Source: Bacteroidota bacterium (GTDB taxonomy: Bacteria > Bacteroidota > Ignavibacteria > UBA10030 > UBA8401). From it: DNA of 43,206 bases. The notes below the pieces were generated by a model, which searched no databases, was not told the origin of the DNA, and saw only the letters and a list, made by a program, of their open reading frames with translations. The position numbers and the translations under genes were made by a program. Below, in pieces: positions 1 through 43,206 of this stretch; the first letter of the stretch is position 1; the number at the start of each line of letters is the position of its first letter. The stretch is taken from NCBI GenBank assembly GCA_021796215.1, contig JAJYOK010000025.1:1-43206 (forward strand), written 5' to 3'.

Positions 1-153
1 GCTTCCGGATTCATGAGCGGAGTTCACGGCGACTGGCACGATAATGCCGGCGCAACATGTTTTGCCTGCCATACTGATCCTAATGCAAAGCCCGTTGCGA
101 TGGGCGGCGTTGCAGGACAAGGATTCTGTGGATATTGTCATGGAAAAAAGTGA
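1..153 (+). CDS. C-terminal fragment of a multihaem c-type cytochrome
   Basis: Frame 1 is open from the window edge to a TGA at 151-153 and gives the last 50 residues of a protein that begins upstream. It carries two haem-binding motifs, CFACH and CGYCH, with several extra histidines that could be distal haem ligands. The stop lies 7 nt before the ATG of the next cytochrome, so the two are almost certainly cotranscribed. By family, such proteins are exported and mature in the periplasm through a cytochrome c haem lyase, and one is encoded nearby at 1283. The total haem number and the N-terminus cannot be seen here. Confidence 0.8.
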   Translation, partial: ASGFMSGVHGDWHDNAGATCFACHTDPNAKPVAMGGVAGQGFCGYCHGKK

Positions 154-160
154 GCAATCT

Positions 161-1255
161 ATGAAAGCGATAATTTCAGTTTTGATTCTTTTCACAGGCG
201 TAATTTTTCTTGCCGGCTGCAGCGATTTGAAAAACAACTCTCTGCCGACTCAGCCGGTATTGACCGTACATCCGCCGGAATGGACCGACACTACATCATC
301 AGGATTTCATGGTGTCGTGTTGAAAGCGGAGGACTATAATTTATCAACGTGCGAAAAATGTCACGCGAAAGATTTTGAAGGAGGAACGAGCTCGGTAACC
401 TGCTTCACGTGCCATGCGAATTATCCTCACTCTTCCGGATGGAAAACTGCTGCCGCATCTGACTTTCACGGCAAAGTGCTTGCAGCGAATAGCTGGAATT
501 TGCAGCAATGCCAAACGTGTCACGGCAGCGACTATCAGGGCATTGCCTCGAAGAGCAATGTGAGCTGCGAATCTTCCGGATGCCATGTTTCGGCAAATGG
601 AAATCTGAAATCGCCGCAATCGTGCAATACGTGTCACGGTACTTTCAGTGCAGAAGCGAGCGACACATTATCGTGGGCACCGCCGCGCGCAGTGAATGGA
701 GACACATTGACAACGTCACGCGGAGTTGGAGCGCATCAACAGCATTTATATGCAAGCGCATCGTGGCAGCCGGTAGAATGCAAAGAATGTCATACGGTAC
801 CGTCCGATGTATTTCAATCCGGTCACTTAGATGCCGGGGCGAGCAACAAAGTAATGTTCAACGGAACAATGGCGACAACTGTAACGGGGAATGGAACATT
901 TGTTCCGCATCCGTCATACAATCCGGCAACACAGAAATGCAGCAACACATTCTGCCACGGAAATTGGAAAGCATTGAAATCATCTGCCCCGGCGATCAAC
1001 CAACAATTTTATGCCGATTCCGTAATGGCTGGAAATAATTATTCACCTCAATGGACTGGCGGGCCATCGGAAGCAGCGTGTGGCACTTGTCATGATTTGC
1101 CGCCACAAGGGCATGCCCCGCTGACAGGAAGTCTTGCGGGTGCAAAATGTTCCAGTTGTCATCAGGGTGTAGTGGATGCGAACAACAATATTCTCAACAC
1201 CGGATTGCATATGAATGGAAAGATTGATGTTTTCAATACGGAAAGAGATTTTTAA
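161..1255 (+). CDS. multihaem c-type cytochrome lipoprotein (mixed CX2CH and CX4CH motifs)
   Basis: This is a 364-residue protein when started at ATG 161. That start is chosen because it gives a clean lipoprotein signal: a hydrophobic stretch ending in LAGC with the lipidated Cys at residue 20. The longer reading frame from 44 has no signal peptide at its N-terminus. The mature part has nine haem-type motifs. Seven are CX2CH (CEKCH, CFTCH, CQTCH, CNTCH, CKECH, CGTCH, CSSCH) and two are CX4CH (CESSGCH, CSNTFCH). Mixed CX4CH/CX2CH proteins are known from Geobacter-type multihaem cytochromes. The likely role is periplasmic or surface electron transfer, attached to a membrane by lipid. The neighbours are another multihaem cytochrome and a CcmF-type haem lyase. 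Partner and electron acceptor cannot be inferred. Confidence 0.85.
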   Translation: MKAIISVLILFTGVIFLAGCSDLKNNSLPTQPVLTVHPPEWTDTTSSGFHGVVLKAEDYNLSTCEKCHAKDFEGGTSSVTCFTCHANYPHSSGWKTAAASDFHGKVLAANSWNLQQCQTCHGSDYQGIASKSNVSCESSGCHVSANGNLKSPQSCNTCHGTFSAEASDTLSWAPPRAVNGDTLTTSRGVGAHQQHLYASASWQPVECKECHTVPSDVFQSGHLDAGASNKVMFNGTMATTVTGNGTFVPHPSYNPATQKCSNTFCHGNWKALKSSAPAINQQFYADSVMAGNNYSPQWTGGPSEAACGTCHDLPPQGHAPLTGSLAGAKCSSCHQGVVDANNNILNTGLHMNGKIDVFNTERDF

Positions 1256-1282
1256 TTCACTTTTTGATTTGCGGAGAAGGAT

Positions 1283-3517
1283 ATGATTGGGACGATTTTT
1301 TTGATTATAGCTTTTATCGGAGGAGTGGCTGCGGTTGCGGCGTACTACCGGGCGGCAACCGGCAGAACGAATCTGTTATCGCTCGCGCGGATAGGAATGT
1401 ACCTCAGCGCTGTCGGGATTATTGCCGCGTCTGCCACATTATTGTATGCAATTTTGCAGCATGATTTTTCAAATGCCTATGTGTGGGGTTATAGCTCGAA
1501 AAGCCTGCCGCTTCATTTTCTGGTTTCGACATTCTATGCCGGGCAGGAAGGAAGCTTCATGTTTTGGGTGCTGTGTTCGGCAATTCTCAGTTTCTTTTTA
1601 CTTCGCTACACACGCGGGCGTAATCTCGAAGCGCATGTCATGGCGATATTTCTTGCAACGCAGTCGTTTCTGCTGTTGCTTCTTTTGACGAAGTCGCCGT
1701 TCAGATCTATTTGGGACGTCTACGCCGGTCAGATTGCGCCGGGAAACATCCCGCAGGATGGAAGAGGATTGAACCCGTTACTGCAAAATTTCTGGATGGT
1801 CATACACCCGCCAATTCTCTTCATCGGGTTTGCGGCTTCTGCAGTTCCGTTCAGCTTTGCCGTAGCGGCATTGTGGCGAAAAGAATTTACGACATGGCTG
1901 AAAAGTGCGTCGCCATGGATATTATTTTCCGGGCTTGTGCTCGGACTTGGAATTATGCTTGGCGCGTACTGGGCGTACGGCGTTCTTGGCTGGGGCGGAT
2001 ATTGGGGATGGGATCCGGTGGAAAATTCTTCTCTGATCCCGTGGATTGTTTTGATGGCGCTTCTTCATACGGCAATTGTTCAGAAAAAAACCGGACAGTT
2101 GGTGCGGACAAATTTCTTTCTTGCCATTGCAGCATTCGTTCTTGTCCTTTACAGTACATTCCTCACACGGAGCGGTGTGTTAGGTGATGCGTCGGTGCAT
2201 TCGTTCACCGATCCGGGAGCGGTGGTATATACGCTGCTGCTTGCATTCATCGTCGTATTTGCTGTGGTCGGGTTTGGCATGATGATAAGCCGCCGTAAAG
2301 AATTAAAACTGCAAGCATCGCCAATGGGTCTCTTGACGCGTGAAGTTGCCTTAACTCTTGGCGCCGCCGCGTTGGTGTTGATAGCAATTGTTGTTCTGTT
2401 TGGAACAAGTCTTCCGATTTTTTCGAAAGCAACAGTTGACGGCGCATTCTACGATACGGTCACTCTTCCGCTAGCGTTCGCCATTGCGCTGCTTATCGGT
2501 TACAGCTTGAAAGTAAAATGGGAAAGTGAAGATGGAAAAGAGATACTGAAACGTTCGGCAGCATCATTGATTGGCGCGGTGCTTGTTGCGGCTGTAATGA
2601 TGTATTTCGGATTGCATGAAGTAATGGTAATTCTTTTTGTGTTTGCTTCTGCGTTCACCTTGTTTGTGAATGTTGAACTTGCGTACACGATTGCTAAAAC
2701 CGACCCGCGATGGCTTGGCGGAAAAATTGCTCATATCGGTCTGGCATTATTCTTTTTGGGCATCATTACCTCTGCAAAGTATGGAACGAAAGAACAGGTC
2801 GGACTTGAATTGAATTCTCCGAAATCGGTCGGCTCATACACGATGACGTATCTGGGTAACCATCGGATTGAAGGAGACAAGTATGCTTTTGATGTGAACG
2901 TGAAGAGGGGAACGGAGAATTTCACGCTTTCACCGGTTATGTTTCAGACCCAAGAACAAGGTATCATGCGTAATCCGGATATTCGGTCAACGTTCACCGG
3001 CGATCTTTATGTTTCCCCAATTTCAATTGATGAATCTGTTGCGGGTGGCTCTCATGCCGGAGAAATGCTCACATTGAAAAAAGGCGAAACAATCTCTGTA
3101 GGCGATGTTAAAGCAAAGTTTGTGAAATTTCAAATGGGTCAGCACGGAATGGATGCAATGATGGGCGGCGCCGGCGGAATGTCAGTTGGCTCCGTGCTCG
3201 AGCTGAATAACGGCCACGCGAGCGAAACAATTGTGCCGACAGCGGTGTATGCAAAAGACAGCGCACCGCAATATAATGCTGCAGAATCGAAACTGCTCGG
3301 TGCCAACGTTCGGCTTGTTTCAATGAATGTTGATATGGGTTCGAAAGAATCTACGGTTACGCTTGAAGTGCTGCGTCCCGGCGCCGTTCCGCAGCAAAGT
3401 GAAATTTTGAATCTTGAAGTCAACACCAAGCCGTTTATGAATTTATTGTGGAGCGGTTCGGTGTTGTTGTTTATCGGCTTTATTGTTTCGATGATACAGC
3501 GCCGAAAAGAAGCATAA
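1283..3517 (+). CDS. ccmF: cytochrome c biogenesis haem lyase, CcmF/NrfE family
   Basis: This 744-residue polytopic membrane protein has a good ribosome site (GGAGAAGG at 1273-1280) just before ATG 1283. The WWD signature of haem-handling proteins is clear near residues 236-250 (WGGYWGWDPVENSS). Other CcmF hallmarks are the GSFMFW segment (about residues 91-96) and the NFWMVIHPPILF segment (about residues 169-180), which carries a conserved His. Roughly the first 500 residues are hydrophobic helices. The remainder is a soluble, presumably periplasmic, domain with a Met/Gly/His-rich stretch near residue 620, followed by a final membrane helix. It is longer than typical proteobacterial CcmF (about 650 residues). 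By family it attaches haem to apocytochrome CXXCH motifs, which fits the two cytochromes directly upstream. No other ccm genes are visible in the window. Confidence 0.88.
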   Translation: MIGTIFLIIAFIGGVAAVAAYYRAATGRTNLLSLARIGMYLSAVGIIAASATLLYAILQHDFSNAYVWGYSSKSLPLHFLVSTFYAGQEGSFMFWVLCSAILSFFLLRYTRGRNLEAHVMAIFLATQSFLLLLLLTKSPFRSIWDVYAGQIAPGNIPQDGRGLNPLLQNFWMVIHPPILFIGFAASAVPFSFAVAALWRKEFTTWLKSASPWILFSGLVLGLGIMLGAYWAYGVLGWGGYWGWDPVENSSLIPWIVLMALLHTAIVQKKTGQLVRTNFFLAIAAFVLVLYSTFLTRSGVLGDASVHSFTDPGAVVYTLLLAFIVVFAVVGFGMMISRRKELKLQASPMGLLTREVALTLGAAALVLIAIVVLFGTSLPIFSKATVDGAFYDTVTLPLAFAIALLIGYSLKVKWESEDGKEILKRSAASLIGAVLVAAVMMYFGLHEVMVILFVFASAFTLFVNVELAYTIAKTDPRWLGGKIAHIGLALFFLGIITSAKYGTKEQVGLELNSPKSVGSYTMTYLGNHRIEGDKYAFDVNVKRGTENFTLSPVMFQTQEQGIMRNPDIRSTFTGDLYVSPISIDESVAGGSHAGEMLTLKKGETISVGDVKAKFVKFQMGQHGMDAMMGGAGGMSVGSVLELNNGHASETIVPTAVYAKDSAPQYNAAESKLLGANVRLVSMNVDMGSKESTVTLEVLRPGAVPQQSEILNLEVNTKPFMNLLWSGSVLLFIGFIVSMIQRRKEA

Positions 3518-3553
3518 AAAGTTTTTATCGTCTATTCACGAAGGAGTTATCGT

Positions 3554-3796
3554 ATGCCTACTCAAAAAATCAGCAAGCCGCATCCGGACAATGTTGCCGG
3601 AAGATTTTATGTGCTGGATACGTGCAACGGATGTGGATTGTGTTTGACATATGCGATTCACAATTTTTCTTTTGATGATTCCGGATTGTTTTACTACGTG
3701 TATCGCCAGCCGGAAAACGATGACGAGCTGGAAGATATTCACAAAGCGGCATCGGTTTGCCCGATGGATGCTATTTGTGATGATGGGAAAGTGTAA
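3554..3796 (+). CDS. small ferredoxin, single [4Fe-4S] cluster
   Basis: This 80-residue acidic protein starts at ATG 3554 after a strong ribosome site (AAGGAG at 3541). It has one CX2CX2C set (CNGCGLC) and a distal CP (VCPMDAI), the four ligands for a single [4Fe-4S] cluster. A second full cysteine set is absent, so it is a one-cluster ferredoxin rather than a 2[4Fe-4S] type. It is followed after 10 nt by the alanine dehydrogenase-like gene and then a CoA-transferase. This suggests that it carries electrons in amino-acid or organic-acid metabolism, or to the PFOR encoded further along. Its partner enzyme is inferred only from position. Confidence 0.82.
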   Translation: MPTQKISKPHPDNVAGRFYVLDTCNGCGLCLTYAIHNFSFDDSGLFYYVYRQPENDDELEDIHKAASVCPMDAICDDGKV

Positions 3797-3806
3797 GCGC
3801 TAAGCA

Positions 3807-4949
3807 ATGAACTTCGGTGTTCTTAAAGAGGATCGCAGATTGGAACGGCGTGTTGCTCTGTCGCCCGCCGGCGTGCAATCGCTGACGGCAGCCGGTCAGC
3901 ATGTCTTTGTAGAACAACATGCCGGACTTCTTTCCATGTTCAGTGACGGCGACTATACTGCTGCCGGCGCAGTTATTGTGTATAGCGCAGAAGAAGTTAT
4001 CAATCGCGCTCAAGCTCTTCTGAAGATTTCTCCGCCGACAAATGGTGAATTGTCGCTGCTCGGGTTCGGGCAGGTGTTTTTTTCGGCGTTTCATCTTGTC
4101 GTGTCTGACAGAAAAATTACCGAAGGGCTGTTAGCAAAAAAAACAACAGCGATTACTTATGAATTGATCGAAGACAATCATGGCCGTCTGCCTGTGCTGC
4201 AGGCGATGAGTGAAATAGGCGGACAGCTTTCCATTCAGGCGGCGGCTCATTTCCTGCAAGGGGAAGAGGGGGGCAGAGGAATTCTGCTTGGCGGTATTCC
4301 TGGAATTCCGCCGGCGTCTGTTGTCATTTTGGGTGGAGGAACAGTCGGGCGAACCGCAGCGCGCTTTGCATTAGGAATCGGTGCCGCTGTAACGGTGCTC
4401 GACAACGATCTATCGAGGCTTCGGGAGATCGAAAATCATTTCCATTGGAAAATTGCTACTGCGCTTGCAACGGAAGTTAATGTCGCGCGCGCTGTTCAAT
4501 TTGCCGATGTAGTTGTCGGTGCCGTGATGTTGAAAGGTGAGCGCACACCGCATGTTGTAACAGAAGATATGGTAAAAACAATGAAAAAAGGATCGGTCAT
4601 TGTTGATGTTGCGATTGATCAGGGCGGATGTATAGAAACGAGCCGGCCGACCACAATTGATGATCCGGTATTTATTGAACACGGCGTTGTACATTTTTGT
4701 GTGCCGAATATGCCTGCAATGGTTTCCCGCACGGCAACGGTGGGATTGACGAACGCTATTCTCCCTTATCTGCAATCCATCGGTGAAAACGGAATTGAAC
4801 AGGCGTTGAGGATTGATTCCGGTTTTGCAAAAGGCGCATGCACCTTCAGCGGATATTGCACTAATCGGGTTGTGTCTAAAATATTCAATCTGCCGTACAA
4901 AGATTTACAAATCCATTTGGCGAGTGTACTTCCATCATCACAAAATTGA
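3807..4949 (+). CDS. ald: alanine dehydrogenase-like protein (AlaDH/PNT family), atypical active site
   Basis: This 380-residue protein matches alanine dehydrogenase along its length: N-terminal FGVLKED and RRVALSP, a central GIPGIPPASVVILGGGTVG nucleotide-binding turn, and VDVAIDQGGC in the C-terminal half. Family members convert L-alanine, NAD and water to pyruvate, ammonia and NADH. Numbering happens to coincide with the Mycobacterium enzyme as I recall it. His96 (FHLVVS) is kept, Arg15 is kept, and Lys73 is present, but the usual catalytic Lys75 of the KVKEP motif is Ser75 in KISPP. Either this is a subfamily with a different catalytic set or the reaction differs. It sits between a ferredoxin and a CoA-transferase, which fits a route from alanine through pyruvate and acetyl-CoA to acetate. 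Confidence 0.75.
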   Translation: MNFGVLKEDRRLERRVALSPAGVQSLTAAGQHVFVEQHAGLLSMFSDGDYTAAGAVIVYSAEEVINRAQALLKISPPTNGELSLLGFGQVFFSAFHLVVSDRKITEGLLAKKTTAITYELIEDNHGRLPVLQAMSEIGGQLSIQAAAHFLQGEEGGRGILLGGIPGIPPASVVILGGGTVGRTAARFALGIGAAVTVLDNDLSRLREIENHFHWKIATALATEVNVARAVQFADVVVGAVMLKGERTPHVVTEDMVKTMKKGSVIVDVAIDQGGCIETSRPTTIDDPVFIEHGVVHFCVPNMPAMVSRTATVGLTNAILPYLQSIGENGIEQALRIDSGFAKGACTFSGYCTNRVVSKIFNLPYKDLQIHLASVLPSSQN

Positions 4950-4953
4950 CAGC

Positions 4954-6267
4954 ATGAGTTGGGCAGAACAATATATGGCAAAGGTTACGACACTGACGGA
5001 AGCAGTGTCGGTTGTGAAATCAGGAGACCGGATTTTCCTCAGCGGCAACGCGGCAACGCCTGAACTGTTGACGAACGCGCTCGCGCTTCGCAAGGATGAA
5101 TTATCCGACGTCGAAGTTGTGCACTTGCTGTTGCTTGGCGACGACCCATTATCGAAGCCGGGGATGGAAACACATTTTCGCCACAACTCGCTTTTTGTCG
5201 GGCCGGCAGACCGCGCTGCAATTATGAACAGCACCGGCGATTACATTCCGGTGCATTTATCCCGCATTCCGGGATTCTTCTCCGATGGATATCTCCCTCT
5301 TGATATTGCATTCGTGCATCTTAGTCCACCGGACGAGCACGGCTTCATGAGTTTGGGTGTTGAATGCGGCGCGTCGAAAGCTGCCGTTGAAAACGCAAAA
5401 ATTGTTGTCGCTCAGGTGAATGACAAAATGCCCCGCACGCTCGGCGATGTATTCATTCATGTCTCGCGCGTTCATAAAATTGTTGAATGTTCCGAGCCGC
5501 TGAAGACGCTTCCTGTAAACCATGAATTTTCTGATGTCGAGAAAAAAATCGGAATACTTATCGCCGCATTGATCGAAGACGATGCGACATTGCAGCTTGG
5601 CATCGGCGGAATCCCTGATGCGGTGCTGGCGCAGCTTGACGGGAAAAGGAACCTTGGTATTCACACTGAAATGATATCCGATGGTGTCGTGAAAGCGATC
5701 GAGCGCGGCATTGTGACGAACCAGAAAAAAACACTGCACTCCGGAAAAGCGATCTCCACATTTATGCTTGGATCGTCGGCGCTCTATGAATATGTGGATA
5801 ACAATCCGTATTTCGAAGTTCATCCGTGCGATTATACTAATCATCCGTGGATCATTTCACGTAACGATAACATGATTGCGATCAACTCCGCCATCGAAGT
5901 GGATATGACCGGACAGGTTTGCTCTGATTCAATCGGCACTTCAATCTACAGCGGATTCGGAGGTCAGGTAGATTTCATTCGCGGTGCGGCTGCGTCGCGC
6001 GGAGGAAAACCGATTATTGCATTACCTTCAACAGCAAAAAATGGAACAGTTTCTCGCATTGTTCCTATGCTTGCTCCCGGTGCGGGCGTTGTAACGTCAC
6101 GTGCCGACGTGCATTATGTCGTTACTGAATTCGGTGTTGCATCGCTGCACGGGAAAAATCTTCGTCAACGAGCAGAAGCACTTGCCGCGATTGCCCACCC
6201 GCAGTTTCGCAGCGAAATATTTGATGCGGCGCATGAACAATTTAAGATTCGTCATCAGTACGTATGA
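4954..6267 (+). CDS. acetyl-CoA hydrolase / acyl-CoA:acetate CoA-transferase family
   Basis: The protein has 437 residues from ATG 4954. The open frame extends back to 4813, but that extension overlaps the end of the preceding gene and is unrelated to the family, so MSWAEQY is taken as the N-terminus. Family signatures are GIGGIPDAV, TEMISDGVV, the catalytic-glutamate region INSAIEVDMTGQV (Glu315), GGQVDFIRGAA and VVTEFGVASLHGK near the end, then a typical AHPQFR. Members transfer CoA between acyl-CoA and acetate (or 4-hydroxybutyrate), or hydrolyse acetyl-CoA, through a glutamyl-CoA intermediate. The exact substrate cannot be read from sequence. The stop overlaps a possible start of the next gene (ATGA at 6264), so translation is probably coupled. 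Confidence 0.85.
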   Translation: MSWAEQYMAKVTTLTEAVSVVKSGDRIFLSGNAATPELLTNALALRKDELSDVEVVHLLLLGDDPLSKPGMETHFRHNSLFVGPADRAAIMNSTGDYIPVHLSRIPGFFSDGYLPLDIAFVHLSPPDEHGFMSLGVECGASKAAVENAKIVVAQVNDKMPRTLGDVFIHVSRVHKIVECSEPLKTLPVNHEFSDVEKKIGILIAALIEDDATLQLGIGGIPDAVLAQLDGKRNLGIHTEMISDGVVKAIERGIVTNQKKTLHSGKAISTFMLGSSALYEYVDNNPYFEVHPCDYTNHPWIISRNDNMIAINSAIEVDMTGQVCSDSIGTSIYSGFGGQVDFIRGAAASRGGKPIIALPSTAKNGTVSRIVPMLAPGAGVVTSRADVHYVVTEFGVASLHGKNLRQRAEALAAIAHPQFRSEIFDAAHEQFKIRHQYV

Positions 6268-6293
6268 CAACGCGTAAGAAAAAGGGAGTAGTT

Positions 6294-6557
6294 ATGGATA
6301 CCATTCAAGTGCCAAAAGATAAACTTGACTGGATAGGTAAAGAAAGCAATCTGGTTGACGCACTCACGATGGAAATGGAACGGGTATTAAACTGGTATCG
6401 CGACCATCCACAGCATCCGTTGGATCTGGAAAAAATGCGTGAGAAGATCATTGAAGCTCATACGCGGCTTGAGGGAATTCGCATGCTGCTCGCTGAACTC
6501 CGTCAGCCTGCCGCCACGCGCGTCACTGAAGATACTTCAACAGACGTGTGGCTTTGA
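6294..6557 (+). CDS. small helical protein of unknown function
   Basis: This encodes 87 residues from ATG 6294, which has a ribosome site (AAGGGAG) seven bases upstream. An in-frame ATG at 6264 overlaps the previous stop and would add ten basic residues. I do not recognise a family. The protein is charged and looks mostly alpha-helical, with a probable coiled-coil segment near residues 45-75 (Leu, Met, Ile and Glu, Lys, Arg rich) and a loose Thr/Asp tail. No cysteines, membrane segments or signal peptide are visible. Its tight placement between the CoA-transferase and the cysteine-rich protein suggests an accessory subunit or scaffold, but this rests on position alone. Confidence 0.6.
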   Translation: MDTIQVPKDKLDWIGKESNLVDALTMEMERVLNWYRDHPQHPLDLEKMREKIIEAHTRLEGIRMLLAELRQPAATRVTEDTSTDVWL

Positions 6558-6583
6558 ATTTCTTTTAAAGGAAGGAGGGCTCC

Positions 6584-6904
6584 ATGATGGACCATTATTG
6601 GACCGCAGTACAAAAAAAAGTATGCACCAAATGCATTGATGGGGACCGCTACGGCGAGTGCAAACTTCCTGTCCAGTTCAAATGTGCACTGAAAGAAAAT
6701 TTCTCCAGCGTTATGCATGTGGTGCAAACCACCAACAGCGACAATGTGCTGGATTACATTGCGGCACTGCGCCGCGAAGTATGCAGCAAGTGTCTTGAAC
6801 AAACTGACGGCACGTGTTACGTCCGCAACTTACTTGATTGCCCGCTCGATCATTATTTCCCGATTATTATTGAAGTGATCGAGGGAATAGCAAAACCAGC
6901 GTGA
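6584..6904 (+). CDS. cysteine-rich protein with two tandem four-Cys modules
   Basis: This 106-residue cytosolic protein has an excellent ribosome site (AAGGAAGGAGG at about 6570). It is an internal duplication. The first half has CX2CX8CX7C (beginning VCTKC) and the second half has CX2CX7CX7C (beginning VCSKC). The Cys sets are each followed by a Leu/Phe-rich helix, and the halves are linked by a helix ending DYIAALRREVCSKC. Eight cysteines in two pseudo-equivalent sets suggest two metal sites, either [4Fe-4S] clusters or structural zinc; the sequence cannot tell which. I cannot name a family. It ends the ferredoxin-AlaDH-CoA-transferase cluster, so a redox or regulatory role in that pathway is plausible but inferred. 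About 250 nt without a gene follow. Confidence 0.68.
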   Translation: MMDHYWTAVQKKVCTKCIDGDRYGECKLPVQFKCALKENFSSVMHVVQTTNSDNVLDYIAALRREVCSKCLEQTDGTCYVRNLLDCPLDHYFPIIIEVIEGIAKPA

Positions 6905-7093
6905 TGTAACGTACGGTTGCACAGTGTTATCAGAGAACAATAATGTCTTTTTGCAAGAAGTTGTTCTTAGTATGTACGCGTTCGTTCAAGAACATCGCCC
7001 CGCGTCTGTAGCAAAAATTCCCTATCCTGTTGAGAATTAATACCTTGGAGCCTCAGCCACGGTTTCAATAAATGTGTTATGTGATTTTTCAAG

Positions 7094-7122
7094 TTGACTG
7101 GCAGGGGGAAAACGAGTATCAT
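7094..7122 (+). promoter_or_regulatory. sigma70-type promoter for the TonB receptor operon
   Basis: TTGACT (7094-7099) and TATCAT (7117-7122) are separated by exactly 17 nt, and each matches the sigma70 consensus at five of six positions. Transcription would start near 7129, leaving a leader of about 23 nt with AAGGAG just before ATG 7152. The rest of 6905-7093 shows no gene or convincing structure. Confidence 0.55.
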
Positions 7123-7151
7123 CATTAACAGCTGTACAAGGAGATTGATTG

Positions 7152-9104
7152 ATGAAGAGGTTATTGTTGATTATATGGTTGAGTTCTGGGACGGCGCTTG
7201 CTCAAAGTCATGACGGCAGCGTTGAACAATTTCCGCTTGACTCGCTCCTGAATATTAAAGTCAGCGCAGCCACAAAATACGATCAAACGACAAGCGAAGC
7301 GCCTGCTTCCGTGACGATTATTTCTTCTGAGGAAATTGCCCGCTATGGATATCGCACCCTCAGCGATGTGTTACGAAGCGTGCACGGGTTTTACATAAGC
7401 AACGACCGCAATTATGATTACGTTGGCATTCGCGGATTTGGAAGGCCGACGGATTACAATGACCGCTTGCTCTTGCTGCTGAACGGACACACGTTGAATG
7501 AAGATGTGTATGGTTCGGCGGCAATCGGAACGGATCTTGGCATTGATCTCAGCTCGCTTGATCATATTGAAATTGTCCGCGGTCCGGGATCTGCTGTGTA
7601 CGGCAACAATGCCATGTTTGCTGTTATTAATCTTGTAACGAAGAAAGGAAATGTGATTGACGGCATTCATGTTACTGTTGGCGGAAGCACGCTCAATGAA
7701 AGCACCGCTTCGGTGTTATACGGAAAGCAATTAGACAATGGAGTGAATGTTTTCTTTTCGGGATTATACGATGACATCGAAGGAAAAGATCTCTACTTCA
7801 AAGAATACGATACAGATTCAACCAACCACGGTATCGCTCACCATCTTGATTGGGATAGGTCGTACGGCATTCTTTCGACGGTTTCGTATAACGATCTCAC
7901 GCTGCAATTGTACGGCGTGTCGCGCGAGAAAGGAATTCCTACGGGGGCATTTGATGATGATTTCAATGACCCGTCTGCGAAAACTCTTGACCAGCGCTCA
8001 ATGGTTGAAGTGCAGTATCACACGGCTCTTGCGGTGGACAAGTCGCTGTTCAGCCGCGTCTATCTTGACCACTACGAGTATCGGGGGACATACCCATTCG
8101 AAGGAATTGAAACAAAGGACGCGACAACAGGCAATTGGGTCGGCACCGAGCTGCGAGCGCAATGGGATGTGGATACGAAAAATCGTTTTACGCTTGGAGC
8201 AGAATATCAGCAGCATCTTCATGCTGACTACCATTTTTGGGATCCGACGCAAATCTATTTCGACGGGAACTTTCCGTACTCTCTTTTTTCGTTATATGTT
8301 GAAGACGAACACCAGCTGTCTGAAAATTTGTCGTTGTCGCTTGGCATTCGCCGCGATGAATACTCCAACGATGTAGAGGCGACAACACCGCGTGTTGCTG
8401 TGTTGTACTATCCGGCAGCATCAACAACTCTCAAACTGCTGTACGGCGAGGCGTTCCGCGCGCCGAATATTTATGAGGTTGATTATGCCGATCCGGTTTC
8501 CGGTTTCAAAGCAAATCCTGCTCTTCGTCCGGAGCGGATTCGCACGGCGGAGCTTGTTTGTCAGCAGCGCATCGCAGAAGGCATAATCGGCAGCACGTCC
8601 TTGTTCGATAACCGCGTAACAAATCTGATAGATCAAAATATTGATCCGCTTGATTCAATGTTTCAATTTCAAAATGTGAGCGTTGCGCATGCGAGCGGAG
8701 TTGAAGCTGAATTGACTTTGAGAATCTATCCGGAAATTCAGAGCTATATCAATTATACTTATGAATATGCAAAAGATGATAACTCCGGCAAGAAATTAAC
8801 AAATTCTCCGTCGCATCTTTTCCGATGCGGCGCGAGCATTGATTTTCTTGAGGGAAATTCAGCGGCAATTACCTTCGATTATGAATCGAGCCGCATCACA
8901 CTTGAAGGAACACAAACGGATCCATATTTGATTACGGATGTCAACTTTTTGTCCCGAAAGGTTCTTGATCATTTCAAAGTTTCAGCTTCAATCAGCAATC
9001 TCTTCAATGTTTCGTATGCAACGCCCGGCGGATTTGAACATAAGGAAGCGGCAATTATTCAGAACGGGCGGGTATTTTTTGCGAAGCTGGAATACATTTT
9101 GTAG
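7152..9104 (+). CDS. TonB-dependent outer-membrane receptor
   Basis: The protein has 650 residues from ATG 7152; a TTG directly before it is less likely, and AAGGAG lies upstream. A cleavable signal peptide ends around ALAQS. The plug domain covers roughly residues 45-160: ASVTIISSEEI, then LSDVLRSV, a VGIRGF turn, LLLLNGHTLN and IEIVRGPGSAVYGNNA, all standard TonB-plug motifs. The remaining 480 residues are beta-barrel-like, with alternating aromatic strands, and end in an aromatic-hydrophobic strand (KLEYIL). Such receptors import a scarce ligand, or sense it, using TonB energy; the ligand is not identifiable. The next two genes encode a YfiR-like periplasmic protein and a hybrid kinase, so a sensing function is at least as likely as bulk uptake. 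Confidence 0.88.
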   Translation: MKRLLLIIWLSSGTALAQSHDGSVEQFPLDSLLNIKVSAATKYDQTTSEAPASVTIISSEEIARYGYRTLSDVLRSVHGFYISNDRNYDYVGIRGFGRPTDYNDRLLLLLNGHTLNEDVYGSAAIGTDLGIDLSSLDHIEIVRGPGSAVYGNNAMFAVINLVTKKGNVIDGIHVTVGGSTLNESTASVLYGKQLDNGVNVFFSGLYDDIEGKDLYFKEYDTDSTNHGIAHHLDWDRSYGILSTVSYNDLTLQLYGVSREKGIPTGAFDDDFNDPSAKTLDQRSMVEVQYHTALAVDKSLFSRVYLDHYEYRGTYPFEGIETKDATTGNWVGTELRAQWDVDTKNRFTLGAEYQQHLHADYHFWDPTQIYFDGNFPYSLFSLYVEDEHQLSENLSLSLGIRRDEYSNDVEATTPRVAVLYYPAASTTLKLLYGEAFRAPNIYEVDYADPVSGFKANPALRPERIRTAELVCQQRIAEGIIGSTSLFDNRVTNLIDQNIDPLDSMFQFQNVSVAHASGVEAELTLRIYPEIQSYINYTYEYAKDDNSGKKLTNSPSHLFRCGASIDFLEGNSAAITFDYESSRITLEGTQTDPYLITDVNFLSRKVLDHFKVSASISNLFNVSYATPGGFEHKEAAIIQNGRVFFAKLEYIL

Positions 9105-9143
9105 AAGGTTATTTCCGACGTTTTCGAAAGAAACTTCGCGCCA

Positions 9144-9713
9144 GTGAAACGTATTTTTTCTCTCATAGTGTTTTGCGGGATAGCTCTGCATTCGGCAACA
9201 GCGCAGGAAATGGCTGTGCCGGTAGAAGTGCAGTATCCGTTGTTTTTGAAAATCGTTACATTTGACCGCAATTTTCAAGCACGCGTTGGACAGGAAGTTG
9301 CTGTCGGGATTTTGTATCAGAGCGAATACCGAAAATCTTTCAATGTCCGCAATACGCTTATCGACATTATAAACAACTTTCCATTGCACAATATTGATGG
9401 AATTCCGATTCGGTATGTTTCCATAGACATGTCGGTCGAAACCGATCTTCGGGCGGCAATTGAACGAGAAAAGATAAACCTCATGTATGTCGCACCGCTG
9501 CGGGCGGCAGACATTGCGGCAATTACAGAAGCTTCTCGGGAAAAGCATGTACTGACACTCACAGGCGTGCCTGATTATGCTGATGCAGGTATTTCAGTCA
9601 GCATAGATGTTAGAGGAGACAAACCTCTTATTGTGATTAATCTTCCTGAGGCAAAAGCAGAGGGAGCAGACTTCGATGCTCAATTATTGAAATTAGCAAA
9701 AGTAATTCAATGA
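9144..9713 (+). CDS. YfiR-like periplasmic protein (DUF4154)
   Basis: This 189-residue protein starts at GTG 9144, chosen because it directly precedes a signal peptide (MKRIFSLIVF to SATAQ). The mature domain fits the YfiR/DUF4154 fold: a start EVQYPLFLKIVTFDRNF, a central VAVGILYQSEY strand and a late GVPDYADAGISVSI segment, ending with a helix DAQLLKLAKVIQ. In Pseudomonas, YfiR is a periplasmic repressor that holds the diguanylate cyclase YfiN inactive through YfiN's periplasmic domain. Here the next gene, overlapping by 4 nt, is a histidine kinase with a comparable periplasmic domain, so the regulated output is probably phosphorelay rather than c-di-GMP. The cysteines that stabilise Pseudomonas YfiR appear to be absent from the mature part. 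Confidence 0.72.
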   Translation: MKRIFSLIVFCGIALHSATAQEMAVPVEVQYPLFLKIVTFDRNFQARVGQEVAVGILYQSEYRKSFNVRNTLIDIINNFPLHNIDGIPIRYVSIDMSVETDLRAAIEREKINLMYVAPLRAADIAAITEASREKHVLTLTGVPDYADAGISVSIDVRGDKPLIVINLPEAKAEGADFDAQLLKLAKVIQ

Positions 9714-12067
9714 CTCGAGAATTTCCTTACAGAGAAAATTCAATTCCCGGGCCAAAGCCGCGCCGCGCTATTCGGATACGGCTTGCACTTTTTGTATCGC
9801 TGCTGCTTGGCACAATTTCGTTGTTCATTTTTTATTATCTCCCTTATACACTTGAACAGCAGGCGCTTCACGCGATTGCTGATAAAGCGCAAAGTATTGC
9901 CAGCATGACTGCCTACAATATAAGTCCGGCATTGTTTTTTGGAGATGTCAAAGCGGCGGATGAGGCATTTCATAGCGCATTACAATCAGGAGACGTTGTT
10001 TACATCGTAGCACGTGATGAATCGGGGAAAGCCTTTGACGCTCACTTCAATGGGAAAGCCGGAGAAGAAGCATACCACGAATACACATCGAGCGGACATG
10101 TTTCAGCGGATGGGACGGTGTTTAGTACGTCGGCGCCCATTCTTCACAATGGGAAAAAACTAGGAACACTTATCCTCGGCATTTCACTGAACAGTTTAAA
10201 GAAGGAGATTCATGACAGCCGTGCCGCGATTGCGATTCTCAGTCTCGTTTTGTTTATCATCAGCATTCTTGTCGTTTTTACTATCATTACCATTACAACA
10301 AAACCGCTCAGTGATATTGTTGAAACGGTGGAGCAAATTGCCTCAGGCGATTTAAGCCGGCGGGCGCCGGTTGCAACGACGGATGAAATCGGTCATCTGG
10401 CTTCTTCATTTAACCTGATGGTTGATCATCTTACCGATGCGCAGGCTGCACTTGAGAAGGCAAATAAGAATTTAGAGCATCGTGTTGAAGAACGAACGAA
10501 AGCGCTGCAGCGTGAAATTATCGAACGCGAGCAGGCGGAAGAAGCGCTGCGCGCAAGCGAAGAACGGTACCGGCGTTTTTTTGAAGAGGATCTTTCAGGA
10601 AACTTCATTGCAACTGTTAACGGAAGAATTCTCGCTTGCAATTCTTCGTTCGTACGTATTTTCGGCTTCTCATCTGTAGATGCTGTGCTTGCATCGAATT
10701 TGCGGCTTCTGTTTCCGTATGAAACCGCCATGGATGATTTATTTGAATTGTTGCGCCGTCACCGCAAATTAGTATATCATGAAGCAGAACTCCGGCGGGC
10801 AGACGCTTCAACATTGTCAGTTATTGAAAATGTTATCGGCACATTTGACGATGAGGGACGCCTTGTTGAGGTTGAAGGATACGTGTATGATAATACGAGC
10901 CTCAAAAAACTGGAGGACGAATTTCGCCAGGCGCAAAAGATGGAAAGCATTGGTACCCTTGCCGGCGGCATTGCCCATGACTTCAATAATATTCTTGCAA
11001 TTATCGTCGGGTACACTTCGTTATTACTTGGTGATAATACAGACCGTGGTAAATTCCAAAAATGGGTTGAAACTATTCGTGATGCTGCAGAGCGAGGCTC
11101 TGGTTTGGTCCGCCAATTGCTGACGTTCGCGCAAAAAGATACTGTCCGGGTAGATCGCATTGACGTGAATGATGTCATTAGCGATGTTGTGAAAATGCTC
11201 GCAGAAACATTCCCTAAGACGATTACTTTTGAAACAAACTTCGGAAGAGATGTTAAAAATATTTATGCCGATCACAGCCAGCTTCACCAAACGATGTTGA
11301 ATTTATGTGTTAACGCTCGCGACGCTATGCCGGATGGCGGAGTTATTGCTATTGCAACAGGCACGATGGAAGGAACAACTTTGCGCCAGCTTCGCTCTGA
11401 AGCGCAAGCATCTCAGTATGTTTTTATCAAGGTAACGGACAACGGTACGGGTATTAATGAAACAACACGCACAAGAATCTTTGAGCCTTTTTTTACGACG
11501 AAAGAACGCGGGCGAGGAACGGGCTTGGGACTTGCCGTAGTATATGGCGTGATGAAAAGTCTTAACGGATTTGTTGAGGTGACAAGCGAAGTCGGACAAG
11601 GAACGACGTTCACATTATTTTTCCCGGTTTCAGAAGGTGTGTTAACAGAAGTTGAAAATATAAAACAGCCAAATGGAAAGACCGAAGGCGGCAACGAGAC
11701 ATTGCTTATTGTCGAAGATGAGGAAAAATTAGTTGAATTGCTTCAGACTTTTTTAGGCGCAGCAGGGTATCATCTTCTTTCAGCGAAGGACGGCGAAGAG
11801 GCAATCGAGCTTTACAAACGCAAGCATCAAAATATTGCGTTTGTATTGATTGATGTTGATCTGCCGAAACTTTCAGGGAATGAAGTTTATCTGAAAATGA
11901 AAAAACTAAATCCGGATGTTAAAGCAGTTCTTGCCAGCGGTAACATCGAGCCTGCCGTTCTCAGGAAAATGAATGCTGAAGGAATTTGCGGTTTCCTTCC
12001 CAAGCCGTATGACCTTGGTCAAATCCTCAGAAAAATCCGCGAAGTGCTCGACGCCCCCAATTCATAA
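9710..12067 (+). CDS. hybrid sensor histidine kinase (CHASE8-like, HAMP, PAS, HisKA, HATPase, receiver)
   Basis: The protein has 785 residues and its ATG overlaps the yfiR-like stop. Domains in order are: membrane helix about 23-45; periplasmic sensor 46-170, resembling the CHASE8 domain of YfiN (ASMTAYNISPALFFGD); second helix 172-195; HAMP about 196-248; a coiled coil; PAS about 283-400; HisKA with phosphoacceptor His423 in GGIAHDFNN; and HATPase with N-box NARDAM, DNGTGI and GRGTGLGLA. A C-terminal receiver follows, with acidic Glu669/Asp670, phospho-acceptor Asp715 and Lys765. All catalytic residues are present. The target could be a downstream regulator not encoded here, since no DNA-binding response regulator follows. 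The coupling with the YfiR-like protein and the TonB receptor makes a three-compartment signalling chain likely. Confidence 0.88.
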   Translation: MTREFPYRENSIPGPKPRRAIRIRLALFVSLLLGTISLFIFYYLPYTLEQQALHAIADKAQSIASMTAYNISPALFFGDVKAADEAFHSALQSGDVVYIVARDESGKAFDAHFNGKAGEEAYHEYTSSGHVSADGTVFSTSAPILHNGKKLGTLILGISLNSLKKEIHDSRAAIAILSLVLFIISILVVFTIITITTKPLSDIVETVEQIASGDLSRRAPVATTDEIGHLASSFNLMVDHLTDAQAALEKANKNLEHRVEERTKALQREIIEREQAEEALRASEERYRRFFEEDLSGNFIATVNGRILACNSSFVRIFGFSSVDAVLASNLRLLFPYETAMDDLFELLRRHRKLVYHEAELRRADASTLSVIENVIGTFDDEGRLVEVEGYVYDNTSLKKLEDEFRQAQKMESIGTLAGGIAHDFNNILAIIVGYTSLLLGDNTDRGKFQKWVETIRDAAERGSGLVRQLLTFAQKDTVRVDRIDVNDVISDVVKMLAETFPKTITFETNFGRDVKNIYADHSQLHQTMLNLCVNARDAMPDGGVIAIATGTMEGTTLRQLRSEAQASQYVFIKVTDNGTGINETTRTRIFEPFFTTKERGRGTGLGLAVVYGVMKSLNGFVEVTSEVGQGTTFTLFFPVSEGVLTEVENIKQPNGKTEGGNETLLIVEDEEKLVELLQTFLGAAGYHLLSAKDGEEAIELYKRKHQNIAFVLIDVDLPKLSGNEVYLKMKKLNPDVKAVLASGNIEPAVLRKMNAEGICGFLPKPYDLGQILRKIREVLDAPNS

Positions 12068-12271
12068 GCCGCTTAATTATACTTGTTTTTTCCAAAGCAA
12101 GAATCTTAACTCTTTTTCATCGCACTCTTGGGAACGTTTGTTTTTCCATTCCCAAACTTGGTAAAACAACATTTTGCCTTGTCTTTCCTTCTTCAAATTC
12201 TCAACGCAAAAAGTAGCACGGTATTTGCACAACAACAGTCAGATTTCATTCAATACTTAGTGTAAAATTTT

Positions 12272-12286
12272 AATCCCAAAGGGATT
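12272..12286. repeat. short perfect hairpin AATCCC-AAA-GGGATT
   Basis: A 6-bp perfect inverted repeat with a 3-nt AAA loop lies 26 nt before the nifJ start. It is bordered by an outer TGTA (12261-12264) and TACA (12287-12290). It has the same design as the hairpin at 33771-33785. It could be an operator, an mRNA 5' hairpin or a copy of a small dispersed palindrome. The rest of the 245-nt gap 12068-12312 contains only a weak TTGGGAA/TTCCCAA inverted repeat (12128-12155) and no gene. Confidence 0.45.
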
Positions 12287-12312
12287 TACAACGTGGAAAG
12301 ATAGGGAACGAA

Positions 12313-15300
12313 ATGGCTACTGAAAAGTTATCGCAAATCAAAAGAGAAATGGTTACAATTGACGGCAATGAAGCCGCCGCTTATGTTGCACATAAAACCA
12401 ATGAAGTAATTGCAATTTACCCGATTACACCATCCTCAAACATGGGCGAATGGTGCGATCAATGGTCATCGGAAGGGAAGAAAAATATTTGGGGAACAGT
12501 TCCGACAGTCGTTGAGATGCAAAGTGAAGGCGGCGCCTCCGGCGCTGTTCATGGCGCGTTGCAAGCCGGCTCGCTGACGACAACATTCACTGCATCGCAA
12601 GGATTGTTGTTGATGATTCCGAATATGTACAAAATTGCCGGCGAGCTAACGCCGACGGTATTTCACGTTTCGGCGCGTTCATTGGCAACGCAAGCGCTTT
12701 CAATTTTTGGAGATCACAGCGACGTGATGGCTGTCCGCTCAACAGGATTCGCATTATTGTCGTCGCATTCTGTACAGGAAGTGATGGATTTTGCGCTGAT
12801 TGCACAAGCAGCAGCGCTGAAATCGAGAATTCCGTTTCTCCATTTTTTCGACGGCTTTCGCACGTCGCACGAAGTGATGAAAATTGAACAGCTCACTGTC
12901 GAAGATATTCGTGCGATGATTGATGATGAGCTCGTGTTCGCTCATCGAAGCCGCCGTTTGACTTCCGACGCGCCGGTGTTGCGCGGCACGGCGCAAAATC
13001 CTGACACATATTTTCAATCGCGTGAAACAGTAAATCCGTTTTATGATGCATGTCCTGAAATTGTTCAGAATGAAATGGACAAATTTGCCAAAGTTGTCGG
13101 GCGGCAATATCATCTCTTCGATTACTTCGGTGCTCCGGATGCCGAGCGCGTTATCGTGCTGATGTGTTCTGGTTCCGAAGCAGTTCATGAAACAGTGGAA
13201 AACCTTTTGGAAAAAGGTGAAAAAGTCGGCGTTCTCAAAGTACGGCTGTTCCGTCCGTTTTCTGTGAAGCATTTTCTGGACGCTCTTCCGAAATCAATCA
13301 AATCCATTGCCACGCTTGATAGAACAAAAGAGCCGGGCGCTGCGGGCGAACCGTTATATCAAGATGTCATCACTGCGTTTGGTGAGGCGCTGGCAAACGG
13401 AACGATGCCGACAGCTTCGTTCCCGAAAATTATTGGCGGGCGGTACGGACTTTCCTCAAAAGAATTTACTCCGGCAATGGTGAAAGCTGTTTTTGACGAG
13501 ATGAAAAAATCGCAGCCGAAAAATCATTTCACAGTCGGCATCAACGATGATGTTTCCCATTCAAGCCTTGAGATCGATTCTGCCTTTACGACGGAGAAAA
13601 GTGATGTTGTCCGTGCGATGTTCTACGGTTTAGGAGCAGATGGAACTGTCGGTGCAAATAAAAATTCGATTAAAATTATTGGCGAAGACACGCCGAATTA
13701 TGCTCAGGGATATTTTGTGTACGATTCAAAGAAATCCGGAACAACAACAGTTTCGCATCTTCGTTTTGGCCCGCGCCCAATCCGCTCATCCTATCTTATC
13801 AAGAAAGCGAATTTCGTTGCCTGCCATCAATGGGTGTTTCTTGAAAAGTTTGACATGCTGGAAGATATCATTGAAGGAGGAACCTTCCTGTTGAACAGCC
13901 AGTTTTCTGCCAACGCAGTCTGGAGCAAGCTGCCGCGGGTTGTTCAAGAGAAAATAATCAGGAAAAAACTGCAGTTCTACGTCATTGACGGTTACAGCGT
14001 GGCAGCAAAAACAGGAATGGGCGGCCGTGTGAACACGATTATGCAAACGTGTTTCTTTGCTATTTCCGGCGTTCTTCCGAAGGACGAAGCGATTGCGGCG
14101 ATCAAGCGTTCTATCAAAAAAACGTACGGCAAGAAGGGCGAAGACATTGTCAAAATGAATTTTGACGCTGTGGATCAAACGCTGGAAAATTTGTTTAAAG
14201 TGAATGTGCCGAGTGCGGTGGAGAGCGCAATCGAATTGCCGCCGGTGGTTTCAGAAAAAGCTCCGGAGTTTGTGAAGAATGTCACTGCAAAAATTATTGC
14301 TGGCTATGGCGATGAACTTCCTGTCAGTATGTTCCCTGTTGACGGAACATTCCCTGTCGGGACTGCACGATGGGAGAAGAGAAACATTGCGCTCGAAATT
14401 CCAGTATGGGATGAAGAGATTTGTATACAATGCGGCAAGTGCGCAATGGTATGTCCGCATGCAGCAATTCGCATTAAAGTGTACGACAAAAAATCTCTTG
14501 AAGAAGCGCCGGCGACATTCAAACATACTTCTTATCGCGGAAAAGAATATGAAGGGATGGCATACACAATCCAAACTGCGCCGGAAGACTGTACAGGCTG
14601 CAGCCTTTGTTTTGAAGTATGTCCCGTAAAGAACAAAAAGGAAACGCGCCTTAAAGCGCTTAATATGAAACCCCAGCCTCCGCTTCGCGAGCTGGAACGC
14701 GCGAATTGGGATTTCTTTCTCACCATTCCGGAAGCTGATCGGCGGACAGCAAAAATTGACACGATCAAAGGGTCACAATTTTTAGAGCCCCTCTTTGAAT
14801 TTTCCGGTGCGTGTTCCGGCTGTGGCGAAACGCCGTACGTAAAATTGGCGACGCAGTTATTCGGCGACAGAATGGTTGTTGCCAACGCAACAGGGTGCTC
14901 TTCTATCTACGGCGGAAATCTTCCCACGACGCCATGGACGAAAAATGCTGAGGGACGCGGTCCTGCATGGTCGAATTCATTGTTTGAAGACAATGCAGAA
15001 TTCGGGCTTGGCTTCCGTCTTTCCATTGATAAACACACTGAATTTGCCGGTGAGCTGCTGAAAAAACTTTCGCCGCAAATCGGTGAAGAACTGACAAAAG
15101 CAATTCTTACCGCGGATCAATCTGATGAAGAAAAAATCTATGAGCAGCGCGCTCGTGTCAAAACGCTGAAGGAAAAACTAAAAGAATTTGCTTCCGATGA
15201 ATCGAAACATTTACTATCGCTTGCAGATTATTTTGTGAAGAAAAGCGTCTGGATTATGGGAGGCGACGGCTGGGCATACGATATCGGCTACGGCGGACTC

Positions 15301-15915
15301 GATCATGTGCTCGCGTCGGGCAGAAATGTGAATGTACTTGTGCTTGATACTGAAGTCTATTCAAATACCGGCGGTCAAATGTCGAAAGCAACGCCGCGCG
15401 GCGCTGTTGCGAAATTTGCGGCAGGTGGAAAACCTGTTGCAAAAAAAGATCTGGCGCTGATGGCGATGTCGTACGGCAGTGTATATGTTGCACGTGTTGC
15501 AATGGGAGCGAACGATCTTCATACCCTCAAGGCATTTCTCGAAGCAGAAGCATACGATGGGCCGTCGCTCATTATTGCGTACGCGCATTGCATTGCCCAC
15601 GGCATCAATATGGAGGTAGGCCTGGACAGTCAAAAAGCGGCAGTGGAATCGGCGCACTGGCCATTGTTCCGTTACAATCCGGAATTGGCGAAGCACAGCC
15701 AGAATCCGTTTAAGCTCGACTCAAAAGCGCCGAAGATTAAATTTGAAGAATACGCCTACAAAGAAATCCGTTATAAAATGCTGACGAAGAGCGCGCCCGA
15801 AGAAGCGAAGCGATTGCTGTCGCTGGCTCAGGAAGACGTGAATTCGAAATGGCATTTTTATGAACAGCTTGCTGCCCTAAAATTCGACAGCTCGTCGAAC
15901 GGAAACGGAAAATGA
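12313..15915 (+). CDS. nifJ: pyruvate:ferredoxin (flavodoxin) oxidoreductase, single-chain
   Basis: This 1200-residue protein has the full one-chain PFOR architecture and interconverts pyruvate + CoA with acetyl-CoA + CO2, using ferredoxin. The N-terminal pyruvate domain has YPITPSSNMGEW and FHVSARSLA; domains II and III follow. A 2[4Fe-4S] domain lies near residues 700-780 (CIQCGKCAMVCPHAA and CTGCSLCFEVCPVK). The C-terminal TPP domain carries the proximal-cluster cysteines, namely Cys834 and Cys837 (CSGCGETPY), ATGCSS, and the late YAHCIAHG, plus the GDGWAYDIGYGG and NTGGQ TPP-Mg motif. Length matches the family. A ribosome site (AGGGA) precedes ATG 12313. The DHOD-like flavoprotein following it is a frequent nifJ neighbour in anaerobes. 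The ferredoxin at 3554 is a candidate electron partner. Confidence 0.95.
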   Translation: MATEKLSQIKREMVTIDGNEAAAYVAHKTNEVIAIYPITPSSNMGEWCDQWSSEGKKNIWGTVPTVVEMQSEGGASGAVHGALQAGSLTTTFTASQGLLLMIPNMYKIAGELTPTVFHVSARSLATQALSIFGDHSDVMAVRSTGFALLSSHSVQEVMDFALIAQAAALKSRIPFLHFFDGFRTSHEVMKIEQLTVEDIRAMIDDELVFAHRSRRLTSDAPVLRGTAQNPDTYFQSRETVNPFYDACPEIVQNEMDKFAKVVGRQYHLFDYFGAPDAERVIVLMCSGSEAVHETVENLLEKGEKVGVLKVRLFRPFSVKHFLDALPKSIKSIATLDRTKEPGAAGEPLYQDVITAFGEALANGTMPTASFPKIIGGRYGLSSKEFTPAMVKAVFDEMKKSQPKNHFTVGINDDVSHSSLEIDSAFTTEKSDVVRAMFYGLGADGTVGANKNSIKIIGEDTPNYAQGYFVYDSKKSGTTTVSHLRFGPRPIRSSYLIKKANFVACHQWVFLEKFDMLEDIIEGGTFLLNSQFSANAVWSKLPRVVQEKIIRKKLQFYVIDGYSVAAKTGMGGRVNTIMQTCFFAISGVLPKDEAIAAIKRSIKKTYGKKGEDIVKMNFDAVDQTLENLFKVNVPSAVESAIELPPVVSEKAPEFVKNVTAKIIAGYGDELPVSMFPVDGTFPVGTARWEKRNIALEIPVWDEEICIQCGKCAMVCPHAAIRIKVYDKKSLEEAPATFKHTSYRGKEYEGMAYTIQTAPEDCTGCSLCFEVCPVKNKKETRLKALNMKPQPPLRELERANWDFFLTIPEADRRTAKIDTIKGSQFLEPLFEFSGACSGCGETPYVKLATQLFGDRMVVANATGCSSIYGGNLPTTPWTKNAEGRGPAWSNSLFEDNAEFGLGFRLSIDKHTEFAGELLKKLSPQIGEELTKAILTADQSDEEKIYEQRARVKTLKEKLKEFASDESKHLLSLADYFVKKSVWIMGGDGWAYDIGYGGLDHVLASGRNVNVLVLDTEVYSNTGGQMSKATPRGAVAKFAAGGKPVAKKDLALMAMSYGSVYVARVAMGANDLHTLKAFLEAEAYDGPSLIIAYAHCIAHGINMEVGLDSQKAAVESAHWPLFRYNPELAKHSQNPFKLDSKAPKIKFEEYAYKEIRYKMLTKSAPEEAKRLLSLAQEDVNSKWHFYEQLAALKFDSSSNGNGK

Positions 15916-15923
15916 TCTCATGT

Positions 15924-15957
15924 AAGCTCTCCGATTGTTAAAAGCAATCGGAAGCTT
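15924..15957 (+). terminator. stem-loop after nifJ, terminator-like but without a clear U-run
   Basis: CCGATTG and CAATCGG form a perfect 7-bp stem around a TTAAAAG loop, extended by outer AAGCT/AGCTT across a small bulge. It begins 8 nt after the PFOR stop. The downstream bases are A-rich rather than T-rich, so intrinsic termination is uncertain; 3'-end protection is an alternative. Confidence 0.4.
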
Positions 15958-15970
15958 AAGTGAAAAAAAT

Positions 15971-16080
15971 GTCATTCCCGAATGCTTTTATCGGGAATCT
16001 AATTACAGAAATCGAGTTGGAATATGGATCCCCGCCTTCGCCTGCCTGCCGCTTCACTTTGGCAGGCGGGTGAGAATGAC
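15971..16080. repeat. 110-bp palindromic intergenic element with GTCATTC/GAATGAC ends
   Basis: The element starts with GTCATTC and ends with GAATGAC, perfect 7-bp terminal inverted repeats. Inside are two hairpins: ATTCCC(13 nt)GGGAAT near the left end and CGCCTGCC(14 nt)GGCAGGCG near the right end. It fills most of the nifJ to DHOD-like intergenic space and has no coding potential of its own; a short frame crossing it is chance. It resembles REP/MITE-type non-autonomous palindromes. Its GCCTGCC/GGCAGGC core recurs inside the thiolase gene at 31769-31789. Confidence 0.6.
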
Positions 16081-16160
16081 GAGCCTGAGATTTTATTTTT
16101 TTGCTGTTAAATCTTCAAAGTTCATCTCTCAATATTTAATGACAAGTCAAGAGGTATTCT

Positions 16161-17150
16161 ATGGATCTTTCAACAACGTATCTCGGCTTTAAATTAAAAA
16201 ACCCAATCATTCCTTCAGCTTCACCAATGTCGCGTACCGTAGACAGCATTCGGGCCATGGAAGATTACGGTGCCGGGGCGGTGGTGTTGTATTCATTGTT
16301 TGAAGAGCAAATCCGTCACGAGGCGAAAGAGTTGTATCACTTTCTTTCGTACGGCGCAGAAAGTTATGCAGAAGCAACTTCGTACTTTCCGACGAAGGAA
16401 GAATATTATCTGGGACCGGAAGAATATCTTGAGCACATTCAGAACGTAAAACGCGCGGTGGATATTCCGGTCATTGCAAGTTTGAACGGGTCAACGGTTG
16501 GCGGGTGGACGGAGTATGCAAAAAATATTCAGGAGGCGGGTGCTGACGCGCTTGAGCTGAATGTGTATTTCATTCCAACCGACATCAATAAATCGGGAAG
16601 TTACGTTGAGCAGTTATACCTGGAAATTCTCCAGGCGGTCAAAGCGAAAGTAACAATTCCGGTTGCGATGAAGCTGTCCCCCTTTTTCAGTTCGCTGGTG
16701 AATATGGCAAAACGTCTTGATGATCAAGGCGCAAACGCCCTGGTGCTGTTCAATAGATTTTATCAGCCGGATATTGATTTGGAGACGCTGGAAGTTGAAC
16801 CGAGCGTCGTCCTTAGTTCGTCGGATGCGATCCGCCTGCCGCTGCGCTGGATCGGAATTCTTCATAAAAATATTCACGCCGACCTTGCCGCTACGAGTGG
16901 TATTCACACTGCACACGATGTTTTGAAAATGATGATGGTCGGCGCGAACGCCGCGATGATGTGTTCGGCACTATTGAGATTTGGCCCAAAACGCATCGGT
17001 GAAGTGCTGAACGAAATGCAAAAATGGATGATTGACCATGAATACGAATCCATCGAACAAATGCGCGGCAGCATGAGTCACAAATCAATTGCCGATGCTT
17101 CCGCTTTTGAACGTGCAAACTACATGAAAGCATTGAACAGTTTCATGTGA
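16161..17150 (+). CDS. dihydroorotate dehydrogenase-like flavoprotein (nifJ-associated)
   Basis: This 329-residue TIM-barrel protein of the DHOD/FMN family has an AGAGGT ribosome site before ATG 16161. The start (LSTTYLGFKLKNPIIPSASP) and FMN-binding segments (IPVIASLNG, GADALELNVYF, IPVAMKLSP, ATSGIHTAHDVLKMMMVGANA) follow the family. True DHODs have an NxSCPN-type segment after the ELN strand with a catalytic Cys or Ser; here that position reads NVYFIP, so the base is missing. That argues against pyrimidine synthesis. Proteins of this type commonly sit beside PFOR genes in cyanobacteria and anaerobes. A redox role next to PFOR, perhaps as a flavin electron carrier, is inference from this pairing. 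Confidence 0.82.
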   Translation: MDLSTTYLGFKLKNPIIPSASPMSRTVDSIRAMEDYGAGAVVLYSLFEEQIRHEAKELYHFLSYGAESYAEATSYFPTKEEYYLGPEEYLEHIQNVKRAVDIPVIASLNGSTVGGWTEYAKNIQEAGADALELNVYFIPTDINKSGSYVEQLYLEILQAVKAKVTIPVAMKLSPFFSSLVNMAKRLDDQGANALVLFNRFYQPDIDLETLEVEPSVVLSSSDAIRLPLRWIGILHKNIHADLAATSGIHTAHDVLKMMMVGANAAMMCSALLRFGPKRIGEVLNEMQKWMIDHEYESIEQMRGSMSHKSIADASAFERANYMKALNSFM

Positions 17151-17162
17151 TCCCTCTTTTTT

Positions 17163-17190
17163 GCGGCGGTGGCGCAATGGCCCCCGCCGC
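17163..17190 (+). terminator. GC-rich hairpin downstream of the DHOD-like gene
   Basis: GCGGCGG (17163-17169) and CCGCCGC (17184-17190) pair perfectly, and the stem can extend by GG/CC past one mismatch. It lies 12 nt after the stop codon. The following ATTTCTC is only weakly T-rich, so it is a probable rather than certain intrinsic terminator. Confidence 0.45.
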
Positions 17191-17215
17191 ATTTCTCACT
17201 TTTGGCTCGCCTTGT

Positions 17216-17244
17216 TTTACACTCACCTCTAAATTGTTTATATT
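17216..17244 (+). promoter_or_regulatory. sigma70-type promoter for the metallophosphoesterase, leaderless geometry
   Basis: TTTACA (17216-17221) and TATATT (17239-17244) are separated by exactly 17 nt, and each differs from consensus at one base. The expected start, about 6-7 nt beyond the -10 box, falls on the ATG at 17251. There is no Shine-Dalgarno sequence in the TTTTTTCC before that ATG. Confidence 0.5.
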
Positions 17245-17250
17245 TTTTCC

Positions 17251-17952
17251 ATGAAACTTGCCGTTATTTCCGATATTCATGGAAACCTTGAAGCGCTTAC
17301 CACCGCTCTTGAAATTATCAAAGAGCGTGGAATTGAAACGACGTACTGCCTCGGAGATATTGTGGGGTATGGCGCTAATCCGAATGAGTGCATTGAAGAA
17401 TTACATTCCCGCAACATTCCATGTCTTCTCGGAAATCATGATGAAGCGGCACTTGATCTCAATCAGGCGAAACGATTCAACAAGTATGCGAAAATAACGG
17501 CGGAATGGACTGCCTCTCACCTTAGCGATGAGCACAAGGCGTATCTTTCTCACCTTCCGCTGGTTCATACATTGAAAGAATGCACGTTCGTTCATTCTTC
17601 ACCGAACGATCCGCACGCGTGGCATTATATCCTTTCACAGGCAGAAGCATTGCGATGCTTTCCGTTTTTCACAACGCCTGTCTGCTGGATCGGCCATTCG
17701 CATGTGCCCGGAGTTTACTGTGAAGATGGAAGTACACGCGTTGTCGAGGGAGGGAAACGCTATCTCATCAATGTTGGCTCAGTAGGTCAGCCGCGCGACG
17801 GCGACTGGCGGCTGAGTTTCGGAATTTTTGATTTTGAAACGTGGAATTATGAACACGTACGCGCAGAGTATAATGTTGAAGCTGCCTGCGAAAAAATTAT
17901 TGCTGCAGGGCTTCCACATTTTCTTGCCGACCGTCTTCGTGTAGGGATATGA
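17251..17952 (+). CDS. metallophosphoesterase (YfcE/calcineurin-like fold)
   Basis: This 233-residue cytosolic protein has the full metal-binding set of the calcineurin-like phosphoesterase fold: DIHGN at residues 8-12, GDIVGYGANPNE, GNHDE and GHSHVPG near residue 150. Family members use two metal ions (often Mn or Fe) to hydrolyse phosphodiesters or phosphomonoesters; the substrate cannot be read here. It lies alone, convergent with the anti-sigma gene, with a palindromic repeat between them. The candidate promoter places the transcription start at or near the ATG, so the mRNA may be leaderless. There is no signal peptide or membrane segment. Confidence 0.82.
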   Translation: MKLAVISDIHGNLEALTTALEIIKERGIETTYCLGDIVGYGANPNECIEELHSRNIPCLLGNHDEAALDLNQAKRFNKYAKITAEWTASHLSDEHKAYLSHLPLVHTLKECTFVHSSPNDPHAWHYILSQAEALRCFPFFTTPVCWIGHSHVPGVYCEDGSTRVVEGGKRYLINVGSVGQPRDGDWRLSFGIFDFETWNYEHVRAEYNVEAACEKIIAAGLPHFLADRLRVGI

Positions 17953-17988
17953 AAAACAGTTGGCGGGTAACGCGATGTCTTATGAAAA

Positions 17989-18115
17989 AATCCGAAATTC
18001 TAAGTTAGAAATTCTAAACAAATTTGAATCACTAAAATTGCAAAACAGCACCAACGCGAATTCGGTAATTTTGTTTTTGGATTTGTTTAGGATTTAGACA
18101 TTTGGGTTTCGGATT
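17989..18115. repeat. AT-rich palindromic repeat, copy 1
   Basis: Perfect 9-bp ends, AATCCGAAA (17989-17997) and TTTCGGATT (18107-18115), bound an imperfect palindrome of about 127 bp. Left arm GAAATTCTAAACAAATT (18008-18024) and right arm TTTGTTTAGGATTT (18082-18095) are almost complementary. Both arm sequences recur at 28936-29046. The right end reaches the stop codon of the minus-strand anti-sigma gene. It is probably a non-autonomous mobile palindrome; a bidirectional terminator role between the two converging genes is possible. Confidence 0.65.
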
Positions 18116-18942
18116 TATTCCCCTGTGTCCGTTAAAAATGCAATCATCTTCTGACGGTCCATTTTGCTGACGGCGGTGCAGAGAGTATGTTTTTGTTCCC
18201 ACATGACAAGGTTATATTTGCCGGGTTTATCCTGAAAATACCAGCCGGTTTTTTCAAGCGCATCCTTTGCATCAGTCGGTAATCCGATTTTTTCCCCTTT
18301 CATCGCCTCATCAAGGTCCGTTTGAGATACGTACAATAAATTTTGCTCACCACCGAACTTGTACACAACATGCGCAAGTTTTACCCCGTCAAATTCAGAA
18401 AGTGTACCGCCGCACCAATCACAGCCGTTCGTTGGTGCGACGCTGATATCAAAGGAGACATCTTTTTTAAGATAGTCTTTTACGTCATCCGCCGCGTGGC
18501 TCATAATTTTTGGCTTGATACTGCCTGCCATGACGGCAGCGTAATTTTTTATTGACTGCGAGATGATATTTTTCTCGTTGGGAAGCTTCGGCGCTAGAGG
18601 CTTCTTCACTACTGAATACATGCCGACGGCAATTGTTAAGATGAGAATAAGCGCTACTGCAGGATTAAAAATCGGCTGGCCAAAGAATGCAGTAAACCAT
18701 GATCGTTTTTCTGATTGCCGCTCGTGGGCAAGCGCTTCAACGACTGCACTGTATACTTCCGCGGGCATTTTTGCGCGGGGGATTCTGTGCTGTATCAGGG
18801 ATTTGATCATTTCCTCCGACGTGAACTCTGCCTGACATTGCCCGCAGATACTGATATGTGTTTCGAACTCCTGCCTCACCTTACCAGAAAGACGGCGATC
18901 CACCGCTTCGCTGATAAGTTCGTACACCTGACTACAATTCAC
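18115..18942 (-). CDS. zinc-finger anti-sigma factor with periplasmic CX2C domain
   Basis: The protein has 275 residues from a GTG at 18942, supported by AAGGTGG just upstream. The N-terminal zf-HC2 anti-sigma domain has HX3CX2C (His29, Cys33, Cys36) with an additional Cys3. One membrane helix spans about residues 93-112. The C-terminal domain of about 160 residues should lie outside the cytoplasm and holds Cys174 and Cys177 (GCDWCGG) and Cys255. It follows the ECF sigma gene after about 30 nt, the usual order for a sigma/anti-sigma pair. By family the zinc domain binds and blocks the sigma factor. The cysteines outside suggest a redox, thiol or metal signal, but that is inferred. Confidence 0.82.
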   Translation of the reverse strand: MNCSQVYELISEAVDRRLSGKVRQEFETHISICGQCQAEFTSEEMIKSLIQHRIPRAKMPAEVYSAVVEALAHERQSEKRSWFTAFFGQPIFNPAVALILILTIAVGMYSVVKKPLAPKLPNEKNIISQSIKNYAAVMAGSIKPKIMSHAADDVKDYLKKDVSFDISVAPTNGCDWCGGTLSEFDGVKLAHVVYKFGGEQNLLYVSQTDLDEAMKGEKIGLPTDAKDALEKTGWYFQDKPGKYNLVMWEQKHTLCTAVSKMDRQKMIAFLTDTGE

Positions 18943-18973
18943 AATACCACCTTGGTAAAAATTTATTCAACAA

Positions 18974-19549
18974 CTAATCCTTTCCAATAAATCCTCTGCT
19001 CTTTGCATATTCGAAGAGCTTCACCTGCAGCAATTTTCTTCCTCGATGCAGACGTGAACGAACAGTGCCCACGGGGCATTCAACAAAATCAGCAATCTCT
19101 TCGTACGTCAATCCTTCAATATCACAGAGGATGACTACGGTGCGAAAGTCTTCCGGCAATGATTCAAGCGCTTTGGCTACCTCGTCATCAAGTAACTGAC
19201 CGAAGAGCTTTTCCTGAAGGTCATTCGGATCAGCCGATTCATCCTTGATGGTGTTGTAGAAATTCTTAATCTCGTCATAATCAACCGTATCGGGTTCTTT
19301 CACAGTTTTCCGATACAGGTTGATGTATGTGTTCTTCATAATACGGAACAACCACGCGCGGATGTTGGTTCCTTTTTCGTATTTGTCCCAGAAGCGGTAA
19401 GCCTTCAAATAGGTCTCTTGCAACAGGTCGTGCGCATCATCAGGATTGCTGGTCATGCGCATGGCATAATTGTAGAGAATATCCATGTGAGGAAGAGCTT
19501 CTTGCTCGAACTCTTTGTGTAATTTTTTAGTTTCTGAAGTAATGGCCAA
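18974..19549 (-). CDS. ECF sigma-70 factor
   Basis: This is about 191 residues if started at TTG 19549, whose product begins AITSETKKLHKEF; an AAAAGAG lies about 10 nt upstream. A GTG at 19597 would add 16 residues that do not look like family sequence. Region 2 is clear (DILYNYAMRMTSNPDDAHDL, then LLQETYLKAYRFW, and IRAWLFRIMKNTYIN). Region 4 has LPEDFRTVVILCDIEGLTYEEIAD and the helix-turn-helix VGTVRSRLHRGRKLL. It directs RNA polymerase to stress promoters when released from the anti-sigma encoded next to it. Which stress is not visible; the cysteines of the anti-sigma hint at oxidative or thiol stress. The divergent lipoprotein at 19785 could be a target. Confidence 0.85.
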   Translation of the reverse strand: MAITSETKKLHKEFEQEALPHMDILYNYAMRMTSNPDDAHDLLQETYLKAYRFWDKYEKGTNIRAWLFRIMKNTYINLYRKTVKEPDTVDYDEIKNFYNTIKDESADPNDLQEKLFGQLLDDEVAKALESLPEDFRTVVILCDIEGLTYEEIADFVECPVGTVRSRLHRGRKLLQVKLFEYAKSRGFIGKD

Positions 19550-19614
19550 GGCAAACGCAACTCTTTTTAGGTCCCGCCATGGAGCTACATGGACCACGTT
19601 CAGTGATAAACCCC

Positions 19615-19656
19615 GTTCGCAGCTGCTGTTCCTGCCCGCGAACTACCGGGAACAGC
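19615..19656 (+). other. potential H-type pseudoknot in the sigma / lipoprotein intergenic region
   Basis: GCTGTTCCTG (19625-19634) pairs with CGGGAACAGC (19647-19656), a 10-bp stem including one T-G wobble. Its 12-nt loop contains GCGAAC (19638-19643), which is perfectly complementary to GTTCGC (19615-19620) just upstream of the stem. The interleaving gives an H-type pseudoknot. The wobble pair favours the plus-strand transcript, which would place it about 130 nt before the ATG at 19785. No known riboswitch family was recognised. Confidence 0.35.
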
Positions 19657-19784
19657 CGAAACGTAGCACTGGTTCCGAGAGCGGCTACGGGAAGCATTGA
19701 AATTAACTTAACAAAATCGGAGATTACTTTCAACTTAACATTTGCGTTGATATATTATGAACGAATATAAGAAGAAAGGATGAT

Positions 19785-22175
19785 ATGAAATCATTGTTAT
19801 TATTACTGTGTATTTTTTTCGCAGGATGCGCCGCTGATGCGCCTTCGCTGCTGTCCCAAAGGGATTTTCAACCGGGTAAAATGCCGGACCACCGAATTCT
19901 TCTTCCGAATGGGTGGATGCTTTCGCCGGCGGGAACGTCGGTTTCTGTGGGCGATCTTCCGTTGGGAATGGATATCTCGCCGGATGGAAAATTCGCCGCA
20001 ATTGTGAACAGCGGGGAAAGCGGCGCAACGATCTCAGTTATTGATCTTGTGAAAAAAGAAAATGTACAAACGATACGAATGGTTTCTTTGTGGAACGGCG
20101 TTCGTTTTCTGCATGGCGGAAATGAATTCTATGTCACGACAGGGAATGAAAATTCCGTCATTCATTTCGAACTAGGAAATGGCATTGCCGAACCGGTTGA
20201 TACAATTCAACTTGGGAAGAAATTTCCCGCAGAGAATATTTCTCCGACCGGCCTGGACGTAAGCCGCAACGATTCGACATTGTATGTTGTATCGAAGGGA
20301 AATAATTCGGTATATAAAATTGATCGCGTGAGAAAAACAATCTTATTAACTCTGCAATTGGAGCACGATCTGTATTCCTGTTTGTACGATGACGACCGGG
20401 GCGTGCTTTTTGTCAGTGAATGGGGCGGGAAAGAAATTGCCGTTGTCAATGCAGATTCACTTCGCTTGATACGAGCGATTCCAGTCGGAGATCATCCGAC
20501 GGAAATGGCAGAAACCAAAGACGGCAAACGTCTTTTTGTTGCCAATGCGAACAACAATACGGTTTCAGTTATTGATATCGGTGCCGGCAAAGTTATTGAA
20601 ACAATTTCCACGGCGCTTTCTCCTGATGCGTTGAACGGCAGCACGCCGAATTCTCTCGCGCTCAGCGCGGGTGACAAAACATTGTTTGTTGCAAATGCCG
20701 ACAATAACTGTCTTGCTGTGATTGATATTTCCAAATTCGGACAAAGCCGTTCAAAGGGATTTATTCCGACAGGGTGGTATCCAACAGAAGTGCGCGTTGT
20801 GGACGGCGCGCTTCTTGTCACAAACGGCAAAGGAGAGATTTCAAAAGCAAATCCGCACCACGAATACATCGGCGGTTTGTTACGCGGAACGCTCTCCTTT
20901 ATTCCTTCCCCGACGAATACAGATCTTGAACATTATTCTGCAGAAGTATTTCAGAACACACCGCTCACGCGGACAAGTACAGCGCCGCAGCGTGAAACGA
21001 ATAATCCGATTCCTTTGCACGAAGGGGATGCATCGCCGATCAAACATGTCTTTTACATCATTAAAGAAAACAGGACGTATGATCAAGTATTCGGTGATAT
21101 TTCGCGCGGCAACGGCGATTCATCGTTATGTATTTTTGGTGCCGATGTTACTCCCAACGAACATGCTATCGCCGATGAATTTGTTCTTCTCGATAATTTT
21201 TATGTTGACGCCGAAGTCAGCGCAGACGGACACAATTGGTCCATGGCGGCTTATGCAACGGACTATGTGGAGAAAACATGGCCCACGTTTTACGGCGGAC
21301 GAGGCGGAGAATATGATTTTGAAACTGAGGGTATCACCACTCCGACCGAAGGATATATTTGGGATAATTGTATTCGTCACGATGTCTCGATGCGGAACTA
21401 TGGCGAGTTTTATTATAATGATGAGAAAAGCAAACAATGGGTCGTCAGCGCGACGGGATTGCGGGGCAGAACGTCGCCTGATTTTTACGGTTGGGATTTA
21501 AATTATCCCGACGTTGAACGCGCCAAAGCATGGGAGCGTGAATTCACTCAATATGAAATGGGTGACTCGCTTCCGCAGTTTGAAATTATTCGCCTGCCGA
21601 ATGACCATACTGCAGGAACGCGTAAAGGAGGGCATTCTCCTCGTGCCATGGTTGCCGATAATGATCAAGCCGTCGGCATGGTCGTTGATAGAATTTCTCA
21701 CAGCAAATACTGGAAAGAGTCAGCGATTTTTATTCTTGAAGATGATGCGCAAAACGGCCCCGACCATGTTGATGCGCACCGTTCGACAGCGCTTGTTATC
21801 AGCCCGTACATCAAACATCATTTCGTTGATCATACAATGTATTCGACTTCCGGAATGATGAGAACAATGGAGCTGATTCTCGGCATTCCGCCGATGACGC
21901 AGTACGACGCGAGCGCGACACCAATGTATTTTGCATTCACGCCGCAACCGAATCTCGTGCCGTTCGATCTTCGCAAGCCGCGCATTGATCTTCATGAAAA
22001 GAATGCACTCGGAGTCTATGGTCAGCGCTCAATGGCGGCAATGAATCTCCGCAGAGAAGATGCCGCTCCCGATCATGAATTCAATGAAATTATTTGGAAA
22101 TCCGTGAAAGGCTCAACGTCAGCAATGCCGGCGCCAGTTCACAGCGCATTTGTTTTTGTGCACGATGAGGATTGA
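19785..22175 (+). CDS. lipoprotein with YVTN-type beta-propeller and phosphoesterase domain
   Basis: This 796-residue protein starts at ATG 19785 after AAAGGA. A short signal ends in the lipobox FAGC (Cys15). Residues about 50-370 form a beta-propeller of repeated YVTN/YncE-like blades (GMDISPDGKFAAIVNSG, GLDVSRNDSTLYVVSKG, MAETKDGKRLFVANANN, LALSAGDKTLFVANADN). From about residue 415 a phospholipase C/phosphoesterase-type domain follows, opening with HVFYIIKENRTYDQVFGD and continuing with DGHNWSMAA and EDDAQNGPDHVDAHRS. Proteins with this pairing are usually annotated as bifunctional YncE/alkaline phosphatase-superfamily lipoproteins. A role in releasing phosphate or cleaving phospholipid outside the cell is plausible; the substrate is unknown. 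It is divergent from the ECF sigma gene. Confidence 0.83.
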   Translation: MKSLLLLLCIFFAGCAADAPSLLSQRDFQPGKMPDHRILLPNGWMLSPAGTSVSVGDLPLGMDISPDGKFAAIVNSGESGATISVIDLVKKENVQTIRMVSLWNGVRFLHGGNEFYVTTGNENSVIHFELGNGIAEPVDTIQLGKKFPAENISPTGLDVSRNDSTLYVVSKGNNSVYKIDRVRKTILLTLQLEHDLYSCLYDDDRGVLFVSEWGGKEIAVVNADSLRLIRAIPVGDHPTEMAETKDGKRLFVANANNNTVSVIDIGAGKVIETISTALSPDALNGSTPNSLALSAGDKTLFVANADNNCLAVIDISKFGQSRSKGFIPTGWYPTEVRVVDGALLVTNGKGEISKANPHHEYIGGLLRGTLSFIPSPTNTDLEHYSAEVFQNTPLTRTSTAPQRETNNPIPLHEGDASPIKHVFYIIKENRTYDQVFGDISRGNGDSSLCIFGADVTPNEHAIADEFVLLDNFYVDAEVSADGHNWSMAAYATDYVEKTWPTFYGGRGGEYDFETEGITTPTEGYIWDNCIRHDVSMRNYGEFYYNDEKSKQWVVSATGLRGRTSPDFYGWDLNYPDVERAKAWEREFTQYEMGDSLPQFEIIRLPNDHTAGTRKGGHSPRAMVADNDQAVGMVVDRISHSKYWKESAIFILEDDAQNGPDHVDAHRSTALVISPYIKHHFVDHTMYSTSGMMRTMELILGIPPMTQYDASATPMYFAFTPQPNLVPFDLRKPRIDLHEKNALGVYGQRSMAAMNLRREDAAPDHEFNEIIWKSVKGSTSAMPAPVHSAFVFVHDED

Positions 22176-22730
22176 GTGTCGCGCTTGTTGAAATTTCTTG
22201 ACGCGCATATTTCTTTTAGAATGTTGCTCTGGCTTGTTCCTTGCGTTCTCGCGGTCCACAATTTTGAAGAAGCTCTTACGATGCCTGCATGGGTGCCGGA
22301 GAACCTTTCTTCAATCCGTCAAATGATGCCGTTTCACCTGACCGTTCGCTTTTCGTCGGCGCAGCTTCTCATGTCACTTCTTCTTGCAACCGTAGTTCCT
22401 TTTTTAGTGACAATATTTTGTGCGAACGGAGGAAGAGGGAGTTTCAGGATCGATCTGCTTTTTATTCTTCAGTCCATTGTTTTTTTGAATATCTTCATTC
22501 CGCACATTGGCGTATCAGTGTTGCTGTTTCGCTATAATCCGGGGGTCATCACCGCTGTTGCGCTAAACTTTCCCTTCTCGCTTTATTTTTTTCGGCGGGT
22601 CTTGAAAGAAGAATATCTGGATTGGAAGAAATTGAAGATGATCTTTGCAGTGTCGCTGTTTTTGTATGTACCGGCGGCGGCACTGTTACACTACATCGGG
22701 CAGTTCATTGCCCGGATTTTTTTTACTTGA
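22176..22730 (+). CDS. HXXEE-family integral membrane protein
   Basis: This 184-residue protein starts at a GTG directly after the stop of the preceding gene, with GAGGA overlapping that gene's end. It is strongly hydrophobic with about five membrane helices. Near the N-terminus, VHNFEEALTMPAW matches the HXXEE motif family (His, two residues, Glu-Glu), and later histidines (FHLT, PHIG, LHYIG) recur on helices as in that family. The conserved His/Glu could bind a metal, but the family has no established function that I know. The abutting genes imply cotranscription with the phosphoesterase lipoprotein. Confidence 0.68.
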   Translation: MSRLLKFLDAHISFRMLLWLVPCVLAVHNFEEALTMPAWVPENLSSIRQMMPFHLTVRFSSAQLLMSLLLATVVPFLVTIFCANGGRGSFRIDLLFILQSIVFLNIFIPHIGVSVLLFRYNPGVITAVALNFPFSLYFFRRVLKEEYLDWKKLKMIFAVSLFLYVPAAALLHYIGQFIARIFFT

Positions 22731-22757
22731 TGTACAAAAATGGGGCGGGGACATTTC

Positions 22758-23861
22758 TTATCGTTCAAAACCTTTCATGACTTCAGCGGAAATTTTTGGA
22801 ACATCGCCGTATTGCTGTGATAGCGTTTCATATTTCTGGAAAAAATCTTCTGGGCCTTTCGTGATGCTTTCGGTGAGAGCGGGGCGTCCGAGTTTTGTGT
22901 CAATTTCCAATGCCATCAAATTACCGGCTGTAGCGCCGTAATTTTTTTCCAGTGAACCTGAGAGATTCGCATCCATAATTAGCGTGCGGGCTTGGGCATG
23001 TGTGAGGTCTGGGGATTGCAGCTGAAGCAGTGCTTCATTAAGCGCGACAATGGAATGTGAAGCAATGTCGTACCACTCTTGCGGCGGATTGTCGTTCATT
23101 TGCTGCTGCATGGAGATGTAATACGCAATGCCTTCGTTTTGCACAAGCTCCGTGAGAACCGCAAACGGGTCGTGGCGTTGATGCCATTGCGTCCAGACCG
23201 GCGATGTTTCTTGAAACGTGCTGAAGACTGCGTGAAACGATTCGTGGGCGAGAACGCTGAGAAGCTCAATGAATTGTCCCTTGACGTTATGCGGATACTC
23301 AACGAGCCGTGCGAGATTGACAACTACGACCGGCTCGCCTTCATTTTCTCCGACGAATTCCGGTGAAGCGCCATTCCATCGAACACGCCGAACAAAAGCC
23401 GCAGCGCGTTCGTTGCCCATCGCGACAAAATAAACCGGAATGGCCGCTGTGATCTGAATGTTTTCTGGGAAGAATTGTGCGATTGTTGCGAGCACGCGCC
23501 GATCAACTGCGTGACGTTGTGTTTCCGTAAGAAGCGCCTTGATATCATCAAGGTGCTCTCTTGTTCCCTGTAATCCAAAGACGTCATCCGTGTCGCGGAA
23601 ATTGTCACGGAGCAGTTCCAGTTTATGAAGAAAAGCTTCCGGTGGGAGCTGCGTGCGCGCAAGTACCATGCTCGTTGCGGCGGCGATTGCATTTCCTTTG
23701 AGCGCGGCAACACGGTTCACGTTGTTCGCCATTCCTTCGCACATATCAATCATCGCTTGCGCCGAGGAGAAATCCAGCCGCAGCATGACATTGAAATTTG
23801 GATTTGTCTGTGCCGGCAAAAATTGCGGGATAAACAGCAGCAGAAAAAAAACAGCTTTCAT
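22758..23861 (-). CDS. secreted putative zinc peptidase (gluzincin-like, DUF5700-type)
   Basis: This 367-residue protein has a signal peptide (MKAVFFLLLFIPQFLPAQ) and a GGAGAAAA ribosome site before ATG 23861. The zinc motif HESFH is at residues 206-210 and a probable third ligand, Glu243, lies in the following helix (ELVQNEGIAYY). This spacing and the NEG-type motif fit gluzincin metallopeptidases, and the overall look recalls the DUF5700 family. It should act in the periplasm or outside the cell. The start overlaps the stop of the methyltransferase gene by 4 nt, so translation is coupled. It converges on the HXXEE gene with only 27 nt between and no obvious terminator. Confidence 0.7.
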   Translation of the reverse strand: MKAVFFLLLFIPQFLPAQTNPNFNVMLRLDFSSAQAMIDMCEGMANNVNRVAALKGNAIAAATSMVLARTQLPPEAFLHKLELLRDNFRDTDDVFGLQGTREHLDDIKALLTETQRHAVDRRVLATIAQFFPENIQITAAIPVYFVAMGNERAAAFVRRVRWNGASPEFVGENEGEPVVVVNLARLVEYPHNVKGQFIELLSVLAHESFHAVFSTFQETSPVWTQWHQRHDPFAVLTELVQNEGIAYYISMQQQMNDNPPQEWYDIASHSIVALNEALLQLQSPDLTHAQARTLIMDANLSGSLEKNYGATAGNLMALEIDTKLGRPALTESITKGPEDFFQKYETLSQQYGDVPKISAEVMKGFER

Positions 23862-24457
23862 TTTTTTTCTCCCACAAATCTTATCACTACAGCTTCGCCG
23901 CGGTGATGTTCGCCTTCATCCAATTCCACAGTTTCGCGCTCGAGTAAAATCGTTTCCATGGTATGAAAATCATGGGCAATGATGTCGGTAGAATAAAGGA
24001 GTTCGATGCTTTTCGGACCGCCGGATGTTTTCGTGATTTGTTCTTTAGCGAAGGCTTCAAGAATAATTCTTCCTCCCGGTTTTAATGCTGCAATGCAACG
24101 TGCGTGTATTTGTTTTCGCAAAGCTTCGGGAAGATGAATGAAGATAAGCCCCGCAGCGTCGTACATATTTTCCTGAGGAACGAACATTTCAAGATTTTGA
24201 ACAGCGTAATTCAATGTTGTGTTTCTTTGCTGTGCAAGCGCTAACGCTTTCTTTTTTGCTTCTGTGCTGGCATCAAAAGCATCAACTTGCCAGCCGTGTT
24301 GTGCGGCGTACACGCCATTTCTTCCTTCGCCTTCGCCAAGCATCAGAATGCGCCCCGCTTTGAATTTGTTCAGCTCTTCTTTGAAGAAGGCGTTGGGTTG
24401 TGTTCCGTAATAATAATCACTGCCGGAAAAACGCTCGTCCCATTGATTGTTTGCCAT
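23858..24457 (-). CDS. class I SAM-dependent methyltransferase
   Basis: This 199-residue cytosolic protein has a short N-terminal cap (WDERFSGSDYYYGTQPNAFF) typical of TehB/thiopurine-type methyltransferases. The SAM-binding motif I is ILMLGEGEGRNGVYAA around residues 37-52, with acidic motif II VDAFDAS. Later strands (DAAGLIFIHLP and LKPGGRIILEAF) complete the Rossmann-like fold. The substrate is unknown; similar proteins methylate small thiols or tellurite, or are uncharacterised. Its gene is first in a two-gene unit with the secreted peptidase, an unusual pairing without an obvious common pathway. Confidence 0.8.
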   Translation of the reverse strand: MANNQWDERFSGSDYYYGTQPNAFFKEELNKFKAGRILMLGEGEGRNGVYAAQHGWQVDAFDASTEAKKKALALAQQRNTTLNYAVQNLEMFVPQENMYDAAGLIFIHLPEALRKQIHARCIAALKPGGRIILEAFAKEQITKTSGGPKSIELLYSTDIIAHDFHTMETILLERETVELDEGEHHRGEAVVIRFVGEKK

Positions 24458-24524
24458 CGTGCTTGTACAGAAAGTGTTTTTAAATGAATTATTATTTCTT
24501 CAATAGTACGTCAAAGTTCAGACA

Positions 24525-24555
24525 AAAACAAAAAAGCCCCGACGAGCGGGGCTTT
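24525..24555 (-). terminator. intrinsic terminator of the S46 peptidase gene
   Basis: On the minus strand an 8-bp perfect stem AAAGCCCC/GGGGCTTT encloses GCTCGTC and is followed by a T-rich tract (TTTTTTGTTTTTG). It lies 20 nt beyond the stop of the S46 gene and separates it from the methyltransferase gene. Confidence 0.88.
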
Positions 24556-24574
24556 GTAAAAGTGCAAAGGTTCT

Positions 24575-26725
24575 TTATTTTTTCTTTTTTGCCGCCTTCA
24601 TCTCTATGTGGTGTTGTGCCGGCTTTATTGATTGTTCTGTGTGAACTCCTGCCGCTTCGATTTCATCGGCGAGTGTTTTGGCATCGTAAATTTTCCGAAG
24701 ACACTCCATCATTGCTCCGGTGTGTACAGAAACGGCGCGATTGGCGGTTTCATCGTACACAAATCGCCCCGGCAAACTTTCGATGTCGCCGTCGAAGATC
24801 ACGCCGATCAATTCTCCTTTTTCATTGATCGTTGGCGAGCCGGAATTGCCGCCGATAATATCGCATGTGCTGACAAAATTCATCGGCGTCGCAAGATCAA
24901 GCTGGTCTTTCCGTTCGAAGTAGCGTTTTGGCAAAGCGAAATCACCTTCGTTATTGAAGCTCAGAGCCCGGTCAAACAAGCCGTACATTGTTGTTTTTGC
25001 CGGAGCGACGGTGCCGTTCATCGGATAGCCTTTCATTGTTCCGTAGGAAAGGCGCAAGGTGAACGTTGCATCAGGATAAACAGTTTTGCCGTACGCAGCG
25101 AAGCGTGCTTTTCCGATGAGTTCGCTGGCTTCATCAATGGTGCTTGTGACATTCGTCTCTCTCCATTTTTGCAACGCTCTCGCCATCGGATTAATTTTTC
25201 GCGTCAGCACGATGAGTGGATCGGTAGAAGCGTTGACCGCCGCTTCACCGCCTTCGATGAGTTCTTTGCGCACTTTTGGATCGGCTAATTTTGTGCCGTT
25301 GATTAGTTCTTTTGCAACCTCTTGCGGTGTTTGTTTTCCGAGTACAGTTTGAATCCACGGATTGTTCTGCCCTAATTCTTCGAGCGATTCTTCCAGACCG
25401 TCTTCAAGAGAATATTCTTCAAGATCGCTGTACACCGGAGCAGGGGAGAAGAGAGAAAATTTGAGCGACGCGAGTCTTGCGTCCTGAAACCGTGCAAGAC
25501 GTTCTCCATCTGGTTTCTTAATCTCTTCGACATATTCAACAATTGTCGAAGCGATACTCGCCAAACGTCCGCGAAGACCTTGATAACTTGATTGCTTGAA
25601 CATTGATTTTGAACGTTCAATTGCGGCGGAAACGGAATCCCACGCGCTGCCGTACTTCGCTTTCCATTCCGGATTGCTGTTCACTTTTTCGCGGAATGCG
25701 GTCTCTTCTTCCTGTCTTTTTGCGATAAGCGCAGTATCGAGCAAGCCTTTGTATTCGCCGCCCCATGCTTTCAATGCATTATTAATGCCGAACATTTGCA
25801 CCAACGCGCGCCGTTCTTGTTCGGGTCCGAGTTTTGAGTACCGTTTCAACATCGCAACGCGGCGATTAAATAATTTAAAACGGAAAGGATAACTGTAATC
25901 GCGAAGGTATTCAAGCTGCGTCATTGTTTCAAGCCGGTCGGTGGAGCCGGGATTTCCCGAAACGAAAACCAAATCTCCATCATTCGCGCCGGCTGAATTC
26001 CATTTCAGATAATTTTCGCTGTGAACCGGTTTGCCGTTTTCGTACACGCGGAAGAACGCCATATCGAGATCATAGCGCGGATATGTAAAGTTGTCTGCGT
26101 CGCCGCCGAAGAATGCAATTTGCTGTTCCGGCGCCATCACCAAGCGGATATCAGTATATTTTTTATAGCAATACAGCCAGTATTCGCTTCCCTGATAAAG
26201 CGAAATCACATCCGAACGTAATCCTGTTTTTTCGAGACTCTCTTTTGTGATCTTCGCGATTGCCGCTTTGCGGGCATCGAATGCTTCTTTCGGTGTCATT
26301 GCAGGCTTCACTGCGCCTAATATTTCGGAAGTAACATTTTTCATAGACATCAACACATTCAACTCAAGGTCGGGGCATTTCAATTCTTCTGCCTCAGTTT
26401 TTGCGTAGAATCCGTCGGTGACATAATCTTTTTCTTTTGTCGAAACTTTTTGCAATTGACCGAGCGCGACATGGTGATTGGTCAGCACCAGTCCGTTCGG
26501 GCTGATAAATGAGCCGGAGCCGCCGTCGTTGAAACGTACGCTGGAAAGGCGAACGTGGTCTAACCATTCCTGCGTGATAGTGAAATTGTATTTCTCTTTG
26601 AGCTGCTTCGCAGGCGGGTTGTCGAACGTCCACATTCCCTCATCGGCGCGGGCGGTCGCAAATAGCAGCATAGTACTGAACAGAAATGTGAGCCATAGGC
26701 GTCCAGCGATAAAACGATGTTTCAT
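24575..26725 (-). CDS. S46 family dipeptidyl-peptidase (DPP7/DPP11 type)
   Basis: The protein has 716 residues from ATG 26725, selected because AGGAGA lies just upstream and a signal peptide follows (MKHRFIAGRLWLTF to ATARA); a longer frame from 26845 crosses a terminator. The chymotrypsin-like catalytic set is visible: His in TNHH (84-85), Asp221 in the DLDMAFFRVY segment, and Ser628 in GNSGSP. The residue after FD in VIFDGD is Gly, which in characterised S46 enzymes goes with preference for hydrophobic P1 (DPP7), whereas Arg goes with acidic P1 (DPP11). The enzyme removes dipeptides from peptide N-termini in the periplasm and is characteristic of Bacteroidota and some proteobacteria that feed on protein. 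Confidence 0.92.
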   Translation of the reverse strand: MKHRFIAGRLWLTFLFSTMLLFATARADEGMWTFDNPPAKQLKEKYNFTITQEWLDHVRLSSVRFNDGGSGSFISPNGLVLTNHHVALGQLQKVSTKEKDYVTDGFYAKTEAEELKCPDLELNVLMSMKNVTSEILGAVKPAMTPKEAFDARKAAIAKITKESLEKTGLRSDVISLYQGSEYWLYCYKKYTDIRLVMAPEQQIAFFGGDADNFTYPRYDLDMAFFRVYENGKPVHSENYLKWNSAGANDGDLVFVSGNPGSTDRLETMTQLEYLRDYSYPFRFKLFNRRVAMLKRYSKLGPEQERRALVQMFGINNALKAWGGEYKGLLDTALIAKRQEEETAFREKVNSNPEWKAKYGSAWDSVSAAIERSKSMFKQSSYQGLRGRLASIASTIVEYVEEIKKPDGERLARFQDARLASLKFSLFSPAPVYSDLEEYSLEDGLEESLEELGQNNPWIQTVLGKQTPQEVAKELINGTKLADPKVRKELIEGGEAAVNASTDPLIVLTRKINPMARALQKWRETNVTSTIDEASELIGKARFAAYGKTVYPDATFTLRLSYGTMKGYPMNGTVAPAKTTMYGLFDRALSFNNEGDFALPKRYFERKDQLDLATPMNFVSTCDIIGGNSGSPTINEKGELIGVIFDGDIESLPGRFVYDETANRAVSVHTGAMMECLRKIYDAKTLADEIEAAGVHTEQSIKPAQHHIEMKAAKKKK

Positions 26726-26756
26726 GAAATTGTCTCCTATCATGTTTAGTTTGAAA

Positions 26757-26793
26757 TGAAAAATGCCGTTCATCATACTGCGCTGCGAACGGC
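26757..26793 (-). terminator. intrinsic terminator of the Rossmann-protein gene
   Basis: On the minus strand TGCCGTTC and GAACGGCA form a perfect 8-bp stem with a 15-nt loop, followed by TTTTTC. It begins 7 nt after the stop of the 26800-28509 gene and separates it from the S46 gene. Confidence 0.78.
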
Positions 26794-26799
26794 AGTGAA

Positions 26800-28509
26800 T
26801 TACGCCTTCATTCGACTTCCTTTTTCTTCTTCCGAAAAAATCCATCCGACAATTTTTCCCGGATCGATTTCTGTAAAGTTTTTCCAGTATTCATGGTTGC
26901 GGAAATATCGCGAACTGGTTTCAGTCTCCTTCAGGTTTTCTACTGTTGTAATTGCCGCTGTGAACCGGGCTTTCCATCTTTCCATGTTCGACGCGCGAAG
27001 ATCTACCCATCCACTCTCCGCCCACCGGTCAATTGCTGATTTCGTGAGCGAGATCTCGTTCTGTCCGCGGTACGGAGGAACTTTGATTTCGTTTCCCCGC
27101 AACAGTGTTTTTCCGTCTGGAAGAAGTATTGGGATGCCGATGGAAATAATTTGTGCACGCAATGCCTGATTGTCGCGCACAATTACGGCAAGCGTGTCGG
27201 AAAGCTGTTTTGGTTTCGTTTTCACAACTTGCTGTACCGACGTGAAACCAAGTTTTAGCAAATATGCTTCATACAGCAATTTTGATAAACGCGGCGGTCC
27301 CAAGATTTCGAACGCAACGCTGTCAACGCTGTGTTCCTTTTCGAGCGTTTTCATTTTTTCCAGCGCTCCCTGGAACATAAATCCGGCGCGGTACGTCGGT
27401 TCGAGCGTTGCATTGTCGAGAGCGTTGATAATATCGTGTCCGGTGTTGCCGCCCATAATTTCATACAACACATCCTGTGCAATTTCTTCCGGCGTGACGA
27501 ATTCCATCTGTCCCGGCGTTGAAATCGCTTCGAATTCTCCGCGCGAAAAAATCCCGTTTTCGCCGGTATCAATGAAAACCGATTGCAGCGGCTTGTTCAG
27601 CGGAATATCGGGGCGTGTTTGAGGTTTAATGCGGAACGTTTTTTCCAGCACCACTCCGTTTTCAATCGGACAGTCGAACAACTCGATCGGTTTGCCTCGT
27701 TTCGAGATTGTTCCGTAATCAATTTTTTTCCACGCAATCGCTCCGGTCGGTTTTATTTCTTTTGTAATTGGCGCGTCCGGTGTGCGTGCCATGAGAAAGA
27801 GAAGGAGCGTGTGTGCGCCCGCTACCGATGACTTGCTGAGCAGAACGCTCGACGGCTTTTCCTCACTGTGTGTGTACGGAATGTTCAATCCCATTCCGCC
27901 GGTTCCGCTTGTTCCGATTTTTATATAGATGTTCGTGCCGACTTCGTGCATCGAGCGGTAAAAGGTTTGTACATGCCGGATGATTTGCGGGATATACAAT
28001 GTTGCCAAAAGCCGCTCGACGGATTCATCCAAGGAAAACTCTGCCTTATCCTTACCGTGCCGGAGATGATGCATCACATCGCGAGCGCTTTGAAAAATAT
28101 CCTGATAGGCGATTGCGGTTGCCGAGTTGATGCAGTCAATGACGATATGCGGCTTGTAATGGCTGAGCAAATGAAATATAGCCGAACGATGGACCACTCC
28201 GTCGCTGAATTCTTCGAGAATATCGTCAATGTGCAGTGCGCGCCGTTTTGGGTCTCCAAGAATTTCTTCCCGGGTAAAATCTTTCAACTCGTGGCGCATG
28301 AAGATGTTTCCCCACCACGGAATGAAAAACTTTTTTCCCGCCAATGGAAATTCCTTCTCCATATGCGCGACTGCATCTTTTGCTTCCGATTCTTTTAACG
28401 ACGTGATGATCATCTGTTTGGGATGAGCTTCCATAAGTTTTCTACATACAGCGGAACCAACAAGTCCCCATCCGCCAAGCACGAGAACGGTTTTGTTCTG
28501 AATATCCAT
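26800..28509 (-). CDS. large NAD(P)-binding Rossmann protein of unknown function
   Basis: This 569-residue protein begins with a dinucleotide-binding turn, VLVLGGWGLVGSAVC (residues about 8-22), like extended SDR/saccharopine-dehydrogenase-type enzymes. A later strand, PHIVIDCINSATAIAY, resembles the region where SDRs hold the cofactor. The remaining 400 residues are rich in charged helices and match no family that I can name. A GTSGTGGMGLNIPYTHSEE stretch near residue 210 looks like an active-site or phosphate-binding loop. There are no membrane segments and no signal peptide. Upstream and on the same strand is a YbjQ-like gene. It has its own terminator. Dehydrogenase, epimerase or dehydratase activity on a large substrate is possible. 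Confidence 0.65.
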   Translation of the reverse strand: MDIQNKTVLVLGGWGLVGSAVCRKLMEAHPKQMIITSLKESEAKDAVAHMEKEFPLAGKKFFIPWWGNIFMRHELKDFTREEILGDPKRRALHIDDILEEFSDGVVHRSAIFHLLSHYKPHIVIDCINSATAIAYQDIFQSARDVMHHLRHGKDKAEFSLDESVERLLATLYIPQIIRHVQTFYRSMHEVGTNIYIKIGTSGTGGMGLNIPYTHSEEKPSSVLLSKSSVAGAHTLLLFLMARTPDAPITKEIKPTGAIAWKKIDYGTISKRGKPIELFDCPIENGVVLEKTFRIKPQTRPDIPLNKPLQSVFIDTGENGIFSRGEFEAISTPGQMEFVTPEEIAQDVLYEIMGGNTGHDIINALDNATLEPTYRAGFMFQGALEKMKTLEKEHSVDSVAFEILGPPRLSKLLYEAYLLKLGFTSVQQVVKTKPKQLSDTLAVIVRDNQALRAQIISIGIPILLPDGKTLLRGNEIKVPPYRGQNEISLTKSAIDRWAESGWVDLRASNMERWKARFTAAITTVENLKETETSSRYFRNHEYWKNFTEIDPGKIVGWIFSEEEKGSRMKA

Positions 28510-28565
28510 GCGAATTACCTATTCCTGGTTTGAAGTGAAAAAAGCATGATTAGAATTTCGTGAAG

Positions 28566-28895
28566 TCAGATTTTTTCTACAACACATGCAGTGCCGTACG
28601 CCAGCACTTCCGTGACGCCGCCCATAATTTCTGTTGCATCGTAACGGAAACCGATGACAGCATTCGCTCCAAGCTGCTGTGCATGCTGAAGCATGAGTTC
28701 AAACGAATCGCGGCGGGTTTTTTCACACAAATCTGAATAGAGCGTAATGTTTCCGCCAAAAAGAATTTGGAATCCTGCGCCGATATTTCCGATGAGGGAG
28801 CGCGAGCGCACGATAATACCGCGGACAACGCCGAGGTTTTTCACAATGCGATAGCCGTCAAGCTGAAAATTGGTGGTAACAAGCGAATGGTCCAT
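28566..28895 (-). CDS. YbjQ/UPF0145-family protein
   Basis: This 109-residue protein has an AAGGAG ribosome site before ATG 28895. It has the conserved features of the YbjQ (heavy-metal-binding-domain-named) family: [13 protein letters not shown], a Gly-rich segment, [15 protein letters not shown] and the C-terminal YGTACVV strand. Family members are small and probably pentameric; no biochemical role is settled. The gene lies 56 nt upstream of the Rossmann-protein gene on the same strand and could share its transcript. A palindromic repeat occupies the gap on its upstream side. Confidence 0.82.
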
Positions 28896-28935
28896 ATTTT
28901 TCTCCTTCGTTCTAATGTTGAGGTGAAAGTTGAGA

Positions 28936-29046
28936 AAATCCGAAGCACGAATTTCGAAATTCTAAACAAATTCGAAATCAAAATTCTCAAATTCGTCTGA
29001 TCGTGGGTTTTGAATTTAGAGATTTAGGTTTGTTTAGGATTTTAAA
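28936..29046. repeat. AT-rich palindromic repeat, copy 2
   Basis: This copy shares GAAATTCTAAACAAATT (28956-28972) and TTTGTTTAGGATTT (29029-29042) exactly with copy 1, in the same order and at similar spacing. The left end AAAATCCGAAG is present but the matching right end TTCGGATT is missing, so this copy is truncated or decayed. It stops 4 nt before the stop codon of the minus-strand aldehyde dehydrogenase gene, filling the space between that gene and the YbjQ gene. Confidence 0.65.
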
Positions 29047-29050
29047 TAGT

Positions 29051-30556
29051 TTATCCTTTGGGAACGACAGTGTCGTACCAGAATTTCTTTTCTCGAATGC
29101 CAATTTCATCAATGTGAACATGCTTTGTTTCGGAGTACTCTTTTAATCCGTCGAGGCCGAATTCACGTCCGATACCGCTTTGTTTGTAACCGCCGAACGG
29201 CGCTTTTTCGGAAATTAAATGCCATTCGTTGATCCAGACGGTGCCGGTTCGTAAACGCCGCGCAATGTTCATAGCCCGCTCTTTATCACGCGACCAAACC
29301 CCGCCGCCCAAACCATACACCGAATCGTTTGCAATGCGAACGGCATCGTCATCATTCTTGTGTTTAATGACAGAAAGAACGGGACCGAAAATTTCTTCTT
29401 GTGCAATGACAGACGCATTGTCAACATTCACAAAAATAGTCGGCTCGACAAAAAAGCCGCGCAACAATTCCGCCGCAGTTGGAATATTTCCGCCGGTTAC
29501 AATTTTCGCCCCCTGCTCTTTTCCTTTCACGATATATCTGAGTACCCGCTCCTGCTGTTTGCGGGAAATAAGCGGGCCCATGTCGGTGTGTTCGTTCGCG
29601 GGATCGCCCAAAATAATTTTTCCGGTTTTCGCCGCCAGTTTTTCAATGAACTCATCGTGAATTTTTTCGGAAAGCAAAAGCCGGCTTCCCGCTTCACAGC
29701 ATTGTCCGGCATGATAAAAAATGGCATACATTGCTCCATCAACAGCCATGTCAATGTCGGCATCGTCGAGCACAATATTGGCAGATTTTCCCCCGCATTC
29801 AAGTGTGCATTTTTTCAGCGACGCCGAGGCTGCCGCCATCACTTTTCGTCCGACTGTAGTTGAACCGGTGAATGCAACTTTATCTACCATTGGATTTTTC
29901 GCCAGCTCTTCACCGGCATCTTCTCCAAATCCCGGAATAATATTGACAACGCCTTCAGGAATTCCAACCTCTGAACAAATGGCGGCTAATTCCATCGCGG
30001 TGCATGGTGTTAGTTCGGAAGGTTTCAGAACGATCGTGTTTCCTGCGGCGAGCGCCGGTCCTAATTTCCACACTGCCATCTTCAAGGGAAAATTCCACGG
30101 AATGATTGCTGCGACGACGCCGATCGGTTCGTGCACGAGAAGATTTTGGGCAAAGCCGGGTTTCGACAACCCTTCAATATTTTCAGTGAAATCCTGTGCC
30201 GCCAATTTTGAATAATAATTCAAACATCGTGCGCTGAGGAAAATATCTTCTTTCGCTTTGCGAATGGTTGAGCCTGAATCTTCGACTTCGAGATCAATAA
30301 GGCTTTTCGTTCGTTCATTGATTTTGTCGGAAACGGCTTTGATGAGCGCGCTTCGTTCGGCTGGAGACATGCGGGACCACGGTCCTTCATCGAATGCGTG
30401 GCGTGCCGCGCGAATTGCCGCACGGGCATCTTCGATTCCGGCGCGCGCTACACGCGCCACAATTTCTTGAGTAAATGGATTGATAGTGTCAAATGTTCGC
30501 CGCGATTCGGATTCGACAAACTCCCCGTTAATGAACAATTGGTATTCGCGTCCCAT
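29051..30556 (-). CDS. NAD(P)-dependent aldehyde dehydrogenase
   Basis: This 501-residue protein of usual length has AAGGACA before ATG 30556. All ALDH signatures are visible: the oxyanion Asn155 (PWNFP), TGSTTVGR for cofactor binding, general-base Glu253 (LECGGKSAN), and nucleophile Cys287 in GQCC. The late PFGGYKQSGIGRE motif is also present. It oxidises an aldehyde to the acid; overall similarity to betaine-aldehyde and other broad-range dehydrogenases does not fix the substrate. The HEAT-repeat gene lies 18 nt upstream on the same strand, so the two are probably cotranscribed. Confidence 0.92.
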   Translation of the reverse strand: MGREYQLFINGEFVESESRRTFDTINPFTQEIVARVARAGIEDARAAIRAARHAFDEGPWSRMSPAERSALIKAVSDKINERTKSLIDLEVEDSGSTIRKAKEDIFLSARCLNYYSKLAAQDFTENIEGLSKPGFAQNLLVHEPIGVVAAIIPWNFPLKMAVWKLGPALAAGNTIVLKPSELTPCTAMELAAICSEVGIPEGVVNIIPGFGEDAGEELAKNPMVDKVAFTGSTTVGRKVMAAASASLKKCTLECGGKSANIVLDDADIDMAVDGAMYAIFYHAGQCCEAGSRLLLSEKIHDEFIEKLAAKTGKIILGDPANEHTDMGPLISRKQQERVLRYIVKGKEQGAKIVTGGNIPTAAELLRGFFVEPTIFVNVDNASVIAQEEIFGPVLSVIKHKNDDDAVRIANDSVYGLGGGVWSRDKERAMNIARRLRTGTVWINEWHLISEKAPFGGYKQSGIGREFGLDGLKEYSETKHVHIDEIGIREKKFWYDTVVPKG

Positions 30557-30574
30557 AGTGTCCTTTAGCGTCCT

Positions 30575-31123
30575 TCAGTTTTTTGATACGAGTATTTTTT
30601 TTCTGCTCCGAATAAATTCAAGTGCTTTGTATGCTGCGACGGGAACGTGAACAGCAGGTTCGCGTTGCTCCAGCGCTTTCAAAACATCCTTTACTTCTTT
30701 CAGCATAGGCTCACTGGAAAGCGAATGAAGAATGTGATGCGCCTTTCTGTGAAGCACAACAGATGCCGGGCCGCGCACCAGCGCCTCGAGTAAAGCAGGC
30801 ACGCCGGCATCGCCAAGTGCTACGAGAGAATCGGCGGCAACCCAGCGGACGTCGAAGCTTTCATCGGTCAGCGTTTGTACTAAGGCTTCAGCGGCTGACG
30901 GATCGGCAATTTTTCCAAGCGCTTTTGCAGCTTCCCATCGGATAATTTCGTTTTCGTCTTTCAGCGCTTTGATAAGCTCCGGGACTGCTGCCTCTCCGAT
31001 TTGCTCTAATTTATTTCGTGCTGTGAGCCGTTCGTGTAAATTTTTGCTCGCCAACTTCCTAACACAGGAAGCGACAAGGCTGGAGGTAGCTTTTGCCTCC
31101 ATAGCGTTCGAATGTGTGAACAT
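30575..31123 (-). CDS. HEAT-repeat protein
   Basis: This encodes 182 residues from ATG 31123; the frame is open to 31204, but the extra 27 residues have no repeat character, and GGGAAGAA lies upstream of 31123. Four or five HEAT/PBS-lyase-like helical repeats are visible (ARNKLEQIGEAAVPELIKAL, AAKALGKIADPSAAEALVQTL, AADSLVALGDAGVPALLEAL). Such proteins act as protein-binding scaffolds, and some assist bilin attachment; no phycobiliprotein is encoded nearby. Its link to the downstream aldehyde dehydrogenase is operonic only. No catalytic residues can be assigned. Confidence 0.78.
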   Translation of the reverse strand: MFTHSNAMEAKATSSLVASCVRKLASKNLHERLTARNKLEQIGEAAVPELIKALKDENEIIRWEAAKALGKIADPSAAEALVQTLTDESFDVRWVAADSLVALGDAGVPALLEALVRGPASVVLHRKAHHILHSLSSEPMLKEVKDVLKALEQREPAVHVPVAAYKALEFIRSRKKILVSKN

Positions 31124-31296
31124 AAATTCTTCCCGACAACAATGTGAATATATCTCGCTGTATGGTATTCCGTACGGTGTATTTTCCGGTATTCCCATTA
31201 TCATAACACTGGCCGCGTGAAAGAAAATCCATTATTCTGGAGGCGGCGCATTATTGAACTTTCTCGTTCGTATAATACTATTTTCATTTTCTACGC

Positions 31297-32535
31297 TTAT
31301 CGGCTTAACTTTTCAAGAATAATTGAAATTCCCTGCCCGACGCCGATGCACATAGTTGCCAATCCGTAACAGACATCTCGTCTCTCCATTTCGTGTACCA
31401 GTGTTGTAATGATGCGCGCGCCGCTGCAGCCGAGCGGATGTCCGAGCGCGATGGCACCGCCATTGACGTTGACAATTTCCGGATTGAATTTTAATTCCCG
31501 TATCACGGCAAGCGATTGTGCCGCGAACGCTTCGTTCAATTCAACAAGACCAAGGTCGCTTACGGTAAGCTCAGCTTTTTTCAGCGCTTTTTGAGTTGCG
31601 GGAACTGGTCCGATTCCCATGAAGCGCGGATCAACACCGGCAACACCGGTAGAAACTATACGGGCGAGCGGTTTCAGATTCAGTTCTTTTGCTTTTTTCT
31701 CAGACATCACAATTGTGCCGGCGGCGCCATCGTTGAGCGATGAAGAATTTCCCGCGGTCACCGTTCCGCCTGCCTGTCCGGTAGGCAGGTTTTCACGGAA
31801 TGCCGGCTTCAATGCAGAAAGTTTTTCGAGTGAAGTGTTTTCACGCGGTCCTTCATCTTGCGATACAGATTTCAGGGCTTCATCTGGTTTGAAGGATGGA
31901 AGCGGCACCGAGATAATTTCTTCGGAAAATTTTTTTCGTGCAGCGACGGCACGCCGGTGACTTTCCAATGCAAATTCATCCTGCTCACGGCGATGCACAG
32001 AATATTTTTCTGCGACATTTTCAGCAGTTTCACCCATGCTTTCAAGGGGGAAGAGTTTTTTCATTTTCGGATTCGGAAAACGCCAGCCGAGAGCGGTGTC
32101 GTAGGCAGTGAGATTTCCGTAGAGCGCGGTGCCGGAGATTTTTTTTGGAAAAACGTATGGCGCACGTGTCATACTTTCCGCGCCGCCTGCGATGATAATT
32201 TCATTTTCGCCGGACCACACTGCCCGTGCTGCTTGAATGACGGCTTCCATTGAAGAGCCGCATAAACGATTGATTGTGACAGCGGGGACGGAATGCGGAA
32301 AGCCGGCAAGAAGAACTGCCATGCGTGCGAGATTGCGATTGTCTTCGCCTGCTTGATTTGCACATCCCCAGAAAACGTCTTCGATTACTGAAGGGTCGAG
32401 ATGAGTTCGCTGAACAAGCTCGTGCATCACCAGCGCGCTCATGTCGTCAACGCGGACATCTTTCAACACTCCGCCGTATTTTCCGAGCGGCGTTCTGAGC
32501 GCCGCAACAATCACCGCCTCTTGTCCTCTCGCCAT
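31297..32535 (-). CDS. acetyl-CoA C-acyltransferase (thiolase) with an in-frame palindrome insertion
   Basis: This 412-residue thiolase has nucleophile Cys92 (NRLCGSS), the [11 protein letters not shown] histidine region and the second Cys in MCIGVGQG. It condenses or cleaves acyl-CoAs with CoA, serving beta-oxidation or acetoacetyl-CoA formation. Family members read about PAFRENGTVTAGN in the middle; here seven residues, LPTGQAG (250-256), sit between the Asn and the Gly. They are encoded by a perfect 21-bp palindromic insertion (31769-31789). The reading frame and all catalytic motifs are intact, so the enzyme may tolerate it in a surface loop. No clear Shine-Dalgarno sequence precedes ATG 32535. 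The VIT-like gene lies 18 nt upstream. Confidence 0.9.
31769..31789. repeat. 21-bp palindromic insertion within the thiolase gene
   Basis: CCTGCCT and AGGCAGG (7-bp perfect arms) enclose GTCCGGT. At exactly 21 bp it adds seven codons without a frameshift. Its arms match the GCCTGCC/GGCAGGC hairpin of the intergenic element at 15971-16080. Confidence 0.7.
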
Positions 32536-32553
32536 ATTTTTTTCGCGATGCTT

Positions 32554-33735
32554 TTATCGAATCAAATGTCCCTGCGGACTTAGCAGCATGCCGAAGCCGT
32601 ACGCAATCGCCGCCGTCAACAATCCGACGAGCGTCATTTCCAATCCGCTGCGCCACCAGCTTCTGCCGGTAACGATAGTTTTCAGCACGCCGACCCCGAA
32701 GTGAGCAAAGGTGCTGATGACCAAACTTACGACAACGGCGAATGCTCCTGTCCAAAAGAAAAACGGAATCACCGGAATAATTCCACCGATGGCTGTGGCG
32801 GCAGTTGCAGAAAATGCCTCTTTCACCGGATTGGGAAATGTGGATGTCGTCAATCCTAATTCTTCCTGCGCGAGTGTTTTGAGAAATTGGTCCGGCTTTT
32901 TCATCAGCCGCTCTGCCATCATCGAAGATTCTTCCGATGTAAACCCTTTGAGCTGATAAAATAATTCCAGCTCTTCACGTTCTTCCTCAGGATTTGTTTC
33001 GATCTCTTTTCGTTCGCGTTCGATCTCTGCTTCGTACACTTCGCGTTCCGATTTTCGCGCAAGGTATGCGCCGGAACCCATTGAGAGCGCACTCGCGAGC
33101 GTGCCGGCAACTCCGGCAACCCACACAACATTTGAACCGCCGGAATATCCCGCCATGCCGGTGACAATACCGAACACTGCACCAAGTCCGTCATTCGCGC
33201 CGTACACAGCCTGACCGATCCATCCGCCGGAATGTCCGGAGTGCCACTTTTCTTTTTTGAAAATTGTATCAAGCTTTGACTGCGGATGTTCGTCCTCCCG
33301 CCGCAGCGGGTTTTCAACAGAAAATGAATGAAGAACTTTCGCATGGACTTTTTCTTCCTTTTTGATGTCGTCCATTGCTGCGTTATCTTCCGGACTTTCT
33401 GCAAGAGCAGCTTCAGCTTCATATCGTGCTGTGTCGCGGTCTTCCTGTTCTTCTAACCGCTGAACAGCGTTTGTCGTTCCTGTGCGAACGAGCATCCATC
33501 GCCGGATTTTTTCGAAGAGAGACTCGATTTTATCCGGCGGTGTGCTGCCGAGTTCTTTGAGGCGGGTTTCCCACCGCTGAGCGTGGATTTCTTCTGCTTC
33601 CGCAAGTTTCAGGAGAATATGTTTCCGTTGTTCGTCCGGTTCGCGCGAAGCGAGTTCGCGGTATGTTTGCGCGCCGGCTTTTTCTTTCTTCCAGCTTACT
33701 TTAAGAGATTCAATGAGACGAACATCATTTTTCAT
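32554..33735 (-). CDS. VIT1/CCC1-family transporter with N-terminal ferritin-like domain
   Basis: This is a 393-residue fusion. Residues about 1-140 are a ferritin/rubrerythrin-like four-helix domain with Glu/His iron ligands (KKEKAGAQTY, AEAEEIHAQRWE, KKEEKVHAKVL). The rest is a VIT1/CCC1 iron/manganese transporter: GQAVYGANDGLGAVFGIV in the first membrane helix, SALSMGSGAYLARKSE, a charged cytosolic linker with Glu/Met-rich helices, and three further helices to the C-terminus. Such fusions are known in bacteria as membrane-bound ferritins that move or oxidise Fe2+. It probably protects against iron excess. It sits 18 nt upstream of the thiolase gene, with no functional link apparent. Confidence 0.87.
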   Translation of the reverse strand: MKNDVRLIESLKVSWKKEKAGAQTYRELASREPDEQRKHILLKLAEAEEIHAQRWETRLKELGSTPPDKIESLFEKIRRWMLVRTGTTNAVQRLEEQEDRDTARYEAEAALAESPEDNAAMDDIKKEEKVHAKVLHSFSVENPLRREDEHPQSKLDTIFKKEKWHSGHSGGWIGQAVYGANDGLGAVFGIVTGMAGYSGGSNVVWVAGVAGTLASALSMGSGAYLARKSEREVYEAEIERERKEIETNPEEEREELELFYQLKGFTSEESSMMAERLMKKPDQFLKTLAQEELGLTTSTFPNPVKEAFSATAATAIGGIIPVIPFFFWTGAFAVVVSLVISTFAHFGVGVLKTIVTGRSWWRSGLEMTLVGLLTAAIAYGFGMLLSPQGHLIR

Positions 33736-33770
33736 AAATGTTGAAGAGGAAGTTTATTTTTCATTATGGA

Positions 33771-33785
33771 AAGTCCAAAGGACTT
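33771..33785. repeat. short perfect hairpin AAGTCC-AAA-GGACTT
   Basis: A 6-bp inverted repeat with an AAA loop lies 35 nt upstream of the minus-strand VIT-like start and 144 nt before the plus-strand transposase-like start. It has the same length, loop and CC-AAA-GG core as the hairpin at 12272-12286. Confidence 0.4.
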
Positions 33786-33929
33786 GGAGTTGAGGCTGCG
33801 GAGAAAAGATAAGAGAATTTGGGGGAAAGGGCAACTCGGCGTCACATCATTAGATATCAGTTGAATTTCACGTTGGAATGATTGATTTTATAGAAGCGGG
33901 TGGTAATTTTGCCATCTGCGTTAAAAGTT

Positions 33930-34910
33930 ATGGAAGAAACAAAAATTGAAAATCAGGAACGAGTGAGCCAAAGCAGCGCCGCGCAGCGTTTGTTGTGGTT
34001 TGCCGAATATGAAAAAGAAAAAAGTGTTCCTGCGGTTTGTAGAAAATTTTCCATCAGCCGAAAAACATTTTACAAATGGCTGAAACGGTATAAAAAAGCG
34101 GGCAAATCTGCAGAGAGCCTTGCCGACCAATCGCGCCGTCCTCATTCCAGTCCTCGTGCAACACCGAAAGAAATTATTAATCGTCTTCGCGAGCTGAGAA
34201 TGAAAACCGGATTCGGTCAACGCCGCCTTCAATTGTATCTTTCCATCTGGTACGATTTGGAGCTTTCTGAAAGTACAATCTGGAAATTGTTGAAAAAATC
34301 CGGCGTTGATATGAAAGAAAAGAAGAAACTCCGCCGCCAAATCAAACCGCATGACCCTTTGCTGCCCGGCGACCGTGTGTTAATGTTTGTGAAGTTTATT
34401 GAAGGAGAAGATGAAAAGCAGAGTTACGCGCAATACACAGCAGTTGATGAATGCACGCGTCTGCGCATTGCAAAAATTTATGACAGGCATTCAACCCTTT
34501 CTGCACTCGACTTTGTACAATTTCTTCTGATAGAACTTCCTTTTTTCGTGCGCCATCTTTATACGCCGCTTGATAACGCCTTCACAAGTGTCTCAAAACC
34601 GCATTTACAAACGCACGCTTTTACAATGAACTTGCGCAAACTCGGTATTAAACACGAGATACCGACGAAGCGGCAGTTTGTTAAAGGAAAATTCAAAGAT
34701 CGCATTGCACGGTTTGATGAAGTAGAACCGTACACCAAAAAAAGATTTCCCTCACAGGAGGATTTGCAAATGCACGTCGCGAAATTCCTTTTTCAGTATA
34801 ACAATTATCGTCCGATTCCTTTCATAGAAAATCTGACGCCGGTCGAAAAACTGCAATCGTACGAAGGTTTTAGTCAAATCCGTATGTTCGATCCATATCA
34901 TCAGCACTGA
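33930..34910 (+). CDS. transposase/integrase-like protein with degenerate DDE motif
   Basis: This 326-residue protein starts at ATG 33930 (a GTG at 33900 would add ten residues). It looks like an IS481-type transposase. An N-terminal helix-turn-helix lies at about residues 30-55 (VCRKFSISRKTFYKWLKRY), a second helical DNA-binding part lies up to residue 130, and an rve-fold core contains YTAVDECTRLRIAKIYDRHS. The catalytic acidic residues seem lost. The first Asp (usually QxDvK) is Phe153 in LMFVKF, the TDNGxEF block reads TPLDNAF (212-218), and the final Glu (NGKxER) is Asp257 in KGKFKDR. No terminal inverted repeats are evident nearby. It is either a decaying insertion-sequence relic or a domesticated DNA-binding protein; the intact frame favours the latter slightly. 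Confidence 0.65.
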   Translation: MEETKIENQERVSQSSAAQRLLWFAEYEKEKSVPAVCRKFSISRKTFYKWLKRYKKAGKSAESLADQSRRPHSSPRATPKEIINRLRELRMKTGFGQRRLQLYLSIWYDLELSESTIWKLLKKSGVDMKEKKKLRRQIKPHDPLLPGDRVLMFVKFIEGEDEKQSYAQYTAVDECTRLRIAKIYDRHSTLSALDFVQFLLIELPFFVRHLYTPLDNAFTSVSKPHLQTHAFTMNLRKLGIKHEIPTKRQFVKGKFKDRIARFDEVEPYTKKRFPSQEDLQMHVAKFLFQYNNYRPIPFIENLTPVEKLQSYEGFSQIRMFDPYHQH

Positions 34911-34921
34911 TGATGTTTATC

Positions 34922-34950
34922 TTGCAAAGGCGTTCGAGATTTTGTATCTT
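34922..34950 (+). promoter_or_regulatory. promoter of the tRNA gene
   Basis: TTGCAA (34922-34927) and TATCTT (34945-34950) are separated by 17 nt; each matches four of six consensus bases. The expected start, about 34957, lies 16 nt before the tRNA. The uvrA promoter candidate at 41058 uses almost the same two hexamers. Confidence 0.42.
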
Positions 34951-34972
34951 GTTGCAGTTTCGAAAAGGAGAA

Positions 34973-35046
34973 GGCGAGGTAGCTCAGCTGGTTAGAGCGT
35001 CGGAATCATAATCCGCAGGTCGTGGGTTCGAATCCCTCCCTCGCTA
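34973..35046 (+). tRNA. tRNA with CAT anticodon (elongator Met, or Ile2)
   Basis: The 74-nt cloverleaf is complete: acceptor GGCGAGG/CCTCGCT with a terminal G-T wobble, D arm GCTC...GAGC, anticodon loop ATCATAA (CAT) and T loop TTCGAAT. Bases 27:43 (T:C) and 50:64 (T:T) are mismatched. CCA is not encoded. It is not an initiator, because the anticodon stem lacks the three G-C pairs and position 1 is paired. Elongator Met is preferred on overall resemblance, but a CAT tRNA could also be tRNA-Ile2, whose C34 is modified by TilS, encoded 260 nt downstream. Confidence 0.9.
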
Positions 35047-35091
35047 CTTACCCACTGATGTGAACAATTCCAAAATTTGTGTGTAAACAAC

Positions 35092-35123
35092 AATGCCGCG
35101 TTGTACGTGGCATTTCGTTTTTT
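35092..35123 (+). terminator. intrinsic terminator downstream of the tRNA
   Basis: AATGCCGCG and CGTGGCATT form a 9-bp stem (one G-T wobble) with a TTGTA loop, followed by TCGTTTTTT. It lies 45 nt after the tRNA. The remaining 35124-35305 shows only a small ATGGC/GCCAT repeat and no gene. Confidence 0.75.
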
Positions 35124-35305
35124 GATGGCAGTTTCTAACGCGTTAGGATTTTTCGAATCCTTTTCATATATTTTCATAGTAAATGCGGCTATAAGCGCTT
35201 GATTTACATGGCAAAAGCCATTCCTCAGGGACAGATAATCCGTCGTTTTTTCATCTTCCCGGCAGCATAAGCGGTGCCGTATATGAGTGGAATCTCTAAT
35301 CTGTT

Positions 35306-36721
35306 ATGCCACGAACGAAGAATGCATCGAGCTTGTACAAAACGATGGTGCAATTTATCAAACAACATGAATTGCTCCATTCGAAGCAAAAAATTCTTCT
35401 TGCGGTCAGTGGCGGTGTTGATTCAACGGTAATGCTTGATGCTTTTTCCGAGTTGAAGCATGAGTGGAATTTAAAACTCGGCATTGCGCATGTCAATCAT
35501 CAGCTTCGCGGCGCGGAATCAAACGCGGATGAGAAGTTTGTCCGTTCGTTAGCGGCAAAGTATGAGTGCCCGATTTTTGTTTCCCGTGTTCCGACAAAAC
35601 AGCGGGCAAGAGAAGAAGGCGTTTCCATTCAGGAATCGGCGCGGGAATTGCGGTATGCGTTCTTTCAAAAACAGCGAAAAGCATTCGGCGCAGATGCAGT
35701 TGCGACTGCACATAACGCCGACGACAATGCAGAGACCGTGCTCTTCAATCTTTGCCGCGGCACCGGCATTGCAGGGTTAGCGGGCATTCCTGTTCGGCAA
35801 AAAGAAGGAAATATTATCCGTCCGCTGCTCTTTGCAGAGCGAAAAGAAATTGAAGCATACGCACGCGGAATGCGTATCTCTTTTCGGGAAGATTCGTCAA
35901 ATCGTTCCGAAAAATATTCGAGAAATTTTCTGCGCCATACAATTTTTCCCGCGCTGAAACGTCGTATTAATCCGGCGATAGCACAGACGCTGCAGCATAC
36001 TTCCGAGATTATGAAATTATGTTCGGAATACGTTAACGGCGAAGTTGAAGAATCTCTGCAACAGCTTTTTCATGAACGGAAAGGCGAAGTTTCCCTCAAT
36101 GTGGAACAATTGCGCAGAAAACATTCATTGCTTCAGCTTGAGATTTTTCGGACGTTGTTGGAGCGTATCTACGTTGAGCCGTCGTTTGAAAGAATTGCCG
36201 CAGTTCATTCTTTGATTCATGCACAGAAAGGAACTGTTGTCGAATGCGGCGGCGGATGGGTTGCCGAGCGAAGCGCAAGCGAAATTATTTTTCATAAAAA
36301 AAATAAGCGAGCAGCGTTTGGCAGGAAGCTCACAGTGCCGGGAACAATTACGGTGAACGGATGCTCGCTTACAGTGAAAGAAAAAAACACGCCACCGACG
36401 CATTTTGAGGATGATCCGCAACGTGCATATGTTGATGCCGGCACGCTGAAATTTCCTTTGACGGTGCGGGCATGGAAGAACGGAGACCGGTTCATTCCGC
36501 TGGGAATGAACAAAGAAAAGAAGGTAAGCGATTTTTTTATTGACCAGAAAATTCCGTTGTTTCGAAAGCGAACGATCCCCATCGTTACAAGCGGCGATGC
36601 CATCGTGTGGATTGCCGGATTGCGGCTGGATGACCGGTTCAAGATTACGCCGCGTACTAAAAATGCTTTGCTCTTGACAATTCATGACGGATCAACACAG
36701 CGAAAGTTCAAGGACACATGA
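35306..36721 (+). CDS. tilS: tRNA(Ile)-lysidine synthase
   Basis: This 471-residue N-type PP-loop ATPase has SGGVDS at residues 35-40, followed by the family motifs AHVNHQLRG, ESARELRYAFF and ATAHNADDNAETVLFNLCRGTG. The C-terminal TilS domains contain RAWKNGDRFIPLGM and the KVSDFFIDQKIP segment. It ligates lysine to C34 of tRNA-Ile2(CAT), so that this tRNA reads AUA and accepts Ile. The start at 35306 has no Shine-Dalgarno; ATG 35345 is an alternative. It overlaps hpt by 4 nt and is followed by ftsH, an arrangement conserved in many bacteria. A tRNA with a CAT anticodon lies just upstream. Confidence 0.93.
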   Translation: MPRTKNASSLYKTMVQFIKQHELLHSKQKILLAVSGGVDSTVMLDAFSELKHEWNLKLGIAHVNHQLRGAESNADEKFVRSLAAKYECPIFVSRVPTKQRAREEGVSIQESARELRYAFFQKQRKAFGADAVATAHNADDNAETVLFNLCRGTGIAGLAGIPVRQKEGNIIRPLLFAERKEIEAYARGMRISFREDSSNRSEKYSRNFLRHTIFPALKRRINPAIAQTLQHTSEIMKLCSEYVNGEVEESLQQLFHERKGEVSLNVEQLRRKHSLLQLEIFRTLLERIYVEPSFERIAAVHSLIHAQKGTVVECGGGWVAERSASEIIFHKKNKRAAFGRKLTVPGTITVNGCSLTVKEKNTPPTHFEDDPQRAYVDAGTLKFPLTVRAWKNGDRFIPLGMNKEKKVSDFFIDQKIPLFRKRTIPIVTSGDAIVWIAGLRLDDRFKITPRTKNALLLTIHDGSTQRKFKDT

Positions 36722-37275
36722 AGAAAACAATTCTGGTGAACAAGGAGCCGTTCATTCTTTATCTTTCTGAAAAGAAAATCCGTGATCGTATTAAAGAACT
36801 TGGAAGGAAGCTCAACAAAGATTATAAAGGCCGTGTGCCCATTTTTATCGGAGTGCTCAACGGTTCGTTCATCTTTTTTGCTGATTTGATCCGTGAGATT
36901 ACTATTGACTGCGAAATGGATTTTTTAAAGTTGTCGAGCTATGGCGATGCGAAAATTTCTTCCGGTAATGTTACGCTTCTGAAGGATTTGAATTGTCAAG
37001 TGGAAAACCGCGACATTGTTATAGTTGAAGATATTGTTGATTCCGGGCTTTCGATTGATTTTATCAAGCGGCTCATCCTTCAACAGAACCCGAAGTCATT
37101 CGCCGTTGTTACATTGTTGTATAAAAAAGATGCTGTAAAGATTCATTCTCCGATTGAATATATCGGATTCAAAATTCCAAGCGATTTTGTTATCGGCTAC
37201 GGTTTGGATTACGCACAAAAATTTCGTAACCTCCGCGCTGTTTATCGCTTAGCTGAACCACTATCTGAAAAGTGA
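36718..37275 (+). CDS. hpt: hypoxanthine phosphoribosyltransferase
   Basis: This 185-residue protein has its ATG overlapping the tilS stop (ATGA). The PRPP-binding loop [12 protein letters not shown] is near residues 100-112 and the substrate region [15 protein letters not shown] is close to the C-terminus, as in the HGPRT family. An early [13 protein letters not shown] motif binds pyrophosphate. It converts hypoxanthine (and usually guanine) with PRPP to IMP/GMP in purine salvage. Length is typical. It is the middle gene of the tilS-hpt-ftsH cluster; the reason for that conserved order is translational coupling rather than a shared pathway. Confidence 0.93.
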
Positions 37276-37291
37276 GAGGAGTACGTTAGCT

Positions 37292-39451
37292 ATGGCTGAC
37301 GATCAAAATAATGGACGAAATCAACCAAACGATTCGCAGAAACAACCGGGTCAGCAGAAAAAGCGCCCGCTGCTTCCGACGAAAGGTTTGAAAGGAAAAA
37401 CGGGTAAGTCCCCGATGCGCAACGACGACGATTTCAACTGGGGCAAGGTTATCCGCGTCGTGTTAAGCTGGTCTGCGATTATTATGGCGGTTTTCCTGGT
37501 GATGACGGTCTTCAAAGGACAGGAACCGACAGAGTACGAAATCACCTTCACACAGTTCCAGGAATTTCTGAACAACAATAAGATCGCCAAAGCGATCGTG
37601 AAGAAGTCGAATATCAATGATTTTGATTTTCACGGAACATTGACTGAGCCGGAGGAAATTTATACTCCGGAAGGGAAGAAAATTAAAATTCAGAAATTCG
37701 ATTTGACGCTTCCCTATACGAACATTGACGATGCGATTGTTAAAGATTGGAACGCGCACAATGTCAGCTTCACGATCGTGAAAGACGATAACGTGTGGAT
37801 CAATGCGCTCATCGGTGCACTGCCATGGATTCTTTTGCTTGGTGTGTGGTTGGTTATTTTTCGCCGGATGCAGGGAGGCGGCGCGAAGGGAATTTTTTCC
37901 TTCGGCAAGAGTCGTGCAAAAATGTTGAGCGAAGGTGCGGTCCGAGTTACCTTTGCCGATGTCGCCGGTGCAGATGAAGCAAAGATTGAACTTCAGGAAG
38001 TCATTGAATTTCTCAAAGAGCCGGGAAAATTCCAAAAGTTGGGCGGAAAAATTCCGCGCGGCGTGCTTTTGCTTGGTCCTCCGGGAACCGGAAAAACGCT
38101 GCTTGCCCGTGCTGTTGCAGGAGAAGCGGGAGTACCGTTCTTTTCGATCAGCGGTGCAGATTTTGTTGAAATGTTTGTCGGCGTCGGTGCAAGCCGTGTG
38201 CGCGATTTGTTTGAGCAGGGAAAGAAAAGTGCACCATGCATCATTTTCATTGATGAAATTGATGCCGTGGGCCGTCATCGCGGTGCAGGACTTGGCGGCG
38301 GACATGATGAGCGCGAGCAGACATTGAATCAATTGCTTGTCGAGATGGATGGTTTCGAACAAAACATTGGCGTTATTCTTATCGCCGCAACAAATCGTCC
38401 CGATGTACTCGATCCGGCGTTGCTGCGTCCGGGAAGGTTTGATCGTCAGGTTGTTGTTGATCGTCCCGATGTCCGCGGACGTGAAGGAATTCTCCGTGTT
38501 CACACGCGTAACATTCCGCTGGCTGATGATGTGAAACTGGAAACGCTGGCAAAGGGAACGCCCGGGCTTTCCGGCGCTGATCTTGCAAATCTTGTGAACG
38601 AAGCCGCGCTGCTCGCTGCACGCCAAAATGAAAAGCAAGTGTCCATGCGTCATTTTGAGGAATCGAAAGACAAAGTGATGATGGGAATGGAGCGCAAGAG
38701 TTTGATTATTTCCGATCGCGAGAAGCGCGTGACGTCATATCACGAATCCGGACATGTGCTTGTTGCGAGGATGATCCCGGAGGCAGACCCGGTTCACAAA
38801 GTTACGATCATTCCGCGCGGACGCGCGCTCGGCGTTACTACATATTTGCCGATGGATGAGAAGCACACATATTCAAAACAATATCTTGAGGCGATGATCA
38901 CGTACGCGTTCGGCGGTCGTGCAGCGGAAAAGCTAATCTTCAATGAATTGACGACTGGTGCCGGGAACGACATTGAACGCGCCTCACAGCTTGCGCGTAA
39001 AATGGTGTGTGAGTGGGGCATGAGCGACAAGCTCGGCCCGCTGACGTACGGCGCAAAGGAAGAAGAAATTTTTCTCGGACGAGAAGTGACGCGGCACCGC
39101 GATTTCAGCGAGGACACCGCAAACGTCATTGATGAAGAGGTGAAGCGAATCGTCTCCTCATGTATGAAGCGTGCAGAAAAAATTCTTTCCGAAAATATAG
39201 ACAAGCTTCATGCACTTGCCAATGCACTGCTCGAGCGCGAGATACTTGACGGCGAGGAAATCGAGAGAATTCTTCGTGGCGAAACACTTCCGCCGCTTGA
39301 ACGCAAGAATGGCAACGGCCAAGTTGCTGTAAAAAACAATGAGCTCCCTTCTGCTCCGCCGGCCGGAAATCCAGCCGGGACTGCTGTAATTGCAGAAAAT
39401 AGTGAGAAGATTTCGAAAACAAAGCCCCGCGTGAAAAAGTCGCAGGCATGA
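37292..39451 (+). CDS. ftsH: ATP-dependent zinc metalloprotease FtsH
   Basis: This 719-residue membrane protease starts at ATG 37292 after GAGGAG. Two membrane helices (about residues 50-72 and 168-188) flank a periplasmic domain of roughly 95 residues. The AAA+ domain has Walker A GPPGTGKT (about 260), Walker [11 protein letters not shown] and the second-region-of-homology motif [20 protein letters not shown]. The M41 protease site HESGH is near residue 484, with a third ligand Asp/Glu in the later conserved helix. It degrades misfolded membrane proteins and regulators. The N-terminal 40 residues are polar and Gln/Asn/Lys-rich, and the C-terminal 50 residues are Pro/Ala/Lys-rich; both tails are expected to be disordered. 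Confidence 0.95.
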
Positions 39452-40125
39452 ACGAAGAGAAGTTGAATATCCGCAGCAGCGGAAAAATTGCGTATAGCGC
39501 GGAATTGATTCGGAAAGCGATTCATCTCTGTTCGTTGAGCATCCCCGTCATTTATTATTTCATTCCACGACACCTGGCACTGGAAATTTTGGTGCCGCTC
39601 ACGTTGGCATTTATTGTTGTAGATTCGCTTCGCTATTATCACGAGCCGACAGCACGTATCTTTTATAAATTGTTCGGATGGATGCTTCGTTCACACGAGC
39701 AAGATCATGCGGCGAAGCGGTTAAACGGCGCCACATATGTTTTGATTTCCGCCACCATCTGCGTGCTCATTTTTCCCAAGCTCATCACAGTCACCAGCTT
39801 TGCGATTTTAATTATCAGCGATTCAACGGCGGCGCTGATCGGGCGGCGGTACGGGAAAAGAAAATTTTTCAGCAAGAGCATGGAGGGAAGCACGGCTTTT
39901 TTTATTTCTGCGCTTGTGGTCAGTTTTCTGACACCGAAGATTTTTTACGCGCCGATCGAATACGGCATCGCTGCCTGCGGCGCAGCAGTCGGAACGGTCA
40001 TTGAAGCGATGTCTATTCATATTGACGATAATCTTTCGATTCCGATTTCTATCAGCGTCGTGATGTGGGTGCTCTACACTGCCTTCTACCCTTCGTCGCT
40101 GTCACTGTTATCTGTTGCGCGTTAA
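39448..40125 (+). CDS. SEC59/DGK1/VTE5-type lipid kinase, putative membrane protein
   Basis: This 225-residue protein overlaps ftsH by 4 nt (ATGA). It has about six membrane helices. Motifs common to CTP-dependent dolichol, phytol and diacylglycerol kinases are present: LIRKAIHL near residue 20, [15 protein letters not shown] (about 125-140) and [14 protein letters not shown]. In this family CTP usually phosphorylates a polyprenol, phytol or diacylglycerol. Which lipid is used here is unknown. Relation to phosphatidate cytidylyltransferases is an older alternative annotation. Translational coupling with ftsH suggests a role in membrane maintenance. Confidence 0.75.
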
Positions 40126-40135
40126 GAGGTTATTC

Positions 40136-41005
40136 ATGAAAATCAAACTCGGTTTGCCAAAAGGTAGTTTACAGGATTCGACATTGAATTTACTCTCGAA
40201 AGCAGGATTTCATTTTTCCATCAGCAGCCGTTCGTATTTCCCGTCGGTGGATGATGAGGAACTGGAAGGAATGCTCATTCGCGCACAAGAGCTTCCGCGA
40301 TATGTCGAAGACGGAATATTCGATGCGGCGCTGACCGGCTATGATTGGATCGTCGAAAATAATGTTGACGTTGTGAGCGTCACCGACCTTGTTTATTCCA
40401 AGCAAAGCATGCGTAAAGTGAAATGGGTGCTGGCGGTGCATGAATCGTCACCGGTGAAATCCGTGAAAGATTTAGAGGGCAAGCGCATTGCAACGGAAGT
40501 GGTAAATATCACGAACGCGTATCTCGCCAAGCATGGCGTGAAAGCGCACGTCGAATTTTCATGGGGAGCGACGGAAGTGAAAACACCTGATCTTGTTGAC
40601 GCAATTGTCGAAGTGACAGAAACCGGCAGTTCGCTTCGCGCAAACAAGCTGCGCATTGTGGATGTGGTGCTTGAATCGAACACAAAGCTGATTGCCAACA
40701 AAGAAAGCTGGGCTGATCCGTGGAAGCGCGAAAAGATCGAAAATCTTTCGATGCTGCTGCACGGTGCGATCAATGCAGGAACAAAAGTCGGGTTGAAAAT
40801 GAATCTCCGCAAAAATAATTTGCAGAAGGTTGTCGCGCTGATTCCCGCTTTGCGCAAGCCGACAATTTCGCAGCTTGCGGATGAAGAATGGATTGCGCTC
40901 GAAACGATCATTGACGAAAATATCGTTCGGGGAATTATTCCGCAATTGAAACGTGCCGGTGCCGAAGGAATTATCGAATATCCGCTGAACAAAGTGATCT
41001 ACTGA
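40136..41005 (+). CDS. hisG: ATP phosphoribosyltransferase, long (HisG-L) form
   Basis: The protein has 289 residues from ATG 40136, preceded by AAGAGGT; an in-frame ATG at 40115 would overlap the previous gene. It begins [15 protein letters not shown], the family start. It carries [13 protein letters not shown], the PRPP-binding [18 protein letters not shown] and a C-terminal ACT-like domain (about residues 215-289, [16 protein letters not shown]), which is the histidine-feedback domain of the long form. It catalyses ATP + PRPP to N1-(5-phosphoribosyl)-ATP, the first step of histidine synthesis. No other his genes lie nearby, so it is detached from the his operon in this stretch. Confidence 0.93.
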
Positions 41006-41057
41006 CACTTCTGATGTTTGTAGTGCGGTATCACCAAATTTTTGTACACTCCATTCA

Positions 41058-41086
41058 TTGCATTTCCCCGCTTCTTTGAATATCTT
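41058..41086 (+). promoter_or_regulatory. promoter of uvrA
   Basis: TTGCAT (41058-41063) and TATCTT (41081-41086) are separated by 17 nt. Transcription would start near 41093, about 55 nt before the GTG of uvrA. No palindromic SOS-type operator was seen in 41006-41147, and the rest of that gap is featureless. Confidence 0.4.
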
Positions 41087-41147
41087 TTTTAACTGAACTT
41101 CTTCCGTCGTCGTTTTCGTAGTGCATTTTTATTTTCCAAGGAACACT

Positions 41148-43206
41148 GTGGCTGTAACAAATTCCGTACATGGCAGCGATGTGGAACATGCTGGAAGTGG
41201 CGCTAAAAGCGACAGCGCCAGCGGTGACACTTCACTCATTGTCAAGGGGGCGCGGGAACATAATCTCAAAAATATTGATGTCGAGATTCCGCGCGACAGG
41301 CTTGTTGTGATTACCGGACTTTCCGGGTCGGGCAAATCGAGTCTCGCGTTCGATACAATCTATGCCGAAGGACAGCGCCGCTATGTGGAAAGTCTTTCTG
41401 CATACGCCCGCCAGTTTTTGGGACTGATGGAGCGTCCCGATGTTGATTACATCGAAGGATTGAGTCCGGCAATTTCCATTGAGCAGAAAACGGTGAGTCA
41501 TAATCCGCGTTCAACAGTCGGCACGGTGACAGAAATTTATGATTTTCTTCGACTTCTTTTCGCCCGCGCCGGTACGCAATTCTGCGTTGATTGCGGAACG
41601 AAAGTGCAGAAGCAAAGCGTGGATCAAATCATCGAAGCGATCCTGAAGATGCCGGAAGGAACGAAGATTCAAATTCTTGCGCCAGTGGTAAAGGGACGCA
41701 AAGGACATTACCGCGAATTGTTTGAAGAGATTGTGCGCGATGGGTTTCTCCGCGTGCGCATTGACGGCGAGATCAAAGAAATTTCCAAAGGAATGAAACT
41801 CGACCGTTACAAGATTCACGACATAGAAATTGTCGTTGACCGCATCGCGGTGAAGAAAGATGCCCGCAGCCGCATTGCCGATTCCGTTGAGACTGCACTG
41901 AATTTCGGTTCCGGCGTTCTCACTGTCAACGACGGAAAATCAGATTTTCTCTTCAGCAAACATTACTCGTGTCCGAATTGCGGACGAAGTTACGAAGAAC
42001 CGGCGCCGAATTCTTTTTCATTCAACACACCGTACGGCTCGTGTCCTTCATGCGAAGGATTGGGAGAAAAAAAAGAATTTTCGCTTGAGCTTATTCTTCC
42101 TGACGAAAAACTCTCTGTCAACGATGGCGGCATTGCTGCTCTCGGTAAACCGCGTCAGACGTGGCTCTTCAGTCAAGTGCGGGCAGTATTAAAACGGAAT
42201 GGTTTTGATTTCGACACGCCGATTAAATCGTTATCGAAAACTGCACGGCAGGAGTTGCTGCACGGCACAGGCGGCGAACGCATCGAAATAGAATATTCTC
42301 ACGCCGGCGGCAAGCCCATTGTGTACAAACACCGCTTCGACGGCGTGGTTGGCATCATGCGGAATTATTACGACGACACATCGTCGCCGCGAATCCGCGA
42401 ATGGGTGGAATCGTTCATGACGACAATGCGATGTGAAGAATGCAATGGCGGCAGACTGAAGAAGGAAAGTCTCGCGATCAAGCTTGAAGATATAAAAACG
42501 GGAAAAACATTTTCCATCGCAGACATCGTGCAGCTTTCACTCATTGCCGCGAAAGAATTTTTCAGCACGCTCGCGTTAGGCGAACGGCAGATGACCATTG
42601 CAGCACAAATTCTTAAAGAGATCGGCCAGCGGCTCAGTTTTATGTTGAATGTCGGATTGGGATATCTTTCGCTCGACCGTTCTGCGCGGACACTTTCCGG
42701 CGGAGAAGCGCAGCGCATCCGGCTTGCAACGCAGATCGGCTCGCAGCTTGTCGGTGTGCTCTATATCTTAGATGAGCCGAGCATCGGTCTGCACCAGCGC
42801 GATAACATCAAACTAATAGATTCGTTGAAAAGTCTGCGCGATATCGGAAATTCTGTCATTGTTGTCGAGCACGATAAAGAAATGATTGAGCAGGCGGATT
42901 TTGTTGTTGACCTCGGTCCGGGCGCCGGAGAACACGGCGGATATTTGGTTGCTGCAGGAAAACCAAAAGAATTCAAAAGCCAGAAATTCAAAGTGAAAGC
43001 CGGAGGGAATGGAAACGGTGCATCGGCGACAATAGATTATTTGATTGGTAAGAAAACAATTCCGGTTCCAGTACAGCGTCGAAAAGGAAACAGCAAACAT
43101 CTCACGCTGAAAGGAGCGCGCGGAAACAATCTTAAAAATATTACGGCGAAAATACCCCTCGGCACGTTTGTATGCATTACCGGCGTGAGCGGCTCAGGAA
43201 AATCGT
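41148..43206 (+). CDS. uvrA: excinuclease ABC subunit A, 5' part (continues beyond the window)
   Basis: This frame is open from GTG 41148 (AAGGA just upstream) to the window edge, 686 codons. A Ser/Gly-rich leader of about 25 residues precedes the standard UvrA start [12 protein letters not shown]. The first Walker A is GLSGSGKS, then [18 protein letters not shown] and SPAISIEQK follow. The first zinc module is CPNC...CPSC. The first-domain signature is [18 protein letters not shown] with [15 protein letters not shown] and VEHDKEMI. The window ends inside the second Walker A (GVSGSGKS). UvrA dimerises and scans DNA for damage, then loads UvrB for nucleotide-excision repair. No frameshift is seen in the visible part. 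Confidence 0.95.

Follow-up and report, generated by a model that had tools for sequence, protein, structure and literature searches.

A TonB-dependent receptor, a YfiR-like protein and a CHASE8 hybrid kinase as a candidate variant of the YfiBNR envelope signalling module

Reporting from the outer membrane to the cell interior by a TonB receptor is known from surface signalling of the FecA/FecR/FecI type. A different arrangement is found in the YfiBNR system of Pseudomonas aeruginosa, where YfiR is presented as a bridge between outer and inner membrane, with one conserved surface that serves both partners and with the cyclase being repressed (PMC4655355). Another point of reference is the pair of NCBIfam families named after the receptor TOL_0244 and the YfiR-like protein TOL_0243, whose consecutive locus numbers resemble the neighbourhood described here. 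TOL_0244 is up sevenfold on the alkane n-C28 and was compared with OmpS of Alcanivorax dieselolei, which is reported to be needed for alkane detection (PMC6304351). The paired names indicate that the receptor/YfiR-like neighbourhood has already been noticed.

We analysed a stretch of 43,206 nucleotides (the window), which is one entire contig of a 3.37 Mb Bacteroidota genome. Its genes for a TonB-dependent receptor, a YfiR-like protein and a CHASE8 hybrid kinase may form an envelope signalling module with three components. It would be a variant of YfiBNR that has the receptor at the place of YfiB and the kinase at that of the cyclase; we give this reading roughly an even chance of being right. 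The trio probably represents a seldom described route for a signal across the cell envelope, given its recurrence in several phyla and the co-evolution of its components.

Layout of the locus and properties of its proteins

The features of the locus are collected in Table 1. AAGGAG sits 8 nt 5' of the receptor ATG (7152), the YfiR-like frame opens with GTG 39 nt past the receptor stop, and ATGA at 9710-9713 confirms the 4-nt overlap by which the first-pass annotation had coupled the YfiR-like gene to the kinase gene. An alanine dehydrogenase gene, an acetyl-CoA hydrolase gene and two small ORFs lie 5' of the trio and a pyruvate:ferredoxin oxidoreductase gene lies 3', and the gaps of about 245 nt on either side suggest a stand-alone operon. 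Across the region 15 promoter-like sites were found versus 8.6 (sd 2.9) in shuffles, using a consensus that does not cover Bacteroidota promoters. Also 5' of the trio, at 6584-6904, is a small cysteine-rich ORF of 106 aa, for which Pfam gave nothing up to E 1. Elsewhere the window holds a CcmF-type cytochrome c biogenesis gene and a peptidase S46 gene (1283-3517 and 24575-26845), which are unrelated to the trio.

Table 1. Features of the trio locus, in positions of the window
Feature	Position	Strand	Evidence or remark
Promoter-like site TTGACT-17-TATCAT	7094..7122	+	Weak evidence; 10/12 consensus matches
TonB-dependent receptor	7152..9104	+	ORF and Pfam; alternative TTG start 7149
Pre-plug segment FPLDSLLNIKV, candidate docking segment over the expected TonB-box position	7230..7262	+	Putative role
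Receptor plug	7293-7622	+	Pfam Plug
YfiR-like periplasmic protein	9144..9713	+	DUF4154 match 9456-9701; signal peptide; mature part without Cys
CHASE8 hybrid histidine kinase	9710..12067	+	ATGA overlap with YfiR-like gene
CHASE8 periplasmic sensor domain	9878..10177	+	Pfam; Cache-type fold in model
HAMP domain	10292..10435	+	Pfam
HisKA and HATPase_c, phospho-acceptor His423	10952..11632	+	Pfam and motif position
Receiver domain, Asp715	11705..12037	+	Pfam and motif position

The receptor, one of 22 plug-domain proteins in the genome, matches Pfam Plug (E 7.4e-19, beginning at residue 49) and barrel (E 7.9e-40), and no N-terminal STN domain was found by Pfam at E up to 1. Its best NCBIfam match is TOL_0244, at 144.1 bits far under the curated cut-off of 645, and a haem-receptor model reaches nearly the same score (141 bits). 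Because the top models tie and the scores stay so far below the cut-offs, a ligand guess from the receptor family was rejected and we draw no alkane inference. The flanks of 31 trios from the surveys below, with 222 ORFs, gave no ligand hint either; besides signalling proteins, which recur in 9 loci, they share just four families of unassigned identity, seen in 3-4 loci.

Within its family the YfiR-like protein is divergent, since only its second half is matched by Pfam (PF13689, E 8.1e-11, 42.6 bits vs cut-off 24.9, covering model positions 65-143 of 143). It is the only place in the genome with a PF13689 match, its best NCBIfam match is TOL_0243 (29.6 bits, again far under the curated cut-off of 125), and profile A4 finds the PDB YfiR at E 1e-17. 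The whole-protein model (pLDDT 91) superposes on Pseudomonas YfiR 4zhu with Z 14.8 over 143 residues at 2.7 Å, and it likewise matches substrate-binding proteins, namely 3lkv (Z 16.2) and 6k1x (Z 15.3, 145 residues, 2.8 Å). The sole cysteine falls within the signal peptide, so a disulfide switch like that of Pseudomonas YfiR cannot operate here, and we rejected a redox switch for this protein.

In the kinase, Pfam finds CHASE8, HAMP, PAS, HisKA, HATPase_c and REC in this order. The first-pass annotation had proposed a CHASE8-type periplasmic domain at residues 46-170; the Pfam profile matches residues 57-156 with 38.1 bits vs a cut-off of 27, and hydrophobic segments at 23-41 and 174-192 make the proposed borders about right. 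This kinase is the single CHASE8 match above cut-off in the genome, which has one further, weak match. A model of the periplasmic part has a Cache-type fold (pLDDT 88); its matches to many Cache domains are of middling quality, so we do not claim a nearest relative. His423, Asp715 and Lys765 lie in the expected positions of what we take to be the kinase and receiver motifs. Of the proposed phosphorelay with a built-in receiver, the REC domain is intact, but a multistep relay is doubtful, as PF01627 (Hpt) had 0 matches at E up to 0.01 in this genome, which is listed as 100% complete (controls positive 8/14). The receiver may therefore act inside the kinase or signal by another route. The sole GGDEF match of the genome lies on another contig.

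Recurrence of the trio and co-evolution of its parts

The expectation that receptor, YfiR and CHASE8 kinase genes would occur together elsewhere was borne out in several bacterial phyla. A Pfam search for YfiR in 198 Bacteroidota genomes gave 34 places in 26 genomes, 33 of which were examined (the window counted, G008 left out). A full-length receptor and a CHASE8 kinase adjoin YfiR in 14 of these. Three more have a CHASE8 kinase and a different receptor-like neighbour of about 880 residues, four a YfiR-kinase fusion beside a receptor, two (L034, L035) YfiR and a CHASE8 kinase but no visible receptor, and four a receptor and YfiR with CHASE8 not seen. The remaining six YfiR places have neither receptor nor CHASE8, which counts against the module. 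Near the YfiR gene of L044 (4628-7865) we saw a HAMP-SpoIIE phosphatase gene, possibly another output, and no receptor or CHASE8.

A second survey started from the receptor, the YfiR alignment A1 being too divergent as a query, and covered the best 80 of >543 relatives in named genomes, with neighbours identified by six-frame scan. Among these best 80, YfiR lies within 2.5 kb of 15/21 receptors with E < 1e-100, of 7/15 and 5/7 in the following classes and of 2/37 with E > 1e-30; YfiR and CHASE8 together were found near 12/21, 5/15, 2/7 and 1/37. Close and distant receptors differ accordingly (Fisher, 1.9e-7 for YfiR linkage and 3.5e-6 for the trio), with one of the 21 close receptors, L066, being a row of the query alignment. 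Beside 6/21 close receptors, some of them on short contigs, YfiR was not seen, which again counts against the module. The lone trio among the distant receptors, L124 from Rhodoferax, has a CHASE8-GGDEF protein and no kinase. By record labels, loci with YfiR and CHASE8 come from Bacteroidota, Gemmatimonadota, Acidobacteriota, Planctomycetota, Verrucomicrobiota, Geobacter and Proteobacteria. The counting profiles for CHASE8 and YfiR were grown from the very loci counted; with Pfam CHASE8 at E up to 0.001, 7/10 partner kinases checked were matched, 4 of them above cut-off, and L034, L055 and L061 were not.

Nine proteobacterial genomes were added, which are not a random sample because they were picked from the receptor loci for carrying related receptors. 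Out of their 27 YfiR places 24 were fetched, and these include receptor-YfiR-CHASE8-kinase loci (L181, L185, L188, L189 and, with the kinase core in an ORF of its own, L180), receptor-YfiR-CHASE8-GGDEF loci (L183, L187), seven YfiR-kinase fusions, and YfiR with a CHASE8 protein but no receptor seen adjoining (L184, L194, L197, L199). Tandem receptors of this type were observed in L101, with a YfiR-CHASE8 pair upstream of two receptors, and in L144, with three receptors near two GGDEF proteins.

Co-evolution was analysed in 31 trios that have receptor, YfiR, CHASE8 and kinase core together, a requirement that keeps them from sampling YfiR genes at random; L066, which is the same locus as L059, and L050, closely related to L031/L032, had been dropped beforehand. 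The order receptor-YfiR-kinase on one strand is kept in 26/31. Tree distances of YfiR and CHASE8 correlate with rho 0.81 (0/2000 permutations), which equals the split-half reliabilities of the two parts (YfiR 0.80, CHASE8 0.77), whereas the kinase catalytic core, with a reliability of 0.76, correlates at 0.03 with YfiR and at 0.11 with the CHASE8 domain of the same kinase. Leaving out one locus at a time changes little (0.80-0.83 for YfiR and CHASE8, 0.04-0.15 for the core). Both trees split identically into 10 window-like and 21 canonical trios, with Bacteroidota in both groups, and within the groups the correlation is 0.56 (p 0.0095) and 0.75, respectively. Thus, YfiR and the sensor half of the kinase stay together while the catalytic half is exchanged. 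Conservation of the gene trio and the specific co-evolution of YfiR with CHASE8 are well supported.

The receptor follows less closely. Its correlation with YfiR over the 31 trios is weak, 0.33 (p 0.001), a figure uncorrected for shared descent by a species tree; it is 0.24 (p 0.037), also weak, when CHASE8 is held, and that of receptor and CHASE8 with YfiR held is -0.05 (p 0.66). Against a simple chain, receptor and CHASE8 (0.50) correlate slightly better than receptor and YfiR (0.41) within the canonical group. Among the window-like trios, the receptors of L051 and L061 fall outside the clade that holds the remaining eight.

YfiR fusions, the pre-plug segment and the role of the receptor

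Further hints on where YfiR acts come from fusion proteins. The window itself has none, but the phylum survey and the proteobacterial genomes together contain 11 YfiR places with an open frame of >600 residues, 6 of them from one genome (G201), and all 11 join YfiR to a kinase via a linker of 140-175 residues and one TM helix. The linkers are poor in proline plus glycine (0-5%), rich in charged/polar residues (47-60%) and have a dominant hydrophobic period of 3.5 in 10/11, with a permutation p <0.05 in 9/11 (not L048, L192); the CHASE8 region of the window, taken as control, has none of these traits. The linker start LLGGTEIDVAxLYRExQxSLRxLQ is conserved in L046, L047, L048, L049, L192, L196, L198, L210, L211 and L212. 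A CHASE8 domain hidden between YfiR and the TM helix was rejected because the segment is coiled-coil-like, and Pfam found no CHASE8 in the four fusions checked. At a rise of about 1.5 Å per residue the linker would measure 210-260 Å, close to the usual distance between inner and outer membrane, so that this mostly heptad-patterned segment could reach across the periplasm. If the N-terminal hydrophobic stretch of the fusions is a cleaved signal peptide, YfiR would be placed at the outer membrane. A receptor of this kind adjoins 9/11 fusions, and the idea that a TonB receptor gene supplies the outer-membrane partner thus agrees with its frequent position beside YfiR-CHASE8 kinases, fused forms included. 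In L057 (7326-8630, minus strand) a gene neighbouring a TonB receptor encodes CarboxypepD_reg, TonB_C and DUF4154 in a single chain. Sequences related to the N-terminal portion of this protein were found next to YfiR-like matches at four more places (two in G133, one each in G087 and G005), but in L060, the one such place checked by Pfam, TonB_C had no match at E 0.001, and a recurrent TonB_C-YfiR link beyond the L057 fusion is not established.

YfiR-linked receptors carry the pattern LxL[DE]xLLxIxVxxASK in front of the plug. A profile trained on 19 phylum receptors and tested on L065-L144 scores >3 bits in 27/29 YfiR-linked vs 19/53 unlinked receptors (Fisher 3.6e-7, kinship ignored, several unlinked receptors being on short contigs); it replaced a regex that misplaced many segments, and six receptors with CHASE8 but no YfiR nearby as well as receptors with a cut N-terminus were left out of the test. 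By eye, the other 21 pre-plug segments of the window's genome are without the pattern, and several have classical VVVTATR-type stretches. The 19 unlinked receptors with the motif weigh against the module. The segment could bind YfiR, could serve as a variant TonB box, or could combine the two roles.

A plausible sequence of events would be that the TonB-dependent receptor senses, and may import, a ligand at the outer membrane, that its state alters the availability or conformation of the periplasmic YfiR-like protein, and that the latter docks on CHASE8 and so sets the activity of the hybrid kinase. Ligand and output are presumed here, as is a direct contact of the YfiR-like protein with the receptor, and by analogy with YfiBNR it may act as a repressor. 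The receptor as functional outer-membrane partner is moderately supported. A more specific version we put forward tentatively, as possible and well short of probable: LxL[DE]xLLxIxV at the periplasmic mouth would be a YfiR docking site overlapping the TonB box, and ligand-driven exposure and TonB binding would gate YfiR. The latter would come in two forms, free as in the window or kept at the outer membrane by a kinase-fused coiled coil that spans the periplasm. This would be a third way of TonB-receptor signalling, using neither an STN domain nor a sigma factor.

Alternatively, the receptor is a transporter only, while the YfiR-like protein, related to substrate-binding proteins but with a single domain, binds the imported ligand and reports to CHASE8, and the kinase adjusts receptor expression. 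The model resembles one- and two-domain substrate-binding proteins as much as 4zhu, no receptor was seen in L034 and L035, genes for one-domain substrate-binding proteins are described near chemotaxis-receptor genes (PMC10805632), and Thalassolituus TOL_0244 is called a likely alkane uptake receptor (PMC6304351). However, both the long fusion linker and the TonB_C-YfiR fusion put YfiR close to TonB or at the outer membrane, positions that ligand binding does not require; we consider this account unlikely, if worth keeping in mind.

It is also conceivable that YfiR and the CHASE8 kinase respond to envelope stress as an ordinary pair of the YfiBNR kind, with another outer-membrane partner and with the receptor as a merely co-transcribed target. 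That the correlation of YfiR with CHASE8 is far above that of receptor with YfiR (0.81 vs 0.33) fits this, as does the exchange of the receptor in L051 and L061, but one receptor subfamily is linked in seven phyla (by record labels), and its position beside most fusions and the pre-plug motif also speak against it, which makes this reading quite improbable. Receptors and kinases are common, with 22 plug domains in this genome, and a chance neighbourhood of genes without joint function might be invoked, but the 4-nt overlap, the recurrence and the co-evolution contradict it and leave it next to no probability.

Comparison with known systems

The envelope module that we favour shares with YfiBNR a YfiR-family periplasmic protein and an inner-membrane partner with a CHASE8-type/PAS periplasmic domain and HAMP. 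The differences concern both ends and the connecting protein. YfiBNR has a GGDEF cyclase as output, the trio a HisKA-HATPase-REC hybrid kinase; the outer-membrane gene of YfiBNR encodes the OmpA-like lipoprotein YfiB, whereas that of the trio encodes a TonB receptor, and OmpA had no match among the 8 proteins scanned between 3807 and 15915. The two conserved cysteine pairs of the YfiBNR YfiR are missing from the window's protein. The loci with a TBDT, YfiR and CHASE8-GGDEF (L124 from Rhodoferax, L183 and L187) have the same receptor, YfiR and CHASE8 parts with GGDEF in the place of the kinase, and are a bridge between YfiBNR and the trio. YfiBNR itself is already known, and we found no description of its variant with receptor and kinase in the open-licence literature, the one paper listed for DUF4154 and the seven for CHASE8 included, a body of text that mostly excludes subscription papers.

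Compared to FecA/FecR/FecI, the trio has a receptor without STN signalling domain and no sigma/anti-sigma pair. The fold of the YfiR-like model is also that of the one-domain substrate-binding protein 6k1x from Rhodothermus marinus, whose gene context is described as chemotaxis receptors (PMC10805632). The trio is a compact, recurrent and testable candidate for the way in which TonB receptors without signalling domain could report to the cytoplasm. YfiBNR would then belong to a larger group of systems that keep YfiR and CHASE8 matched and exchange the outer-membrane partner (OmpA-like protein or TonB receptor) as well as the output (cyclase or kinase).
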